Assembly: GCA_905235285.1 (NCBI GenBank)
Contig: CAJOLI010000001.1
Location: 58,265 to 122,264, forward strand
From: an uncultured Bacteroidaceae bacterium
GTDB lineage: Bacteria; Bacteroidota; Bacteroidia; Bacteroidales; Bacteroidaceae
Length of the DNA stretch: 64,000 bases
Reading direction: 5' to 3'
Below the pieces are notes generated by a model. That model saw only the letters and a list, made by a program, of their open reading frames with translations, was not told where the DNA came from and searched no databases. Below, in pieces: positions 1-64,000 of the stretch. The position numbers were made by a program, and so were the translations under genes. Each line of letters begins with the position of its first letter. Position 1 is the first letter of the stretch.

Positions 1-1539
1 GACGGTTCCGTCATGATAACCTATTCTGCCGACGACTATGGTTCATACGGCTATCTACATTTCTATCCTGCAGCACATCATGCTAAAGGGGAGATGAGAG
101 CTCTTTATGACTATGAAACAAATAATTACCTTGGAGAAATACCCGAAGCAGAATACACATACAACGTCATCGGCCAGATTAATGAGCATCAGCTCGCCAT
201 TATGGAAACGACCTTCGGCGGACGCGAAGAGCTCGTAGACACAACCGGACTCCTTGACTACGGTTCACTCATGTACTTGACACTTCAGCGGGCCCGTACG
301 GCACGTGAAGCTATCGACGTGTGGACAACGCTCGTAGACACCTATGGCTATGCTTCGGAGGGCGAGAGTATAACCTTAGCAGACCCCAATGAGGTCTGGG
401 TGCTCGAGATTATTGGAAAAGGACCTGGACGTAAGGGCGCCGTATGGGTCGCACGACGTCTGCCGGACGATTGCATCACGGGACATGCCAATCAGGCTCG
501 CATCACGACCTTCCCGCTCAAAGATAAGAAAACTTGCCTCTATTCAAAAGATGTAATCTCTTTCGCACGTGAGAAAGGTTTCTTTACAGGAAAAGACAAA
601 GACTTCTCATTCCGCGATGCTTATGCTCCAAACGATTTCGGAGCCCGACGCATCTGCGAAGCACGCGTATGGAGCTTCTTTAACCGTTGCGCCAGCGGTA
701 TGGAGAAATATATCTCATATATCCAGGGTATAGAAGAAGTCACAGAGGAGATGCCATGGTGTATTCGTCCAGACAAGCCTGTGACCCTGAACCAAGTCAA
801 ACAGGCCATGCGCGACCATTTTGAAGGAACTCCACTTGACATGACTTCGGACATTGGTGCAGGGCCTTGGGAAGCGCCTTACCGCCCCACCCCGCTCTAC
901 TTTGAAGTCGACGGCAAACGCTATTTCAACGAGCGTCCAATCTCCACTCAACAGACGGCTGTGACCTATCTTGCTCAGCTACGTTCTTGGTTGCCTGACC
1001 ACATCGGAGGAGTCCTTTGGGTCGGTTTTGATGATGCCAACATGGTAGCATACACACCCGTCTACTGCTGCGCCACTATGTGCCCCGAGCCGTATGCCGA
1101 AAAAACAGCTGACCCTTTCACCTTTTCTCTCAAGAGCGCCTATTGGATGGCAAATGCACTCTCCAACTTTGTTTACCCACGCTATAGTCAACTCTTCCCT
1201 GAACTGCAGGCCGTAAGAGACAAACTCGACAGCGAGTTTGAGTCTCTGCAGACGAAGGTAGATAATGAAGCCAAGAACATGCAACGCGAGCAAGCAATTC
1301 AACATCTTACAGCCTACACTACACGCTCAGCAAGCCTCATGATGGACCGCTGGCGTCAGCTCTTCGAGCGTCTCATCGTGAAATACAACGATATGGCTAT
1401 CAAGCCTGAGGCTGATGGAAAGTATAAGAAAACTGCTGGTGGCGAACACGTACCTCTCATCCGCACCGGCTACCCTAACCGCTATAGGAAAGCTATCGTC
1501 GATGCGACAGGCGACCGCTACCTCGCCCCAGCCAAATAA
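1..1539 (+). CDS. C69-family dipeptidase, 5' end missing
   Basis: Hydrolyses dipeptides and is expected to be exported. The reading frame is open from base 1 (DGSVMITYSADDYGSYG), so the gene starts upstream of the window and the ORF-track Met is internal. DGS followed by a TYSADD-like segment is typical of the region just after the N-terminal nucleophile cysteine of C69 (PepD-type) peptidases; that cysteine and any signal peptide lie outside the window. The rest matches the family through SEGESITLADPNEVWVLEI and the C-terminal WMANALSNFVYPRY segment. Three bases separate its stop from the next start, so the two are probably co-transcribed. Family assignment is firm; substrate is not known. 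Confidence 0.85.
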   Translation, partial: DGSVMITYSADDYGSYGYLHFYPAAHHAKGEMRALYDYETNNYLGEIPEAEYTYNVIGQINEHQLAIMETTFGGREELVDTTGLLDYGSLMYLTLQRARTAREAIDVWTTLVDTYGYASEGESITLADPNEVWVLEIIGKGPGRKGAVWVARRLPDDCITGHANQARITTFPLKDKKTCLYSKDVISFAREKGFFTGKDKDFSFRDAYAPNDFGARRICEARVWSFFNRCASGMEKYISYIQGIEEVTEEMPWCIRPDKPVTLNQVKQAMRDHFEGTPLDMTSDIGAGPWEAPYRPTPLYFEVDGKRYFNERPISTQQTAVTYLAQLRSWLPDHIGGVLWVGFDDANMVAYTPVYCCATMCPEPYAEKTADPFTFSLKSAYWMANALSNFVYPRYSQLFPELQAVRDKLDSEFESLQTKVDNEAKNMQREQAIQHLTAYTTRSASLMMDRWRQLFERLIVKYNDMAIKPEADGKYKKTAGGEHVPLIRTGYPNRYRKAIVDATGDRYLAPAK

Positions 1540-1542
1540 TTA

Positions 1543-2040
1543 ATGGAACAGTCATTCACATACCCTACAACGCTCGGCAAGGATGAGCTATATAAAGCCT
1601 TCCTTGCCGACTATACCCTTTATATTGAAGGCGAGACTGATCTCATAAGCACATTCGCCAATACCTCGGCGGCCCTGCGCGAAGCCTTCGGTTTCTTTTG
1701 GGTGGGTTTCTATATCGTACACGACAACGAATGGCTACACCTCGGACCATTCCAAGGCACTGCAGCATGCACGCGCATTCGCCGAGGTCGCGGAGTCTGT
1801 GGCACCGCCTGGGATAACGACCATACGCTAGTAGTCTCAGACGTCGAACTATTCCCCGGACACATCGCATGCAGCTCGGCTTCACGGTCGGAAGTCGTCA
1901 TACCTGTTCACGACAAACAAACAGGTGCCATCATTGCCGTTCTCGACATCGATAGCACCAGTCTTAATGCTTTCCCAGACGAACTCGTTGAGATGCTTGA
2001 AGCCGTCGTTCAAGCTCTACAGAGTCTCACATTCTGCTAA
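1543..2040 (+). CDS. msrC: Free methionine-(R)-sulfoxide reductase, GAF domain (fRMsr)
   Basis: Reduces free methionine-(R)-sulfoxide in the cytoplasm using cysteine chemistry inside a GAF fold. The 165-residue protein is one GAF domain. Cysteines at about 76, 86 and 110 have the 10- and 24-residue spacing of the three redox cysteines of Escherichia coli fRMsr (84/94/118), in the contexts AACTRI, GVCGTAW and HIACSSASRSE. Length is normal. It starts three bases after the dipeptidase stop. Its last 24 bases overlap the 3' end of the convergent nadE. Confidence 0.9.
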   Translation: MEQSFTYPTTLGKDELYKAFLADYTLYIEGETDLISTFANTSAALREAFGFFWVGFYIVHDNEWLHLGPFQGTAACTRIRRGRGVCGTAWDNDHTLVVSDVELFPGHIACSSASRSEVVIPVHDKQTGAIIAVLDIDSTSLNAFPDELVEMLEAVVQALQSLTFC

Positions 2041-3978
2041 CCAAGTATCACGGCTCGCATCACTCGGCATACGCCAGTCACCACGCGGCGAGAGACTTAC
2101 GCTTCCCACCTTAGGCCCATCAGGCATGCACGAGCGCTTAAACTGCTGCGAGAAGAAACGCCGGTAGAACGTTGACAGCCACTTCTTTATCACATCGCCG
2201 TCATACTTACCAGCAAACGCCAGAGTGGCAAGGAAATAAATCTTCGACGGACGGAAGCCCCAACGCATTACATAATAGAGGAAGAAATCGTGTAGCTCAT
2301 AAGGGCCAACCAAGTCCTCTGTTTTCTGCGTAATATTTCCCTCGCTATCAGCAGGTATAAGCTCTGGGCTGATTGGAGTGTCAACGATGTCAAGCAGAAT
2401 CCTCGACGCTACCGTCCCCACATTCTCCGAAGTGCGGCTGGCATTAGCCCCGCTGGCAACCCATTTGACCAAATGTCGAACCAGTGTCTTCGGTACCCCC
2501 GCATTCACGCCATACATCGACATGTGGTCGCCATTATATGTGCACCATCCAAGCGCCAGCTCTGACAAGTCACCCGTGCCTACGACCAACCCGCCCAGTT
2601 GGTTTGCCAGATCCATCAGAATCTGCGTACGCTCACGAGCCTGCGAGTTCTCATAAGTGACATCGTGCTGGCGAGGGTCGTGGTCGATATCATCGAAATG
2701 CTGCATCACAGCCTTTCCTATATTGATTTCCTGCATCGTGATGCCAAGAGCATGCACCAAGTCTACAGCATTATTATATGTACGTTCGGTAGTGCCAAAG
2801 CCGGGCATCGTAACGCCAACTATACCATGACGATCCAACTGCAGCATATCAAAGGCCTTGACCGTCACCAGCAGAGCCAACGTCGAATCTAAGCCACCCG
2901 AGATACCTATCACCACCGTTGTCGTATTCGTGTGCAGCAAGCGCTTTGCCAAGCCCTCTGCCTGAATCGCAAAAATCTCTTCACAACGTGCATCTAAGTC
3001 TGAGCCTGAGCTGACAAAAGGCAAAGGGTCAAAACTCCGGCTGATTTCGAAAGGATGCTGACCAATAAGTGCCGTGTCAATGAACGTATATTGCTGCTCA
3101 CCTCTTTGCGACGAAATAGCGGCCGTGGCACCGAAGGTCGTGTTCTGACGACGCTCTGAACGCAGACGCTCCATATCAATCTCGCTTTCCACTATCTGAG
3201 GCTCTATCGAGTGGCGACGAGCTTCTGCCAGGATCTTGCCGTTCTCGATGATGAAAGCCTTACTGCTGAAGACAAGATCCTGGCTGCTCTCGCCGAAACC
3301 TGCAGAACAATAGACATAACCGCAGATTGCCCGAGAGCTCTGCTGAACAAGCAGGCTCTTCAGATAGCTCAACTTTCCGACGACATCATCGTCAGCGCTC
3401 AAGTTAAACACCACCTCAGCGCCGTTCAACGTCTGATAGGTCGAAGGGGGAAGAGGCGACCACAAATCTTCACAAAGCTCAACACCAAACGTGCACGTGG
3501 GTGTTCGGAACAGCTGACGAGTGCTCAGCTTCACCAATTGACCGCACATCCACACTTCGGCATCAGCATTCAAGGCCGAGCCACTCGCAAACCAGCGGAC
3601 CTCATAGAACTCACGATAGTTTGGCAGATAAATCTTTGGTACAAGACCGAGTATTTTGCCCTTTTGAAGCACTGCAGCGCAATTAAAAAGAGAACCTTTA
3701 TAAGGAACTGGAAGGCCTACAATAATTATTATGTCCAGCGAGCGGGAGAAGTTCATCAGATGAATAAGACCCATCTCGGCCTCGTCAAGCAACAGCTGCT
3801 GGGCAAACAGATCGCCACAGCTATACCCCGTAAGAGACAACTCTGGCATACAGATGACTTCTATGCCACGACCTTCTGCCTGAATGACAAGGCTCTCGAT
3901 AGCCTGAACATTAAATTTTGGATCAGCGACGCGCACCTCGGGCACGCCTGCAGCCATTTTAACAAATCCGTAGTTCAT
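2017..3978 (-). CDS. nadE: Glutamine-dependent NAD+ synthetase
   Basis: Makes NAD+ from deamido-NAD+, ATP and glutamine in the cytosol. Two domains are visible. The first is an N-terminal nitrilase-type glutaminase with the Glu-Lys-Cys triad at about E46 (MPELSLTGY), K115 (GLVPKIYLP) and C169 (VELCEDLW). The second is a C-terminal synthetase with the pyrophosphate-binding loop GISGGLDST and GTGDLSELALGW. The 653-residue length is normal for the two-domain form. A TATCTTTG box on the minus strand lies about 28 bases upstream of the start. The large plus-strand ORF at 3211-4026 is its shadow. Confidence 0.95.
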   Translation of the reverse strand: MNYGFVKMAAGVPEVRVADPKFNVQAIESLVIQAEGRGIEVICMPELSLTGYSCGDLFAQQLLLDEAEMGLIHLMNFSRSLDIIIIVGLPVPYKGSLFNCAAVLQKGKILGLVPKIYLPNYREFYEVRWFASGSALNADAEVWMCGQLVKLSTRQLFRTPTCTFGVELCEDLWSPLPPSTYQTLNGAEVVFNLSADDDVVGKLSYLKSLLVQQSSRAICGYVYCSAGFGESSQDLVFSSKAFIIENGKILAEARRHSIEPQIVESEIDMERLRSERRQNTTFGATAAISSQRGEQQYTFIDTALIGQHPFEISRSFDPLPFVSSGSDLDARCEEIFAIQAEGLAKRLLHTNTTTVVIGISGGLDSTLALLVTVKAFDMLQLDRHGIVGVTMPGFGTTERTYNNAVDLVHALGITMQEINIGKAVMQHFDDIDHDPRQHDVTYENSQARERTQILMDLANQLGGLVVGTGDLSELALGWCTYNGDHMSMYGVNAGVPKTLVRHLVKWVASGANASRTSENVGTVASRILLDIVDTPISPELIPADSEGNITQKTEDLVGPYELHDFFLYYVMRWGFRPSKIYFLATLAFAGKYDGDVIKKWLSTFYRRFFSQQFKRSCMPDGPKVGSVSLSPRGDWRMPSDASRDTWLAECETL

Positions 3979-4005
3979 TTCTTCTTTGGCTTATGTTTAC
4001 GACCG

Positions 4006-4013
4006 CAAAGATA
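4006..4013 (-). promoter_or_regulatory. -7 box for nadE
   Basis: Minus-strand TATCTTTG matches the Bacteroidota TAnnTTTG -7 element and lies 28 bases before the nadE start. No clear TTTG -33 box is seen. Confidence 0.55.
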
Positions 4014-4074
4014 TACCAAAATGTGAAAAGTTGAAAAATATTTCACTTCTTTTTTACTTTTTCCTCTTTTCTCT

Positions 4075-4104
4075 TTTGCAGTTTACATTTTTAATCTATC
4101 TTTG
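4075..4104 (+). promoter_or_regulatory. Promoter for rubrerythrin
   Basis: TTTG (4075-4078), an 18-base spacer and TATCTTTG (4097-4104), a near-ideal Bacteroidota housekeeping promoter. It gives a leader of roughly 60 bases before the ATG at 4168. Confidence 0.7.
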
Positions 4105-4167
4105 CGATGCTATAGTTATATGACAAGATAAATTTTGTTTAACCCTAAACCAAGTACAAAAACAATT

Positions 4168-4716
4168 ATGACTAAGAAATTCGTTTGCACCGTATGTGGA
4201 TATATCCACGAAGGTCCTGAGCCCCCCGAACGCTGCCCTCAGTGTAAAGTTCCAGGAAGCAAGTTCAAAGAGCTGAAAGAGGATGGCAACCTTGAGTTTG
4301 TAACTGAGCACGTCATTGGTGTTGCAAAAGGCGTAGATCCTGAAATCCTTGCCGGTCTTCGTTCTAACTTCGAAGGCGAATGCAGTGAGGTTGGAATGTA
4401 TCTGGCCATGGCACGTCAAGCCGACCGCGAAGGATATCCCGAAATCGCTGAAGCGTTCCGTCGCTATGCTTTCGAAGAAGCTGACCATGCTAGCCGCTTT
4501 GCCGAACTGCTGGGCGAATGTGTCTGGGACACCAAAACCAACTTGAAGAAGCGCATGGAAGCTGAGGCTGGCGCATGTGCAGGCAAGATGGATATCGCCA
4601 AGAAAGCTAAGGCTCTGGACCTTGATGCCATACACGACACCGTTCATGAGATGGCTAAGGACGAAGCGCGTCACGGAAAGGGCTTCGAAGGGCTCTACAA
4701 ACGTTACTTCGGATAG
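4168..4716 (+). CDS. Reverse rubrerythrin (rubredoxin-ferritin-like peroxidase)
   Basis: A non-heme diiron protein that reduces hydrogen peroxide in the cytoplasm, often annotated NADH peroxidase. The rubredoxin-type iron site is at the N-terminus (C7-x2-C10 ... C23-x2-C26) and the four-helix ferritin-like diiron domain follows, with [25 protein letters not shown] and [12 protein letters not shown]. This order is reversed relative to classical rubrerythrin. I chose the ATG at 4168 (MTKKFVC) because the longer ORF adds 11 residues of no domain character. A mutarotase-like gene follows 9 bases later, so the two are probably co-transcribed. The rubredoxin module has the same cysteine spacing as the N-terminus of nqrC in this window. 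Confidence 0.92.
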
Positions 4717-4725
4717 TAACAAGTC

Positions 4726-5106
4726 ATGACTGAGGGCTTCAGAGTCCGGAGATATAACGTCCCCGTCAAGCGCTACTGCCAGACGATGGACCTGCGAGAC
4801 GACCCAGACCTCATCAAGGAATATCGGCGCCGACACAGCCAAAGCGAAGCCTGGAAAGAAATACGCGACGGCATACGTCAGGTAGGTATTCTGGAGATGG
4901 AGATTTACATTCTCGGGACGCGATTGTTCATGATCGTAGAAACACCGCTCGACTTCGATTGGGACACGGCGATGGCTAAGCTTGCCACCCTTCCACGACA
5001 ACAGGAATGGGAAGATTATATGGCCATCTTCCAGCAATGCCGTGTAGGAGCCACGAGCGACGAGAAGTGGCAAATGATGGAGCGGATGTTCTATCTTTAT
5101 GATTAA
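4726..5106 (+). CDS. L-rhamnose mutarotase-family protein
   Basis: Members of this family (RhaM, DUF718) interconvert alpha and beta anomers of L-rhamnose or related deoxysugars. The 126-residue protein has the family-like opening KRYCQTMDLRDDP, then EYRRRHSQSEAWKEI with the conserved histidine and tryptophan, and the closing MERMFYLYD. Length is close to the usual 104-115 residues with a short N-terminal extension. No rhamnose catabolic genes are nearby; it sits 9 bases after rubrerythrin and ends before a strong terminator. The actual sugar is uncertain. Confidence 0.75.
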   Translation: MTEGFRVRRYNVPVKRYCQTMDLRDDPDLIKEYRRRHSQSEAWKEIRDGIRQVGILEMEIYILGTRLFMIVETPLDFDWDTAMAKLATLPRQQEWEDYMAIFQQCRVGATSDEKWQMMERMFYLYD

Positions 5107-5167
5107 GAACACACCTTCGCTTGACCTTTGGTCGCTCAACACTTCAAGAACTCAAAACGATAAATGA

Positions 5168-5204
5168 AAAGCGCGGATGCCGACTTGGCATCCGCGCTTT
5201 TTAT
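5168..5204. terminator. Bidirectional hairpin terminator between the mutarotase gene and glgP
   Basis: A perfect 14-bp stem (AAAGCGCGGATGCC / GGCATCCGCGCTTT) with a 5-base loop. It is followed by TTATTTT on the plus strand and preceded by an A-rich run that serves the minus strand. It separates the two convergent transcripts. Confidence 0.9.
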
Positions 5205-5236
5205 TTTAATCTCTAATATCTTCGCTCTGCGAAGCA

Positions 5237-7801
5237 TCAAAGGAACCACTTCACGTAGGAGAAGTCCTGACGGTGAGGCAGCAAATCGTTCTTCGGGAAG
5301 AGGCGATAAGCTATCTTGAAAGCACCGGCATTATTGATGGTGTGAGTAACGTGGAAGGTGTAGAGATTGCCTTCACGCTTCACAACCTCTAAGGGTTCTA
5401 CATTATATATATGGTCCTCACCTTTCTTGTCGGTTGTCAGGGTTACAAGTTCCATACCTATGGCGTTGTCCAGACCGGCCTCATCAACCACGATGTTAAT
5501 GTCGTACTTCTTACCAGCCTCGACGTAACCGTTAATCAGTGCATCACACTTCTCGGTGCTGACGATGCGGATGCTGTCCCAGCGCTCGGCTACAGCTTCT
5601 TTCCACAATGCTATCTCCTTTGCCATCGCATAGTTGTTGGCCTGAAGTTTCTTGTAACGAGCTGCCATTGGTGTGTAGAATTTAGTGTAGTAGTCGTCCA
5701 GCTGGCGCTTCATAGTGTAGTGAGGAGCTATACGGGCAATGGAATTCTTGATGACCTGAATCCACGAGGGGCTGTAGCCCTTTGAGTTACGGGCGTAATA
5801 CGTAGGCATGATCTCGTTCTCGAGCAGGCTGTAGATGGTGGCGGCATCGAGCTGATCCTGGAAGGTCTGGTTCTCGTAGGTACGTTTTTCCGTAAGAGCC
5901 CAGCCGGCACCCTCGCGATAGCCTTCCAGCCACCATCCGTCGAGCACACTCAGGTTCACGACGCCGTTCATCAGAGCCTTCTCGCCACTGGTACCAGAAG
6001 CCTCCAACGGACGCGTCGGCGTGTTCATCCAGATGTCAACGCCCGATATGAGACGGCGAGCCAGCTGCATGTCGTAGTTCTCTAAGAAGATAATCTTACC
6101 GAGGAACTCGGGGCGCTGAGATATCTCATAGATTTTCTTGATAAGGCCCTGACCTGCACCATCGGCCGGGTGTGCCTTACCGGTGTAGAGGAACTGAACG
6201 GGATAGTTGGGGTTATTGACTATCTTCTCCAAACGCTCCAGGTCGGTGAACAGGAGGTGAGCACGCTTGTAAGTAGCAAAGCGGCGGCCGAAGCCTATCA
6301 GCAGAGCGTTCGGGTTAATCTTGTCCATAAGGCTTACTACGCGCGAGGGGTCGCCCTGATTCTTCAACCACGAGTCGCGGAACTGCTCGCGTATATAGTC
6401 CACCAGCTTAGTCTTCAGCTGCATACGCGTCTTCCATATCTCGGCATCGGGCACCTCGAAGATGGCGTGCCAGATATTCTCATTGCTCTGGTCTGAAAGG
6501 TGCTCCGGGGCAAAATGCTTGGAATACAGCTTGCGCCACTCCGTAGCACACCACGTCGGGAAGTGAACGCCATTCGTCACGTAGCCTACATGACTCTCCT
6601 CCGGGAAGTAACCCTTCCAGATATTCTGGAACATCTTCTTGCTCACTTCGCCGTGAAGCCAGCTCACGCCGTTGACTTCCTGACACGTGTTGCAAGCAAA
6701 CGTGCTCATGCAGAAGCGCTCGCCATGGTCGTCCGGATTTTGACGGCCCATGCCTATGAATTCATCCCACGTAATACCGAGAATCTGAGGATAACCGCTC
6801 ATATACTTCCCGAAGAGGCCTTCGTCGAAGTAATCGTGACCAGCCGGTACCGGAGTGTGAACGGTGTAGAGCGACGACGCGCGCACCAGTTCAAGAGCCT
6901 GATTGAAGGTAAGACCTTCATTCACGTAGTCTGCCAGACGCTGCACGTTGCAGAGTGCAGCGTGACCCTCGTTGCAGTGGTACATATCCTTCTTGATGCC
7001 CAGTTTCTTCAGCAGAAGCACGCCGCCGATGCCAAGGAGAATCTCCTGCTTCAGGCGATTCTCCCAGTCACCGCCGTAGAGGGCATGGGTGATGGAACGG
7101 TCGTATTCCGAATTGAGGTCGTTGTCGGTATCTAAGAGATAGAGCTTCACGCGACCTACATTGACTCGCCACACGTAAGCATGAACCTGATAGTTCATAT
7201 AAGGCACGTCAATCACCACGGGCTTGCCCTCGCTGTCCAGCTGCTGCTCTATGGGCAGGCTGCCGAAATTTTGGGCCTCATAGTTGGCAATCTGCTGGCC
7301 ATCCATTGACAGTGTCTGAGTGAAATAGCCGAAACGATAGAGAAAACCTACGGCCACCATATCGACATTAGAGTCGCTCGCTTCCTTAATATAGTCGCCG
7401 GCAAGGATGCCCAGGCCACCGGAATAAATCTTGAGTACCTGGTTCAAACCATACTCCATGCAGAGGTAAGCCACGCTCGGGCGGTCCGTGCGGGGCTTCA
7501 CGTCCATATAGGTGCGGAATTCCTTGTACGTGTCATTCATGCGCTTAAGGATATCCTTGTCCTTCGAGAGCTCTGACAGCTTCTCGTAGCTGATGCGCTC
7601 AAGCAGCAGCACGGGGTTCTGACCGCATTCTTCGTAGAGTTGCGGATCAAGATGCGAGAATAGGCTGCGTGCACTATGATTCCACGCCCACCACATGTTG
7701 TGAGCCAATTCTTCTAACTTCTGAAGCTCCTCGGGAATGTTGCTCTTGACGACAACTGGTTTCCATTGAGCATCGTTGGAGTTGCTTGCTTTGATTTTCA
7801 T
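5237..7801 (-). CDS. glgP: Alpha-glucan (glycogen/maltodextrin) phosphorylase
   Basis: Releases glucose-1-phosphate from alpha-1,4-glucans using pyridoxal phosphate. The 854-residue protein has the N-terminal DUF3417-like segment of the alpha-glucan phosphorylase subfamily ([18 protein letters not shown]) and the phosphorylase core ([24 protein letters not shown]). The PLP-lysine motif is [14 protein letters not shown], followed by [15 protein letters not shown]. The start ATG is preceded by an A/T-rich leader. Glycogen synthase ends 40 bases upstream on the same strand, so the two form a storage-glucan operon with synthase first. Confidence 0.93.
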
Positions 7802-7841
7802 AAATGAAATGTTATAAATATATATAATAATGTTATAATCT

Positions 7842-9566
7842 CTAGTCTCTAATCTCTAATCGCAAAAACCGCTCGCGGGCATTGCGCAGAGCTATGTCGT
7901 AGGCTTCGTAGTAGTAATCAATGAAATATCTCCATTGCGCCTTTTCGGCCAGCTGGCGGGCTGCCTTACGGGCTTGCTCCACGGCCTTGCTGTCGAGGTT
8001 GGCAAAACCTATAATCTCGTTAGAGATGCGCTCGGCAACTTCATCATAGTTGTAGTCCGAACGCTGAACGACCTCCACTCCATCTTCATCAAGGAAACAT
8101 TCGTCGGCATCCTTGTTTTGAGCTGCTTTCTGCTCATTTGCCCACATTCCGAAGCCCGCAAGTGTCGTTGTGATGCAAGGAACGCGGAACGCCAGGCTCT
8201 CAAGCGGAGTGTAGCCCCAAGGTTCGTAGTAGGAAGGATATACTGTGAGGTCCAGTCCCAGCAGCAGGTCGTAGTACGGCATGTTGAAGATACCATCGGC
8301 CCCATCGAGATAACAGGGCACAAACATAATCTTTACCCGGGCGCTCTCGCGATTGCTGACGCCGTGCCTGTAGAGCATCTGCGTCACCATATCGCAACCA
8401 GGCTCATACAGCTTATGCGTCACGAAAGGATTCGGAAGCCTGTTTGAAAGCCCTTCACGGGTGAGGGACGTCGGCTGCTTCTCCATGGCCTTCAGCCGCT
8501 CCTGTAAATCCTCGCGCGGACCTGATTGCCAAGCCGGCACCTCTATAAGTGCCAGCACCTGACGGCTGAGGCTACTGTTGTGCAGTGTCCTGCAAAGCGC
8601 CTCTGTGAAGACATCAATGCCCTTGTTCTTCCATTCGTAGCGGCCGCTGGTGCCCACGATCATCGTGTCCGCATCGAAGTGAGTGCCCATCAGCGCTGAT
8701 GCCACCTCGAAAATCCGTTGGCGAGCCTTGCGACGGCGGTTGACGAAACTGACGCCCTTCGGCACAAAGTCCATCTCGAAACCGTTCGGAAGCACTACAT
8801 CCACGCGTTTGTCAAGCAGCTCCTCACACTCTCGAGCCGTCACTTCAGACACCGTAGTAAAGCAGTCTACATAGTGAGCCGTCTGACGCTCAATGCTATG
8901 CTTCGACTGTACGTTCAGCTCCTCAGCCATCTGAGTGCCGTTGTAAGCCCAAAGATAGTCGTACAGTGGCTTGCCGTTGCCTGCTATGCTGCGACCTATC
9001 GTCGTGGCATGAGTAGTGAAGATGGTTGCTATGGCCGGAACGAACCTTTGCAGATACAAGGCGCCAAGGCCCGTCATCCACTCGTGAGCTTGATAGACAA
9101 CACGCTTTGTCTCGTCGAGGAAATAATTGTAGAAACTCTGAACAACGCGACCGGCGGCAAAAGAGAACATCGACGCCTCGTCGTAGTCACCGTAAGCATG
9201 CAGGCTGTCAACCTGATACTCTGTCCACAGCGTACCGTAGATGTCATTCTTCCTCGCAAAATATGGTTTAAAATCTACAAGCACAACCAAAGGCTTGCCG
9301 GGAACCTGCCAGCGACCTATGCGGACGCCTATTGATTCACGTGCGGCCTCGCGACGCCAGTCTGCCCAAAAATTACGGTCTTCCACAAAGAGTGGATTTT
9401 CCTTATCCTGCCAAAAATCGGGACCTATGAACACGACACGGTCAGGGAAAGTCTCCTGCAACGTCTTGGCGCGAGTCGACAAAACCGTGTAGATGCCGCC
9501 CACCTTGTTGCAGACTTCCCAGCTCGCTTCGAATATATAATCGGGGGTTAATCTTTCTTCAATCAT
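7842..9566 (-). CDS. Glycogen synthase, GT3-like
   Basis: Transfers glucose from a nucleotide sugar to a growing alpha-glucan. The 574-residue protein resembles the eukaryotic-type (GT3) glycogen synthase used by Bacteroidales rather than bacterial GlgA. It opens with the donor-binding region [19 protein letters not shown]. It then has [26 protein letters not shown], a [16 protein letters not shown] segment, and [11 protein letters not shown], in which the E-x7-E motif of retaining glycosyltransferases is visible. Promoter box TACTTTTG lies about 68 bases upstream. It is the first gene of a two-gene operon with the phosphorylase. Confidence 0.88.
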
Positions 9567-9633
9567 TATCTGTATTTTCCTGAAACTGGCCTCATTGACA
9601 AGGTTTTAGACCTTTCCCTAATGTTTTCGGGTG

Positions 9634-9641
9634 CAAAAGTA
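9634..9641 (-). promoter_or_regulatory. -7 box for the glycogen synthase-phosphorylase operon
   Basis: Minus-strand TACTTTTG, about 68 bases upstream of the synthase start. No convincing TTTG -33 element is present. Confidence 0.5.
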
Positions 9642-9868
9642 CAACATTTCTTGCATTTAGCCAACATTTTACATAATTTTATTTCACAATAAGTATTAAA
9701 ACCGATTGTTCATTGGGCTGTCACGCTCTTGCAACCATTACATTTCATCCGCCTTTTCTCGCCATAGCTGCCATTTCCACCCGGTAATGTAACCCCTTTG
9801 CCCAACCTTTGGTCGCTCCATACTGAGGAACTCCTTTACTCCTTCCTCCTTGCGCGCTATTCTGCTTT

Positions 9869-9965
9869 ATAGGTGTCCGCTAAAAATCATTGGTGCTTTC
9901 GGCAATCATTAATTCCCCGGACAGCCGTTGACACTCCTTAAGGAGGGGCTTGTCTAATGCTAAAA
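9869..9965 (+). repeat. Left arm of about 97-bp inverted repeat
   Basis: Begins ATAGGTGTCCGCTAAAAATC and ends GCTAAAA. Its reverse complement recurs at 10387-10481 with about 90 percent identity and a 2-base length difference. The arms enclose about 420 bp. Confidence 0.9.
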
Positions 9966-10181
9966 GGCACGTGAGTTCGGTATAAGAAATATGCCTGGGA
10001 AATTACAGGAGTGCGAATTAGTTTGTACCTTTGCAGCTGCGAAACAACGAGTTACGGTTAATCTCTTTGCGAGGCTTATTGCATACAATCTACTGCCAAT
10101 GAAACCAGAACATTTAAATCTTTGGCAAAAACATATTAGTTGCATAGAGCTAACCCCCTGCTTACGTTTGATTATGGAGCT

Positions 10182-10225
10182 AATAGTTTTAGGTGTCCCA
10201 CCTAGGCGGGACACCTAAAACTATT
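10182..10225. repeat. Palindromic hairpin, 18-bp arms
   Basis: Perfect arms AATAGTTTTAGGTGTCCC / GGGACACCTAAAACTATT around an 8-base centre containing the palindrome CCTAGG. The arms share the TAGGTGTCC word with the ends of the large inverted repeat. No T-run follows, so it is not an obvious terminator. Confidence 0.9.
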
Positions 10226-10227
10226 GG

Positions 10228-10327
10228 TTGAATTCGCCATTTCAACCAGTTGTATTTGCCATTTCAACCGGTTGAGTTGAGCGTTTCGACCGGTTGAGTT
10301 GAATGTTTCGGCCAGTTGTATTCGCCA
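10228..10327 (+). repeat. 22-bp tandem repeat, about 4.5 units
   Basis: Four full 22-base units start at 10228, 10250, 10272 and 10294, and a 12-base partial unit starts at 10316. Each begins TTG and ends with a CC(A/G)G block, so junctions between units read like the palindrome CAACCGGTTG. Units differ by substitutions only and keep exact length. There are no spacers, so this is not a CRISPR array. Confidence 0.92.
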
Positions 10328-10386
10328 AATAAACATTCAAAATTATGGGTGTCCGCTAAACGTACTTTTGTGCCTAAACTTACGGC

Positions 10387-10481
10387 TTTTAGCATAAGAC
10401 AAGCCTCCCTAAGAAGTGTCAACGGCTGCCCGAGGAATTAATGATTGCCGAAAGCACCAATGATTTTTAGCGGACACCTAT
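10387..10481 (-). repeat. Right arm of about 97-bp inverted repeat
   Basis: Reverse complement of the 9869-9965 arm, ending TTTTTAGCGGACACCTAT on the plus strand. Differences from the left arm are a few substitutions and a 2-base gap in the CTCCTTAAGGAGG region. Confidence 0.9.
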
Positions 10482-10530
10482 GATTTAAAATCCAACCTCA
10501 TTTTGGATAAAAGGCCCTTTTTGAGGGTTT

Positions 10531-10623
10531 ATCTGTCACCAAAAGGGGTATCTGTCACCCATCTGTCACCGCCTACTCGCAAGATAATCAGCACCTTGCA
10601 AGAGCGGTGACAGCGTGACAGAT
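10531..10623. repeat. ATCTGTCACC repeat cluster with hairpin
   Basis: ATCTGTCACC occurs at 10531, 10550 and 10561. An inverted GCGGTGACAG at 10604-10613 pairs perfectly with CTGTCACCGC at 10563-10572, and a further inverted GTGACAGAT lies at 10615-10623. The function is unknown; the pattern suggests a binding-site cluster or an element end. Confidence 0.8.
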
Positions 10624-10862
10624 AATTTCGGCAAATTTACGTGAAAAATAATCCGCAACACCTGTTTATGGGCAATGCGGACGATGATTATTGCGCATCT
10701 GAGTTTTAGCGGACAGCAATAATTCTGTTTATAGACAAAATCTATAATTGGAAGTTATACGTTAACGACCGATTCCCTCTATAAATAGCAAGAAGCCTTT
10801 ATTATTCAAGGGGAGTAAAGGAAATGCTTTATATGAGTTTGGGTTAAAATTTCTTTATAAAT

Positions 10863-10893
10863 TTTGCCGTTCAAAGATACTATACTAAATTTG
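10863..10893 (+). promoter_or_regulatory. Promoter for the small secreted protein
   Basis: TTTG (10863-10866), a 19-base spacer and TAAATTTG (10886-10893), the canonical Bacteroidota promoter. The leader to the ATG at 10941 is about 44 bases. Confidence 0.75.
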
Positions 10894-10940
10894 CACCGAA
10901 TATTATACGACTACAGTTTCGCAATTATTAACTATCAATT

Positions 10941-11360
10941 ATGAAAAGACTTTGTACAGCATTTCTCTTGGCATTGTGTATGCTGCAAAATGTCACCGCA
11001 GGCGAGCCCTTCAAAGGTACGTTTGAATGCTGCGACTTTAAGATTAAGCTCGTCGTTGATCTCTACGAAGAGAGCATCAACGTTCCCGGAATGAGCATGT
11101 TCGGGCCCTTGAACGGATACCTCAACGGCAATGATCTCTACTGCACATGGTACGTTTCTACAGTCCGCGAGACGGACGACAACAGCGCCATCGTCAATTT
11201 CTCCAATGAGTTGGGCTCCGAGACGCAGACCGTTGAACTCTCGCTCAAGAACGATTCAACACTCACACTTCGCCAAAAAGGAGGCAATACCTTAAAGAAA
11301 GTTGTAGGTAAAAAATTGCAGAAGCTCCCCTCTGACCTCACTTTCAAGCGGACTAAATAG
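10941..11360 (+). CDS. Secreted protein of unknown function
   Basis: I do not recognise the family. The 139-residue product has a clear Sec signal peptide (MKRLCTAFLLALCMLQNVTAG) and a small probably beta-rich mature domain with three cysteines (FECCDFKIKL and DLYCTWYV). A canonical promoter lies upstream and the M16 protease gene starts 33 bases downstream. It may therefore head an operon with the two exported proteases and act in the same envelope pathway, but that is inference from position only. Confidence 0.75.
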   Translation: MKRLCTAFLLALCMLQNVTAGEPFKGTFECCDFKIKLVVDLYEESINVPGMSMFGPLNGYLNGNDLYCTWYVSTVRETDDNSAIVNFSNELGSETQTVELSLKNDSTLTLRQKGGNTLKKVVGKKLQKLPSDLTFKRTK

Positions 11361-11393
11361 TATAAAGCAATAATTTAAATAAAAATATTTAAA

Positions 11394-14327
11394 ATGAAAA
11401 GATTCAACACCTTACTCATTGCAGCAGTTTTAGCCTTCATAGGCTTCACTTCCTGCAACCGCCAGGACTACGAAACCGTCAAGGGCGACCCAATGAAGAC
11501 GCGCATCTATACACTCAAAAACGGACTCAAGGTATATCTCTCTGTCAACAAGGACGAGCCCCGCATACAGGCCAATATCGCCGTTCGTACAGGTTCCCGC
11601 AACGACCCCGCCGAAACCACCGGCCTCGCCCATTACCTCGAGCACCTGATGTTCAAGGGCACTAAGCTGTTCGGCACTACCGACAGCACTGCCGAAGCTC
11701 CCCTGCTCGACGAGATAGAACAGCGCTTCGAGACATACCGTAAGCTCACAGACCCCGCTGCCCGCAAGCAGGCGTACCACGAAATCGACAGTGTCTCGCA
11801 GTTGGCTGCTACATACAATATCCCCAACGAATACGACAAGCTGATGGCCCTCATCGGCAGCGACGGCACTAATGCCTACACGAGCTTCGACCAAACCGTT
11901 TATGTGGAGAACATCCCCTCTAATGAGATCGAGAACTGGGCACGCATCCAGGCCGACCGCTTCCAGAATATGGTCATCCGAGGCTTCCACACCGAGCTGG
12001 AAGCCGTCTATGAGGAGTACAACCTCTACCTGAGCGACGACAGCGAGAAGATGCTCAACGCCCTCCTCTACAAGCTCTTCCCCAACCACCCCTACGGCAC
12101 GCAAACCACCATCGGCACGCAGGAGCATCTTAAGAACCCCTCAATCACCAACATCAAAAACTATTTCCGCAACTACTACTGTCCCAACAACTGCGCCATC
12201 TTCATGGCTGGCGACTTCGACCCCGACAAGACCATTGCCATACTCGAGAAATACTTTGGCAACTGGCAGCCCAACCCCGACTGCAAGCGACCGGAATATG
12301 ATGAGCAGCCCGCCTTGACAGCCGCCGTGGACACAGCCGTCGTCGGCATCGAAGCCGAAAGCCTCTTCCTCGGATGGGCATTCCCGGCAGCCAAGGACGC
12401 AGCCTGCGACACACTCTCGCTCATCAGCGAAGTGCTCAGCAACGGACGTGCCGGTCTTATTGACCTCGACATCAACCAGAAGATGACGATGCTCGAAGCT
12501 TCGGCCGGTGACTACCAGCTCTGCGACCACAGCATCTTCTTCATGGGCGGTTCGCCACGAGAGGGTCAGACGCTCGAGGAGTGCCGAGACCTGCTCATCT
12601 CTGAGCTGAACAAGCTCAAGAGCGGCGACTTCCCAGACGACATTCTGCCTGCCATCATCAACAACATGAAGCTGCGCGAGATGCGGGCTATGGAAAACAA
12701 CCGGGCACGCACGAGAATGTTTGAGCAGTCGTTCATCAATGGCATCGAATGGCAAGAGCTTGTAGGGCGTATCGACCGCATCGCCGCCTTGACAAAGGAA
12801 GACATCGTGGCTTTTGCACAAAAGCACCTGACCGACAACTTCGTCACCGTGTTCAAGCGTCAGGGCGACGACCCGAACATCAAGAAGATCGACAAGCCCG
12901 AGATCACTGCCATCCCCGCCAACCGCGACCAGATGAGTTCCTTCGTCAAGGAGATTCAAGACACCGAAGTCGAACCGATTCAGCCCCGCTTCGTGGACTT
13001 CAAGAAAGACCTGACCGAAGCCAATTGGACATCTAAGATTGATGATGCTCCCGAACACAAGCTGCCCCTCATCTATAAGCAGAACACCGAGAACGGTATC
13101 TTCTATCTCGTCTTCCGACTCCCCTTTGGCACAGCTGCCGACAAGCGCATCGATGCAGCCAGCGATTACCTCGACCTCCTCGGCACCGACTCGCTGACTG
13201 CCGAACAAGTACAGCAGAAGTTCTACGGCCTCGCCTGCTCCTTCGGCGTGGGCTCAGGTCCCTACCAGACCACCATCACACTCTCCGGTCTCGACGAGAA
13301 GATGCCTGAAGCATTAGCTCTGCTGGAGAACGTGCTGAAGAACGTGCAGGTAGACAGCACGGCTTACGCAGCTTACGTAGCTAATGTGGCAAAGGCACAA
13401 AACGATGCCAAACTGGAACAGCGCCAGTGCTTCAACAGTCTGCGCGCATACGGAGTCTATGGTCCGCGCAACAGCCAGCGCGACATCATGACTGCCGCCA
13501 TGCTCGCTCAGACTAATCCTCAAGAACTCGTTGACATCCTCCACACGTTGACCAGCTACGAGCACACCATCCTCTACTACGGCCCACGCTCGATAGGTGA
13601 CCTCACCATCCTGCTGGGACAGGAGCACCGCCTGCCTGCCGAACTGAAGGCTCCCCTCACCTTCGAGGAGTATATGGAACAGGAAACGCCCGCGACTGAG
13701 ATTCTGCTGGCGCCCTACGATGCCAAGAACATCTACATGATGGCCATCAACAACGACGGCACTCAGTGGCGGCCCGAGAAGACTCCCGTTGCTGCCCTCT
13801 TCAACGAATACTTCGGCGCTGGCATGAACGGCATCGTCTTCCAGGAGCTACGCGAGAGCCGCGGCCTGGCTTACAGCGCACGCGCCTACTACGACCAGAT
13901 GCCCGACCGCAAGGGACACCCTGAAACAAGCTACACCTACATAATCTCGCAGAACGACAAGATGATGGACTGCATTCGCACCTTCAACGAGATTCTCGAC
14001 ACCCTGCCGCAAAGCCAGAGCGCCTTCGAGATTGCCAAGCAGAGCCTGACGAAGCAGTTGGCGGCCCAGCGTACCACCCGCTTTGCCGTCCTTAATGCCT
14101 GGATGACTGCTCAGGACCGCGGCATCGACTATGACATCAACGAGAAGATCTACAACGCCCTGCCCGAAATCACCCTCGACGACGTAGTGAAGTTTGCCAA
14201 CGAACGCATGGCTGCCAAGCCCCGCCGCTACGTCATCCTCGGCAATGAGAAGGAACTCGACCTCGCCAGCCTGCTTAGCGTAGGGCCTGTCAAGAGGGTA
14301 AGTCTGGAAGAGGTGTTCGGGTATTAA
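11394..14327 (+). CDS. M16-family zinc metallopeptidase lipoprotein (pitrilysin-like)
   Basis: Degrades peptides using an inverted zinc-binding motif. The N-terminus is a lipoprotein signal with lipobox FTSC, placing the acylated cysteine at about residue 21. The active site is H80-YLE-H84 (HXXEH) in LAHYLEHLMFKGT, and the third ligand is in the ELEAVYEEYN helix near residue 207. The 977-residue length fits a fused pair of M16 domains, the second being the inactive-type partner containing GAGMNGIVFQELRESRGLAY. It is followed 54 bases later by the tricorn-like gene. Both are exported and may share a peptide-turnover role. Confidence 0.93.
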   Translation: MKRFNTLLIAAVLAFIGFTSCNRQDYETVKGDPMKTRIYTLKNGLKVYLSVNKDEPRIQANIAVRTGSRNDPAETTGLAHYLEHLMFKGTKLFGTTDSTAEAPLLDEIEQRFETYRKLTDPAARKQAYHEIDSVSQLAATYNIPNEYDKLMALIGSDGTNAYTSFDQTVYVENIPSNEIENWARIQADRFQNMVIRGFHTELEAVYEEYNLYLSDDSEKMLNALLYKLFPNHPYGTQTTIGTQEHLKNPSITNIKNYFRNYYCPNNCAIFMAGDFDPDKTIAILEKYFGNWQPNPDCKRPEYDEQPALTAAVDTAVVGIEAESLFLGWAFPAAKDAACDTLSLISEVLSNGRAGLIDLDINQKMTMLEASAGDYQLCDHSIFFMGGSPREGQTLEECRDLLISELNKLKSGDFPDDILPAIINNMKLREMRAMENNRARTRMFEQSFINGIEWQELVGRIDRIAALTKEDIVAFAQKHLTDNFVTVFKRQGDDPNIKKIDKPEITAIPANRDQMSSFVKEIQDTEVEPIQPRFVDFKKDLTEANWTSKIDDAPEHKLPLIYKQNTENGIFYLVFRLPFGTAADKRIDAASDYLDLLGTDSLTAEQVQQKFYGLACSFGVGSGPYQTTITLSGLDEKMPEALALLENVLKNVQVDSTAYAAYVANVAKAQNDAKLEQRQCFNSLRAYGVYGPRNSQRDIMTAAMLAQTNPQELVDILHTLTSYEHTILYYGPRSIGDLTILLGQEHRLPAELKAPLTFEEYMEQETPATEILLAPYDAKNIYMMAINNDGTQWRPEKTPVAALFNEYFGAGMNGIVFQELRESRGLAYSARAYYDQMPDRKGHPETSYTYIISQNDKMMDCIRTFNEILDTLPQSQSAFEIAKQSLTKQLAAQRTTRFAVLNAWMTAQDRGIDYDINEKIYNALPEITLDDVVKFANERMAAKPRRYVILGNEKELDLASLLSVGPVKRVSLEEVFGY

Positions 14328-14381
14328 GTATCTATAGTTGCTATAAGAGTATTAAAATGACACTATAGAGAACTATCACTC

Positions 14382-17300
14382 ATGAAAAAAGTTCTGTTAG
14401 CCTTTGCATTAGCCGCAACTTCTGCTGCGGCTAATGCCTTTACACCCCTGTGGCTCCGTGCCTCAGCATTATCCCCAGACGGCCACACCATTGTTTTTGC
14501 CTACAAGGGCGACCTGTTCACCGTGCCAGCTACCGGCGGGCAGGCCCACCAGCTCACAAGCAATGCCGCCTGGGATGGCTCACCCATATGGAGCCCGTCA
14601 GGCAAGAAGATTGCTTTTGCCAGTGAGCGCGAAGGAAGTTTGGATATCTACGAGATGAACGCTAACGGCGGCGAACTCACCCGCCTGACGACTCACTCCG
14701 GTGCAGAAGTTCCCCTGGTCTATCTGAATGAAGATGAAGTGCTCTTCAACTTCGCAGGATTGCCTACGACGGTCAACCGGCAGTTCCCATCCGCCAGCTA
14801 CAGCCATTTATATAAAGTACGCACGCGCGCAGGAAGCCGTCCCGAACGTGTCAACGACCTCACGGCAGGGAACGTCACGCTGGGCCCAGGAGGAACACTC
14901 ATCTACGACGCCATCAAAGGCTACGAGGACGCTATGCGCAAGCATCACACCAGTTCCATCGCCCGCGACCTATGGCAGGTAACTATACCATCGGGCAAAC
15001 TGGCAAACAAGGCTCAACCCGCACGCCCAACCTTCCGCCAACTCACCACGGCCAAGAGCGAAGACCGCTGTCCCGTCTACGTCGGACAGACGAACACACT
15101 CTATTGGCTGTCTGAAGAGGACGGCACTATGAATGTGTGGAGCCGGGAACTGCGCGATGGCGCCAAAGCCAAGCAGCTGACAAGTTTCAAGGAAATGCCC
15201 GTGCGCTACCTCACCGCTTCAGCCGACGGCACCCTCTGCTTCTCCTGGGACGGCGAGCTATATACGATGAAAGCGGGCAATAGCCCTAAGAAGGTGAAGA
15301 TAGACCTCATCACTGACACCAACGAGAAGGATGCCCTCCACTTTGTCTCCACCGGCGGTGCCACGCAGGTCTGCCATTCTCCCAAAGGCAAAGAGATAGC
15401 CTTCGTAATGGGCGGAGACGTATACGTCACCAGCCTCGACTATAAGACGACGAAACAAATCACAAACTCGCCCTCGCGGGAGCGTCACGTCACATTCAGC
15501 GAGGACGGCCGCAGTCTGGTCTTCGACAGCGAGCGTGGTGGGCGGTGGGCGCTCTACCGTGTCAGCATCAAGGACAAAGACGAGAAACAGTTTGTCTACG
15601 CAACCGAACTGATTGACGAAGAGCGCCTGACACCCGAGGACCAGACGTGCTTCGAACCCGAATACTCGCCCGACGGCAAGAAGATTGCCTTCCTGCGAGG
15701 TCGCCACGAACTATGCGTTCTTGATGCCAAGACAAAAGAGATTACCACCGTCATGCCCGCCAAATACCAGTATTCCTACAGCGACGGCGACCAGACTTTC
15801 TCGTGGGCTCCAAACTCCAAGTACCTACTTTCGGAGTACATCGGCTCCGGCGGCTGGAATTTGGACGATGTAGTGCTGGTACCGGCAGACGGCAGTGGTA
15901 AGCTGGTGAACCTGACCAACTCTGGCTATAGCGAGGGTAACCCGCGCTGGGTGCTCGGCGGAAAGGCTTTCATTTTCCAAAGCGACCGAGCCGGTATGCG
16001 CAGTCACGGCTCGTGGGGCGCTGAACGCGACCTCTACATCACCTTCCTCAGCGACGAGGCCTACGAGCGCTTCAACATGAACAAGGAGGAGCGCGAACGT
16101 TTTGACGAGGCCGAGAAGGAGCGTAAGGACAAGGAGAAGAAAGCTAAAGAAGAAGCTGACAAGAAAGAAAAAGAGAAGAAAGAGAAGGCCGACAAAAAGC
16201 GTGGGAAAATGAGCGAGGAGCAAAAACGCAAGGCCGATGAGAAGGATGCTAAAGACAAAAAAGAACGTGAAGAGAAAGAGCATAAGGCCGACAGCATCAA
16301 GGCTCTGAACCCCGAACTCAACCTGGCAGACCTGGAGCTGCGCACCGTGCGGCTGACCTTCAACAGCGGCAACATCGGTGATGCCGTTGTTAATAAGGAA
16401 GGCACCAAGCTCTATTATGTTGCCTCCAACTACCCCAACGGCAACGCTCTCTGGGAGCGCGATCTCGATAAGGGTTCCACAACCATCAAAGCTCAGGGCG
16501 TAGCCTTCACCAGCTTCGACCTGGCCGATGAGGGCAAGACGGCATATTACGCTCAGGGCGGTAAGATAAAGAAGCTTGACATCGCCGGCGGCAAAATCAG
16601 CGACGTGGACTTCGAGTGCTTCCACAACGACTACCCGTCCGGCTGGCGTAAGGAGACTTTCGAGCACATCTGGCATCAGACCCACGAGAAGCTCTACGAC
16701 CCGGGCATGAACGGTGCCGACTGGTCGATGCTTCACTCTCGCTACGCCCGCTTCCTGCCGCACATCGGCAATACGCGCGACTTCGCTGAGATGTGCTCGG
16801 AGCTGCTCGGCGAGCTCAACGTCTCACACACCGGTTGTCGCTACCGTCCAGCCAGTGGCACGGGTAATACTCTGACAACAGCCTCACTCGGAGCCTTCCT
16901 CGACGATGATTACGAGGGCGACGGACTTCGCATATTGGAACTGCTGCCCGGCACTCCACTAACGCGCCAGAAAGGCATCGGCACTGGCTCTGTTATCACA
17001 CACATTGACGGACAGAAGATTCGTGCCGGCGAAGACTACTTCCCGCTGCTCGGGGGTAAGGCCGGGCGCTACACCCGCCTGACCGTCAAGAGTGCCAATG
17101 ACGAGACAAAGGACTATACCGTGCGACTCACGACCTCCGATACTGACGCCCTCTACCGCCGATGGATTGAACGCAACGAACAGCTCGTCGACAGCCTCTC
17201 GAAGGGACGTCTGGCCTATGTTCATATCAAGGCGATGAACACGGCCAGCTTCCACGAGCTCTACCGCAAGTTGCTCTCTGAGAAGAACCGCACGCGTGAT

Positions 17301-17753
17301 GCCGTCATCGTGGATGTCCGCCACAACGGCGGAGGATGGCTGCACAACGACGTCTGCGAACTGCTCTCAGGCACGGCAGCCGCCACCTACACGCCGCGCG
17401 GACAGTATATAGGAGACGACCCCTATAACCGATGGACCAAGCCCTCTTGCATGCTCATCTGCGAGGACGACTACTCCAACGCCCACGGCACCCCATGGCT
17501 ATACAAAGAACTCGACATCGGACCACTCATAGGTGCACCTGTCCCAGGTACGATGACCGCCGTGTGGTGGGAAACGATTGACGACATAGTCTTTGGTATC
17601 CCGGAAGTAGGCATGAAAGACCGCCAGGGACGTTACCTCGAGAACCAGCAGTTGGAGCCCGACCTCCTCATCATCAGCCAGCCCGCCGACCTCCTCTATG
17701 GCCGCGATGTGCAGCTGGAGGAAGCCGTAAGCCTGATGCTGAAGAATAAATAA
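14382..17753 (+). CDS. Tricorn-like S41 protease homologue, exported, nucleophile apparently replaced
   Basis: The 1123-residue protein has a signal peptide (ending ANA), an N-terminal WD40/PD40-like propeller with repeated SPDG/SPSG blades, and a second propeller. A lysine/glutamate-rich segment follows near residues 563-645, then a PDZ-like region and a C-terminal S41 peptidase domain. Compared with Thermoplasma tricorn (S745, H746, S965, E1023), S815-H816 (NVSHTGC) and E1087 (YLENQQL) are present. The nucleophile position falls on A1034 (DDYSNAHGT), 219 residues after S815 as expected. The protein may be a non-catalytic relative, or S1032 may substitute. It lies directly downstream of the M16 protease. 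Confidence 0.88.
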   Translation: MKKVLLAFALAATSAAANAFTPLWLRASALSPDGHTIVFAYKGDLFTVPATGGQAHQLTSNAAWDGSPIWSPSGKKIAFASEREGSLDIYEMNANGGELTRLTTHSGAEVPLVYLNEDEVLFNFAGLPTTVNRQFPSASYSHLYKVRTRAGSRPERVNDLTAGNVTLGPGGTLIYDAIKGYEDAMRKHHTSSIARDLWQVTIPSGKLANKAQPARPTFRQLTTAKSEDRCPVYVGQTNTLYWLSEEDGTMNVWSRELRDGAKAKQLTSFKEMPVRYLTASADGTLCFSWDGELYTMKAGNSPKKVKIDLITDTNEKDALHFVSTGGATQVCHSPKGKEIAFVMGGDVYVTSLDYKTTKQITNSPSRERHVTFSEDGRSLVFDSERGGRWALYRVSIKDKDEKQFVYATELIDEERLTPEDQTCFEPEYSPDGKKIAFLRGRHELCVLDAKTKEITTVMPAKYQYSYSDGDQTFSWAPNSKYLLSEYIGSGGWNLDDVVLVPADGSGKLVNLTNSGYSEGNPRWVLGGKAFIFQSDRAGMRSHGSWGAERDLYITFLSDEAYERFNMNKEERERFDEAEKERKDKEKKAKEEADKKEKEKKEKADKKRGKMSEEQKRKADEKDAKDKKEREEKEHKADSIKALNPELNLADLELRTVRLTFNSGNIGDAVVNKEGTKLYYVASNYPNGNALWERDLDKGSTTIKAQGVAFTSFDLADEGKTAYYAQGGKIKKLDIAGGKISDVDFECFHNDYPSGWRKETFEHIWHQTHEKLYDPGMNGADWSMLHSRYARFLPHIGNTRDFAEMCSELLGELNVSHTGCRYRPASGTGNTLTTASLGAFLDDDYEGDGLRILELLPGTPLTRQKGIGTGSVITHIDGQKIRAGEDYFPLLGGKAGRYTRLTVKSANDETKDYTVRLTTSDTDALYRRWIERNEQLVDSLSKGRLAYVHIKAMNTASFHELYRKLLSEKNRTRDAVIVDVRHNGGGWLHNDVCELLSGTAAATYTPRGQYIGDDPYNRWTKPSCMLICEDDYSNAHGTPWLYKELDIGPLIGAPVPGTMTAVWWETIDDIVFGIPEVGMKDRQGRYLENQQLEPDLLIISQPADLLYGRDVQLEEAVSLMLKNK

Positions 17754-17818
17754 GCAAGTAAGATAGAAGGAAAGTGCGAAAAAATGTGCTTTCCTTCTTT
17801 CGTTTCGATAAAAACCAT

Positions 17819-17826
17819 TATCTTTG
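17819..17826 (+). promoter_or_regulatory. -7 box for the ThiE-like gene
   Basis: TATCTTTG about 20 bases before the ATG at 17847. Its position excludes the longer ORF start at 17784, which would lie upstream of transcription. Confidence 0.6.
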
Positions 17827-17846
17827 CAGCGCAAAGCATAAGAGCG

Positions 17847-18455
17847 ATGAAACTAATACTTCTCTCTACATCCGATTTCTTTGTCGAAGAAGACACCATC
17901 GTCAATGCCCTCTTCGAGGAAGGATTAGACTTGCTGCACCTGCGCAAACCCCACTCCGAGCCCGTCTACTCCGAACGACTGTTGACGCTGCTCCCCGAGC
18001 AGTGGCATTCGCGCATCGTTGTCCATGAGCATTTCTACCTGAAAGAAGAATTCAACCTGAGGGGTATACATCTCAGCGACCAGACACCCGAGCCGCCAGC
18101 GGGCTACAGCGGGCAACTTAGTTGTTCGTGCCACAGCTTAGAAGCCCTGAGCGCCATTCGTGGGCGAATGGACTATGTCTTCCTCTCACCCATTTTCGAC
18201 AGCATATCTTACCCTGACAGAAAGTCTGGGTATACGGAGGCCCAACTCTATACAGCCGCTCGTGCAGGCCTTATCGACCGTAAGGTAATGGCCGCCGGGG
18301 GCATCAATGCTGACACGCTGCCGCGGCTCTCAGACTACGGTTTTGGCGGTGCCGTCGTTTTGGGTGACCTCTGGACGCGCTTCAACATACACTCCGGCCT
18401 CGACTACAAAGAGGTAATAGCACATTTCCGCAAGCTGCGCAAGGCGGCAGGGTGA
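17847..18455 (+). CDS. Thiamine phosphate synthase-like protein (ThiE/TenI family)
   Basis: ThiE joins the pyrimidine and thiazole precursors of thiamine. The roughly 202-residue TIM-barrel protein shows family blocks: LDLLHLRKPH, RGIHLSDQ, DYVFLSPIFDSIS and MAAGGIN. I start it at MKLILLS because a TATCTTTG promoter lies just upstream and the longer ORF adds unrelated residues. It stands apart from other thi genes, so it may be a second ThiE paralogue or a TenI-like aminohydrolase-type relative. Substrate is uncertain. Confidence 0.8.
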   Translation: MKLILLSTSDFFVEEDTIVNALFEEGLDLLHLRKPHSEPVYSERLLTLLPEQWHSRIVVHEHFYLKEEFNLRGIHLSDQTPEPPAGYSGQLSCSCHSLEALSAIRGRMDYVFLSPIFDSISYPDRKSGYTEAQLYTAARAGLIDRKVMAAGGINADTLPRLSDYGFGGAVVLGDLWTRFNIHSGLDYKEVIAHFRKLRKAAG

Positions 18456-18552
18456 AAAGAAATTCAGGAGCCAACCCCCACTTACCCTCAGGAAGTGCCT
18501 ATGGAAATTATAGCATTACAATTATCCACTTTCAAATATATGCATCTTCACA

Positions 18553-19482
18553 ATGAATAACTTCGTCGTTTTCTCTGGCACAGCGACGCGCTACCTGACA
18601 GAAAAAATCTGTCTAAGCCTTGGCCGGCCTATGGGCAACTGCACCGTTACTCACTTCGCCGATGGGGAGTTCTCAGTTTGCTACAATGAAACCGTGCGCG
18701 GTCGTGATGTCTTTCTGGTTCAGAGCACTTTCCCAAGCAGCGACAACCTCATGGAGTTGCTGTTGATGATTGACGCGGCAAAGCGAGCCTCTGCAAGAAG
18801 CATCAATGCCGTCATACCTTACTTCGGTTGGGCTCGTCAGGACCGCAAAGATCAACCTCGGGTCGCTATCGGCGCCAAGCTGATAGCTGATATGCTCAGT
18901 GTTGCTGGCATCAGCCGCGTCATCACGATGGACTTGCATGCAGACCAGGAGCAAGGATTCTTTAATGTACCGGTTGATCATCTCTATGCATCAAGCGTAA
19001 TGCTACCCTACATTGAGAACCTGAAACTTCCCAACCTGGTCATCGCCACGCCAGATGTAGGTGGCTCTAAGCGTGCATCCGCATACTCGAAGTACTTCCA
19101 GTGCCCTCTGGTACTCTGTAACAAGATTCGACACAAACCTAACGAGGTTGCATCAATGCAGATTATTGGTGATGTCAAGAATGCTGATGTCGTTCTTATT
19201 GATGATATGGTAGACACGGCTGGTACAATCACAAAAGCGGCTGACCTGATGATAGAGAACGGAGCACGCTCGGTACGCGCCATAGCAAGCCACTGCGTCA
19301 TGAGTGGCCCGGCTAGCGAACGCGTGCAGGCTAGCAAGCTCGAGGAGATAGTCTTCACCGACAGCATCCCTTACACGGCTCGATGCGCGAAAGTGAAGCA
19401 GATTTCCATAGCCGACCTGATTGCCGAAACTATACGCCGAGTAGAACAAAACGAAAGTATTTCAGACCAATATCTCCTCTAA
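18553..19482 (+). CDS. prs: Ribose-phosphate pyrophosphokinase (PRPP synthetase)
   Basis: Makes PRPP from ribose-5-phosphate and ATP for nucleotide, histidine and NAD synthesis. The 309-residue length is typical. Visible motifs are FADGEFSV near the N-terminus, the flexible ATP loop WARQDRKDQPRVAI, the divalent-cation site DLHADQEQGFF and the PRPP-binding loop VLIDDMVDTAGT. No partner gene of nucleotide metabolism is adjacent. A small exported coiled-coil gene follows 64 bases later. Confidence 0.96.
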   Translation: MNNFVVFSGTATRYLTEKICLSLGRPMGNCTVTHFADGEFSVCYNETVRGRDVFLVQSTFPSSDNLMELLLMIDAAKRASARSINAVIPYFGWARQDRKDQPRVAIGAKLIADMLSVAGISRVITMDLHADQEQGFFNVPVDHLYASSVMLPYIENLKLPNLVIATPDVGGSKRASAYSKYFQCPLVLCNKIRHKPNEVASMQIIGDVKNADVVLIDDMVDTAGTITKAADLMIENGARSVRAIASHCVMSGPASERVQASKLEEIVFTDSIPYTARCAKVKQISIADLIAETIRRVEQNESISDQYLL

Positions 19483-19546
19483 ACCATTTGAGGAGGCTCA
19501 TATCTAAGATTATAAGTTTAACCCTTTAATTAAACACAGTAAAACA

Positions 19547-19867
19547 ATGAAGAAGACAATGGTTATCTGTGCATTGGCAATTGCTATGTTCCAGGCACAA
19601 GACATTCGAGCAAACATCGTCATCGACGACGACACCCCCAACACACTCGTCCAACAGGCTGAAAAGAAGATCAAGGAGCAAGAGGACATCATCCGCGACC
19701 TCAAGAAGAAACAGCGCGACCTCGAGAGCAACCTCAAGGACGTCAAGAGCCGCATTAAGTCTGCACAGACTGAGGTTAAGGAAGCCAAAGCTGTCATCAA
19801 GACTCAAAAGGCTCACGCTAAGGCTCAGCAGAAAGCTGCCGAAGCCGCTAATGCTTTCAAGAACTAA
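19547..19867 (+). CDS. Small exported coiled-coil protein
   Basis: No named family is recognised. The 106 residues comprise a signal peptide (MKKTMVICALAIAMFQAQDIRA) and an almost continuous charged helix rich in Lys, Glu, Ala and Gln with heptad character (about residues 36-106, DIIRDLKKKQRDLESNLK). It is probably a periplasmic or surface-attached coiled coil. A strong terminator follows 23 bases after the stop. The opposite-strand 115-codon ORF is a shadow produced by the repetitive codons. Confidence 0.75.
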   Translation: MKKTMVICALAIAMFQAQDIRANIVIDDDTPNTLVQQAEKKIKEQEDIIRDLKKKQRDLESNLKDVKSRIKSAQTEVKEAKAVIKTQKAHAKAQQKAAEAANAFKN

Positions 19868-19890
19868 CGACATTTTGTCAATAACTGAAA

Positions 19891-19930
19891 AAGGGACGTG
19901 ACATTCTTTAGGTTGTCACGTCCCTTCTTA
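19891..19930 (+). terminator. Hairpin terminator after the coiled-coil gene
   Basis: Perfect 13-bp stem AAGGGACGTGACA / TGTCACGTCCCTT with a 10-base loop, followed by CTTAATTT. It may also serve the convergent acetyltransferase transcript. Confidence 0.85.
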
Positions 19931-19952
19931 ATTTCTTAGTTGCTGCAGAGGG

Positions 19953-20510
19953 CTATTTCAGACTGCGGATGGTGCGGCAAGGGTTTCCAGCAGCGACGAC
20001 GTCGTCGGGTATGTCGCGTGTGACAACAGAACCGGCACCAATAGTGACGTTATTTCCAATGGTGACACCGGGTAGAATAGTGACGTTGCCGCCTATCCAC
20101 ACGTTGTTGCCGATACTGACAGGGCGTGCCCACTGCATGCAGCTGTTGCGGAATATGGGGTCCGTACTGTGGCAAACCGTATAGATACTCACGCTGGGGC
20201 CGATGAAGCAGTCGTCGCCAATCGTAACATATGCCTCATCAAGGATGGTGAGGTTGAAGTTGGCAAAGAAACGACGACCCACACGTATATGTTTGCCGAA
20301 GTCGCAGAAGAATGGTTGGTTGATGAACACGGCATCATCGCCAACCTCTCCAAGCAGATCCTTGAGCATTTCGCATCGACCAACGAGGTCCGTCGGCTGC
20401 AGATTGTTGTACTCGCGCAGACGATCCTTCGTGATGTTAAGCTCGTGGCGCAACTCTTCGTCATTAGCAAGATATATCTCGCCCGCCAACATTTTCTCTT
20501 TTTCCGTCAT
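19953..20510 (-). CDS. Sugar O-acetyltransferase (maltose/galactoside type)
   Basis: A left-handed beta-helix acyltransferase that moves acetyl from acetyl-CoA to a sugar hydroxyl. The 185 residues match the Maa/LacA/NodL group: an N-terminal helical domain (EKMLAGEIYLANDEEL), then FFCDFGKHIRVG, the IGDDCFIGPSVSIYT hexapeptide turns, CHSTDP with the likely catalytic histidine, and VWIGGNVTILPGVTIG. It ends with GNPCRTIR. It starts 15 bases after the ABC-F gene on the same strand, so they are probably co-transcribed. The physiological acceptor is unknown. Confidence 0.9.
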   Translation of the reverse strand: MTEKEKMLAGEIYLANDEELRHELNITKDRLREYNNLQPTDLVGRCEMLKDLLGEVGDDAVFINQPFFCDFGKHIRVGRRFFANFNLTILDEAYVTIGDDCFIGPSVSIYTVCHSTDPIFRNSCMQWARPVSIGNNVWIGGNVTILPGVTIGNNVTIGAGSVVTRDIPDDVVAAGNPCRTIRSLK

Positions 20511-20525
20511 AAATTAACAAATTAA

Positions 20526-22148
<1,623 letters not shown>

Positions 22149-22206
22149 TTATCAAGTTGAGTGCTGATAGTTGAAACGTTTATTAATATATTGCATTTTG
22201 CCGGCG

Positions 22207-22214
22207 CAAAGGTA
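22207..22214 (-). promoter_or_regulatory. -7 box for the ABC-F gene
   Basis: Minus-strand TACCTTTG, about 59 bases before the start codon. Confidence 0.5.
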
Positions 22215-22499
22215 TAATAATTATCTGATGTTTCTATCTTTTACGTAAATTTTTATGCGCCTTATCACCATCGATTGTTGTTACCGAGACAGAAAAATGA
22301 AAATTAATTTGAATCACCTCATTCATTTAGCTCCTTTTATGACGTAAGAACGGGCGTCAAAGGTCCTCAAGCCTGTCTGTCTCTGCGGGCTACCGGGCTG
22401 TTCGACCCAGTGCAATGCTTGAGGAATGATTGTCAGAATAAATTTCTTCTTTTCTCGAAAAATCTTCGTCTATCATTCTTTATTCTTCATTATTCTTCA

Positions 22500-22507
22500 T
22501 ACCTTTG
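22500..22507 (+). promoter_or_regulatory. -7 box for dsbD
   Basis: TACCTTTG, 34 bases before the ATG of dsbD. No clear -33 element. Confidence 0.5.
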
Positions 22508-22541
22508 CCGCGGAGAATATACTTAATTATCGAATTCATAT

Positions 22542-24635
22542 ATGAAAAGACTTCTGAAATCTATCCTTCTCTTTTTTACTTACTTGATTGCAAGCCAAAC
22601 ACTTTACGCCCAAATAATTGACCCTGTGAAGGCCTCCGTTGAGCAGAAAGCGGTCAGCGGCAAGGATGACGTCGTCGATATAGTCTTTACCTTCGTCATC
22701 GACGAAGGCTGGCACGTCTATGGTCCCGACAACAGCGGTGGCCCTACCCCCATGACAATCAAGTTCGAGTCTGTCGAAGGAGCTCAACCCGAAGGTTCCC
22801 TGCGCCTCTCCCCTGCCCCACAGCGCATTATGGACCCTATCTTTGAGTGCGAAGTGACATTCGTTGAGAAACGTGCAACTGCTACGCAGCGACTGAAGCT
22901 AAAGGATGGTGACTGGAAGGCCGACGGCTACATCACCTACGGTGCCTGCAACGACGAGAATTGTATGCCGCCAACGAACGTGGAATTCAGCTTTAAAGGC
23001 ACCAAAGCAACACCCACCCCCAAAGCAGAGAAACCTTCAGAATACAAAACAGTGGCTGTGCCCAACGAAAACACCATCGAACCATACGATACCCTTCAAC
23101 CCGACTCTGCCGCACAAGCACCCACCCCAGGACCCGATCTCGGCGACAACCCACAGCTCGGCGCCACTGACCTTTGGACGCCCGTCATCGATGAACTCCA
23201 TGCCCTCGATGCTCAGAGCGACACCAGCTCCCGATCCCTATGGGGCATCTTCCTGCTCGGAGTACTAGGCGGGCTCATAGCACTGCTCACACCATGCGTC
23301 TGGCCTATCATACCTATGACCGTGTCCTTCTTCCTCAAGCGCTCAAAGGACGATAAGCAGCAAGGCATCATCGACGCCATTCTCTACGGACTCTCCATCG
23401 TCGTCATATATGTCGGCTTAGGCCTACTCGTAACGCTCATCTGGGGGCCTTCCTCCCTCAATGCACTATCCACCAATGCCATCTTCAACCTCTTCCTCTT
23501 CGCCCTCTTGCTCATATTTGCTGCCTCGTTCCTCGGAGGATTCGAACTGACCTTACCATCGTCATGGTCCACGAAGATGGATGAGAAAGCCTCCTCTACT
23601 ACCGGCGTGATTTCTATATTCTTCATGGCATTGACGCTCGTGCTCGTATCCTTTTCGTGCACCGGGCCAATCATCGGTCTGCTGCTCGTTGACATGGTGA
23701 CGAGCGGTTCCGTCGTAGCGCCTACCGTAGGCATGCTCGGATTTGCACTCGCTCTCGCAGCTCCGTTCACGCTCTTTGCCATGTTCCCGACATGGCTTAA
23801 GTCCGCGCCTAAGAGCGGCAATTGGATGAACGTCATCAAGGTCGTCCTGGGCCTCGTCGAACTCGCCTTTGCGCTAAAGTTCCTCTCCGTGGCCGACCTT
23901 GCCTACGGCTGGCGACTGCTCGACCGCGAGACATTCCTCTGTCTTTGGATCCTCATCTTCGCCCTCATGGGATTTTACCTACTAGGCTGGATTCGTCTGC
24001 CGCACGACGAGGACGAATACGACGACGAAGGCAATGTCGTTGCACACCCTAAGATTGGCGTCACACGATTCCTCGCAGCACTCTGCGTCCTCGCCTTTGC
24101 CCTCTATATGGTTCCAGGCCTTTGGGGAGCACCCTGTAAGGCCGTCAGCGCTTTCGCCCCCCCTATGTGGACTCAGGACTTCAACCTCAACACCAACACC
24201 GTAGAGGCCGTATACACCGATTATGAGCAGGGCGTCGAGGCTGCTCGCCGTGCCGGCAAACCAGTCATGCTGGACTTCACCGGGTTCGGATGCGTCAACT
24301 GCCGCAAAATGGAAGCCGCCGTTTGGCCAGACCCACGCGTCCGCCAACTGATGACCGAGAACTACGTGCTCGTTAGCCTATACGTTGACGACAAGACGCC
24401 ACTGCCCACCACCGTCCAAGTGACCGAAACCGATGGCACTGTACGCAAGCTACGCACCGTGGGTGACCATTGGAGCTACTTGCAACGCACTAAATTCGGA
24501 GCACAGACGCAACCATTCTATGTTCTCATCGACCACCAAGGACGGCCGTTAGCAGGCTCTTATAGCTACAAGGAGGACGTCCCCGCCTTCGTCTGTTGGC
24601 TCGAGAGCGGCCTCAAGAGGTTCAAGGCGAAGTGA
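22542..24635 (+). CDS. dsbD: Thiol:disulfide interchange protein, DsbD-like
   Basis: Carries reducing equivalents from cytoplasmic thioredoxin across the inner membrane to periplasmic thiol proteins. The 697 residues show a signal peptide, an N-terminal DsbD-alpha-like domain with its cysteine pair (YGACNDENCMPP), and about eight membrane helices with TPCVWPIIPMTVSF and FSCTGPIIGLLL. A C-terminal thioredoxin-like domain carries the CxxC motif FGCVNCRKME. An acidic loop (HDEDEYDDEGN) separates two helices. It stands alone with its own promoter. Confidence 0.93.
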   Translation: MKRLLKSILLFFTYLIASQTLYAQIIDPVKASVEQKAVSGKDDVVDIVFTFVIDEGWHVYGPDNSGGPTPMTIKFESVEGAQPEGSLRLSPAPQRIMDPIFECEVTFVEKRATATQRLKLKDGDWKADGYITYGACNDENCMPPTNVEFSFKGTKATPTPKAEKPSEYKTVAVPNENTIEPYDTLQPDSAAQAPTPGPDLGDNPQLGATDLWTPVIDELHALDAQSDTSSRSLWGIFLLGVLGGLIALLTPCVWPIIPMTVSFFLKRSKDDKQQGIIDAILYGLSIVVIYVGLGLLVTLIWGPSSLNALSTNAIFNLFLFALLLIFAASFLGGFELTLPSSWSTKMDEKASSTTGVISIFFMALTLVLVSFSCTGPIIGLLLVDMVTSGSVVAPTVGMLGFALALAAPFTLFAMFPTWLKSAPKSGNWMNVIKVVLGLVELAFALKFLSVADLAYGWRLLDRETFLCLWILIFALMGFYLLGWIRLPHDEDEYDDEGNVVAHPKIGVTRFLAALCVLAFALYMVPGLWGAPCKAVSAFAPPMWTQDFNLNTNTVEAVYTDYEQGVEAARRAGKPVMLDFTGFGCVNCRKMEAAVWPDPRVRQLMTENYVLVSLYVDDKTPLPTTVQVTETDGTVRKLRTVGDHWSYLQRTKFGAQTQPFYVLIDHQGRPLAGSYSYKEDVPAFVCWLESGLKRFKAK

Positions 24636-24755
24636 GAGCCGAAAGTTCTTCGCATATAGCAAAGCTTTGTTACCCCAAAGCGGAGTGTTGTATACCTATA
24701 CGCCGCGGAATATATGTCGTCTATACGCAGAAGAACCTGGTAATATAAATAGACT

Positions 24756-24844
24756 TTAAAGAGAGTGTGTCAAAATGAAGTGAACCCCGAAAGTTTATTG
24801 GTCTAACTTTCGGGGTTCACTTCATTTTGACACACTCTCTTTAA
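24756..24844. repeat. 40-bp perfect inverted repeat (long hairpin)
   Basis: Left arm 24756-24795 (starts TTAAAGAGAGTGTGTC) and right arm 24805-24844 are perfect reverse complements with a 9-base loop. It lies between dsbD and the convergent PepSY-like gene, so it could terminate both. It is, however, far longer than the other terminators here and resembles a small palindromic or MITE-like insertion. Confidence 0.9.
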
Positions 24845-24887
24845 GAGATAAAAAACCGGTAAACCGGAAGTATGAGTCGTGGCTATC

Positions 24888-25316
24888 TTAGTCGTCCATA
24901 CCGATGAGCACACCTTGATAGTTGAACTTAAGGTCTAGATTGTTGGAGAGCTCTATTTCAATGCCCCAACGCTCTTTGTCGATCTTCGTAATCAGCGTAC
25001 CGGGGAAATTCGTCTGCACATACTTCTTGATAGCCTCGGGGACAATCGCTGTGGGCACGGCCGTCGTCTTGCAGTCTACCTTATCCCAGTTGCCCTTGCG
25101 GTTGAATGTCAGCTCTGTGCCATCGTCTAGGTGGCATTCGTAATCGCCGTAGTCCTTCTCGGCAAAGATTATTTTCTTACCAGGGAAGTTTGCCTGGATG
25201 AACGTTTTGGCTGCTGCGGGCAGAGCATCCGGAGCAATAGGTTTGTCATCGGCAAAAGTTGTGGCCGGAATCAACATACAAACGACGGCCATCAGCATCA
25301 TTTTAATCTGTTTCAT
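24888..25316 (-). CDS. PepSY-like (DUF2874) exported protein
   Basis: The 142-residue protein has a signal peptide (ending TTFADD) and two tandem PepSY-like units, each with the pattern PxAAKTFIQANFPG / YDYECHLDDGTELTF and IKKYVQTNFPGTLITKI / IELSNNLDLKF. Family members are exported beta-lactamase-inhibitor-like folds common in Bacteroidales. Their ligand is unknown; peptidase inhibition or ligand binding has been suggested for PepSY domains generally. A one-unit paralogue lies about 100 bases upstream on the same strand. Confidence 0.85.
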   Translation of the reverse strand: MKQIKMMLMAVVCMLIPATTFADDKPIAPDALPAAAKTFIQANFPGKKIIFAEKDYGDYECHLDDGTELTFNRKGNWDKVDCKTTAVPTAIVPEAIKKYVQTNFPGTLITKIDKERWGIEIELSNNLDLKFNYQGVLIGMDD

Positions 25317-25418
25317 TGTCTTGGTTTGTTTAAGTTAATAACTAGCGTTTCCATAGCTTCGCTTGATTTGGAAATTCTTCGCAGAGCGAGCTCGGCAACC
25401 CGAAGGGTGACGCTTGAT

Positions 25419-25688
25419 TCAATTGTCTATTTCCATGTCCTTCAATTGGCCGTCCTTATTGAACTCCAGCTCCAAGCCACCGTCGAGGTGCACCTTATAG
25501 GTTGTATTGAAGAGTTCAGCATCTTTCTTTGCAAAAAGAATTGAACGGTCAGCATAATTCTGTTTGAGATATGTTTGAGCAGCCACGGGTAGCTGATCAA
25601 CAGTAATGATGGTGTCGCGGTCGCCGCAAGAGGTGAGAGTCGCCAGACTCAGTAGCGTTGCTACGCATAGGATTGCAAAATGTTTCAT
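25419..25688 (-). CDS. PepSY-like (DUF2874) lipoprotein, single unit
   Basis: The 89-residue protein has a lipoprotein signal with lipobox LTSC and one PepSY-like unit (LPVAAQTYLKQNYAD, then YKVHLDGGLELEFNKDG). It is a shorter paralogue of the neighbouring 142-residue protein: one repeat instead of two, and lipid-anchored instead of soluble. A promoter of the form CTTG-18 bases-TAAATTTG lies upstream on the minus strand, so the pair is probably one transcript starting here. Confidence 0.85.
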   Translation of the reverse strand: MKHFAILCVATLLSLATLTSCGDRDTIITVDQLPVAAQTYLKQNYADRSILFAKKDAELFNTTYKVHLDGGLELEFNKDGQLKDMEIDN

Positions 25689-25717
25689 TTTTCGTGTTTA
25701 TATTAAATAATCAATTG

Positions 25718-25725
25718 CAAATTTA
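25718..25725 (-). promoter_or_regulatory. -7 box for the PepSY-like pair
   Basis: Minus-strand TAAATTTG with a CTTG -33-like word 18 bases further upstream. Confidence 0.55.
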
Positions 25726-25841
25726 AGACATTATTTTCATATACAAGCATTTCATTCGTTATTTTTTTTATTTGCAACACAATTTATCAATATCGTAATT
25801 ATTTTGTTACATAATTGCAACATTCGCTAGATAAATACATA

Positions 25842-25886
25842 AATAAAAATAAGGAGGCGGCCGCTATTTCATGTAGCGGCCGCCTC
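25842..25886 (-). terminator. Terminator of trpB2
   Basis: 13-bp stem GAGGCGGCCGCTA / TAGCGGCCGCCTC with a 7-base loop. On the minus strand it is followed by CCTTATTTTTATT, so it is oriented to end the trpB2 transcript. Confidence 0.85.
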
Positions 25887-25959
25887 TTGACATAAGCTTG
25901 CTTTTGTAGTAGAGAATGTGTGTCTTAATATGTGTTTGTGTTGTGCTGTGCCTAATTAT

Positions 25960-27327
25960 TCAGATTACCTTCTCCAGCTTGGCGATGTTCTCCGCCACTT
26001 GCTCATCAGTGACCTCATAGTTCTGGAGGTTGCCGCTGAGGTATTGGTCATAGGCGCTCATGTCAATTAATCCGTGGCCGCTGAGGTTAAACAAGATTAC
26101 CTTCTCCTCTCCTGTCTCCTTGCACTTGAGAGCCTCGCGGATGGTGGCTGCTATGGCGTGTGAGCTCTCTGGTGCCGGAATGATGCCCTCGGTGCGGGCG
26201 AAGAGCATACCGGCATCAAAGGTCTCGAGCTGTGGAATATCTACGGCTTCCATCAGCCCGTCCTTCAGCAACTGGCTGACGATTACGCCGGCACCATGGT
26301 AGCGAAGACCGCCCGCATGGATATTTGCCGGCATGAAGTTGTGGCCCAGCGTGAACATCGGCAGAAGGGGCGTATAACCAGCCTCATCGCCGAAATCATA
26401 CTGGAACACACCGCGCGTCAGTTTCGGACACGACGAGGGTTCGGCAGCTATGAAGCGCGTCTGCTTGCCCTCGAGAATATTGTGGCGCATGAAGGGGAAG
26501 GATACACCACCGAAGTTAGAACCACCACCGAAGCAAGCTATCACCACGTCGGGGTATTCGCCAGCCATGGCCATCTGCTTCTCTGCCTCAAGACCAATGA
26601 TCGACTGATGTAGCGCTACGTGGTTGAGTACCGACCCCAGCGTATACTTGCAGTTGGGCGTCGACATTGCCAACTCGATAGCCTCGGAGATAGCCGTGCC
26701 CAGCGAACCCTGATTCATTGGGTCGCGAGTGATAATGTCCTTGCCTGCACGCGTCGACATAGAGGGCGAAGCCTCCACCGTGGCGCCGAACGTCTGCATG
26801 ATAGAGCGGCGGTAAGGTTTCTGGTTGTACGAAATCTTCACCTGATAGACGGCGCATTCCAGACCGAACACCTTGGCGGCATACGACAACGCTGCGCCCC
26901 ACTGGCCGGCACCTGTCTCCGTGGTGATATGCGTCACACCCTGTATCTTATTAAAATACGCCTGCGCGAGGGCCGAGTTAAGTTTATGGCTGCCAACGGG
27001 GCTGACGCTCTCGTTTTTGAAATAGATATGAGCGGGAGTGCCAAGAGCTTCCTCCAGTCCGTAAGCGCGCACCAATGGTGTCGAGCGGTAGAACTTATAC
27101 ATCTCGCGAACCTCTTCTGGGATATCAATCCAAGCATCTGTCTGGTTCAGTTCCTGACGTGCCAGTTCCTCGGCGAATATCGGGAAGAGGTCTTCTGCCT
27201 TCAGCGGCTCTTTTGTTGCCGGATGAATAGGAGGCATTGGCTTATTTGGCATATCAGCCTGTATGTTATACCACTGCGTTGGAATCTCGCGTTCTGGAAG
27301 AAAATAGCGTTTCTGTCTGTCGCTCAT
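25960..27327 (-). CDS. TrpB2-type tryptophan synthase beta-like enzyme
   Basis: A PLP enzyme joining indole and serine or a related beta-replacement. At 455 residues it belongs to the longer TrpB2 class, with the N-terminal FLPEREIPTQWYNIQADMP, RSTPLVRAYGLEE, the PLP-lysine motif GSHKLNSALAQAY and ETGAGQWGAAL. The phosphate-binding glycine loop is CFGGGSNFGG. TrpB2 works without TrpA; no trp genes are adjacent, so it may act as a stand-alone indole-salvage enzyme. It has its own TACATTTG box and terminator. Confidence 0.92.
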   Translation of the reverse strand: MSDRQKRYFLPEREIPTQWYNIQADMPNKPMPPIHPATKEPLKAEDLFPIFAEELARQELNQTDAWIDIPEEVREMYKFYRSTPLVRAYGLEEALGTPAHIYFKNESVSPVGSHKLNSALAQAYFNKIQGVTHITTETGAGQWGAALSYAAKVFGLECAVYQVKISYNQKPYRRSIMQTFGATVEASPSMSTRAGKDIITRDPMNQGSLGTAISEAIELAMSTPNCKYTLGSVLNHVALHQSIIGLEAEKQMAMAGEYPDVVIACFGGGSNFGGVSFPFMRHNILEGKQTRFIAAEPSSCPKLTRGVFQYDFGDEAGYTPLLPMFTLGHNFMPANIHAGGLRYHGAGVIVSQLLKDGLMEAVDIPQLETFDAGMLFARTEGIIPAPESSHAIAATIREALKCKETGEEKVILFNLSGHGLIDMSAYDQYLSGNLQNYEVTDEQVAENIAKLEKVI

Positions 27328-27644
27328 AATGATTTATGCTTTTAAGTTTAGATTTACATCAATGCTTTTTCATTTTTCGGGTACAAATGTAAACTTTCTT
27401 TTGTCAACGACCTAAAACGAGAACCACTTTTCAGTATAAACGGGCAAAAAACAAGCACGAACACCATGGCTCGATAATAATGTTTTTTACACGTAGAACT
27501 GCATCGGTGCTATCAGCACTATCGGCACAACTGGCTCTTAAGGATTCCGCAAGCCCTTAAGGGATTTGCACTGAAGTCCCAAGACTTTCGGGGAAAGGTC
27601 TTGGGACGTTTCTGAATAACAGTTGGCAAAGATATCTGTATATG
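27328..27644. other. Intergenic region between trpB2 and the HAD gene
   Basis: About 317 bases without a gene. It contains the trpB2 promoter and an inverted repeat at 27576-27607 (GTCCCAAGAC / GTCTTGGGAC). The repeat sits just after the HAD gene on the minus strand but lacks a T-run. Confidence 0.6.
27384..27391 (-). promoter_or_regulatory. -7 box for trpB2
   Basis: Minus-strand TACATTTG, about 57 bases upstream of the start codon. Confidence 0.5.
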
Positions 27645-28271
27645 CTAACTGGCGAGGCAACGGGTGAGGGCTGCGCGCCAGTCGGCGTTCTTCTCAACTA
27701 GGAGGGTGTGGATGCCGAGGCGGGCGGCGGCTTCGACGTTGGCGGCACTGTCATCGAGAAAGAGGGTTTCGGAGGGGGCTATGGCGGCATCCTCGAGCAT
27801 GTGGCAGAAGATGCCTTCGGAGGGCTTCATGATGCCGACTTCGTAGGAGGTGTAGCACTTGTCCATGAAGCTGCTGAGGGGACGACCATAGGCGCAGAAA
27901 GCGGGGCTCTCGGCCCACTCCTGGACATATGGGTTAGTGTTGGAGAGAAGGAATGTGCGATAGCCGCGACGACGCAGGTCGTCGATGGCATCAAGTCGGC
28001 GGGGGTCTACGGGACCGCCGACGTAACCTAGCCATGCGGAGAGGACTTCGTCGTGGGTGAGCTCGCGATGGCACATGCTACTGAGTTCCCGACGGAAGGC
28101 ATCGGGGGTGATGCGGCCAGACTCAAGTTCTTCGAAGATGCCGCGTTGGTGGTAGCGGTCGAGGCGCAAGTCGGCATCGGCAAGGCCTATGCGCTTGAAG
28201 CTCTCGACGGCTTGTTCATAGGCGAGGTCGAAGATGACGCCGCCGAAGTCAAAGGCTATATTCTTAATCAT
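27645..28271 (-). CDS. HAD-superfamily phosphatase (YihX-like)
   Basis: A small-molecule phosphatase of about 208 residues. HAD motif I is AFDFGGVIFDL with the nucleophile aspartate at about residue 8, motif II is TFLLSNTNPY, the conserved lysine is in EVGIMKPSEGIF and motif IV is LFLDDSAANVEAA. This pattern fits the alpha-D-glucose-1-phosphate phosphatase (YihX) group, but substrate cannot be read from sequence. The start lies 6 bases after the stop of the upstream esterase gene, so the two are one operon. Confidence 0.88.
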   Translation of the reverse strand: MIKNIAFDFGGVIFDLAYEQAVESFKRIGLADADLRLDRYHQRGIFEELESGRITPDAFRRELSSMCHRELTHDEVLSAWLGYVGGPVDPRRLDAIDDLRRRGYRTFLLSNTNPYVQEWAESPAFCAYGRPLSSFMDKCYTSYEVGIMKPSEGIFCHMLEDAAIAPSETLFLDDSAANVEAAARLGIHTLLVEKNADWRAALTRCLAS

Positions 28272-28277
28272 AATTTT

Positions 28278-29573
28278 TTAGTTCCCATCAGGTTTCTCGG
28301 CTTCGAAGAAGGGGGAGTCGACCCAATGGAAGGTGGTAAGGTCGTCGGGGTGCGCAGGGTTGAAGGGTGCGGCAGCGGGATAGAGTGCTTTGTACTCGGG
28401 CCTGATGGCATCGAAGAGTGAGAGGTTGAGTTGGCGCATGCCCTCGATGACGCATTTGGCTATCTCGTATGCTCCGTAGGGGTTGAAATGTGTGTTATCC
28501 TTGAAGTCGGAAGTCTGGCCAGGATAACTGCCTGCGGGATAGTGGACGAAGGCTCGCTTGCTCCCTTCCTCGCCAAAGGCTTCGAAGAGAGTGCGCGTCA
28601 TGGCGTGGAGGTCGATGAGCGGTACGTTCTCGCGCTCGGCCACCCAAGCCATGGCTTCAGGGTAGTCGGCGTGGGTTTCTTGTATACGTCCGTCGCGGAA
28701 GTTGCGACGTTGCGTCGGCGTGACGAATATGGGCGTGGCGCTTCGAGCGCGCGTTTCATCTATAAATGTCTTCAGGGCAGTGGCGAAGTTGTAGTATGCT
28801 CCCATGCCAGGCCCGCGCTGCTTTTGGTCGTTGTGCCCAAACTCTGCGATGAGGAAGTCGCCGGCTTTCATCATGGACAGTGCTTTTGCCAGTCGTCCGG
28901 CGGCGATGAAGGTGGAGGCCGTCTCGCCACTCTCGGCAAAGTTGGCCACGGCTATCTTATCGCCAAACCAGCGCGTAATCATTTGTCCCCACGATGCCCA
29001 TGGCTCGGTGTCTTGGTCTACTACGGTGCTGTTGCCGCAGAGGAAGAGCGTCGGAACGGCGTCGTCACGTTCGATGCGAATGCGTGAACAGGCAGGAGCA
29101 TCGCCGTTGATCTCGAGGGTGAGACGGTCGTCGAAATTGAGCTTTGTAAGCTCACGCGGCTTTAGGCGTATAGCTCGCTGGGCGTCAATCTGCGGCGAGT
29201 GTTTGTGCACGATGAAGGTGACATCGCGCTGCTCGCCTTTCTTCGTGGCGAGGTTCTCGACGAAGAGGCGACGGCTCTCGGCACGCACGGTGGTAGAGGA
29301 TGCTCGGCGTCGCGAGCCGAGGGTCACAGTGACGCGGTAGTTGCCGTCGGGGACGCGCAGGCTGAAAAAGAAGGGCTCCGGCGCTCCCATCTTTGAGGGC
29401 GAAGGAATGAAATCGAAGCCGTAGGCAGTCTGAGGTGAATAGCGGTCTGAGGTGGCGACGAGGGTAATGCCCACATCGTTGCGCTTGGCCCCAGAGAAAT
29501 CGAAATCCCACGACTGGGCATGAGCGCCGAGCATCAGAGGGAGGAAGGCAATGAGAAAAAGCAAACGGTGCAT
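28278..29573 (-). CDS. Secreted SGNH esterase, rhamnogalacturonan acetylesterase-like
   Basis: Probably removes acetyl groups from pectic or other plant polysaccharides in the envelope. I start at MHRLLFLIAF (29573) because this gives a clean signal peptide ending GAHAQ and lies downstream of a TACTTTTG box. Residues 20-170 form a beta-sandwich-like N-terminal domain; the SGNH hydrolase domain follows. It has LCGNSTV (Ser nucleophile, GNS instead of the usual GDS), ESGETAST, EFGHNDQ and the Asp/His pair in DNTHFNPYGA. The HAD phosphatase gene is directly downstream. No SusC/SusD genes are near. Confidence 0.87.
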   Translation of the reverse strand: MHRLLFLIAFLPLMLGAHAQSWDFDFSGAKRNDVGITLVATSDRYSPQTAYGFDFIPSPSKMGAPEPFFFSLRVPDGNYRVTVTLGSRRRASSTTVRAESRRLFVENLATKKGEQRDVTFIVHKHSPQIDAQRAIRLKPRELTKLNFDDRLTLEINGDAPACSRIRIERDDAVPTLFLCGNSTVVDQDTEPWASWGQMITRWFGDKIAVANFAESGETASTFIAAGRLAKALSMMKAGDFLIAEFGHNDQKQRGPGMGAYYNFATALKTFIDETRARSATPIFVTPTQRRNFRDGRIQETHADYPEAMAWVAERENVPLIDLHAMTRTLFEAFGEEGSKRAFVHYPAGSYPGQTSDFKDNTHFNPYGAYEIAKCVIEGMRQLNLSLFDAIRPEYKALYPAAAPFNPAHPDDLTTFHWVDSPFFEAEKPDGN

Positions 29574-29619
29574 GAGGCGGTGAGTAAGGATTAAGGATTG
29601 ATGTGTAAGGAATGTTATG

Positions 29620-29627
29620 CAAAAGTA
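29620..29627 (-). promoter_or_regulatory. -7 box for the esterase-HAD operon
   Basis: Minus-strand TACTTTTG, 47 bases before the chosen start at 29573. It lies inside the longer ORF version and so argues against that start. Confidence 0.55.
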
Positions 29628-29721
29628 ATATATAAGTGTCACGGAGAGGCATTATGGAGAGAAAAAATAGTGTGAAGACAAAAAAAAATGCAACTTTGTT
29701 GGACGTTAACGGAAAAAGTGC

Positions 29722-29729
29722 TACCTTTG
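29722..29729 (+). promoter_or_regulatory. -7 box for tRNA-Thr
   Basis: TACCTTTG about 77 bases upstream of the mature tRNA 5' end, with a GTTG word 20 bases further upstream. mltG may share this transcript. Confidence 0.5.
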
Positions 29730-29805
29730 CGCTCGGTTTTCGGAAAGAGGGCTGTGTTGATGCACCTGTCACTACATCGCTGTCCACGTTTTCCGGTTAG
29801 TCCAA

Positions 29806-29881
<76 letters not shown>

Positions 29882-29941
29882 TGAACAAACGCAGATATCT
29901 CGCCGCCGTGAGTGTCTGCGTTTTTAAATTTATATTTCGAG

Positions 29942-30967
29942 ATGTCACGGACTCGCAACATACTTTTCGCACTGGCTGCCGTAGCCCTCGTTGGCACTAT
30001 CGCAGCCTTTGTAGCGTGGCGCAGTCTCTTTGCCACTTTTGATATTGATGAGCCCACGAACATCTACGTCCGCCCCACCACCACCGAGGCTGACATACGT
30101 CAACAAATCAGCGACCGCTTTGCACCTGGCTCAATGCTTGGCTGGACAATTCTCAGCCACACATTCCCCTACACTCCACACACGGGCTGCTACACCGTAG
30201 AGCCTACTGATGACCTGCTGAGCGTCTATCGTCGCCTACGCCGCGGCCAGCAGACGCCCGTGCGGCTGACAGTACCCTCGGTGCGCCGTCTCGCGCGCCT
30301 GGCCGGCACGCTGGCCAACTGCCTGATGCTCGACTCTGCCGAGGTGGCCACAGCGTTTGCCGACAGCGCCTTCGCTGCAGCCCAAGGCTACAACACTGCT
30401 TCCCTACCCTCGCTGTTCATCCCCAACACCTACGAGGTCTACTGGGACACGTCACTCGAGCGGCTGATGCAACGTCTGAAGCGAGAGCACGATGCATTCT
30501 GGCAGGCTGAAGGGCGCGACGAGGCGGCCCGTGAGCTCGGGATGACCCGCGAAGAGGTGGCCACCCTGGCCAGTATCATCGACGAAGAAACGAACTACGG
30601 CCCTGAGCGCGCTCGCATCGCAGGCCTCTACATCAACCGCCTGCATCGTGGCATGCCCTTGCAAGCCGACCCCACGGTTAAATTCGCCCTAGGCAACGAC
30701 AGCCTGCGCCGAATCCTCAACAGTCACCTGCGTACGCCCAGCCCCTACAACACATACCTCAACACTGGCCTGCCGCCAGGACCTATTCGCATAGCTACGA
30801 TAGCGAGCATTGACGCTGTGCTCAACGCCGAGAAGCACGACTACCTTTATTTTTGCGCGCGTGAGGATTTCAGCGGTTCGCACAACTTTGCACGTACCTA
30901 TGCCGAGCACATGGCAAATGCCCGACGATACCAGCAGGCGCTAAATGCGAGGGGAATACGGAAGTGA
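29942..30967 (+). CDS. mltG: Endolytic murein transglycosylase MltG
   Basis: Cleaves nascent peptidoglycan glycan strands and is thought to set strand length. I start at MSRTRNILF (29942), which begins with a charged N-terminus and one membrane anchor (about residues 6-26); the longer ORF start adds residues before it. A LysM-like region follows, then the YceG domain with the active-site segment ASIIDEETNYGPERARIAGLY (glutamate-rich), LQADPTVKFALG, NTYLNTGLPPGPI and the C-terminal SGSHNFARTYAEH. It is located just after tRNA-Thr and possibly read through from it. Confidence 0.92.
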   Translation: MSRTRNILFALAAVALVGTIAAFVAWRSLFATFDIDEPTNIYVRPTTTEADIRQQISDRFAPGSMLGWTILSHTFPYTPHTGCYTVEPTDDLLSVYRRLRRGQQTPVRLTVPSVRRLARLAGTLANCLMLDSAEVATAFADSAFAAAQGYNTASLPSLFIPNTYEVYWDTSLERLMQRLKREHDAFWQAEGRDEAARELGMTREEVATLASIIDEETNYGPERARIAGLYINRLHRGMPLQADPTVKFALGNDSLRRILNSHLRTPSPYNTYLNTGLPPGPIRIATIASIDAVLNAEKHDYLYFCAREDFSGSHNFARTYAEHMANARRYQQALNARGIRK

Positions 30968-31049
30968 AAAGGCGAAGCCACCCGTTGCCACCTAAAGAGG
31001 AGCGTCTGGAAGTATGGAATAGGGATTATAGATTAATATTTTAATAAAT

Positions 31050-33239
31050 ATGTCATCAGCACTTCGTTTTCAAGTAGTAGGAGAAGCCTTCAAGAAACAT
31101 CCCGTGGAGGTGAAGGCTCCGGCAGAACGGCCTTCAGAGTTTTTTGGCAAATACGTCTTCGACCGCAAGACGATGTGTAAGTACCTGCCGGCCGATGTCT
31201 ACTCCAAGATGTTAGATGTCATGGACGGCGGCGCCACCCTTGACCTGGCCACGGCAGACATCGTGGCCGAGGGAATGAAGCGATGGGCCATGGAGCTGGG
31301 CGTGACACACTCCACTCACTGGTTCCAACCTCTCACCGAAGGTACGGCCGAGAAACACGACGGTTTTGTGGTGCACGACGGCAAGGGTGGGATGATAGAG
31401 GAATTCACGGGCAAGCAGTTGGTGCAGCAGGAACCCGACGCCAGCTCGTTCCCCAGCGGAGGCATTCGCTCGACCTTCGAGGCCCGAGGTTATTCAGCCT
31501 GGGACCCAGCATCGCCCGTCTTCGTCATTGGCGACACTCTGATGATTCCCACTGTATTCATCGCCTACACTGGCGAAGCCCTCGACTACAAAGCACCGCT
31601 GAAGAAGGCATTGCACGCTGTGGACATTGCAGCCACGGCCGTAGCTCAGCTTTTCTATCCGGAGGTAAAGAAAGTAGTCTCGAACCTGGGATGGGAGCAG
31701 GAATATTTTCTCGTTGACGAAGGCCTCTACGCCGCACGCCCCGACCTGCTCATGACTGGCCGAACGCTCATGGGCCACGACTCGGCCAAGAACCAGCAGA
31801 TGGACGACCACTACTTCGGCTCGATACCCGAGCGCGTGGCGGCTTTCATGCGCGACCTTGAGATACGAGCTCTCGAGCTCGGCATCCCCTGCAAGACTCG
31901 CCACAACGAAGCGGCACCAAACCAGTTTGAGCTGGCGCCCATCTACGAAGAGACGAATCTTGCCGTCGACCACAATATGCTGCTGATGATGCTCATGAAG
32001 AATGTGGCACGCCACCACGGCTTCCGCTGTCTGCTCCATGAGAAACCCTTCGCCGGCATCAACGGATCTGGCAAGCACAACAACTGGAGCCTGACAACAG
32101 ACACAGGCATACTACTCCACGGCCCCGGTCGCACACAAAAAGACAACCTGCGGTTTATCACGTTCATTGTGGAGACGCTCGTTGCCGTTTGGCGTCACAA
32201 CGGGTTGCTGAAAGCCAGTATCGTAAGTGCCGCCAATGCCCACCGGCTTGGAGGCTTCGAGGCACCACCAAACATTATCTCGAGTTTCTTGGGTGCACAA
32301 CTCTCAGATGTACTCGATCACCTTGAGAAATCAGCCGACGACGACATTCGCTTGGATACCAAGCATGGTCTGCGCCTCGATATTCCACAGATACCTGAGT
32401 TGCTCATCGACAACACCGACCGCAACCGCACATCGCCATTCGCTTTCACCGGCAACCGCTTCGAGTTCCGAGCCGTAGGTTCTGAGGCCAACTGCGCCAG
32501 CGCCATGATAGCCCTTAATGCCGCTGTTGCCGAGGCTCTGATGGACTTCCGCCGCCGCGTCGACGAGCTCACGGCCACGGGCGTCGACGCGATGAGCGCT
32601 GTGCTGAAAGTAGTGCGACAGGACATCTCCCTCTGCCGCCCAATACGCTTCGACGGCAACGGCTACAGCCACGAATGGATGGAGGAAGCCGCCAGCCGCG
32701 GCCTCGACACCGAAGGCTCCGTGCCACTCATCATCGACCGCTACCTCGACGAGGACAGCGTTGCAATGTTTGCTCGCACAAATGTCTTCGAACGTAAAGA
32801 GTTAGAAGCGCGCAACGAGATTAAATGGGATACTTATACCAAGAAGATTCAGATCGAAGCCCGCATCTTTGGAGACCTCTGCATCAACCATATCGTGCCT
32901 GTAGCGACACGCTACCAGAGTCAGCTCATCGACAGCGTGCATAAAATGCTCAACATCTTCGACCAAGAGAAGGCCCGAGCGCTCTCAGCAAACAACACCT
33001 CACTCATAGAACAGATAGCCGAACACACGTCATTCATAACGTCGCACGTAGAACAACTCATAGAAGCCCGGCGCGTAGCAAACCGCATCAAGGACGTACG
33101 CCAGCGGGCCATCGCCTATCACGACACTGTGGCGCCTCTGATTGAGCGAATCCGAAAGCACGTCGACCAGCTGGAGCTCATAGTCGACGACGAACTATGG
33201 CCGCTGCCCAAGTACCGAGAATTGCTGTTTATCAGGTAA
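31050..33239 (+). CDS. glnN: Glutamine synthetase type III
   Basis: Assimilates ammonium into glutamine. The 729-residue length and sequence fit the GSIII class typical of Bacteroidota rather than the about 470-residue GSI. Visible are the N-terminal FFGKYVFDRKTMCKYLP, HSTHWFQPLT, the catalytic-domain QEYFLVD, CKTRHNEAAPNQFELAP and KPFAGINGSGKHNNWSL. A C-terminal helical extension rich in Arg/Glu follows. It stands alone; a sharp terminator follows, and no P-II or AmtB gene is adjacent. Confidence 0.96.
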   Translation: MSSALRFQVVGEAFKKHPVEVKAPAERPSEFFGKYVFDRKTMCKYLPADVYSKMLDVMDGGATLDLATADIVAEGMKRWAMELGVTHSTHWFQPLTEGTAEKHDGFVVHDGKGGMIEEFTGKQLVQQEPDASSFPSGGIRSTFEARGYSAWDPASPVFVIGDTLMIPTVFIAYTGEALDYKAPLKKALHAVDIAATAVAQLFYPEVKKVVSNLGWEQEYFLVDEGLYAARPDLLMTGRTLMGHDSAKNQQMDDHYFGSIPERVAAFMRDLEIRALELGIPCKTRHNEAAPNQFELAPIYEETNLAVDHNMLLMMLMKNVARHHGFRCLLHEKPFAGINGSGKHNNWSLTTDTGILLHGPGRTQKDNLRFITFIVETLVAVWRHNGLLKASIVSAANAHRLGGFEAPPNIISSFLGAQLSDVLDHLEKSADDDIRLDTKHGLRLDIPQIPELLIDNTDRNRTSPFAFTGNRFEFRAVGSEANCASAMIALNAAVAEALMDFRRRVDELTATGVDAMSAVLKVVRQDISLCRPIRFDGNGYSHEWMEEAASRGLDTEGSVPLIIDRYLDEDSVAMFARTNVFERKELEARNEIKWDTYTKKIQIEARIFGDLCINHIVPVATRYQSQLIDSVHKMLNIFDQEKARALSANNTSLIEQIAEHTSFITSHVEQLIEARRVANRIKDVRQRAIAYHDTVAPLIERIRKHVDQLELIVDDELWPLPKYRELLFIR

Positions 33240-33251
33240 GGGATTATGAAC

Positions 33252-33280
33252 AAAAAGCTGTGCATGTGCACAGCTTTTTT
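33252..33280. terminator. Bidirectional terminator between glnN and fbp
   Basis: Stem AAAAAGCTGTGCA / TGCACAGCTTTTT followed by TTATTT on the plus strand and preceded by an A-run for the minus strand. It lies 12 bases after the glnN stop and 16 before the fbp 3' end. Confidence 0.88.
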
Positions 33281-33296
33281 ATTTGTGTTGGCATTC

Positions 33297-35402
33297 TTAT
33301 TTGCGTTGCCGTTCTTTTATGATGCCGTGGCGATAGGCGTAGAGAAGTTCCTGCAGCTCGTCAATCTGCTGCTGAATGTATTTACCTTTGTCGGTATCAC
33401 GCACACGAAGGCGCTGCCCGCTCATCTCGACGATGTGCTTGCTCGACTGAATATCCGTGCCTCGGCGAATTGCTTCGTCGACATTCTCGAAAGGCTCATG
33501 CTGTATGAGTTCGAAACCTCGGCTGTGGTAGACGAGGGTATAGCCGGCAATGCCCGTAGTGCCATGGTAGGCCTTACTTAAGCCACCGTCGATGACCATC
33601 AGCTTGCCATCAGCCTTGATGGGACTCTCGCCACCGGCAACGCGGACGGGGACATGACCATTTATGATATGGCGATGGGCGCCTTCAACGCCGAATGCGT
33701 CGAGAATGCGTTCGCAGACGTCAGGGTTGTTGCGCAAAAGGTAGTAGTTGCCCTTACGCTCCTCATGCATTGACTTATCCTTGAGGAAATAACGCTCGAA
33801 AGTGGTCATTCGATCTTTGTCGAAGAGTGGGGAGTCCTGCCCGCACCAGAGGTACCAGAAGTAGTCCTTTGCAAAGCGTTTCTCGGCCGATGGTGTGTCG
33901 GCATTGAAAGCGGAGCGCATGGTCATGCCTATGCGATGGAGCAGCTCTCGACCGCTGTAGCTTTGCCCGTTGAGCTCAACCTCCTTGAGCGTGCCGTCGG
34001 CGTTGAGGGGTACACTGGCGTGGAAGAGCAGGTTGCCGTTGTAGATAGCATACATGCAGCCGTGGGTAAACAAGCATTGAATGTGTTTCTGCAGCTTATC
34101 GCTGACGCGGAATGAGTGATGGAGTTGGCACACGAGTTCGGTCTCCTCGGCGGTAAGCTCAAAGGGGTGAGCCGGATCGAGCGTCGGCAGGAAGCAGTCT
34201 GTCATAGTATACTCGTGGCCGTTGACGACGTAAAGGCCGCGCTCCTTGTCGATATTCTGCAGCACGAGGCGGTCTTGCATGTGCCATTCGGGCCGCCGGA
34301 GTATCATCTGAGACTCGAGCTTAAACTGAATGATGCTGATAGCCTTATGCATCTGCGCAATGAGACGACGTGTCTTCTCGTTGTGGGTAGTATCATCTCG
34401 CTCAAGGCGAGGGCCGAATCTGTCGCAAGGATCCTCGGCATAAGTCTCCATGGCAAAGGTGGCCAAGGGTACGAGATTTATACCATAGCCATCCTCGAGC
34501 GTCTGCATATTTCCGTAGCGCAAGGACAGGCGGAGGACGTTGGCGATACAGCAGTCGTTGCCAGCAGCTGCTCCCATCCAGAGGGCATCGTGGTTTCCCC
34601 ACTGAATATCAAAATTATGGAGCTGCATGAGGAAATCCATGATTATATGTGCTCCCGGTCCTCGATCAAAGATGTCGCCAAGGATGTGAAGCTGGTCTAC
34701 GGCGAGGCGCTGTATTACGCCGGCGATGGCAATGATGAAGGCGTCGGCGATGCCCGTCTGTATGATTGTCTCGACAATGCGGTCGACGTAAGCGTGCTTG
34801 TCGTTATCGGATGTAGACTCGTGGAGCAACTCCTCTATGATATAGGCAAACTCAGGCGGGAGAGCCTTACGCACCTTCGAACGTGTATATTTTGATGATA
34901 CAACGCGGCAGACGCTGATCAGCCGGCTCAGCGTAATAGTGTAGAACGCAGAGAGGCTGTCGGATATATCGTCGCCACTGGCGTCTGTGGCATCGCGCTC
35001 GAGTTCGTTGCGGATAATCTCGAGTTTCTGTTCCGGATAATAAATTATGGTGCATAACTCGCGCAGCTCATCGTCGCTCAGGCTCTCACCAAATAGTTCC
35101 TTGGCCTTGCGTTTGATTCGTCCTGAGGCATTCTTTATGATGTGAAGAAACGCTTCATACTCGCCGTGAATATCAGCCATGAAGTGTTCTGTGCCTTTAG
35201 GCAGGTTGAGGATAGACTCGAGATTGATAATCTCGGTACTGGCGGCGGTGATGTTGGGGAAGGTTTGCGCCAGGAGCTCCAGCACACGTCGGTCGGCATC
35301 AATGCGTTGTTCGAATTCGTTGAATTTCATTCGACCTTTTCTTGCCATGGCAGAATTGATGCGAGCATCATTCTGCTCATCTGGCTTAGCGAAAACGTTC
35401 AT
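33297..35402 (-). CDS. fbp: Fructose-1,6-bisphosphatase, class III
   Basis: A gluconeogenic enzyme of the calcineurin-like metallophosphatase type found in Firmicutes and Bacteroidota. Motifs are GTEHFMADIHGEYEAF, LGDIFDRGPGAHI, WGNHDALWMGAA and NGHVPVRVAGGESPIKADGK. The ORF opens at 35492, but that start would lie inside prmA. I use the ATG at 35402 (MNVFAKPDEQ), 4 bases after the prmA stop; later starts (MARKGR, MKFNEF) are also possible. It is the last gene of the operon 36870-36222-prmA-fbp and ends at a shared terminator. Confidence 0.93.
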   Translation of the reverse strand: MNVFAKPDEQNDARINSAMARKGRMKFNEFEQRIDADRRVLELLAQTFPNITAASTEIINLESILNLPKGTEHFMADIHGEYEAFLHIIKNASGRIKRKAKELFGESLSDDELRELCTIIYYPEQKLEIIRNELERDATDASGDDISDSLSAFYTITLSRLISVCRVVSSKYTRSKVRKALPPEFAYIIEELLHESTSDNDKHAYVDRIVETIIQTGIADAFIIAIAGVIQRLAVDQLHILGDIFDRGPGAHIIMDFLMQLHNFDIQWGNHDALWMGAAAGNDCCIANVLRLSLRYGNMQTLEDGYGINLVPLATFAMETYAEDPCDRFGPRLERDDTTHNEKTRRLIAQMHKAISIIQFKLESQMILRRPEWHMQDRLVLQNIDKERGLYVVNGHEYTMTDCFLPTLDPAHPFELTAEETELVCQLHHSFRVSDKLQKHIQCLFTHGCMYAIYNGNLLFHASVPLNADGTLKEVELNGQSYSGRELLHRIGMTMRSAFNADTPSAEKRFAKDYFWYLWCGQDSPLFDKDRMTTFERYFLKDKSMHEERKGNYYLLRNNPDVCERILDAFGVEGAHRHIINGHVPVRVAGGESPIKADGKLMVIDGGLSKAYHGTTGIAGYTLVYHSRGFELIQHEPFENVDEAIRRGTDIQSSKHIVEMSGQRLRVRDTDKGKYIQQQIDELQELLYAYRHGIIKERQRK

Positions 35403-35406
35403 AACT

Positions 35407-36216
35407 TCAATATTTTTGAAAAAGTAGGGCCCGCCAGTCGCCATCGGCTTCGCTGCCAGCGAGCACAAGGCCTTGACCGTTGGCCTTCTCATACAGCAAA
35501 TGTATGTCAGCTTCGTAGAAACCGGAGAGCAGGACGTGGCCGCCAGAGCGTACGTGGGCGACGAACGTGGGCAGGTCGGCTAAGAGGATATTACGATTGA
35601 TGTTGGCCACGAGCACGTCGCACGTGTCAGCAGGCGTGAGCACGGAGCTGTCTCCCAGGCGAATCTCAACGCATGCCGAGGCAATATCGTTGAGGAGAAG
35701 GTTGTCGCGAGCGTTAGCAACGCTCCATTCGTCGATGTCGTAAGCCACGAGATGCGAGGAGCCCATGAGCATTGCAGCAAAGCCGAGGATGCCCGTTCCG
35801 CAGCCTGCGTCGATGACAGTGGCAGAGTTGAGGTCGAGGCTGCAGAGCAGCTTGATCATCATCCGCGTTGTGGCATGCTCGCCGCTGCCGAACGCTTGAC
35901 GCGGGACCACCGTCAGACGCCGCCCTCCCGGCAGGTCGATGGGCTCGAAGCGGTGGTCTTGCTCCCACGCGGTATTCCAGTTTTCGTCTGGAGCCGCTGC
36001 TATGGTATAGCTGATGCCAGTGTCGGGTACGGGAAAGTTCTCGGCAAGCGACGCTACTGCGGTCTCGTCGAGGAGCTCAGTCTGTACGTATGCCTTAAGT
36101 CCATCGGGCGTTGCCAAAAACGTATCAAACCCGATATCAGCCAACAAGGCGGCCAGCACATCGCCAGCCGCCTCGCTGTAGGGGGAGAGATGGAACGAAG
36201 CTTCGCAATACTTCAT
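35407..36216 (-). CDS. prmA: Ribosomal protein L11 methyltransferase
   Basis: Methylates ribosomal protein L11 with S-adenosylmethionine. The 269-residue protein has a short N-terminal substrate-recognition domain, with NWNTAWEQDHRFEPI and RQAFGSGEHATTRMM, and a Rossmann methyltransferase domain opening VIDAGCGTGILGFAA. LVANINRNIL lies in the place of the family NPP-like loop. It is tightly packed in an operon, 5 bases after the OmpH-like gene and 4 before fbp. Confidence 0.94.
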   Translation of the reverse strand: MKYCEASFHLSPYSEAAGDVLAALLADIGFDTFLATPDGLKAYVQTELLDETAVASLAENFPVPDTGISYTIAAAPDENWNTAWEQDHRFEPIDLPGGRRLTVVPRQAFGSGEHATTRMMIKLLCSLDLNSATVIDAGCGTGILGFAAMLMGSSHLVAYDIDEWSVANARDNLLLNDIASACVEIRLGDSSVLTPADTCDVLVANINRNILLADLPTFVAHVRSGGHVLLSGFYEADIHLLYEKANGQGLVLAGSEADGDWRALLFQKY

Positions 36217-36221
36217 ACCAC

Positions 36222-36836
36222 TTATTTCTTTACCTCGTCCTTCGTTGCTTTCTTCACTTCGGGCTTTGCCTTGTAGCGCTTGTTCAGGCCGGCAACGACC
36301 TCTTTAGTGATGTCGAACTTAGGATTGGCAAAGAGGATATTGTCGCCTTGACGCGCAAGGATATAATCGAACTTCTTGGACTTGTTGTAGGTTTTGAGGA
36401 AGGCCTGAATGGAGTCGCGCAGCTCCTCGTTGAGTTTGGCATTTTCCATGGCCAGCTCATTGGTCAGACGCTGGTCGAGCTCTGCGAGGTCTTGCTGCTC
36501 CTTGTTGAGCTGGTTCTGGGCACGCTCCAACTCGTCGCGGGTGTTGAAGCCGTTGCTCTCGTACTTCTTCTGCAGTGCTGCTGCATGCTGCTGCAGGGTG
36601 CGTTGTTTCTGCTGCAACGTATTGGCGGCGTTCTCGCCTTTCTGGTTGAGCAATAAGGTGTAATCCTTGCAGAACTGATACTGGCTCATAAGGCTGTCGA
36701 CCTGTACATAAGCCAATTTTAGACCTGATCCTTCCACTTCTGAGGTGGCAGCCACCTCTGAGGCAGCATTCGGTTGCTGGTTACAAGCTGTCAGCGTAAG
36801 CAGAGCGCCGAGAGCTACGATAGTAAGTTTCTTCAT
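36222..36836 (-). CDS. OmpH/Skp-family periplasmic chaperone, lipoprotein
   Basis: Binds unfolded outer-membrane proteins in the periplasm. The 204 residues show a lipoprotein signal with lipobox LTAC and the OmpH opening LAYVQVDSLMSQYQFCKDY. A long coiled coil (about residues 65-140, rich in Gln/Glu/Leu) follows, then the C-terminal FDYILARQGDNILFANPKFDIT strand region. Lipidation means it is membrane-anchored, unlike soluble Skp. The operon continues into prmA and fbp. Confidence 0.9.
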   Translation of the reverse strand: MKKLTIVALGALLTLTACNQQPNAASEVAATSEVEGSGLKLAYVQVDSLMSQYQFCKDYTLLLNQKGENAANTLQQKQRTLQQHAAALQKKYESNGFNTRDELERAQNQLNKEQQDLAELDQRLTNELAMENAKLNEELRDSIQAFLKTYNKSKKFDYILARQGDNILFANPKFDITKEVVAGLNKRYKAKPEVKKATKDEVKK

Positions 36837-36869
36837 TTATTTGAAATTAGTCGATTATTCAATTTGTGG

Positions 36870-37094
36870 TTATCTGTGCCCATTCTCTGCTGCATGAGGC
36901 TTCGTGGCCTGGCGATGGCGCTCTAAGGCATCCATGCTCTCGACGCAGTGAATACCGCGGTCGCGCATCGCTTTCGACGCTCCGATGTGGGTCATCGGAC
37001 CACTTGCATCTCCCTTCAAGAGAAGCCTGACTGCCAAGCCGAGAACCGCCACGGCAACAAAAGCGAGGGTTAGCAGCAATAATTTAACCATCAA
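36870..37094 (-). CDS. Small single-pass membrane protein
   Basis: I cannot name this 74-residue protein. It has one N-terminal membrane helix (MMVKLLLLTLAFVAVAVLGL) and a short cytoplasmic or periplasmic tail with HIGASKAMRDRGIHCVESMD, containing a single cysteine. It is the first gene of the ompH-prmA-fbp operon, 33 bases upstream of ompH and downstream of a TATCTTTG box. Similar short proteins with a GIxC motif occur in Bacteroidales; function unknown. Confidence 0.7.
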   Translation of the reverse strand: MMVKLLLLTLAFVAVAVLGLAVRLLLKGDASGPMTHIGASKAMRDRGIHCVESMDALERHRQATKPHAAENGHR

Positions 37095-37116
37095 TTTCGT
37101 TTATTTATCAGAATTA

Positions 37117-37148
37117 TTTGGCACGGACTGCACTTTTTTGTACTTTTG
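37117..37148 (+). promoter_or_regulatory. Promoter for pepD
   Basis: TTTG (37117-37120), a 20-base spacer and TACTTTTG (37141-37148). It predicts a leader of about 100 bases and lies head-to-head with the operon promoter at 37166. Confidence 0.65.
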
Positions 37149-37165
37149 TCTCCGTTAAAGCTCTG

Positions 37166-37173
37166 CAAAGATA
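37166..37173 (-). promoter_or_regulatory. -7 box for the membrane protein-ompH-prmA-fbp operon
   Basis: Minus-strand TATCTTTG, 72 bases upstream of the first start codon. Transcription from it would run across the pepD promoter. Confidence 0.55.
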
Positions 37174-37254
37174 TAGCAAAAAATCTTTAGACATAGCATT
37201 TGAGTATACTTTTACCTAAAATTAACACTCATTTATATTATACTTATCACTAAA

Positions 37255-38712
37255 ATGGAAATCTCAACACTTCAACCGACAAACGTCTTCGAGATGTTTG
37301 CGCGCATTAATGCCATTCCACGTCCTTCAAAGCACGAGGAACGCATGATAGAATTCCTCGCTGACTTCGGCCGCGAACTGGGCTTAGACACCGTTGTTGA
37401 CGAGACGGGCAATGTACTCATCCGCAAACCCGCAAGCCCAGGCATGGAGGATCGTCCTACGGTAATTCTTCAAAGTCACATGGATATGGTCTGCGAGAAG
37501 AATGCCGATGTGGATTTCGACTTCACGCACGATGCCATTCAGACATACATTGATGGCGAATGGATGCGGGCACGAGGCACTACACTTGGAGCCGACGACG
37601 GCATCGGCTGCGCCATGGAGATGGCTATCTTGGCCGACAACAGCCTGCGCCACGGACCTCTGGAGTGCGTGTTCACCCGCGACGAGGAGACAGGACTCAC
37701 GGGAGCTGAAGGCATGCAACCAGGGTTCATGACAGGTTCCATGCTCATTAACTTGGATTCGGAGGATGAGGGAGAGATGTTCGTGAGCTGTGCCGGAGGC
37801 TGCCGCACTACAGCAACCTTCCGCTTCGCACCTGAAGCAACACCCGAAGGTATGTTCTTCCTGCAATTGACAATCAAGGGCTTAACGGGCGGTCACAGCG
37901 GTGATGACATCGACAAGAAACGGGCTAATGCAAATAAACTGCTCGTCCGCTTCCTCTACGATGGCATGAAAGCCTGGGACCTGCGACTGGCCGACATTCA
38001 AGCCGGCGGCCTGCATAATGCGATTCCACGTGAAGCCTCGTGCCTCGTTGCCATACCTAATAAATATAAGGAACAGGCGCGCGCGCAATGGAACATCTAC
38101 GCCGCCGATGTGCAGGAAGAGTTTTATGCCACTGAGCCCTCGATGGAATTTTTGCTTGAATCGGCTGACGCCACGCCCACCGTACTCCCTGAGGATGTCA
38201 GCCACAAGCTCATACTCGCCCTGCAGGCCGTAGACAACGGCGTTTATGCCATGAGCCAGGAGATAGCTCTCGTAGAGACGAGCAGTAATTTGGCCAGCAT
38301 ACGCCAGACAGAGCCAGGCACTATCTTCGTAAACTCCAGCCAACGCAGCTCGTTGCTCTCTAATCGCCTCAACATGGCGCACACCGTAGCAGCAGCCTTC
38401 GAACTGGCAGGAGCAGAGGTGGAGATTGGCGAGGGTTACCCTGGCTGGAAGATGAACCCAAGCAGCGAGCTGCTACGCATCACCCGCGAGCAATACGTCA
38501 AGCTCTTTGGCAAGGAGCCGATCGTAAGAGGCATACATGCTGGACTAGAATGTGGACTCTTTTCAGAGAAATATCCCGGGCTGGATATGGTCAGCTTCGG
38601 ACCAACATTGCGCGGAGTTCACTCTCCAGACGAGCGACTGCTCATCCCCACCGTAGATATGGTCTGGCGTCACCTACTGGCCATTCTTGAGAATGTTTAT
38701 AATGAGAAATGA
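37255..38712 (+). CDS. pepD: Aminoacyl-histidine dipeptidase (PepD, M20 family)
   Basis: Cytosolic zinc dipeptidase for Xaa-His and other dipeptides. The 485-residue length and the opening FEMFARINAIPRPSKHEERM are typical. Metal ligands appear in LQSHMDMVCEK (His), LGADDGIGCAM (Asp), TRDEETGLTGA (catalytic and metal Glu) and LINLDSEDEGE. There is no signal peptide. The next gene may start inside its stop codon (ATGA overlap at 38709). Confidence 0.95.
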   Translation: MEISTLQPTNVFEMFARINAIPRPSKHEERMIEFLADFGRELGLDTVVDETGNVLIRKPASPGMEDRPTVILQSHMDMVCEKNADVDFDFTHDAIQTYIDGEWMRARGTTLGADDGIGCAMEMAILADNSLRHGPLECVFTRDEETGLTGAEGMQPGFMTGSMLINLDSEDEGEMFVSCAGGCRTTATFRFAPEATPEGMFFLQLTIKGLTGGHSGDDIDKKRANANKLLVRFLYDGMKAWDLRLADIQAGGLHNAIPREASCLVAIPNKYKEQARAQWNIYAADVQEEFYATEPSMEFLLESADATPTVLPEDVSHKLILALQAVDNGVYAMSQEIALVETSSNLASIRQTEPGTIFVNSSQRSSLLSNRLNMAHTVAAAFELAGAEVEIGEGYPGWKMNPSSELLRITREQYVKLFGKEPIVRGIHAGLECGLFSEKYPGLDMVSFGPTLRGVHSPDERLLIPTVDMVWRHLLAILENVYNEK

Positions 38713-40292
38713 AAGTGAAAAGTGAAGAAAGCAGAGTAATGAAGGACTACAGGAGCCATAATATGAATGTTAACATCTATCGGGAAAGATTCTTGAGAAG
38801 AAGTCTCGGGGGCTTCTTGCTTTGCATCCTTCACCTTTCACTCTTCACACTCTGGTCATGTGACGACTATGACTCGTTTACAACCGACCGCTCTTCAACA
38901 TTGACTTTCAGCACTGACAGTATAGTCTTTGATACACTTATCTCAACTATTCCGTCGGCAACCAAGACGCTGGCCGTCTACAACCGAGCCGACAAAGGGC
39001 TGCGAATCAGTGAGGTGTGGCTCGAAAACGGCAGCAAAAGCCACTTCCGCGTTAACATCGACGGGCAGGACCTCACAGCTACCAAGGCACGGCGTGCCAC
39101 TGATTTCGAGGTACGGCGGCGCGACAGTATCATCGTGCGAGCCGAAGTGACGCTGCCAGAATCAAATTCTGATGTTGCCAATAAGTTTGAAGACGCCCTG
39201 CTCTTCCGTCTCGAAAACGGAATGGAACAACGAGTGCCACTCATCGCTACAGCACTGAACGCATTCTTCATGCGTGGCGTAACGATTCAGGCTGACACAA
39301 CCTTTACGCCGCAACGGCCCATCGTTATCTACGACAGCCTCATCGTTGCTCCTGATGTAACACTGACACTTGAAGCTGGTACTCAACTGCTCTTTCATCA
39401 AGAATCGGGACTGACGGTACGCGGCCGCTTAATAGCCAGAGGGACGATTGAACGCCCTGTCGTCTTTCGCACCGACCGCACCGACCACATCTTCGACTAC
39501 CTGCCCTATGACCGCCTGCCCTCGCGATGGGAAGGCTTGCGTTTCACAGCAGAGAGCTTCGGCAACCAGCTGCAAGGGACTGACATCCATGGCGGTAACT
39601 ACGGAATCATTTGCGACAGCACAGGTCTTGATGACCTAAAACTGACGCTCGTCGACTGCCGCATCCACAACTTCGGAGGCGATGGACTCCATATCACGGA
39701 TGCTCACTGCGTTGTCAGCAACAGCGAGATCTCCAACACCTCAGGCCACTGCGTCAGATTGCTCGGTGGCTCTTACGCCTTCACACATTGCACGCTGGCT
39801 CAGTTCAGTGGATTCGGAGATGCCCTCAACATAGCAAACGTCGACCAAGGAGTATATCATCCGCTCACTGCTGCCACCTTCGAGAGCTGCGTCATCACGG
39901 GATATGCAGAGGATGTCGTCATGGGGTTGTGGATAGACACCTCAGAGCTCTCGTCTGACGAGGCGGCAGCCATAGGCACGGTGGCCGACGCCTTCCTCTT
40001 CGACCACTGTTTCCTTGCCACGGAGATTCCCACCGAGGGCGACTACGCCGATCGTTTCATCAATTGCGTCTACGATGACCCCGAAGCCGAATTCAACCAC
40101 GAGAAGAACTTCACAACCATAGACCGGCGCGCTTTTCTCTATGACTTCACGCCGCTCGAGGAATCGCCCATTCGAGGTACCGCCAAGATGACCTCTCGCG
40201 ACAGCCTGCCAAACGACCTCCGTGGCCATAGCCGCTTCGCAGACGAGCAGCCCGACGCCGGAGCTTATGAATTTGTGAAAGTTGAAAGCTGA
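38709..40292 (+). CDS. Beta-helix (pectate-lyase-like fold) surface lipoprotein
   Basis: No named function. The protein carries a lipoprotein signal with lipobox TLWSC, an N-terminal beta-sandwich-like segment (about residues 60-170), and a right-handed beta-helix with short turns such as GGDGLHITDAHCVVSNSEI. It ends with a GAYEF-type closing strand. ATG at 38709 overlaps the pepD stop, but starts at 38739 or 38763 (MNVNIYRERF) would give a more usual signal length; I keep the ORF start with reservation. It is probably anchored to the outer membrane and may bind or cleave a polysaccharide. Confidence 0.75.
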   Translation: MKVKSEESRVMKDYRSHNMNVNIYRERFLRRSLGGFLLCILHLSLFTLWSCDDYDSFTTDRSSTLTFSTDSIVFDTLISTIPSATKTLAVYNRADKGLRISEVWLENGSKSHFRVNIDGQDLTATKARRATDFEVRRRDSIIVRAEVTLPESNSDVANKFEDALLFRLENGMEQRVPLIATALNAFFMRGVTIQADTTFTPQRPIVIYDSLIVAPDVTLTLEAGTQLLFHQESGLTVRGRLIARGTIERPVVFRTDRTDHIFDYLPYDRLPSRWEGLRFTAESFGNQLQGTDIHGGNYGIICDSTGLDDLKLTLVDCRIHNFGGDGLHITDAHCVVSNSEISNTSGHCVRLLGGSYAFTHCTLAQFSGFGDALNIANVDQGVYHPLTAATFESCVITGYAEDVVMGLWIDTSELSSDEAAAIGTVADAFLFDHCFLATEIPTEGDYADRFINCVYDDPEAEFNHEKNFTTIDRRAFLYDFTPLEESPIRGTAKMTSRDSLPNDLRGHSRFADEQPDAGAYEFVKVES

Positions 40293-40299
40293 AAGCTCT

Positions 40300-40998
40300 A
40301 TGTTCACCGACCTTTTTATAGATTTCGACGATACCCTTTATGACACCCATGGTAATGCGCAAATTGCCCTGGAGGAACTGTTTGAGCAGCAGGACTTCGG
40401 CCGCTGGTTCGCAAACCCTCAACTGTTCTACGACGAATACTGGAAAGCAAACATCGAGCTTTGGCGTCAATATTCCAAAGGCGAGGTGACGCGAGATTTC
40501 CTTATCGTTGAGCGCTTCCGCAAACCTTTGAGCTTCGGCCATGGACTTCAACCTACAGAGCAATTCTGCCGCAACGTCGGCGACCGCTTCCTTGAACTAT
40601 GTGCCGACAAGCCTGGACTCGTCGAAGGCGCTCGCGAACTGATGGACTACCTGCGCCAGCGGGGCTACAGGATGCACATGTGCAGCAACGGCTTCCATGA
40701 AGTACAGTATCGGAAGCTACGTGCCTGTGGGCTCTATGAATACTTCGACACTGTTATCCTTAGCGAAGATGCCGGCTACAACAAACCAGCACCTGAATAC
40801 TTTGAATATGCACTGCGCATCTCAGGAGCTGACCCAACGACAACACTTATGATTGGTGACAACCTACAAACCGACATCCTCGGGGCGCAGAGGGCTGGAC
40901 TTCACGCCGCCTATTTCAATCGCTTTCCTGCCTTCCCCACAAATGTTGAAGTTGACTACGAAGTAACATTGTTGCTTCAGCTAAAGGAAATACTTTAA
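40300..40998 (+). CDS. YjjG-family noncanonical pyrimidine nucleotidase (HAD)
   Basis: HAD phosphatase that dephosphorylates modified pyrimidine nucleotides and limits their incorporation. Motif I is LFIDFDDTLYDT, motif II MHMCSNGFHEVQ, the lysine is in NKPAPEYF and motif IV is MIGDNLQTDILGA. The ORF track starts at a TTG (40282) inside the preceding gene; the ATG at 40300 (MFTDLFIDFDDT) is the natural start and gives the usual 230-residue length. A short hairpin terminator follows. Confidence 0.9.
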   Translation: MFTDLFIDFDDTLYDTHGNAQIALEELFEQQDFGRWFANPQLFYDEYWKANIELWRQYSKGEVTRDFLIVERFRKPLSFGHGLQPTEQFCRNVGDRFLELCADKPGLVEGARELMDYLRQRGYRMHMCSNGFHEVQYRKLRACGLYEYFDTVILSEDAGYNKPAPEYFEYALRISGADPTTTLMIGDNLQTDILGAQRAGLHAAYFNRFPAFPTNVEVDYEVTLLLQLKEIL

Positions 40999-41006
40999 CC
41001 CTAAAC

Positions 41007-41041
41007 AGTCTGTTGGTTGTTGCGCACTGACAGACTTTTTT
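41007..41041 (+). terminator. Terminator after the YjjG-like gene
   Basis: 7-bp stem AGTCTGT / ACAGACT followed by TTTTTT. Confidence 0.7.
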
Positions 41042-41205
41042 GACATTTGTTTCACCGCTTATCGTAACAGTGAAGAAACATTGCTCCCTCTATTTGGAAA
41101 AGATTTGTACCATGATAAACCTCCTGAAATGTTTCAGAAACCTATTTATTCGTCTCATTTAACATTTAATAAATGAAATCATGCGCGCACAATAAACTTT
41201 TTCCT

Positions 41206-41213
41206 TAACTTTG
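41206..41213 (+). promoter_or_regulatory. -7 box for xylB
   Basis: TAACTTTG, 36 bases upstream of the xylB ATG. No recognisable -33 element, which would suit an activator-dependent promoter. Confidence 0.5.
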
Positions 41214-41249
41214 CCCCTGTCTACAGAGAATCCATAAACGAAAAGCAAT

Positions 41250-42722
41250 ATGTACCTACTTGGATATGACATCGGCTCGTCAAGCGTAAAAGCATCGCTT
41301 GTGGAAGTGCAGAGCGGCGCCTGTATCGCCTCGGCTTCTTATCCTAAAAATGAAGCTCCCATAAAAGCCAGACAAATCGGCTGGGCCGAACAAGCTCCCG
41401 ATGACTGGTGGAGATACCTTAAAGCAGCAACGGAAGACATCTTCGAGCAAAGCCTTGTTGCGAAAGCCGACGTGAAAGCCATCGGTATCAGCTATCAGAT
41501 GCATGGACTGGTCTGCGTTGACAAGAACCTACGCCCACTTCGTGATGCCATAATCTGGTGCGACTCGCGCGCCGTGCCTTTCGGGCAGAAAGCTTTTAGC
41601 GATTTGGGCAGCGAGCAGTGCCTAAGCCACCTGCTGAACTCTCCAGGTAATTTCACAGCATCAAAGCTGGCGTGGGTCCGACAGAATGAGCCAGACATAT
41701 TTAATAATATATATAAGGTGATGTTGCCTGGCGACTACATCGCACTGCGGCTCTCTGGTACGCCAGCTACTACGGTCAGCGGCCTGTCAGAAGGCATGAT
41801 GTGGGACTTCGTCGATAATCAGCCCGCTCAGTTCCTGCTCGACTACTACGGCATACCGGCGAACATGATTGCTGATATCGTCCCAACATTTGGACTGCAA
41901 GGAGAGGTGTCGGCCAGCGCCGCTGCCGAGCTGGGCCTTCAGATAGGCACCCCCATCACCTACCGAGCTGGTGACCAACCTAACAATGCTCTCTCGCTCA
42001 ATGTCTTCGAACCGGGCGAAGCTGCTACTACGGCCGGTACCTCTGGCGTCGTCTATGGCGTAATAGGCAGTGTCGCCTACGACCCGCAAAGCCGCGTAAA
42101 CGCTTTTGCACACGTAAACCACAACGCCACAGACCCTCGTCTGGGCGTGCTACTCTGCATCAATGGTACTGGCATCCTCAACTCATGGATGCGGCGCACG
42201 GTAGCCCCTGAGCTCTCTTATCCCGAGATGAACGAACTGGCAGCTCAGGCCCCCATAGGAGCCGACTGCCTCTCGATTCTACCCTTCGGCAACGGTGCCG
42301 AACGCGTCCTCTGCGACCGCGAGACAGGCGCCAATATCCACGGCATCAACTTCAACCGCCATACCAAGGCTCATCTGCTACGCGCAGCACAAGAGGGAAT
42401 AGTCTTCAGCTTCGCCTACGGCATGGAAATCATGAAAGCAATGGGCATGAACCTTCAGACCATACGAGCCGGCAAGGCAAATATGTTTCTAAGCCCCATT
42501 TTCCGCAGCACTTTGGCAGGCGTAACAGGCGCTACCATAGAGCTCTGCGACACCGACGGCAGCGTAGGAGCCGCACGCGGAGCAGGCATCGGAGCAGGCA
42601 TCTATGCCGACCACAGCGAGGCTTTCGCCACTCTCAAGAAAGTGCAGGTCATAGAGCCAGACACTAAGAACGAAGCAGCCTACCGCGAAGCCTTCGAACG
42701 GTGGAAAGTCCTTGTGCCATAA
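41250..42722 (+). CDS. xylB: Xylulokinase
   Basis: Phosphorylates D-xylulose to xylulose-5-phosphate. The 490-residue FGGY-family kinase shows the phosphate-1 motif GYDIGSSSVKASL, the substrate region GISYQMHGLVCVD and AIIWCDSRA, and the C-terminal domain with AGTSGVVYGV, CINGTGILNSWM and GAARGAGIGAG. Xylose isomerase follows on the same strand after a 213-base spacer, confirming the xylose assignment. No xylose transporter or XylR-type regulator lies in the window. Confidence 0.94.
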   Translation: MYLLGYDIGSSSVKASLVEVQSGACIASASYPKNEAPIKARQIGWAEQAPDDWWRYLKAATEDIFEQSLVAKADVKAIGISYQMHGLVCVDKNLRPLRDAIIWCDSRAVPFGQKAFSDLGSEQCLSHLLNSPGNFTASKLAWVRQNEPDIFNNIYKVMLPGDYIALRLSGTPATTVSGLSEGMMWDFVDNQPAQFLLDYYGIPANMIADIVPTFGLQGEVSASAAAELGLQIGTPITYRAGDQPNNALSLNVFEPGEAATTAGTSGVVYGVIGSVAYDPQSRVNAFAHVNHNATDPRLGVLLCINGTGILNSWMRRTVAPELSYPEMNELAAQAPIGADCLSILPFGNGAERVLCDRETGANIHGINFNRHTKAHLLRAAQEGIVFSFAYGMEIMKAMGMNLQTIRAGKANMFLSPIFRSTLAGVTGATIELCDTDGSVGAARGAGIGAGIYADHSEAFATLKKVQVIEPDTKNEAAYREAFERWKVLVP

Positions 42723-42837
42723 GAAACATTCACCCACAGAAGGAGTTATTAACCAACATGAACAGGTAGTAAATAGTGATAAAACAAAAAGAATAGTTAA
42801 CAAATAAGTATAATCCTTTAAAAGAATGACCCTATAA

Positions 42838-42922
42838 ACTTCCAAGCCTCCCTCGCGCCACTTTCCAAGCCAAGCGAGTCTATAATGGATGTAGGAGCCC
42901 GTGGCGAGGCTCTTTTGGAAGT
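42838..42922 (+). promoter_or_regulatory. Structured leader upstream of xylA
   Basis: ACTTCCAA (42838-42845) pairs perfectly with TTGGAAGT (42915-42922). An inner helix CCTC..GCCAC pairs with GTGGC..GAGG (42901-42909). A second copy of TTCCAAGCC at about 42863 could compete with the first for the same 3' strand, which ends 13 bases before the xylA ATG. The structure is compatible with a cis-acting RNA switch or processing element; no known riboswitch class is recognised. Confidence 0.5.
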
Positions 42923-42935
42923 GGGTCTTGAAACT

Positions 42936-44243
42936 ATGAAACAGTATTTTCCTGAAATTCCCGCCATCAAATTCGAAGGCGTAGCGAGCAAAAATCCCCT
43001 GGCTTACCGTTACTACGACCGCGACCGCGTCGTCATGGGCAAGAAGATGAGCGAATGGTTTAAATTCGCCATGGCCTGGTGGCATACTCTTTGTGCTGAA
43101 GGTTCCGACCAGTTTGGCCCCGGCACCAAGACCTTCCCCTGGAATGTTGCCGCAGACCCTGTTCAGGCCGCAAAAGACCGTGCAGATGCGGGTTTCGAAA
43201 TTATGCAAAAACTCGGAATCGAATACTATTGTTTCCACGACGTAGACCTCGTTGCCGAGGCTGCCGACGTAGAGACCTACGAGAAGAACCTGAAAGAAGC
43301 TGTATCTTACTTGAAGCAGAAGCAGGCAGAGACAGGCATCAAGCTCCTCTGGGGCACAGCCAATGTATTCGGCCACAAGCGCTACATGAATGGAGCCAGC
43401 ACCAACCCAGACTTCGATGTCGTGGCACGCGCCATCGTACAAATCAAAAACGCAATCGATGCCACCATTGAGCTGGGCGGCACAAGCTACGTCTTCTGGG
43501 GCGGTCGCGAAGGCTACATGAGCCTGCTCAACACCGATATGAAGCGTGAGAAGGAGCATATGGCAACGATGCTAACCATGGCTCGTGACTACGCTCGCGC
43601 CAAGGGTTTCAAGGGCACTTTCCTTATCGAGCCCAAGCCCATGGAACCGACGAAGCACCAGTATGATGTCGACACCGAGACCGTCATCGGTTTCCTGCGT
43701 GCCCATGGTCTGGACAAGGACTTCAAGGTCAACATCGAGGTAAATCATGCGACCCTCGCCGGTCACACCTTCGAGCACGAGCTCGCCTGTGCTGTCGATG
43801 CCGGCATGCTCGGCAGCATTGATGCCAACCGTGGCGACTACCAAAACGGCTGGGACACCGACCAGTTCCCAATAGACCACTATGAGTTGACGCAAGCTAT
43901 GATGCAGATCATCCGCAACGGCGGATTCATTGACGGCGGTACAAACTTCGACGCCAAGACACGACGCAACTCCACTGACCTCGAGGATATCTTCATCGCA
44001 CACATCGCAGCCATGGATGCCATGGCTCACGCTCTGCTCAGCGCTGCCGACATTATCGAGAACTCACCCATCTGCGCTATGATCAAGGAGCGCTACGCCA
44101 GCTTCGACGCTGGCGAAGGCAAACGCTTTGAGGAGGGTAAGATGACATTTGAAGAAGCTTACGAGTACGGCAAGAAGGTCGGCGAGCCCAAGCAGACCAG
44201 TGGTAAGCAGGAGCTCTATGAAGCTATTGTCAACATGTATTGA
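42936..44243 (+). CDS. xylA: Xylose isomerase
   Basis: Interconverts D-xylose and D-xylulose using two divalent cations. I start at MKQYFPEIPAIKFEG (42936) because homologues begin with this segment; the 17 extra residues in the ORF track are encoded by the hairpin leader. Motifs are AMAWWHTLCAEGSDQFG, YCFHDVDLV (catalytic His), YVFWGGREGYM, IEPKPMEPTKHQYD and the metal-ligand region VNHATLAGHTFEHEL. 435 residues is normal for the class II enzyme. Confidence 0.96.
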   Translation: MKQYFPEIPAIKFEGVASKNPLAYRYYDRDRVVMGKKMSEWFKFAMAWWHTLCAEGSDQFGPGTKTFPWNVAADPVQAAKDRADAGFEIMQKLGIEYYCFHDVDLVAEAADVETYEKNLKEAVSYLKQKQAETGIKLLWGTANVFGHKRYMNGASTNPDFDVVARAIVQIKNAIDATIELGGTSYVFWGGREGYMSLLNTDMKREKEHMATMLTMARDYARAKGFKGTFLIEPKPMEPTKHQYDVDTETVIGFLRAHGLDKDFKVNIEVNHATLAGHTFEHELACAVDAGMLGSIDANRGDYQNGWDTDQFPIDHYELTQAMMQIIRNGGFIDGGTNFDAKTRRNSTDLEDIFIAHIAAMDAMAHALLSAADIIENSPICAMIKERYASFDAGEGKRFEEGKMTFEEAYEYGKKVGEPKQTSGKQELYEAIVNMY

Positions 44244-44309
44244 GATAGTTGGCTCTGCAAATAAGAAATCCTTATTAATCACCTGATTAATACCTACAGA
44301 TTAAAGAAA

Positions 44310-44939
44310 ATGTTAAATAGATTAATTCTAATTATCGTTGTTGCCTTCTCGTCGGCAAGCATGTCGGCCCAAAGCGCCCGCGAGGTTCTTGACGCTACGG
44401 CCGCACGCCTGTCGGCCCCCGGAGGCATAAAGGCAAAATTCAAAGCTACGCAGTTCAACGGTAACACCGCAGAGGGCGAAGCTTCAGGCACGTTGCTGTT
44501 GCGAGGCCGTGCTTATCAAGTCAAGACAAACGAAATGACAACTTGGTACGACGGCCAGACACAGTGGTCGATGATGAACGGGGGCGACGAAGTTAACGTG
44601 ACGACGCCCAGCGAGGCTGAGCAGGCCCAGCTCAATCCCGCCACGCTCATCAATATTTATAAGAAAGGCTACAAGTGCACGATGAATAAGTCTTCGCTCC
44701 GCGGTCACAAATCGTTTGTCGTACATTTGATTGCCAAGAACAAAAATGCGTACTACTCAGATATCTATGTCGATGTAGAACAGGGTACCTATACCCCACT
44801 CTGCTTCCGCGCCAAGCATGACGGAAACTGGATGCGACTCTCTGTGCTCTCGTTTATGTCGGGGCTCGATCTGCCGACCTCTGACTTCACGTTTCCACAG
44901 AAAGACTACCCCAACGTCGAAGTCATTGACTTGCGCTGA
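44310..44939 (+). CDS. lolA: LolA-like outer-membrane lipoprotein carrier
   Basis: Shuttles lipoproteins across the periplasm. The 209 residues have a signal peptide (ending SMSAQS), REVLDATAARLSAPGGIKAKF as the LolA opening helix and an antiparallel beta-barrel-like body. WYDGQTQWSMM and VNVTTPSEAEQAQLNP are typical of Bacteroidota LolA-family proteins. It is 66 bases after xylA and 37 before trxB; co-transcription with either is possible but not shown. Confidence 0.82.
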   Translation: MLNRLILIIVVAFSSASMSAQSAREVLDATAARLSAPGGIKAKFKATQFNGNTAEGEASGTLLLRGRAYQVKTNEMTTWYDGQTQWSMMNGGDEVNVTTPSEAEQAQLNPATLINIYKKGYKCTMNKSSLRGHKSFVVHLIAKNKNAYYSDIYVDVEQGTYTPLCFRAKHDGNWMRLSVLSFMSGLDLPTSDFTFPQKDYPNVEVIDLR

Positions 44940-44976
44940 CATTCATCATTCGTAATTCATAATTCGTCTTTCGCAA

Positions 44977-45912
44977 ATGGAACATATAAAACTCCTTATT
45001 CTCGGCAGCGGCCCTGCAGGTTATACAGCTGCCATCTATGCAGGCCGCTCAGGCCTCACACCTGTCATATACGAAGGTCTTCAGCCTGGTGGCCAGCTCA
45101 CTACGACGACCGAAGTTGAGAACTTCCCTGGCTTCGCAGAAGGCATCGATGCCAACGAACTCATGGACAGTATGCGCCAACAGGCACTCCGCTTCGGCGC
45201 CGACATACGCGAAGCCATGGCTGTACGCACCGACCTCAGCGCCGCACCTTACCATATATGGTTCGATGATGCCAGTGAAGTGACGTGCGACAGCCTTATC
45301 ATTGCCACCGGCGCTTCAGCAAAATACCTCGGTCTGGCTGATGAGGAGAAATATCGCGGCCAAGGCGTATCAGCCTGCGCCACCTGTGACGGATTCTTCT
45401 ATCGCAAGAAACGCGTGGCAGTAGTGGGCGGCGGTGATACTGCCTGCGAGGAAGCATCGTATCTCGCTGGCTTGGCCGAGAAGGTTTATCTCATAGTGCG
45501 CAAGCCTTACCTCCGCGCTTCGCAAATCATGCAGGAGCGTGTGCTTAATAACCCCAAGATAGAAGTTCTTTTCGAGCACAACACACTTGGTCTTTATGGC
45601 AATGACGGAGTCGAAGGCGCGCACCTTGTATTTCGCAAGGGCGAAGCTGACGAGCGCTGTTTCGACCTGCCTATCGACGGTTTCTTCCTTGCCATAGGTC
45701 ACAAGCCCAATTCAGGCATCTTCCTGCCGTGGGTCAAGACCGACGAAACGGGGTATATCATCACTGAAGGTGCATCGCCAAGGACAGGTATCCCCGGAGT
45801 GTATTATGCCGCCGGCGACGTTGCAGACCCTCACTATCGTCAAGCGGTTGTAGCAGCAGCCTCCGGCGCCAAAGCAGCCATAGAAGCAGAGAAATACCTC
45901 GCTACGCTCTGA
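44977..45912 (+). CDS. trxB: Thioredoxin-disulfide reductase
   Basis: FAD/NADPH enzyme that reduces thioredoxin. The 311-residue protein has the FAD motif LILGSGPAGYTAAIYAGRSG, the redox-active CATC in GVSACATCDGFFY, the NADPH-binding GGGDTACEEASYLAG and the C-terminal FAD contact AAGDVADPHYRQAV. It would feed electrons to thioredoxin and thus to the DsbD-like protein at 22.5 kb. Confidence 0.96.
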   Translation: MEHIKLLILGSGPAGYTAAIYAGRSGLTPVIYEGLQPGGQLTTTTEVENFPGFAEGIDANELMDSMRQQALRFGADIREAMAVRTDLSAAPYHIWFDDASEVTCDSLIIATGASAKYLGLADEEKYRGQGVSACATCDGFFYRKKRVAVVGGGDTACEEASYLAGLAEKVYLIVRKPYLRASQIMQERVLNNPKIEVLFEHNTLGLYGNDGVEGAHLVFRKGEADERCFDLPIDGFFLAIGHKPNSGIFLPWVKTDETGYIITEGASPRTGIPGVYYAAGDVADPHYRQAVVAAASGAKAAIEAEKYLATL

Positions 45913-46038
45913 CTCTCTCTCTTAACGTGCCTGAAGCTGCACCTTGACTCACTCCACCTGCGAACCTGATGCTGTTCCTTGACTCTCACATAACCGAGCC
46001 CGCCTGTTCGCCTGCGGCCTCCTTTCCACATCACAATT

Positions 46039-48522
46039 ATGAAACACGTCTCCACCTTCCTTCGCTCGGCATTCATGGCCCTGACTTTTGCTGCCGGTAT
46101 CTCCTCTGCCTATGCACAACTAATCTCTCCGACAGCGTTTGGCACAGCAGAGCCCCTCAACGACGGCTGGCGCTTTCTGCTTGCCGATGACTCCGCTGCC
46201 GTTCAGCCGAGCTTCGATGACAGCCGATGGCAACGTGTAAACATACCTCATGACTGGAGCTGCAAGTTGCCTATGTCTCCAGATGCCGGTTCGTGCCAAG
46301 GCTATCTTCATGGCGGCATTGGCTGGTACCGCTGCAGGTTTGATGTCTCGGCTGCCGAGCGCACGTACGTATATTTCGAAGGTATATACAATCGTGCTAC
46401 TGTCTTCGTCAACGGACACGAGTTAGGCTATCGCCCGAGCGGCTATGCCCCGCAGCTATACGAACTGACGCCTTACCTGAATCCGGCAAACACCTTAGCT
46501 GATGGTTCCGCCCTAAGCCGCGATAATGTTATTAGTGTGCGCGTTGATCACTCTCGCGAGAACGATGCACGATGGTATACAGGTTCGGGCATCAACCGCC
46601 CGGCGTGGCTAATACGTGCAGCCAAGACTCATTTCGCGCCATGGGGCACGACATGGAACGTGAAGTCGATGAACAAGAAGAAAGCCAACGTAGAGGTTAA
46701 CTTAGAACTTAACGATGCCAATGCAAATAATGCCACGACGCAGGTCGAGATTCTCGATGCTGACGGAAATGTCGTAGCCAAGCACAGAGGTGGTCTGACA
46801 CACTCGCTCGTCGTCAATGACCCTCACCCCTGGACCCTCGACAACCCTTATCTTTATAAAATTAGGGCTCGTCTTTACGTCAATGGTAGCGAAACCGACC
46901 TCAGCGAGATTACTTTAGGTCTGCGCACATTCGCCTTCTCGCCCGACCGCGGTTTCGCCCTCAACGGCGAATGGATGAAAGTGAAAGGCGTCTGTGTCCA
47001 CGACGATGCCGGAGTGCTCGGCACGGCCGTGCCTGCAGAGGTGTGGCGCAACCGTTTGCAGACACTTAAGAGTTTAGGAACAAATGCCATCCGCATGAGC
47101 CACAACCCTCATGCGACAGCCGTCTATGCCCTCTGCGACAGCTTGGGACTTCTCGTGATGGACGAAGCCAGCGACGAGTGGGAATTTCCCAAGCGCAAGT
47201 GGCTGAAAGGCTGGAACCAAGGCACCCCCGGATTCGAAGGATCGTTCGACTATTTCGAAGAATGGATTGAGCGCGACGTTGCAGATATGGTGAGGCGCAA
47301 CCGCTGCCATCCCTGCATCTTTCTCTGGAGTATCGGCAATGAAGTAGACTACCCCAACGACCCATACACACATCCTATCCTCGACGGCGGTACGGCTGGT
47401 TTCACTCAGCCTATGTATGGCGGCTATAAGCCCGGCCAGCCTAATGCAGAGCGCATTGGACTCATTGCGCAACGCCTGGCTAATGTCGTTCGCTCGATTG
47501 ACAACTCAAGGGCGGTTACAGGAGCCCTTGCCGGCGTCGTCATGAGCAATGAGACGGCTTATCCCGAGGCAGTTGACGTCGTAGGCTACAACTACACCGA
47601 AAGCCGCTATGCCGAGGACCACCAGCGCTACCCCAACCGCGTCATCTACGGTTCTGAGAACCGCCATGACCTGCTGGCCTGGAAGGCCGTTCGCGACAAC
47701 GAACACATTTTCGGGCAGTTTCTCTGGACAGGCATTGACTACCTTGGCGAGAGCGGAGCGTGGCCTGCACGCGGCTCCGAGGCCGGACTCATTGACATGG
47801 CCGGACACGTGAAGCCTCAAGGCCACTATCGCGCGGCACTGTGGAGCGAGACGGCCGTATGTTATCTCGGCACCTACCAACAGCTGTCGCAAGGTCGCCG
47901 AGGCGGACGTGGCGGACGGAATGCCAATGTCGTCTCGTCGTATGCTCCTGCACTATGGAACTACGATGAAGGTCAGAACGTTCGTGTCGTATGCTACACA
48001 AATGCCGCTAATGCTACTCTATACCTCAATGGCAAGCCAGTTGGCGGAGAAACTAAACGTGACCCACAGACTGACATTCTATATTGGGACGTGACTTATG
48101 AGCCAGGCACCTTAAGCTGCGAGGCTGACAACAAAGCCGTTGCCGAAATAGTGACGAGCGGGCATCCAGTTGTTCTTCGAGCTACGTCTGACAAGAAACA
48201 ACTTGCAGCTGTAGGAGAAGTGGCTATCGTAGAAATAGAAATAGTCGATGAAGATGGTATACTCGTGAGCCTGGCAGACAACAGTATCAGCTGCTACACC
48301 GAAGGTCCGGTGCGCTTGCTCGGACTTGAAAACGGCGACGCTCGCGACACCTCGGACAAGAATGTGCCTTCACGGAGGGCAAAGGCAGGAAGACTCATCG
48401 CCTACGTCGTCAAGACGGCGCAGAGCAATCAATGGCCCGTTCGGGAAACAGCTAATGCTGACGGCCGAGCCGTAATTCACTTCCGTTCGCCATTGCTCAA
48501 AGGCACAGACATAACATTTTAA
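46039..48522 (+). CDS. Secreted glycoside hydrolase family 2 (beta-galactosidase-like)
   Basis: Probably cleaves beta-galactosides or related glycosides in the periplasm. The 827 residues have a signal peptide (ending SSAYAQ), a GH2 sugar-binding domain (PLNDGWRFLL, NIPHDWS), an immunoglobulin-like domain and the TIM barrel. Acid/base E435 is in WSIGNEVDYP and the likely nucleophile E540 in VIYGSENRHD. C-terminal beta-sandwich domains follow. An arginine/glycine stretch (RRGGRGGR, near residue 618) is inserted before a C-terminal domain. There are no SusC/SusD genes or regulator nearby, so it is an orphan enzyme rather than part of a visible utilisation locus. Confidence 0.9.
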   Translation: MKHVSTFLRSAFMALTFAAGISSAYAQLISPTAFGTAEPLNDGWRFLLADDSAAVQPSFDDSRWQRVNIPHDWSCKLPMSPDAGSCQGYLHGGIGWYRCRFDVSAAERTYVYFEGIYNRATVFVNGHELGYRPSGYAPQLYELTPYLNPANTLADGSALSRDNVISVRVDHSRENDARWYTGSGINRPAWLIRAAKTHFAPWGTTWNVKSMNKKKANVEVNLELNDANANNATTQVEILDADGNVVAKHRGGLTHSLVVNDPHPWTLDNPYLYKIRARLYVNGSETDLSEITLGLRTFAFSPDRGFALNGEWMKVKGVCVHDDAGVLGTAVPAEVWRNRLQTLKSLGTNAIRMSHNPHATAVYALCDSLGLLVMDEASDEWEFPKRKWLKGWNQGTPGFEGSFDYFEEWIERDVADMVRRNRCHPCIFLWSIGNEVDYPNDPYTHPILDGGTAGFTQPMYGGYKPGQPNAERIGLIAQRLANVVRSIDNSRAVTGALAGVVMSNETAYPEAVDVVGYNYTESRYAEDHQRYPNRVIYGSENRHDLLAWKAVRDNEHIFGQFLWTGIDYLGESGAWPARGSEAGLIDMAGHVKPQGHYRAALWSETAVCYLGTYQQLSQGRRGGRGGRNANVVSSYAPALWNYDEGQNVRVVCYTNAANATLYLNGKPVGGETKRDPQTDILYWDVTYEPGTLSCEADNKAVAEIVTSGHPVVLRATSDKKQLAAVGEVAIVEIEIVDEDGILVSLADNSISCYTEGPVRLLGLENGDARDTSDKNVPSRRAKAGRLIAYVVKTAQSNQWPVRETANADGRAVIHFRSPLLKGTDITF

Positions 48523-48546
48523 TATTCTGAAAGCTCAATTAATTAT

Positions 48547-49131
48547 ATGGAAACAAAAGGTCGTAAAGTAGCAATTGACCTCGCAAAGGCCAACTTATTC
48601 TCAATAGCTATAATGGCCGCAACTGCAATAGCTCTGTTGGTGCCATTCTTCTTAATATGGCATGGACGCAAACCCTTCGACCAGCTTGTGGGTGGTTTGC
48701 CAGAATGGGAAATAGCACTTGTGCTCATGTTCGTAGGCATCGTTGTTCACGAACTCATCCACGGCATCACATGGGCCTGCTTTGCCAAAAGCGGATGGCG
48801 CAGCATAAGTTTTGGCGTAATATGGAAAATGTTGACTCCCTACTGCCATTGCAACGAGCCTCTTCACATGCGGGCTTATATTTCAGGGGCCATGATGCCG
48901 TGCATCGTACTGGGCATTATCCCCGCTATTGCTGGCCTATGCGTTGGTAGCCTGCCACTACTCGTATGGGGCATTTTCTTCATTGCCGCAGCAGCAGGTG
49001 ACATCTGGATGACGTGGCTCCTGACAAAGGAAGACCCGCGCAGTCTCGTGCTCGACCACCCCTCAGAAGCCGGTTTCTACATCATCGACGAAGACTCAAT
49101 AAACATACCTGAAAATGAACCCCGACAGTAA
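48547..49131 (+). CDS. DUF3267 membrane protein with HELIHG metalloprotease-like motif
   Basis: Function unknown. The 194-residue protein has four to five predicted membrane helices. A HELIHG zinc-binding motif lies in the second (VGIVVHELIHGITWACF), as in site-2-like DUF3267 proteins, and a later CHCNEP segment is also present. The zinc motif suggests intramembrane proteolysis but no substrate can be inferred. It overlaps the following DUF1294 gene by 17 bases, so the two are translated together. Confidence 0.82.
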   Translation: METKGRKVAIDLAKANLFSIAIMAATAIALLVPFFLIWHGRKPFDQLVGGLPEWEIALVLMFVGIVVHELIHGITWACFAKSGWRSISFGVIWKMLTPYCHCNEPLHMRAYISGAMMPCIVLGIIPAIAGLCVGSLPLLVWGIFFIAAAAGDIWMTWLLTKEDPRSLVLDHPSEAGFYIIDEDSINIPENEPRQ

Positions 49132-49396
49132 TATCTATTTCACAGCCGCGATCTACCTCATCGTCATCAACGTCATAACTTTCATCGTTTACGGTATCGA
49201 TAAATGGGAAGCTCAGAACAACAGATGGCGTATATCTGAATCGTCGCTCATCACGCTGGCTGTCATAGGCGGTAGCATAGGAGCATGGATTGGCATGAGG
49301 ACTTTTCACCACAAGACTTTCCACAACAAATTCCGCTACGGCATCCCTGCTATCCTGATTATACAACTAATCCTCGTTTCGTTCTTCTTAGGTTAG
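49115..49396 (+). CDS. DUF1294 membrane protein
   Basis: The 93-residue protein has three hydrophobic segments and the family pattern FIVYGIDKWEAQNNRWRISESSL followed by GGSIGAWIGMRTFHHKTFHNKF. DUF1294 proteins are small inner-membrane proteins of unknown role. It starts 17 bases inside the DUF3267 gene and ends before a strong terminator. Confidence 0.88.
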   Translation: MNPDSNIYFTAAIYLIVINVITFIVYGIDKWEAQNNRWRISESSLITLAVIGGSIGAWIGMRTFHHKTFHNKFRYGIPAILIIQLILVSFFLG

Positions 49397-49427
49397 AGGA
49401 AAGGGCGATTAAGAATTGGAGCTAACA

Positions 49428-49456
49428 AAAAGGCTCCTCTGCGCGAGGAGCCTTTT
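49428..49456. terminator. Terminator after the DUF1294 gene and tRNA-Ser
   Basis: 12-bp stem AAAAGGCTCCTC / GAGGAGCCTTTT with a 5-base loop. The T-tract is in the stem end on both strands, so it can serve the plus-strand operon and the convergent tRNA-Ser. Confidence 0.85.
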
Positions 49457-49468
49457 CCGTACCTGAGA

Positions 49469-49557
49469 GCGGAAGCTGGGGGATTCGAACCCCCGGTACG
49501 GTAACCCGTACGTCAGTTTAGCAAACTGGTGGTTTCAGCCACTCACCCAAACTTCCG
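49469..49557 (-). tRNA. tRNA-Ser(GCT)
   Basis: On the minus strand: acceptor CGGAAGT / GCTTCCG, anticodon stem CCAGT/ACTGG with loop TTGCTAA (anticodon GCT), a long variable arm (GTACGGG..CCGTAC) and T arm GGGGG-TTCGAAT-CCCCC. The long variable arm fits a class II serine tRNA. CCA is not encoded. Confidence 0.95.
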
Positions 49558-49597
49558 AAAACGGTGTGCAATAAGAGTGCTTTTCTTAATTGCGGCA

Positions 49598-49629
49598 CAA
49601 AAGTACAACATTATTCTGTACCGGCCAAA
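49598..49629 (-). promoter_or_regulatory. Promoter for tRNA-Ser
   Basis: Minus-strand TTTG (49626-49629), a 20-base spacer and TACTTTTG (49598-49605), about 40 bases upstream of the mature 5' end. Confidence 0.75.
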
Positions 49630-49698
49630 CATTTCCTGAAAATAATTTCATTTTTTCGGCATAAAACACTTTTCTTCGTTATTTTTCCGGCTAAAGTT

Positions 49699-49729
49699 AT
49701 TGCTCATTAAGAATAATAAAGTAACTTTG
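49699..49729 (+). promoter_or_regulatory. Promoter overlapping the start of the HU/SPOR gene
   Basis: ATTG (49699-49702), a 19-base spacer and TAACTTTG (49722-49729). The ATG begins only 5 bases after the box, so the transcript should be leaderless or almost so. Confidence 0.65.
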
Positions 49730-49734
49730 TAGCG

Positions 49735-50730
49735 ATGATAACACTTTACCAACATATTGAACATTTACTTCTGAGCCACGACTGCGTCGTAGTGCCTCAT
49801 TTCGGTGGTTTCGTAGCTCACGAAGCCGAAGCGCGTTATGTCGAAGCGGAAGCCCTTTTCTTCCCTCCCGTTCGCCTCGTACGCTTCAACCCGGATCTTA
49901 CTATCGGCGACGACCTTCTGCTCAACCACCTCTGCCGATTGTACAACTTTGGCGAGAGCGAAGGCAAACGAGCCATTCAGACGATGGTGCATCAGCTGCG
50001 CGGTCAGTTGCTGGCCGAGGGGCAAGTAGATTTCGGCTCACTAGGCATCTTCTCGCAAGACGAAGATGGCGACATTCAGTTCTCTGCGTGCCAGGCAGGA
50101 GCCATTACGCCAGCCCACTATGGACTCGATGCCTTCAGGATGCCACGACTGGCAGAGCGCAAGCCTACCGCCAAGGGTCATCGCAGGGCTTTAAGCCACG
50201 AGAACCACAAACATGACTTAATCACTTTCAGCATCAGCCGCCGCGCAATACGCAACACGTTGGCAATGGCTGCTGTGCTGCTTGCCGTGGCGCTCTTTGC
50301 CGTACCTTTAAATATCGTGCGACGCCATCAGTTCCAGGTCGCCTCGCTCTTCCCTTCAGATGCCATATCCATTACTCACGACAAAGCTGTGCAGCCTACC
50401 GCCGACGCCATAGTCATGCCGACCACGACCGACGTCAGCGCCCCGGCCACAACTCAAGAAGCTACGACGACTACCCCGCAGGCCGCTGAGCCCGCTGCCG
50501 ATAACAACTTTGCCGTGGTCTTTGCCAGCAACGTCAGTCTGAAGAATGCCGAGCGTTACGTCGCTGAGCTGGCAACAAAGGGTATCGGTGGCGCTCACGT
50601 AATGAAAAGCGGCAAGACCATACGCGTCATCGTAGACGGCTTAGCCACAGAGAACGAGGCTTACAACCAAGTGCGGGAGTTCCGCGCTATGGGCGCTGAA
50701 TTCGCCGATGTCTGGGTGCTGAAGCTATGA
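49735..50730 (+). CDS. HU-domain (CCDC81-like) and SPOR-domain membrane protein
   Basis: The 331-residue protein begins with an HU-like DNA-binding-fold domain of the CCDC81 prokaryotic type (HIEHLLLSHDCVVVPHFGGF, then VDFGSLGIF). A basic segment follows, then one membrane helix near residues 180-200 (NTLAMAAVLLAVALFAVPL) and a Thr/Pro/Ala-rich linker. The C-terminal SPOR domain (FAVVFASNVSLKNAERYV) would bind denuded peptidoglycan in the periplasm. It overlaps the FHA gene by 4 bases. A link between cytoplasmic partners and septal wall is plausible but inferred. Confidence 0.85.
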   Translation: MITLYQHIEHLLLSHDCVVVPHFGGFVAHEAEARYVEAEALFFPPVRLVRFNPDLTIGDDLLLNHLCRLYNFGESEGKRAIQTMVHQLRGQLLAEGQVDFGSLGIFSQDEDGDIQFSACQAGAITPAHYGLDAFRMPRLAERKPTAKGHRRALSHENHKHDLITFSISRRAIRNTLAMAAVLLAVALFAVPLNIVRRHQFQVASLFPSDAISITHDKAVQPTADAIVMPTTTDVSAPATTQEATTTTPQAAEPAADNNFAVVFASNVSLKNAERYVAELATKGIGGAHVMKSGKTIRVIVDGLATENEAYNQVREFRAMGAEFADVWVLKL

Positions 50731-51341
50731 AACGTATCCGTTGCCCAAAATGCGACAGCTACATAACCTTCGATGAGACACGATACACCGAAGGTCAAAC
50801 TCTTGTCTTCGAGTGCAACGAGTGCCACCGCCAATTTGGCATACGTATCGGAAAGTCCAGATTACTAAACACGCGTAAGGATGAGCGTCGCATCACTGAC
50901 GACCAAGCCCTACAGACAGACATCGGCAAGCTAGACAACGAGGCCGGCTTGCCTGTCGACGAGCAACCAGACTGCGGCCACCTGCTCGTCATAGAAAACG
51001 TTTTCCACTACAAGCAAACCCTACCACTACACCTTGGCGACAACGTTGTGGGCAGATATGTGCGTGGTTCAAAGATCAACACTCCCATCGAAACAGTTGA
51101 CCCCAGCGTCGATACGACTCACTGCGTCATCAATGTGCGGCGCAACCGGCAGGGACAGTTCGTTTACACTCTCCGCGACGCCAGCACCGACGGCACTGGC
51201 ACCTTTGCTGCCAACACATTCCTCAGTTCCTCTGACCGCCTGCGCATAGACGACGGCACCATTATCACAATCGGAGCCACCACCATGATTTTACGCGCCG
51301 CGGGCTGCGACGAAGAAGAGACGACTGCCGAAGAACGATGA
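50727..51341 (+). CDS. Zinc-ribbon and FHA-domain protein
   Basis: The 204-residue protein has an N-terminal zinc-ribbon-like module (C6-x2-C9 in IRCPKCDSYITF and C31-x2-C34 in FECNECHRQFGI) and a C-terminal FHA domain. The FHA domain has NVVGRYVRGSKINTPIE, VDPSVDTTHCVINV and LRIDDGTIITIGATTMIL. FHA domains bind phosphothreonine peptides; the canonical GR and S/T-H residues are partly kept (GRYVRG, DTTHC). The start overlaps the HU/SPOR stop by ATGA, so translation is coupled and the two proteins probably act together. Confidence 0.85.
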   Translation: MKRIRCPKCDSYITFDETRYTEGQTLVFECNECHRQFGIRIGKSRLLNTRKDERRITDDQALQTDIGKLDNEAGLPVDEQPDCGHLLVIENVFHYKQTLPLHLGDNVVGRYVRGSKINTPIETVDPSVDTTHCVINVRRNRQGQFVYTLRDASTDGTGTFAANTFLSSSDRLRIDDGTIITIGATTMILRAAGCDEEETTAEER

Positions 51342-51364
51342 AAAATAAAATACGTTGGCAGTGG

Positions 51365-51988
51365 TCAATGGCTGTGAGCTGATTCTGCGTTGCCAGCTTC
51401 ATGCTTATGAACGTGAGGCTCTTTTGGTAGTCTTACGGCGTTGAAAGTGCGCTGGCGTTGGTGGCTGTTCTTGCCTATGATTCTGCTGACAGGCTTTGCA
51501 GCAGGTGGTTGCGACTGCCATGCCGGCCGTTTGTTTGACGGAGCTTTGCGTGCAGGGTGCGGTGCGTGTGAGTGGGTGCGTCTCTTGGCAGCATTCACCT
51601 TGCGCTGAACCATGTTATCAAGACTGAAAAGGCGCGACATCTGCTGAGGAGTGAGTACTGCGGCAAACTCATCAATAAAGCGGAGGCGTATGTCAAGAGA
51701 GCGTTGCTGTAACTGCAAGTTTGTTCGGATGTTATTTGCAGCTTCTTGACTTGTCGAAGGATGCTCGGTACTTTGATATCCCTCCCAAGTTGCTATCATG
51801 GCTTCTGTATAGCGTTGATAGATGGGCGTGAACTGTGCTTTCTGCTCATCATTGAACTTAAGTCGTTCGGCTATTTCTTGGACTTTAGCCTCAAGGAAAC
51901 GCTGCTGCAGCGAGTCGGTCGTCTGCGCTTGGGCTGATGACTGCAAAACAATGAATGCAGAGAATATGGTTAAGAGGAAGTGTTTCAT
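51365..51988 (-). CDS. Spy/CpxP-like periplasmic protein with basic histidine-rich tail
   Basis: I start at MKHFLLTIFSAF (51988) to give a proper signal peptide ending SSAQAQ; the ORF-track start adds 15 residues. Residues 25-135 are helical with LKFNDEQKAQFTPIYQRY and FAAVLTPQQMSRLF, resembling Spy/CpxP-type LTxxQ proteins that sense or buffer periplasmic stress. The last about 70 residues are Arg/Lys/Pro/His-rich and end HVHKHEAGNAESAHSH, a likely metal-binding or disordered tail. It is 25 bases downstream of a small membrane-protein gene. Confidence 0.72.
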   Translation of the reverse strand: MKHFLLTIFSAFIVLQSSAQAQTTDSLQQRFLEAKVQEIAERLKFNDEQKAQFTPIYQRYTEAMIATWEGYQSTEHPSTSQEAANNIRTNLQLQQRSLDIRLRFIDEFAAVLTPQQMSRLFSLDNMVQRKVNAAKRRTHSHAPHPARKAPSNKRPAWQSQPPAAKPVSRIIGKNSHQRQRTFNAVRLPKEPHVHKHEAGNAESAHSH

Positions 51989-52013
51989 TTCTTTGTGTAA
52001 CGAGGATAAGTGG

Positions 52014-52328
52014 TTAGTATTCCGGAATTTCATCTATCATGTAATAGCGGAGCGAGTCTTTCTCTTGATCCGTAAGACTGTCGAGGAAGAGGTCTAGTGG
52101 CGAATCTTGCCGCAGCAGTTCCGAGGCTGCAGCATCTTGCTGCGGCTCATCGGCGGCGGGCGGCCTGCTGATCCAATGCCATATTAAAGCCACAGTTAGA
52201 AGCAATGCGAATACGATAGCAACGATAATCCACCACTTGCCTTTGGCAAATTTCTGCTTAGGCTCAGTGCTATGGTTGATGCTCTTGGTGTCCTGTGGTT
52301 TTGTTGTTTTCTTGTTGTGGTTATTCAT
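52014..52328 (-). CDS. Small single-pass membrane protein upstream of the Spy-like gene
   Basis: The family is not recognised. The 104 residues comprise a polar Lys/Asn/Thr-rich N-terminus, one membrane helix (WWIIVAIVFALLLTVALIW) and an acidic C-terminal segment (LDLFLDSLTDQEKDSLRYYM). The topology with a short cytoplasmic tail resembles anti-sigma or sensor partners that sit beside Spy-like proteins in Bacteroidales, but no sigma-factor gene is adjacent. Probably co-transcribed with the Spy-like gene. Confidence 0.65.
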   Translation of the reverse strand: MNNHNKKTTKPQDTKSINHSTEPKQKFAKGKWWIIVAIVFALLLTVALIWHWISRPPAADEPQQDAAASELLRQDSPLDLFLDSLTDQEKDSLRYYMIDEIPEY

Positions 52329-52351
52329 AGGCTGTGTCTTATTTTATGAAG

Positions 52352-52405
52352 AAAAAGCGCCCCACTCTCCATGCTGGTTTGCAAGAAAGAAGTAAGGCGC
52401 TTTTT
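52352..52405. terminator. Putative terminator after the nqr operon
   Basis: AAAAAGCGCC (52352-52361) pairs with GGCGCTTTTT (52396-52405) across a 34-base loop. It lies just downstream of nqrF on the minus strand. The loop is long, so efficiency is uncertain. Confidence 0.55.
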
Positions 52406-52425
52406 ATTGGGTTTCATGGCTCTGG

Positions 52426-53715
52426 CTAACCTCCAAAGTTGTCAAAGCGGATCATATCATCTTCGACCCCAAGGCTATGGAGCAGGTCGAGCACGGTCTT
52501 GGCCATCATTGGTGGTCCGCAGAGGTAGTACTCGCAGTCCTCTGGATTCTCGTGAGCCTTAAGGTACGTGTCGCCCATAACAGGTGCAACGAAGCCTGGG
52601 GTATATTTGATGCCAGCTGCGTCGGCCTTAGGATCGGGACGGTCGAGTGCGAGGTGGAAGTGGAAGTTATCGTACTCCTTATCCAGCTGGAGGAAGTCGT
52701 CGAGGAAGGGAACTTCCTCCAAGGCGCGTGCACCATAGAAATAGTGCATGGGGCGCTTACGATCCTCGTCCTTCACGCCGTGGCCCTTGAGCATGTGCAT
52801 AATCTGAGCACGCAGGGGAGCCATGCCAGCACCACCACCGACCCAAATCATCTCGCGACCAGTGCCATACTGAGGACGGAACTCGCCGTAAGGGCCGCTC
52901 ATTACGACCTTGTCGCCGGGTTTCAGCGAGAAGATGTAGCTGGAGGCGATACCAGGATTGACGTCGATGAAGCCGGGACCTTGATCTTTCGGTTTGAAAG
53001 GCGGTGTGGCAATACGTACGTTGAGGGTGATAATGTCGCCCTCGTCGGGATAGTTGGCCATGGAGTAGGCACGGATGGTGGGTTCGGGGTTCTTACACTT
53101 GAGCGGGAAGAGTCCGAACTTCTCCCATGCGGGCAAATAGGTGTCGCCGATGAGGCTCTTGTCGAAGTCCTTGTCGTAGTCGATGCAGTCGAACGCAGGA
53201 ATCCTGATCTGTGCGTATGAGCCTGGCTCGAAGTCCATGTGCTCGCCTGGAGGCAGTGCGACCTTGTACTCCTTGATGAAAGTGGCGACATTCTTGTTGC
53301 CAATGACTGTGCACTCCCACTCTTTGACACCGAGGACACTCTCGGGAACCTTGATGCCGAGGTCGCCCTTGACCTTGCATTGGCATCCGAGGCGCCAGTG
53401 GTCTTTGATTTCCTTGCGGGTGAAATGGCCTTTCTCGGAATCGAGGATCTCGCCTCCACCGTCCGTGACCTGGCATTTGCACTGGCCACAAGAGCCTTTA
53501 CCGCCACAGGCTGAGGGCAGGTAGACGCCTTGTTCGGCAAGCGTGGAGAGAAGGCTAGCACCCTGAGGCACGGACAGCTGGTCCTTGCCGTTCATTGTTA
53601 TGGTGACATTACCACTCGGTGAGAGGTAAGCCTTTGCTACAAGCAGAATGATGACCAACGCGATAATAATCACGAGGAAAACCACAATGCTTGTCAGAAT
53701 TAATGCTGTATTCAT
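52426..53715 (-). CDS. nqrF: Na+-translocating NADH:quinone reductase subunit F
   Basis: The electron entry subunit: takes electrons from NADH through FAD to a [2Fe-2S] centre. The 429-residue protein has one N-terminal membrane helix and a ferredoxin domain with cysteines in SACGGKGSCGQCKC and LGCQCK. It also has an FAD domain (RAYSMANYPDEGD), an NADH-binding domain (WVGGGAGMAPLRAQIMH) and YYLCGPPMMAK. It is the last gene of the operon, 18 bases after nqrE. Confidence 0.96.
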   Translation of the reverse strand: MNTALILTSIVVFLVIIIALVIILLVAKAYLSPSGNVTITMNGKDQLSVPQGASLLSTLAEQGVYLPSACGGKGSCGQCKCQVTDGGGEILDSEKGHFTRKEIKDHWRLGCQCKVKGDLGIKVPESVLGVKEWECTVIGNKNVATFIKEYKVALPPGEHMDFEPGSYAQIRIPAFDCIDYDKDFDKSLIGDTYLPAWEKFGLFPLKCKNPEPTIRAYSMANYPDEGDIITLNVRIATPPFKPKDQGPGFIDVNPGIASSYIFSLKPGDKVVMSGPYGEFRPQYGTGREMIWVGGGAGMAPLRAQIMHMLKGHGVKDEDRKRPMHYFYGARALEEVPFLDDFLQLDKEYDNFHFHLALDRPDPKADAAGIKYTPGFVAPVMGDTYLKAHENPEDCEYYLCGPPMMAKTVLDLLHSLGVEDDMIRFDNFGG

Positions 53716-53733
53716 TGTTGTTCTGCTTGTTAT

Positions 53734-54360
53734 TTAAAGGTTAAGACCAGAGAAGCACATGAATGCCATAGCCATGAGACCAACGGTGATGAACGTGATG
53801 CCGAGTCCCTGAAGTGGGCGTGGCACGTTGGTGTAAGCCATCTTCTCGCGAATGGCAGCGAGGCATGTGATGGCCAACAGCCAACCGATACCTGAGCCAA
53901 GGGCATATGCTATGCTGTCCCAAATGCTCAGAATAGCTTGCGAGTTGGTGTCGGGCATGGTGACGCGCTGCTGCATGAACAGCGAGGCGCCCATGATGGC
54001 GCAGTTCACGGCTATAAGTGGCAGGAAGATGCCGAGTGCGTTATACAGCGAAGGGCTGAAACGCTCGACAATCATCTCTACGAGCTGTACGATGGCAGCG
54101 ATAACGGCGATGAAGAGGATGAACGAGAGGAAGCTCAGGTCCACACCCTCAACGAGGCAGTCGGGGCCAAGGACGTACTGCTGCAAGAGGTAGTCCACGG
54201 GCACGGTGATGAGCAACACGAAGGTCACTGCCACGCCGAGACCGAGGGCCGTCTTCACGCTCTTCGAGACGGCGAGATACGAGCACATGCCGAGGAAGAA
54301 GGCGAAGATCATATTGTCCACAAAGATGGAGCGGACAAATAGACTGATTAGATGTTCCAT
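53734..54360 (-). CDS. nqrE: Na+-NQR subunit E
   Basis: Integral membrane subunit that pairs with NqrD in an inverted-topology module and carries the intramembrane iron site in known NQR structures. The 208 residues have six hydrophobic segments, with the family blocks [20 protein letters not shown] and [15 protein letters not shown]. The cysteine in each block corresponds in position to the metal ligands. It is preceded by a 162-base spacer with inverted repeats that separates it from nqrD. Confidence 0.95.
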
Positions 54361-54522
54361 AGTTACATTTACTATTTATTGATTTTCCATTTACTATTTA
54401 AATGACTGTACGTCTGTTATTACAATCTGACTATCTAAAAGGACAATATTTATGAGAGTTTTCAGCTCTTGTTGATATTCCCAAGGAGACGAATGTTAAA
54501 TAGTAGATGGTTAAATGGTAAA
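54361..54522 (-). repeat. nqrD-nqrE spacer with terminal inverted TTTAC-type repeats
   Basis: Directly after the nqrD stop the minus strand reads TAATTTACCATTTAACC. Just before the nqrE start it reads AAATAGTAAATG, the inverse type. The spacer is non-coding and could fold into a long intercistronic hairpin. Confidence 0.6.
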
Positions 54523-55149
54523 TTACTGAAGTTCTTTATTATACGCACGATGTGCCCAGATGACGCAGCCGACGATGATGAGCGACATGGCGGGCATGGT
54601 CATCATACCGTTGTTGACATAACCGTGGTCGTAGCACCACTGAGGAACGACTTGCAGTCCGAAGAGTGTGCCGGAGCCGAGCAGTTCGCGGAAGAATGCT
54701 ACGATGACAAGGATGATGGCATAACCGATGCCGTTGCCTATGCCGTCGAGGAACGAAGGCCAGGGTTTGTTCATCATGGCAAAAGCCTCGAGTCGTCCCA
54801 TGAGGATACAGTTGGTGATAATCAAGCCAACGTAAACCGAGAGCTGCACGCTGACGTCGTAGGCGAAGGCCTTGAGCACCTGACTTACGATGGTCACCAG
54901 GGCAGCCACCACGACCAGCTGAACAATGATGCGGATTCGGTTGGGGATGGACTTGCGGATGAGCGAGATAATCAAGTTTGAGAAGGCGGTGATGATGGTC
55001 ACGCTAAGACCCATCACTATTGCTGGCTCAAGCTGAGCGGTGACGGCCAGTGCGGAGCAGATGCCGAGGACCTGTACTACGATAGGGTTGTTCAGGTTGA
55101 GCGGGTTAGTCAGCGCCTCCATATTTGCTTTGGAAAATAATTGACTCAT
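54523..55149 (-). CDS. nqrD: Na+-NQR subunit D
   Basis: Membrane subunit forming a pseudo-symmetric pair with NqrE. The 208-residue protein shows NPIVVQVLGICSALAVTAQLEP and VGLIITNCILMGRLEAFAM, each with a cysteine at the metal-ligand position, and six membrane segments. It is separated from the nqrC stop by a 32-base spacer containing TTGTAAAT / ATTTACAA. Confidence 0.95.
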   Translation of the reverse strand: MSQLFSKANMEALTNPLNLNNPIVVQVLGICSALAVTAQLEPAIVMGLSVTIITAFSNLIISLIRKSIPNRIRIIVQLVVVAALVTIVSQVLKAFAYDVSVQLSVYVGLIITNCILMGRLEAFAMMNKPWPSFLDGIGNGIGYAIILVIVAFFRELLGSGTLFGLQVVPQWCYDHGYVNNGMMTMPAMSLIIVGCVIWAHRAYNKELQ

Positions 55150-55181
55150 AGTTGTAAATATACGATTTTACGATTTACAAT

Positions 55182-55565
55182 TTACTTTTTTTTAGTTGTG
55201 CCGCAGCATTCTTTGTCACCCTTGCAGCCAGGCTTGCCGCATGAACCGCTCTTGTCACAGACGCCGCTCTTGCAGCAGTCGTTGCCGCTCTGACACTTGT
55301 GACCGGCAGCCTTCTTCGGGCAACCGCCGCAGCCGTCAGCCTTGGGGCAGCCATTGGCCTTGGGGCAGCCGTCAGCCTTAGCACAGGGGGCTACCTTCTC
55401 ACAAGCAGCGCAAGGGCATTCCTCACGGGCGCAGCATTTGGCATCGCTGGCGCAGTTGCAGGCGGGGTCGCCGCAGCTGCCGTCCTTGCAGGCACACTGC
55501 TTCTTCTCGGCGCAAGTGCAGTCGGGCTTGTCGCAGCACTTCTCTGCCTTGTGGCAGCAGTTGCC
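55182..55565 (-). other. Cysteine-rich metallothionein-like tail of NqrC
   Basis: 127 codons in the same frame as the FMN-binding half of NqrC, with no stop between them. Twenty-nine cysteines occur in CC, CxC and CxxC-like pairs (for example CTCAEKKQCAC and CCAREECPCAAC), with a hexapeptide-like repeat ADGCPK/ANGCPK/ADGCGGCPK and a lysine-rich end. By NqrC topology it should lie in the periplasm. No metallothionein family was matched. Confidence 0.85.
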
Positions 55566-56364
55566 GGCGGGTTTGGCACCGCCGAGGGCGTTGACATACT
55601 GCTGAATGCCCGTGAGCACCATCTCGCCAACACCTTTAGAGGTCAGCGTAGCACCGGTGACACCGTCGACCTGAGTCTCGCCTTCACTGGAACCCTTCTT
55701 GACAACGGTCAGAGCGACGTTGCCATCAGGCCCCATGACGGGACGACCAATGAACTTGGAACTTAGCTTCCTTGATGAGAGCACCCAGACCAGCGGTCTC
55801 GCTCTCATGGTCGAAGTAAGCACCGAGCACGCTCTGCAAGTCAGGCGTAACGGCCACATAGCCCCAAAGGCCACCCCATAGGCCACGGCCCTTGAGGGGG
55901 AGCACGAGAGCTTCAGCGCCGTCGGCAGTCTTTGCCTTGTATACGGGGAACTTGTCGCCAATCTCCTTGGTCTGGACGTCGAAGGCGTTAGCGCCATCAA
56001 TGACCTGACCGTCGGGAGTCAGCACACAAGTCTCTTGAATCAATTCGTCAAACTTGCCTTCGACCTCGCTCTTAGCCAGGCCGCGAACATTCAAGGAGGC
56101 AAGTATCTGGGATTTCTTATCAATAGCTACGTTAGCATCCTGAGCAGGCTTGAGAGCGCTGCTGACGAAGGCCAGCAGGAAGGCCACGAGCACCACCAAG
56201 ACTGCGGCATAGCAGATGGTGTAAACATTGCTGTTGGTGTTTATGCCCTTAGGCTTTTCCTCCTTGATGTGGGAGGTGTCAGCGCCGCAGATAGGGCACT
56301 TGTCGGGCATTGATGCGGCTTCAAACGTTTGGCCGCATTGGCTGCATAAAAATTTCTTTGCCAT
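55182..56364 (-). pseudogene. nqrC: nqrC with extra cysteine modules, interrupted by a one-base frameshift
   Basis: NqrC is the periplasmic FMN subunit of Na+-NQR. The first frame (56364 down to 55726) encodes a four-cysteine rubredoxin-like module (C7, C10, C23, C26), a membrane helix (VYTICYAAVLVVLVAFLLAF) and the NqrC domain up to LGALIKEAKF. The second frame resumes at SSKFIGRPVMGPDGN and carries the covalent-FMN motif DGVTGATLTS, then a 127-residue tail with 29 cysteines. The shift lies at the direct repeat GAACTT-G-GAACTT (55752-55764, plus strand) and equals one extra base. Homologues begin near INTNSNVYTI, so the first 42 residues are an addition. It could be a sequencing error, true disruption or recoding. 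Confidence 0.85.
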
Positions 56365-56369
56365 ATCTG

Positions 56370-57551
56370 TTACTGTTTAATTGCGCGTTTTGCACGTTTT
56401 GAAATGTTGCGGCTGACGAAGCAGTAGTCGATGAGGGGAGCTGCCAGGTTCATGAGCAGGATAGCGAGCATCATACCTTCGGGGTAACCGGGGTTGAGCA
56501 CGCGTACAGTCACGGCCACGAATCCAATCAGCAAACCGTAAATCCATTTACCACCTTCAGTACGAGCGCTGGTGACAGGATCAGTAGCCATAAACACGGC
56601 GCCAAAGCAGAAGCCGCCGAGCACGAGGTGCTGATACCAGGGGATGTGAGCTCCGATGTTTCCAGGATCAAGGGTGGCATCGTAAAGCATTGCTGTAAGG
56701 GCACCACCCACAAAGACGCTTAGCATGGTCTTCCACGAAGCCACACCTGTGCAGAGCAGCAGGCAAGCACCGATGGCGATGGCGATGACACTGGTCTCAC
56801 CGATGGAACCAGGGATGAGACCACATATCTGATTGCAGAGGCTCGATGTTAAGGCCGAGCCGGCAGCCAGCTCACCAAGAGGTGTAGCAGCAGAGAACGT
56901 GTCGGGCACATTGAAGCCAAGGCCGCAGATGGTGTTCTGAGCCACCCATACGGTGTCGTCACCTGTCATGCTGGAAGGATAGGAGAAAAATAGGAACGCG
57001 CGCGTAATAAGCGCTACGTTGAAGATGTTCATGCCGGTGCCACCGAAGATTTCCTTGGCGAAGATGACGGCGAAGGCGGTAGCTATGGCGAGCATCCACA
57101 GCGGCGTGTTCACAGGCACAATCATCGGGATGATGATGCCCGAGACGAGGAATCCTTCGTGAATCTCCTCGTTCTTCCATTGAGCTACGGTGAACTCTAT
57201 GCCGAGGCCTACGATGTAACTGACGATGATCTTAGGCAGCACAGCGAGGAAGCCGTACCAGAACATCCCCCAGAAAGTAGCCTGCTCGAGTTGTCCGGCA
57301 GCGAGCGCGTTCTGGTAACCGACGTTGTACATTCCGAAGAGCAACGCAGGCACCAGGGCGATGACAACGAGCGACATGATACGCTTGCTGTCGATGGCAT
57401 CGTGCACGTGAGTGCCGGCGCGTCCTGCCGTCGTGTTGGGCACGAAGGCGAACGTATCGAAGCCATCATAAAGCGAACGGAAGGCGTGGAGCTTGCCACC
57501 CTCTTCGAAGTTCGGCTTTATCTTGTCGAAAAATTTTCTTAGACTATTCAT
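56370..57551 (-). CDS. nqrB: Na+-NQR subunit B
   Basis: Membrane subunit carrying a covalent FMN and riboflavin and the sodium path. The 393-residue protein has about ten membrane helices. The FMN-attachment threonine motif is DTFSAATPLGEL (S-[GA]-A-T form), and family blocks are GGTGMNIFNVALITRAFLFF and FMATDPVTSARTEGGKWIYG. The nqrC start follows after 5 bases. The upstream gap to nqrA is unusually long at 497 bases and contains a decayed gene. Confidence 0.96.
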   Translation of the reverse strand: MNSLRKFFDKIKPNFEEGGKLHAFRSLYDGFDTFAFVPNTTAGRAGTHVHDAIDSKRIMSLVVIALVPALLFGMYNVGYQNALAAGQLEQATFWGMFWYGFLAVLPKIIVSYIVGLGIEFTVAQWKNEEIHEGFLVSGIIIPMIVPVNTPLWMLAIATAFAVIFAKEIFGGTGMNIFNVALITRAFLFFSYPSSMTGDDTVWVAQNTICGLGFNVPDTFSAATPLGELAAGSALTSSLCNQICGLIPGSIGETSVIAIAIGACLLLCTGVASWKTMLSVFVGGALTAMLYDATLDPGNIGAHIPWYQHLVLGGFCFGAVFMATDPVTSARTEGGKWIYGLLIGFVAVTVRVLNPGYPEGMMLAILLMNLAAPLIDYCFVSRNISKRAKRAIKQ

Positions 57552-58048
57552 CTTATCATTTACAATTTAAAAATTTACCATTTACCATTTGATACCATTT
57601 ACATCTTAATGATTGACCATTTACTATTTCGTATCATGAAAATGCCTGAGCTATTGATCTATCTTGCGACGAATAGCAGTTATCGTGCTAACAGTGATTC
57701 TCAACAACTCCTGACACTCATTATACAATGCTTCCACTCAACTTGGTTTGACCATCTCTGTTACCATGATAATTTCCAACCAATGAGTGTTTCGCCTAAT
57801 TCCTCTTCAACCATCTTCAGCTTGTTCAGGAAATCTTTATCAGACTTTGCAAGAAGAGCTGCCCTGTAATTGGCAGATGGTGACGTACCAGAACGTACAA
57901 TTTGCCTTGCTATGGCATCAGAGGAAATCTTCCGGGGCATTGAATCTACCATTTTAATTATACGGACGGCCATTTCCTTAAACCTTATTTTAAGTTCGTT
58001 GCTATCCATAACATCCAAATGGTAAATAGTAAATGGCTAAATGGTAAA
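57552..58048 (-). other. nqrA-nqrB spacer, flanked by inverted AT-rich repeats
   Basis: Besides the decayed four-helix gene, the spacer begins after the nqrA stop with TAATTTACCATTTAGCC (minus strand). It ends before nqrB with AAATAGTAAATGG and AAATGGTAAATGG words, the inverse type. The ends can pair and bracket the insertion. Confidence 0.65.
57651..58018 (-). pseudogene. Decayed four-helix-bundle (S23/IVP-type) gene inside the nqr operon
   Basis: The open part (58018 to 57761) encodes MAVRIIKMVDSMPRK, ARQIVRSGTSPSANYRAALLAKS and KMVEEELGETLI. This is the hallmark of the four-helix-bundle proteins related to 23S-rRNA intervening-sequence ORFs. Family members are about 120 residues. After ETLI the expected WLEIIMVTEMVKPS continues only in another frame (one base lost near 57780-57785). 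A TGA (57738-57740) then precedes VEALYNECQELLRITV and the natural end at 57651. Two lesions make it a pseudogene. It occupies the nqrA-nqrB gap. Confidence 0.8.
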
Positions 58049-59377
58049 TTAGAGGTTCTCTTTGCGCAGGATATCCAATCCCTCGCGCACGATACGTTGC
58101 AATTCTAGTTTTGAACTGTCTACAAACTCAGCGATGGCGAAGTCCTCAGGAGCCACCTCGTAGATGCCGAGGGCTTCCTGGCGGTCGATGTCACCTGCGA
58201 TGATGGCCTTGACGAGGTAGCCGGCATAGATGTCCATAGGGAACACGCGGTCGTATTCACCCGACATGATGATGTGACGCTCGCCGCCTTTGACACGGGC
58301 ATCCAGGGTGTACTCGGTCTTCTTGGGGCGCAGCCAGCTGAAATAGCTGCGGTTGGTGCTGAACTCCTTGAAGCGGGGTGCAATCCAGCCCAGCATCTCA
58401 AAGACGTCGTCGCCCTCGGGGATAACGGTGACTTCCGTGGCATGAGCGGCCAGGAAACCATCCTTCGAAGCCTTCACGCCCACCATTGGGTTACCGTTGA
58501 TGATGCGCAGGCTCTTCTGCTCATCGAGCTGTCCGGCCAAAATGGCTGCGAGTGGTTGTCCCACGACAGCCTTGATGTACTTAGGCACTTTCACCTCGGA
58601 GCCGGCAACGGCGATGGTGCGTGTAAGGTCGACCTTGCCTGTGAGAGCCAGACGGCCTACAAAAATAACCTCTTCGGCGCCCATTGTCCAGACGACTTCG
58701 CCCTTGTTGATGGGGTCGATGTGGTTAATCTGAACGCCCACGTTGCCTGCGGGTGCGGGGCCGTCGAAGATAGTGACGGTGCAGTCCTTGGCAGCCGTCA
58801 GAGCCTTTGCCGTCTGCTTGTTGCTGACGCCGAGGTTGACCTTGGCAATCTTGCTCAGTAGCGAGAGGCCAGCCTGAAACTCCGCCTCCTGTCCCTTCAG
58901 GACGTACTCAAAGTCCTGAGCCAACGGCATGCTGTTGAATGCGCTGACGAAGATGGCCTTAGGCTTGTCATCGGGGTTAGCCACGACATCGTAAGGGCGC
59001 ATGCGCAGGAATCCAAAGAGGCCGCTCTCCAGCAGCAACTTCAGCGGGTCTTTCTCCGCGAAGGTGGCAGCTGTCTGCTTGCCATCGGCATCAACGCGAA
59101 CGCTCATTACCTTGCGGCGTTCACCACGCTCGACGAGCGCCACGGTGCCGCTGACAGGCGAAACGAACTTCACTTCGGGATGGTTCTTGTCAACAAACAA
59201 GGCATCCCCGACCTTGACAGTATCTCCCTCCTTGACGACGACCTTGGGCTTCATGCCGTAGAAATCATCGGGGACCAGCGCATACTGACCCTCGACTTTC
59301 GTTTGCATGGTTTCCAAGCTCGCCTTGCCCTTCAGGTTTACGTCGAGGCCTTTGCGTAACTTGATTACATTTGCCAT
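58049..59377 (-). CDS. nqrA: Na+-NQR subunit A
   Basis: Cytoplasmic-side subunit that contacts the quinone region. The 442-residue protein lacks membrane helices and shows VIKLRKGLDVNLKGKA at the N-terminus, DALFVDKNHPEVKFVSPVSG (biotinyl-lipoyl-like), INHIDPINKGEVVWTMGAEE and the C-terminal SGEYDRVFPMDIYAGYL. It is the first gene of the operon, with a TAATTTTG box about 43 bases upstream. The start is supported by the conserved N-terminus. Confidence 0.96.
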   Translation of the reverse strand: MANVIKLRKGLDVNLKGKASLETMQTKVEGQYALVPDDFYGMKPKVVVKEGDTVKVGDALFVDKNHPEVKFVSPVSGTVALVERGERRKVMSVRVDADGKQTAATFAEKDPLKLLLESGLFGFLRMRPYDVVANPDDKPKAIFVSAFNSMPLAQDFEYVLKGQEAEFQAGLSLLSKIAKVNLGVSNKQTAKALTAAKDCTVTIFDGPAPAGNVGVQINHIDPINKGEVVWTMGAEEVIFVGRLALTGKVDLTRTIAVAGSEVKVPKYIKAVVGQPLAAILAGQLDEQKSLRIINGNPMVGVKASKDGFLAAHATEVTVIPEGDDVFEMLGWIAPRFKEFSTNRSYFSWLRPKKTEYTLDARVKGGERHIIMSGEYDRVFPMDIYAGYLVKAIIAGDIDRQEALGIYEVAPEDFAIAEFVDSSKLELQRIVREGLDILRKENL

Positions 59378-59419
59378 ATAAAAATAAGTAATAAAAAATG
59401 GTTTTAGCTAAAAACTGCG

Positions 59420-59427
59420 CAAAATTA
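59420..59427 (-). promoter_or_regulatory. -7 box for the nqr operon
   Basis: Minus-strand TAATTTTG, 43 bases upstream of nqrA and back-to-back with the tamB promoter. No -33 TTTG at the usual spacing. Confidence 0.5.
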
Positions 59428-59467
59428 GCAAAAAAAGATAAAATAGGCCGCATAATAACTGAAGAAT

Positions 59468-59499
59468 TTTGCTGAAACTTTTAAAAAAGACTACTTTTG
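59468..59499 (+). promoter_or_regulatory. Promoter for tamB
   Basis: TTTG (59468-59471), a 20-base spacer and TACTTTTG (59492-59499). The predicted transcript starts near 59503-59506. Confidence 0.75.
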
Positions 59500-59523
59500 T
59501 TCTCACAAAACATCATTTGAGCC

Positions 59524-62500
59524 ATCAAAGCGCTAAGAAATATCATCCGCTTCGCGGTAAGCATCATCATCGTGCTCTACCTCGGCATCATTGTCTTCAC
59601 GGCCACCCCTGCTTGTCAGCGCTGGACGGCGAAGAAAGCTGCTGCCGTGCTTTCCGAGCAACTCAAGACAGACGTCAGCATTGGCAGAGCGCGTTTAGGA
59701 CTATTCAGCCGACTCGTGCTCGATGATGTTCTCCTTCTCGACCAAGGCGGAGATACGCTCTTGGCAGCCACGCGTCTGAGCGCTAAGATGAATGTAATGG
59801 AGCTCACACGCGGACGCATTCGCATCGACAACGTGCAGCTCTTCGGCTACGACGTGCGCCTGCGGCGCGACAGCCCCGACGAGCCCTACAATTTTCAGTT
59901 CATCATTGACCGCTTTGCCTCGCAGGACACTACTTCAACGCCGCTCGACTTGGCCATATCGAGCATCGTAGTGCGACGCGGACGACTCTCACACGACCTA
60001 ACCTACGCTCCTTTGGAAGACCGCTTCTCTGCCGCTCACCTGCATATTGACGACCTGCACGTGAAAGCTTCCATTGACTCTCTTACCAACGAAATTATAC
60101 GTCTTTATATTAATGAATTAGGTTTTACTGAGTCAAGGAGTGGTTTAACTTTGGAGAATCTTGCCGGCCGCGCCGATTTACTAAAAGATGAAGTTACCAT
60201 TCACTTCTCGTCCCTCCAGTTGCCGGGCACCAGCATGAGTATCAAGGCTAATGCCAGGAAAGCCCACGACGCTGCATGGACGGACATTGATGCCCTAAGG
60301 GCCGATGTCCAAGTTGGCGGCCACATCACTCCCAGCGATCTTTCGGCACTGGTTCCGCAGGCGAGTGCTATAGACAAAGTTGTCAACTTGTCGGCAGTTG
60401 CCCATCTCGAAGAGAGCTCCGTAGTAGTGCATAAGCTGACAGCCGACGCCGAAGGCCTGGCGCTTATGGCTGTAGGCGAAGGGCATCTGAACACTGCCGA
60501 CAGCACAACGGCCATCCCACTCGACCGTCTGAGCCTCGACGTGCGGCAACTAAGCCTCTCCCACGACTTCTACAGCCCCATATTGGCAGCGCTAAGCAAG
60601 TCGCAACCCGGTGGCGTGCTCAGCGATAACCTCACCACTACGCTTTCGCACTTAGGCGACATCAGCCTTGAGGGACACTTCGATGGCAACGGCAGGCCTA
60701 GCCACGCTAGCATCGACGCTACTGTAGCAACTTCTATAGGCAGTTTAAAGGCCGCTGGTCAGATCATTGATTCAGACCGCTTTGAGATGCGGGCTACATC
60801 TTCTGAGCTGCGTCTGTCAGAGTTGCTGGCTGATGCGTCAACTCTTCCTGTTGACGACCTCACGCTCGAGGTAGACGCCCGGGGAAGCGTCAAGTCACGC
60901 TCGGCAAACGGACATCTCACAGCCGAGCACTTAAACGTCAAAGGTACAGTCCTCGATAATATCGACGCCACGTTCGACCTCTCGCGCACAGCCGTGAAAG
61001 CTCTGCTCCGCCTCTCTGACGACCAATATGCCTTCGGCGCCGACGTCGACCTTTCATCGACACGCGAGCTGGCACTGCAACTGCAAAGCCTCGACCAGTT
61101 GCAAGGGCGTGTAGCGCTCAGCGATGTCAGGGTGAAGACTGCCGACCACGACTTCACCCTTGACCAGCTCGCCATCGCTGCCACAAACGACGACTACGGC
61201 CACCACCTCATAGCCCGTGGCGATTTTCTGGATGCCTACATCGACGGCAACTTCAGCTACCAGCGCCTGCCGGCTACGGCACAAGCCCTCTTACACGCTG
61301 TACTACCCTCGCTGATACCGAAGCCTGCCACTTCGACAACCGACGACAGCGACCAGATGACCTTCTCCCTCAATCTGTGGGACGCAGAGCCGCTACGCGA
61401 GTTTGCAGGCATAGACCTCGTGCTGCCACAGCCCGGATACATCGAGGGCGACATCGACGGCAGCAAGCGCCAGATGAGGGTACAGGCCGACCTGCCGCAC
61501 GTCACCTACGGTGCGGAAGACCTGCGCGCCGTGAGCCTTCTCTTCCGGCAGGCGGAGGACAGCATAACATCATTCCTGACTCTGCAGCGCATGATGGAGC
61601 ATGGACCACTGGACCTGAGCGTTGCTGCCGCGGCTAAGGACGACAAACTGCAGTCAACCTTGACGTGGGACGAGCATAACCTCTCGGTACTGAGCGGGCA
61701 GCTGGCCACGACGACACGTTTCTCGAGCGACGATCAGGGCAAGTTCCGCTTCGACATCGACTTCCATCCCACACAGGTCATCGTCTCTGACACAGCGTGG
61801 AACGTCAGACCATCATCTGTAAGCTTCGCCGACGGCGTGCTCGACGTCGACAGCTTCGAGGTCACGCAGCAAGGGCGCCACCTCCGCGTTAACGGGCGCG
61901 TATCAAAGCAGGCAGCTGACACGCTCTACGCCGACCTGCGCGGCATTGATCTGCAGTACGTCCTCGGACTCATCGACTTCCACGACGTGGAATTCGAGGG
62001 ACAGGCGACGGGCAAAATCAAGGCCCACAGCCTAATGACGAGCATCGCCGTGGACGCAGACCTGCGCGTCGATGATTTCAAGCTCAACGAAGGTCTTCTC
62101 GGAACGGCGTACATCAACGGCGGCTTTGGCCGCAAGGACGACCGCGCAATCGACCTCGACGCACTCGTGCACGAGCCTACTCACGGCGAAATAAGCCACA
62201 TCACGGCAATCATAAAACCCGGACATGAGCCTGGGCGAGGCATCGACCTCAGTGTCAATGCACGACGCATCAACACCTATTTCCTCAACGACTTCACAGA
62301 TTTCATATTCACCGACCTGCAGGGCCAGGCCTCGGGCTACGCTCACCTCTACGGACCATTCAAGCAACTCAACGTCGAGGGCGAACTGGAGCTCGACACA
62401 CTCTCCGTGACAATCGATGCCCTCGGCACTCGCTACCACCTACACCCAGGCGACAGCGTCCACCTACACCCCGGGGGCATACGCTTCAACGACATACACG

Positions 62501-63891
62501 TTTACGACAAGTTCCACGGCACCGACAACCGCAAGCACTACGGTACGCTAAACGGCGAAGTACGCTACAAGCACTTCAAGAACCTGAGCTACGAATTCAA
62601 CATCTCGGCCAACGAGATGCTGGGCTACGATTTCCACGACTTCGGCGACCAGACGTTCTACGGGACCGTCTTTGCCGACGGCGACGTCCGCCTGGCCGGA
62701 CAACCAGGGCAAGTCAACATTGACATTCGCTGCCGTCCACGAACAGGCACCGTATTCACTTACAACGCCTCATCGCCAGAGGCCACTACAGAGAACCATT
62801 TCATCCGCTTCATAGACTCACGACAGTTACCCACGGGCTCCGCCCTGCCAACCGACTCCACTGACGTAGGGCCCGCAATCCTGCCACAGCCCACGACCGG
62901 CAACGAAAAGGAGGAAAGGAGCGACATGCACATCAATTTCGACCTCGACATAACGCCAGAAGCTCAGATGCGACTGCTCATGGACCCGCGTTCTGAGGAC
63001 TACATCACCCTCTTCGGCGACGGGCACATACGCGCGAATTTCTTTAATAAAGGAGAATTCCAGATGTATGGCACCTACCGCGTCGACCATGGCACCTACC
63101 GCCTCTCGCTACAAGACGTCATACGCAAGGATTTCCAGTTCAAGCCAGGCAGCACCATCACCTTCGGCGGCAACCCCATGAAGGGCGACCTCAACCTGCA
63201 GGCCGTCTACACAGTGCCTTCCGTGTCGCTCAACGACCTCACCGTGGGCAGCAACTTCTCGGCCTCCAGCGTGCGCGTCAATTGCCTCATGAACATCGGA
63301 GGCCAAGCCGAGCACCCGCAGGTGTCGTTCGACTTCGACATCCCCAACGTCAACGAGGACGAGAAGCAAATGGTACGCGCCCTCATCTCCACCGAGGAGG
63401 AGCGCAACCTGCAGGTCATCTACCTTCTCGGCATCGGGCGGTTCTACACCTACGGCCTCGCCGCCGACCAGAGTCAGACCAACGCCGCCGTGCAGAGCCT
63501 GCTCTCCTCCACCCTCTCCGGACAGCTCAACAACTTCCTCACCAACGCCATCGGCAACGGAAACTGGAACTTCGGCACCAACTTCTCCACAGGCAACCAG
63601 GGATGGACGAACGTCGATGTCGAAGGCTCGCTCAGCGGCCGCCTGCTCAACAACCGCCTGCTCATCAACGGTACCTTCGGCTATCGCGACACGCCAATAG
63701 CCAACACAAACTTCATTGGCGACTTCGATGTGCAGTGGCTGCTCACCTCCTCTGGCAACCTCAGCCTGAAAGCCTACAGCGAGACCAACGACCGCTATTT
63801 CACCAAGACGGCACTCACCACACAGGGCATTGGCATACAGGTGAAGAAAGACTGGAACAACCTTGGTGAACTGTTCCGACGGAGGAAGTAA
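59524..63891 (+). CDS. tamB: TamB-like translocation and assembly module protein (DUF490), no ATG start
   Basis: A very large inner-membrane-anchored periplasmic protein that bridges to the outer membrane for protein or lipid export. The N-terminal membrane anchor reads IKALRNIIRFAVSIIIVLY followed by LGIIVFTATPACQ. A long region of repeated beta-strands fills most of the length. The DUF490 C-terminus shows FNKGEFQMYGTYRVDHGTYR, GGNPMKGDLNLQAVY and EERNLQVIYLLGIGRFY. The ORF track starts at GTG 59572, which cuts the membrane helix. The frame is open back to a TGA at 59518, and the homologous start position is ATC AAA GCG at 59524. No ATG exists there; I annotate 59524 with reservation. Confidence 0.82.
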   Translation: MKALRNIIRFAVSIIIVLYLGIIVFTATPACQRWTAKKAAAVLSEQLKTDVSIGRARLGLFSRLVLDDVLLLDQGGDTLLAATRLSAKMNVMELTRGRIRIDNVQLFGYDVRLRRDSPDEPYNFQFIIDRFASQDTTSTPLDLAISSIVVRRGRLSHDLTYAPLEDRFSAAHLHIDDLHVKASIDSLTNEIIRLYINELGFTESRSGLTLENLAGRADLLKDEVTIHFSSLQLPGTSMSIKANARKAHDAAWTDIDALRADVQVGGHITPSDLSALVPQASAIDKVVNLSAVAHLEESSVVVHKLTADAEGLALMAVGEGHLNTADSTTAIPLDRLSLDVRQLSLSHDFYSPILAALSKSQPGGVLSDNLTTTLSHLGDISLEGHFDGNGRPSHASIDATVATSIGSLKAAGQIIDSDRFEMRATSSELRLSELLADASTLPVDDLTLEVDARGSVKSRSANGHLTAEHLNVKGTVLDNIDATFDLSRTAVKALLRLSDDQYAFGADVDLSSTRELALQLQSLDQLQGRVALSDVRVKTADHDFTLDQLAIAATNDDYGHHLIARGDFLDAYIDGNFSYQRLPATAQALLHAVLPSLIPKPATSTTDDSDQMTFSLNLWDAEPLREFAGIDLVLPQPGYIEGDIDGSKRQMRVQADLPHVTYGAEDLRAVSLLFRQAEDSITSFLTLQRMMEHGPLDLSVAAAAKDDKLQSTLTWDEHNLSVLSGQLATTTRFSSDDQGKFRFDIDFHPTQVIVSDTAWNVRPSSVSFADGVLDVDSFEVTQQGRHLRVNGRVSKQAADTLYADLRGIDLQYVLGLIDFHDVEFEGQATGKIKAHSLMTSIAVDADLRVDDFKLNEGLLGTAYINGGFGRKDDRAIDLDALVHEPTHGEISHITAIIKPGHEPGRGIDLSVNARRINTYFLNDFTDFIFTDLQGQASGYAHLYGPFKQLNVEGELELDTLSVTIDALGTRYHLHPGDSVHLHPGGIRFNDIHVYDKFHGTDNRKHYGTLNGEVRYKHFKNLSYEFNISANEMLGYDFHDFGDQTFYGTVFADGDVRLAGQPGQVNIDIRCRPRTGTVFTYNASSPEATTENHFIRFIDSRQLPTGSALPTDSTDVGPAILPQPTTGNEKEERSDMHINFDLDITPEAQMRLLMDPRSEDYITLFGDGHIRANFFNKGEFQMYGTYRVDHGTYRLSLQDVIRKDFQFKPGSTITFGGNPMKGDLNLQAVYTVPSVSLNDLTVGSNFSASSVRVNCLMNIGGQAEHPQVSFDFDIPNVNEDEKQMVRALISTEEERNLQVIYLLGIGRFYTYGLAADQSQTNAAVQSLLSSTLSGQLNNFLTNAIGNGNWNFGTNFSTGNQGWTNVDVEGSLSGRLLNNRLLINGTFGYRDTPIANTNFIGDFDVQWLLTSSGNLSLKAYSETNDRYFTKTALTTQGIGIQVKKDWNNLGELFRRRK

Positions 63892-64000
63892 GGTCCCCGC
63901 GTCGGATGCTCTCCAGCTTTCGTCTGATTATATATGACTTTTTACGAATCTGGATAAATAGCGTATCACAGCGGGTAAGCAGTCTTTATATTGCGCGCGC
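63892..64000. other. Window end, no gene seen
   Basis: 109 bases after tamB with no recognisable start or RNA; ends inside an intergenic region or short of the next gene. Confidence 0.5.

Follow-up and report, generated by a model that had tools for sequence, protein, structure and literature searches.

An NqrC subunit carrying an N-terminal rubredoxin-like domain and a cysteine-rich C-terminal tail in Bacteroidales

The window, i.e., the whole 64,000-nucleotide stretch of DNA analysed here, comes from an uncultured Bacteroidaceae bacterium. Judging from the neighbouring open reading frames (ORFs), it includes a complete nqrA–F set, in which nqrC, encoded on the minus strand, is flanked by nqrB and nqrD. 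The features of the locus are collected in Table 1. A gene for a four-helix bundle of the 23S rRNA intervening-sequence type (TIGR02436, E 2.9e-14) is found between nqrA and nqrB, at 57761–58018 on the minus strand.

An earlier, sequence-only reading of this DNA had taken the gene to be nqrC. NCBIfam NqrC models, a match to FMN_bind, and the place of the gene in the nqr operon agree. That reading had also noted two additions to the protein, and the translation bears out both. From the start codon at 56364, the protein begins MAKKFLCSQCGQTFEAASMPDKCPIC, with Cys at residues 7, 10, 23, and 26, positions identical to those in the reverse rubrerythrin encoded from the ATG at 4168. The last 127 codons encode 29 Cys (23%).

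Table 1. Coordinates of nqrC, its parts, and related genes in the window.
Feature	Position	Strand	Basis
nqrC with both additions; frameshifted in the assembly	55182..56364	-	ORFs, translation, NCBIfam NqrC models, intact relatives
N-terminal rubredoxin-like domain and linker start, codons 1-40	56245..56364	-	Pfam PF21349, residues 7-32, E 2e-8; fold of a relative's domain
Predicted single membrane helix, about residues 50-71	56152..56217	-	Hydrophobic stretch in translation; relative's model
Frameshift site, 5 bases fewer than relatives	55755..55758	-	DNA comparison, 14 relatives
FMN domain, second part, shifted frame	55566..55754	-	FMN_bind match, second piece
GAT-motif threonine for FMN attachment	55647-55649	-	Inferred from known motif
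Cys-rich periplasmic tail, 127 codons with 29 Cys	55185..55565	-	Translation, relatives
Conserved tail block A	55374..55547	-	Alignment, median dN/dS 0.15
Conserved tail block B	55200..55301	-	Alignment, median dN/dS 0.06
Stop codon of the nqrC tail frame	55182-55184	-	
nqrA	58049..59377	-	ORF, assigned by reading
nqrB	56370..57551	-	ORF, assigned by reading
nqrD	54523..55149	-	ORF, assigned by reading
nqrE	53734..54360	-	ORF, assigned by reading
nqrF	52426..53715	-	ORF, assigned by reading
Reverse rubrerythrin, candidate partner	4168..4716	+	ORF; Pfam Rubrerythrin and RUBY_RBDX

No single reading frame extends from 56364 to 55182. The frame that opens at 56364 runs for 212 codons, to a stop at 55726, and the rest of the FMN domain and the Cys tail are encoded in another frame. 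FMN_bind matches both pieces, as it matches all 55 aligned members, and the GAT motif of NqrC is found in the shifted frame. The tail had been described as in frame with the FMN half of the protein, which is true of the second part of the FMN domain but not of the first. At about 55758–55755, the window is 5 bases shorter than every one of the 14 relatives compared. The tail-bearing relatives recovered by whole-genome searches have a single intact ORF of about 300–458 aa, with no frameshift. Programmed frameshifting is ruled out because the shorter site is unique to the window and the relatives' frames are uninterrupted. The frameshift in the window reflects a recent mutation or else an error in sequencing or assembly, and since the additions are seen in intact relatives, their reality stands in either case.

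Two explanations that would make the additions meaningless can be weighed against these relatives. That assembly chimerism created the domain or the tail might be suspected, as the window derives from a fragmented draft genome of 153 contigs, and as those tail-bearing genomes with titles are metagenome-assembled or from uncultured organisms. Against this, about 28 genomes bear the tail, in goat, sheep, deer, buffalo, and further sets produced with different assemblers, and a named isolate and a genome assembled as a single contig both have the domain. Chimerism, the artefact of which the sequence-only reading had warned, can be dismissed, since many independent assemblies contain intact homologues, and we assign it a vanishingly small probability. 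The same relatives identify the tail as a true C-terminal extension of NqrC. The other explanation is that nqrC is truly broken in the window organism and that both additions are functionless in this strain, for the frame is interrupted ahead of the FMN-attachment threonine. We find this unlikely, though worth keeping in mind: beyond the shift the gene is free of stops over 190 codons, the dN/dS of the tail is still low, the remaining nqr genes are full-length, and every tail-bearing relative is intact. The break is either very recent or an assembly error. Recurrence of domain and tail in many independent assemblies with low dN/dS is not a matter of chance. The protein is a genuine, lineage-specific form of NqrC.

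The N-terminal module was called rubredoxin-like from its Cys pattern, an assignment now upheld by Pfam and by predicted structure. The window's domain matches RUBY_RBDX (PF21349) at 34 bits, over the cut-off of 26.5, and the domain of Segatella paludivivens NqrC does so at 54.4 bits; weaker zinc-ribbon matches accompany the rubredoxin match. The four Cys, arranged as two CxxC pairs, are invariant in all 25 domain sequences. AlphaFold2, supplied with alignments from the fetched loci, predicts with confidence a small beta fold for the domain of a close relative (pLDDT about 90), and a long helix spans 46–90 in the model of a close relative's NqrC. Among solved structures, Foldseek places the domain nearest to rubredoxins and to the rubredoxin domain of rubrerythrin (probability 1.00; E only ~0.01, because the domain is so short), and its best sequence relatives in the PDB are likewise rubrerythrin and rubredoxin. 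In other genera, the domain is about 60% identical to the rubredoxin domain of the window's own rubrerythrin and keeps the core aromatics (CGY...F). These are replaced in the window's genus, where the core reads CGQTFEA..MPDKCPICGAD and the rubredoxin Tyr and Phe are missing. Their loss makes zinc possible there in place of iron; that is, the domain in this genus could have become a zinc site. The median dN/dS is 0.06 for the domain and 0.08 for the NqrC core. In one close relative with the Cys tail (L034), the domain went unreported in a full-length Pfam scan and scored 37.7 bits when the first 60 residues were scanned alone, an omission probably due to the HMMER composition filter. Annotation pipelines may thus miss such domains.

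How widespread is the domain? In a sample of 251 genomes from the window's family, the profile match reaches into the domain in about 68 of the ~150 best matches listed, and the domain occurs in about 11 genera among those matches, both figures being counts by hand. It is also found in three other Bacteroidales families (f19, f105, and f42). In a phylum-wide sample of 198 genomes, the window's NqrC is the only one among the matches listed whose alignment reaches the domain, and no NqrC from beyond the order was seen to have it. Carriers with names include the cultured isolate Segatella paludivivens DSM 17968 and genomes of Paraprevotella. An N-terminal rubredoxin-like domain, which the sequence-only reading had proposed looking for in Bacteroidales NqrC homologues, is thus widespread in the order and not peculiar to the window organism. 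One species (G421; loci L173 and L222) has an NqrC with three tandem rubredoxin-like domains. These copies differ from each other at 14, 34, and 37 of 108 bases, so that they are not an assembly duplicate.

The domain is an optional part of NqrC and is repeatedly absent. On a tree of 145 NqrC cores, its presence changes at least 28 times, a rough count, as the tree is a quick one with many weak forks. Being lost so often, the domain is not essential. Within the window's genus (groups tail, B, C, and D), the cores share 55–67% DNA identity and the domains 87–95%. In six comparisons within the genus, silent-site divergence is 0.19–0.41 over the first 30 codons and, in all six, 0.55–0.81 over all other scorable 30-codon segments. 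The 5′ ends of domain-less nqrC genes display no comparable drop in silent-site divergence, save for a mild one in a single comparison. Recombination of the nqrC 5′ end between species is the simplest reading: the domain appears to have been exchanged between species as a cassette. The main alternative is a special synonymous constraint on the domain, but in more distant pairs the silent sites of the domain are as diverged as those of the remainder of nqrC. For a respiratory gene, such apparent swapping of one small 5′ domain between species is unusual in its own right. The leader just upstream of the ATG differs between domain-bearing and domain-less nqrC genes.

The tail is more narrowly distributed. 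In 121 genomes of the genus, a tail profile matched strongly 28 times, at E 6.5e-16 or better and always on NqrC. Where the sampled organ is named for tail-bearing genomes, it is the rumen or the omasum. The two conserved blocks flank a variable repeat region. Cys columns are 97–100% conserved versus 75–90% for other columns and, judged by this and by the dN/dS of the blocks (Table 1), the tail is under purifying selection. The residues are patterned as CC, CxC, and CxxC, with ~23% Cys, and the L034 tail has no aromatic residue at all. No Pfam match and no PDB sequence relative was found for the tail, and in the AlphaFold2 model of a relative it is disordered, with no confident fold. A search of the window's own genome for a second copy gave a chance-level match only, and a search of phage records gave none.

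In sister clades within the genus, NqrC ends in Cys-rich repeats of unrelated sequence; examples are ADCTKECKDGKKC, GQGQC, and CPKEDCPMAG units. Counting as a tail any with five or more Cys, the tail changes state about 10 times on the same rough NqrC tree. The presence of unrelated repeats at the same end indicates that NqrC was loaded with Cys more than once, and suggests that Cys-rich tails arose repeatedly and independently. Recurrent Cys tails on one subunit point to a common, hitherto unrecognised requirement for binding metal or thiols at the periplasmic face of NQR. Unrelated Cys-rich NqrC tails were seen at loci L148, L149, L150, L153, L096, and L112, from species mostly of the same genus.

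The known NqrCs of Vibrio cholerae, Prevotella bryantii, and Parabacteroides distasonis (3lwx) share with this protein the N-terminal helix, FMN_bind, the GAT motif, and the operon place, and the best structural matches of the NqrC core are known NqrCs, including 3lwx. In contrast, the known proteins have neither a rubredoxin-like domain nor a Cys tail. The NqrC of P. bryantii, with FMN on Thr185, is only 23.2 kDa (PMC8516057), too small for these additions. The domain equals the rubredoxin domain of rubrerythrin (PF21349) in Cys spacing, length, and predicted fold. In rubrerythrin, however, it sits on a diiron peroxidase, whereas here it is tethered to a respiratory membrane subunit, with the core aromatics replaced in the window's genus. 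The ferredoxin-dependent disulfide reductase of Methanosarcina (4tpu), found among both the fold and the sequence matches, also carries a short rubredoxin-like domain on a redox enzyme, but that partner enzyme is soluble and unrelated. The tail resembles metallothioneins in its ~20–25% Cys, its CC, CxC, and CxxC clusters, its near lack of aromatics, and its predicted disorder. It differs in having no sequence match to them (Pfam, PDB), in being fused to a respiratory subunit, and in its expected periplasmic location. The sequence-only reading knew of no described NqrC with either addition, and the open-access literature searched likewise held no description of an NqrC with a rubredoxin-like domain or a Cys-rich tail. 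A co-mention of NqrC and rubredoxin occurs in a paper that, by its title and abstract, concerns the metabolism of Clostridium ultunense. Given how the additions are distributed, the tandem triplet, the cassette pattern, and the recurrence of Cys tails, the case is more general and stranger than it had seemed.

The anatomy of both additions is established; their function is plausible, and we infer it as follows. By known topology, the N-terminus of NqrC is cytoplasmic, and rubredoxins have potentials near 0 V, compared with near −0.27 V for the NqrF cluster, so that electron transfer from the latter to the former would be downhill. In NQR, electrons move from NADH to the FAD and 2Fe-2S center of NqrF in the cytoplasm, to the 2Fe-2S center between NqrD and NqrE, then to the FMN of NqrC in the periplasm, to NqrB, and to quinone; a single membrane helix lies at the N-terminus of NqrC (PMC12174285). 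The ~35-residue domain, of the rubrerythrin type, is carried by this cytoplasmic end on a flexible linker and, we suggest, most likely holds one iron through its four Cys. Sharing its side of the membrane with the mobile NqrF cluster, it would accept single electrons from the NADH-oxidising side of NQR and donate them to rubrerythrin, rubredoxin, or similar soluble acceptors. The sodium pump would thereby be bypassed when oxygen or peroxide needs reducing. The tail would be a disordered stretch that most likely binds soft metal ions, or stores thiols, beside the flavin domain. This pair of putative roles, the domain as a one-electron relay on a tether and the tail as a binder of metal or thiols in the manner of metallothionein, is given somewhat less than even credence. 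NQR is inhibited through thiols by Ag+ (IC50 20 nM) and Zn2+ (IC50 1 uM) (PMC12682751), and such poisoning offers a possible reason for the tail. As a counterpoint, the known metal-sensitive Cys residues are in cytoplasmic NqrF, on the opposite side of the membrane from the tail.

Each half of this proposal has a competitor. The domain may instead play a structural part, as a zinc ribbon by which NqrC docks to a partner, e.g., NqrF, NqrA, or fumarate reductase, with no electron transfer. The missing Tyr and Phe in the window's genus and the zinc-ribbon matches fit such a role, as does the supercomplex of NQR and fumarate reductase in P. bryantii (PMC8516057). Outside the window's genus, however, the sequence is that of a canonical rubrerythrin-type rubredoxin, the closest solved structures are rubrerythrin and rubredoxin, and the three tandem copies of G421 are more easily explained by electron transfer than by a docking site; we regard docking as a minority possibility. 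Nor need the tail bind metal. It might store redox equivalents or disulfides, or else serve for cross-linking or anchoring, roles that suit its position adjoining the periplasmic flavin domain and the many unrelated Cys-rich repeats that serve equally, as if Cys number outweighed the exact site. On the other hand, blocks A and B are conserved in detail, and clusters of CC and CxC are typical of metal thiolates. A non-metal role thus seems to us rather doubtful.

The two additions, the domain in many gut and rumen Bacteroidales and the tail in one rumen genus, suggest a pump that is wired to oxygen-defence proteins and binds metal, both functions being putative. Carried further, this reading would describe a branched NQR in many Bacteroidales, one that pumps sodium while passing electrons to menaquinone, feeds cytoplasmic oxygen and peroxide reductases through an exchangeable tethered rubredoxin cassette (up to three in tandem), and has on the same subunit a metallothionein-like periplasmic tail that guards or loads metal. 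This fuller picture is speculative, and we would not wager on it as a whole. Its interest is that NQR is a principal sodium pump in the respiration of Prevotella-type bacteria of gut and rumen, and a rubredoxin fused to it would, if the reading is true, be a direct electron source for oxygen defence. The fusion in cultured S. paludivivens DSM 17968 makes the matter experimentally accessible now.

In Bacteroides thetaiotaomicron, the NADH:rubredoxin oxidoreductase was reported not to be the sole source of rubredoxin electrons (PMC5210497), which implies unknown donors in the group; carrying this over to the domain-bearing species is an extrapolation. The Rubredoxin_C-type NADH:rubredoxin reductase (PF18267) was absent from all 65 genomes searched, with or without the fusion, and is thus uninformative on whether the domain replaces that enzyme. 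Free rubredoxin is present in 53 of the 65 genomes. The idea that the fusion substitutes for an absent free rubredoxin found no clear association, the free protein being missing from 8 of 32 fusion-bearing genomes and from 4 of 32 that lack the fusion. Since most genomes have free rubredoxin regardless of the fusion, no clear need for the fused domain emerges. Nearly complete genomes of two families, f19 (G054, G265) and f105 (G325, G141), have the fusion and no free rubredoxin (PF00301), and in these the fused domain may be a main rubredoxin.
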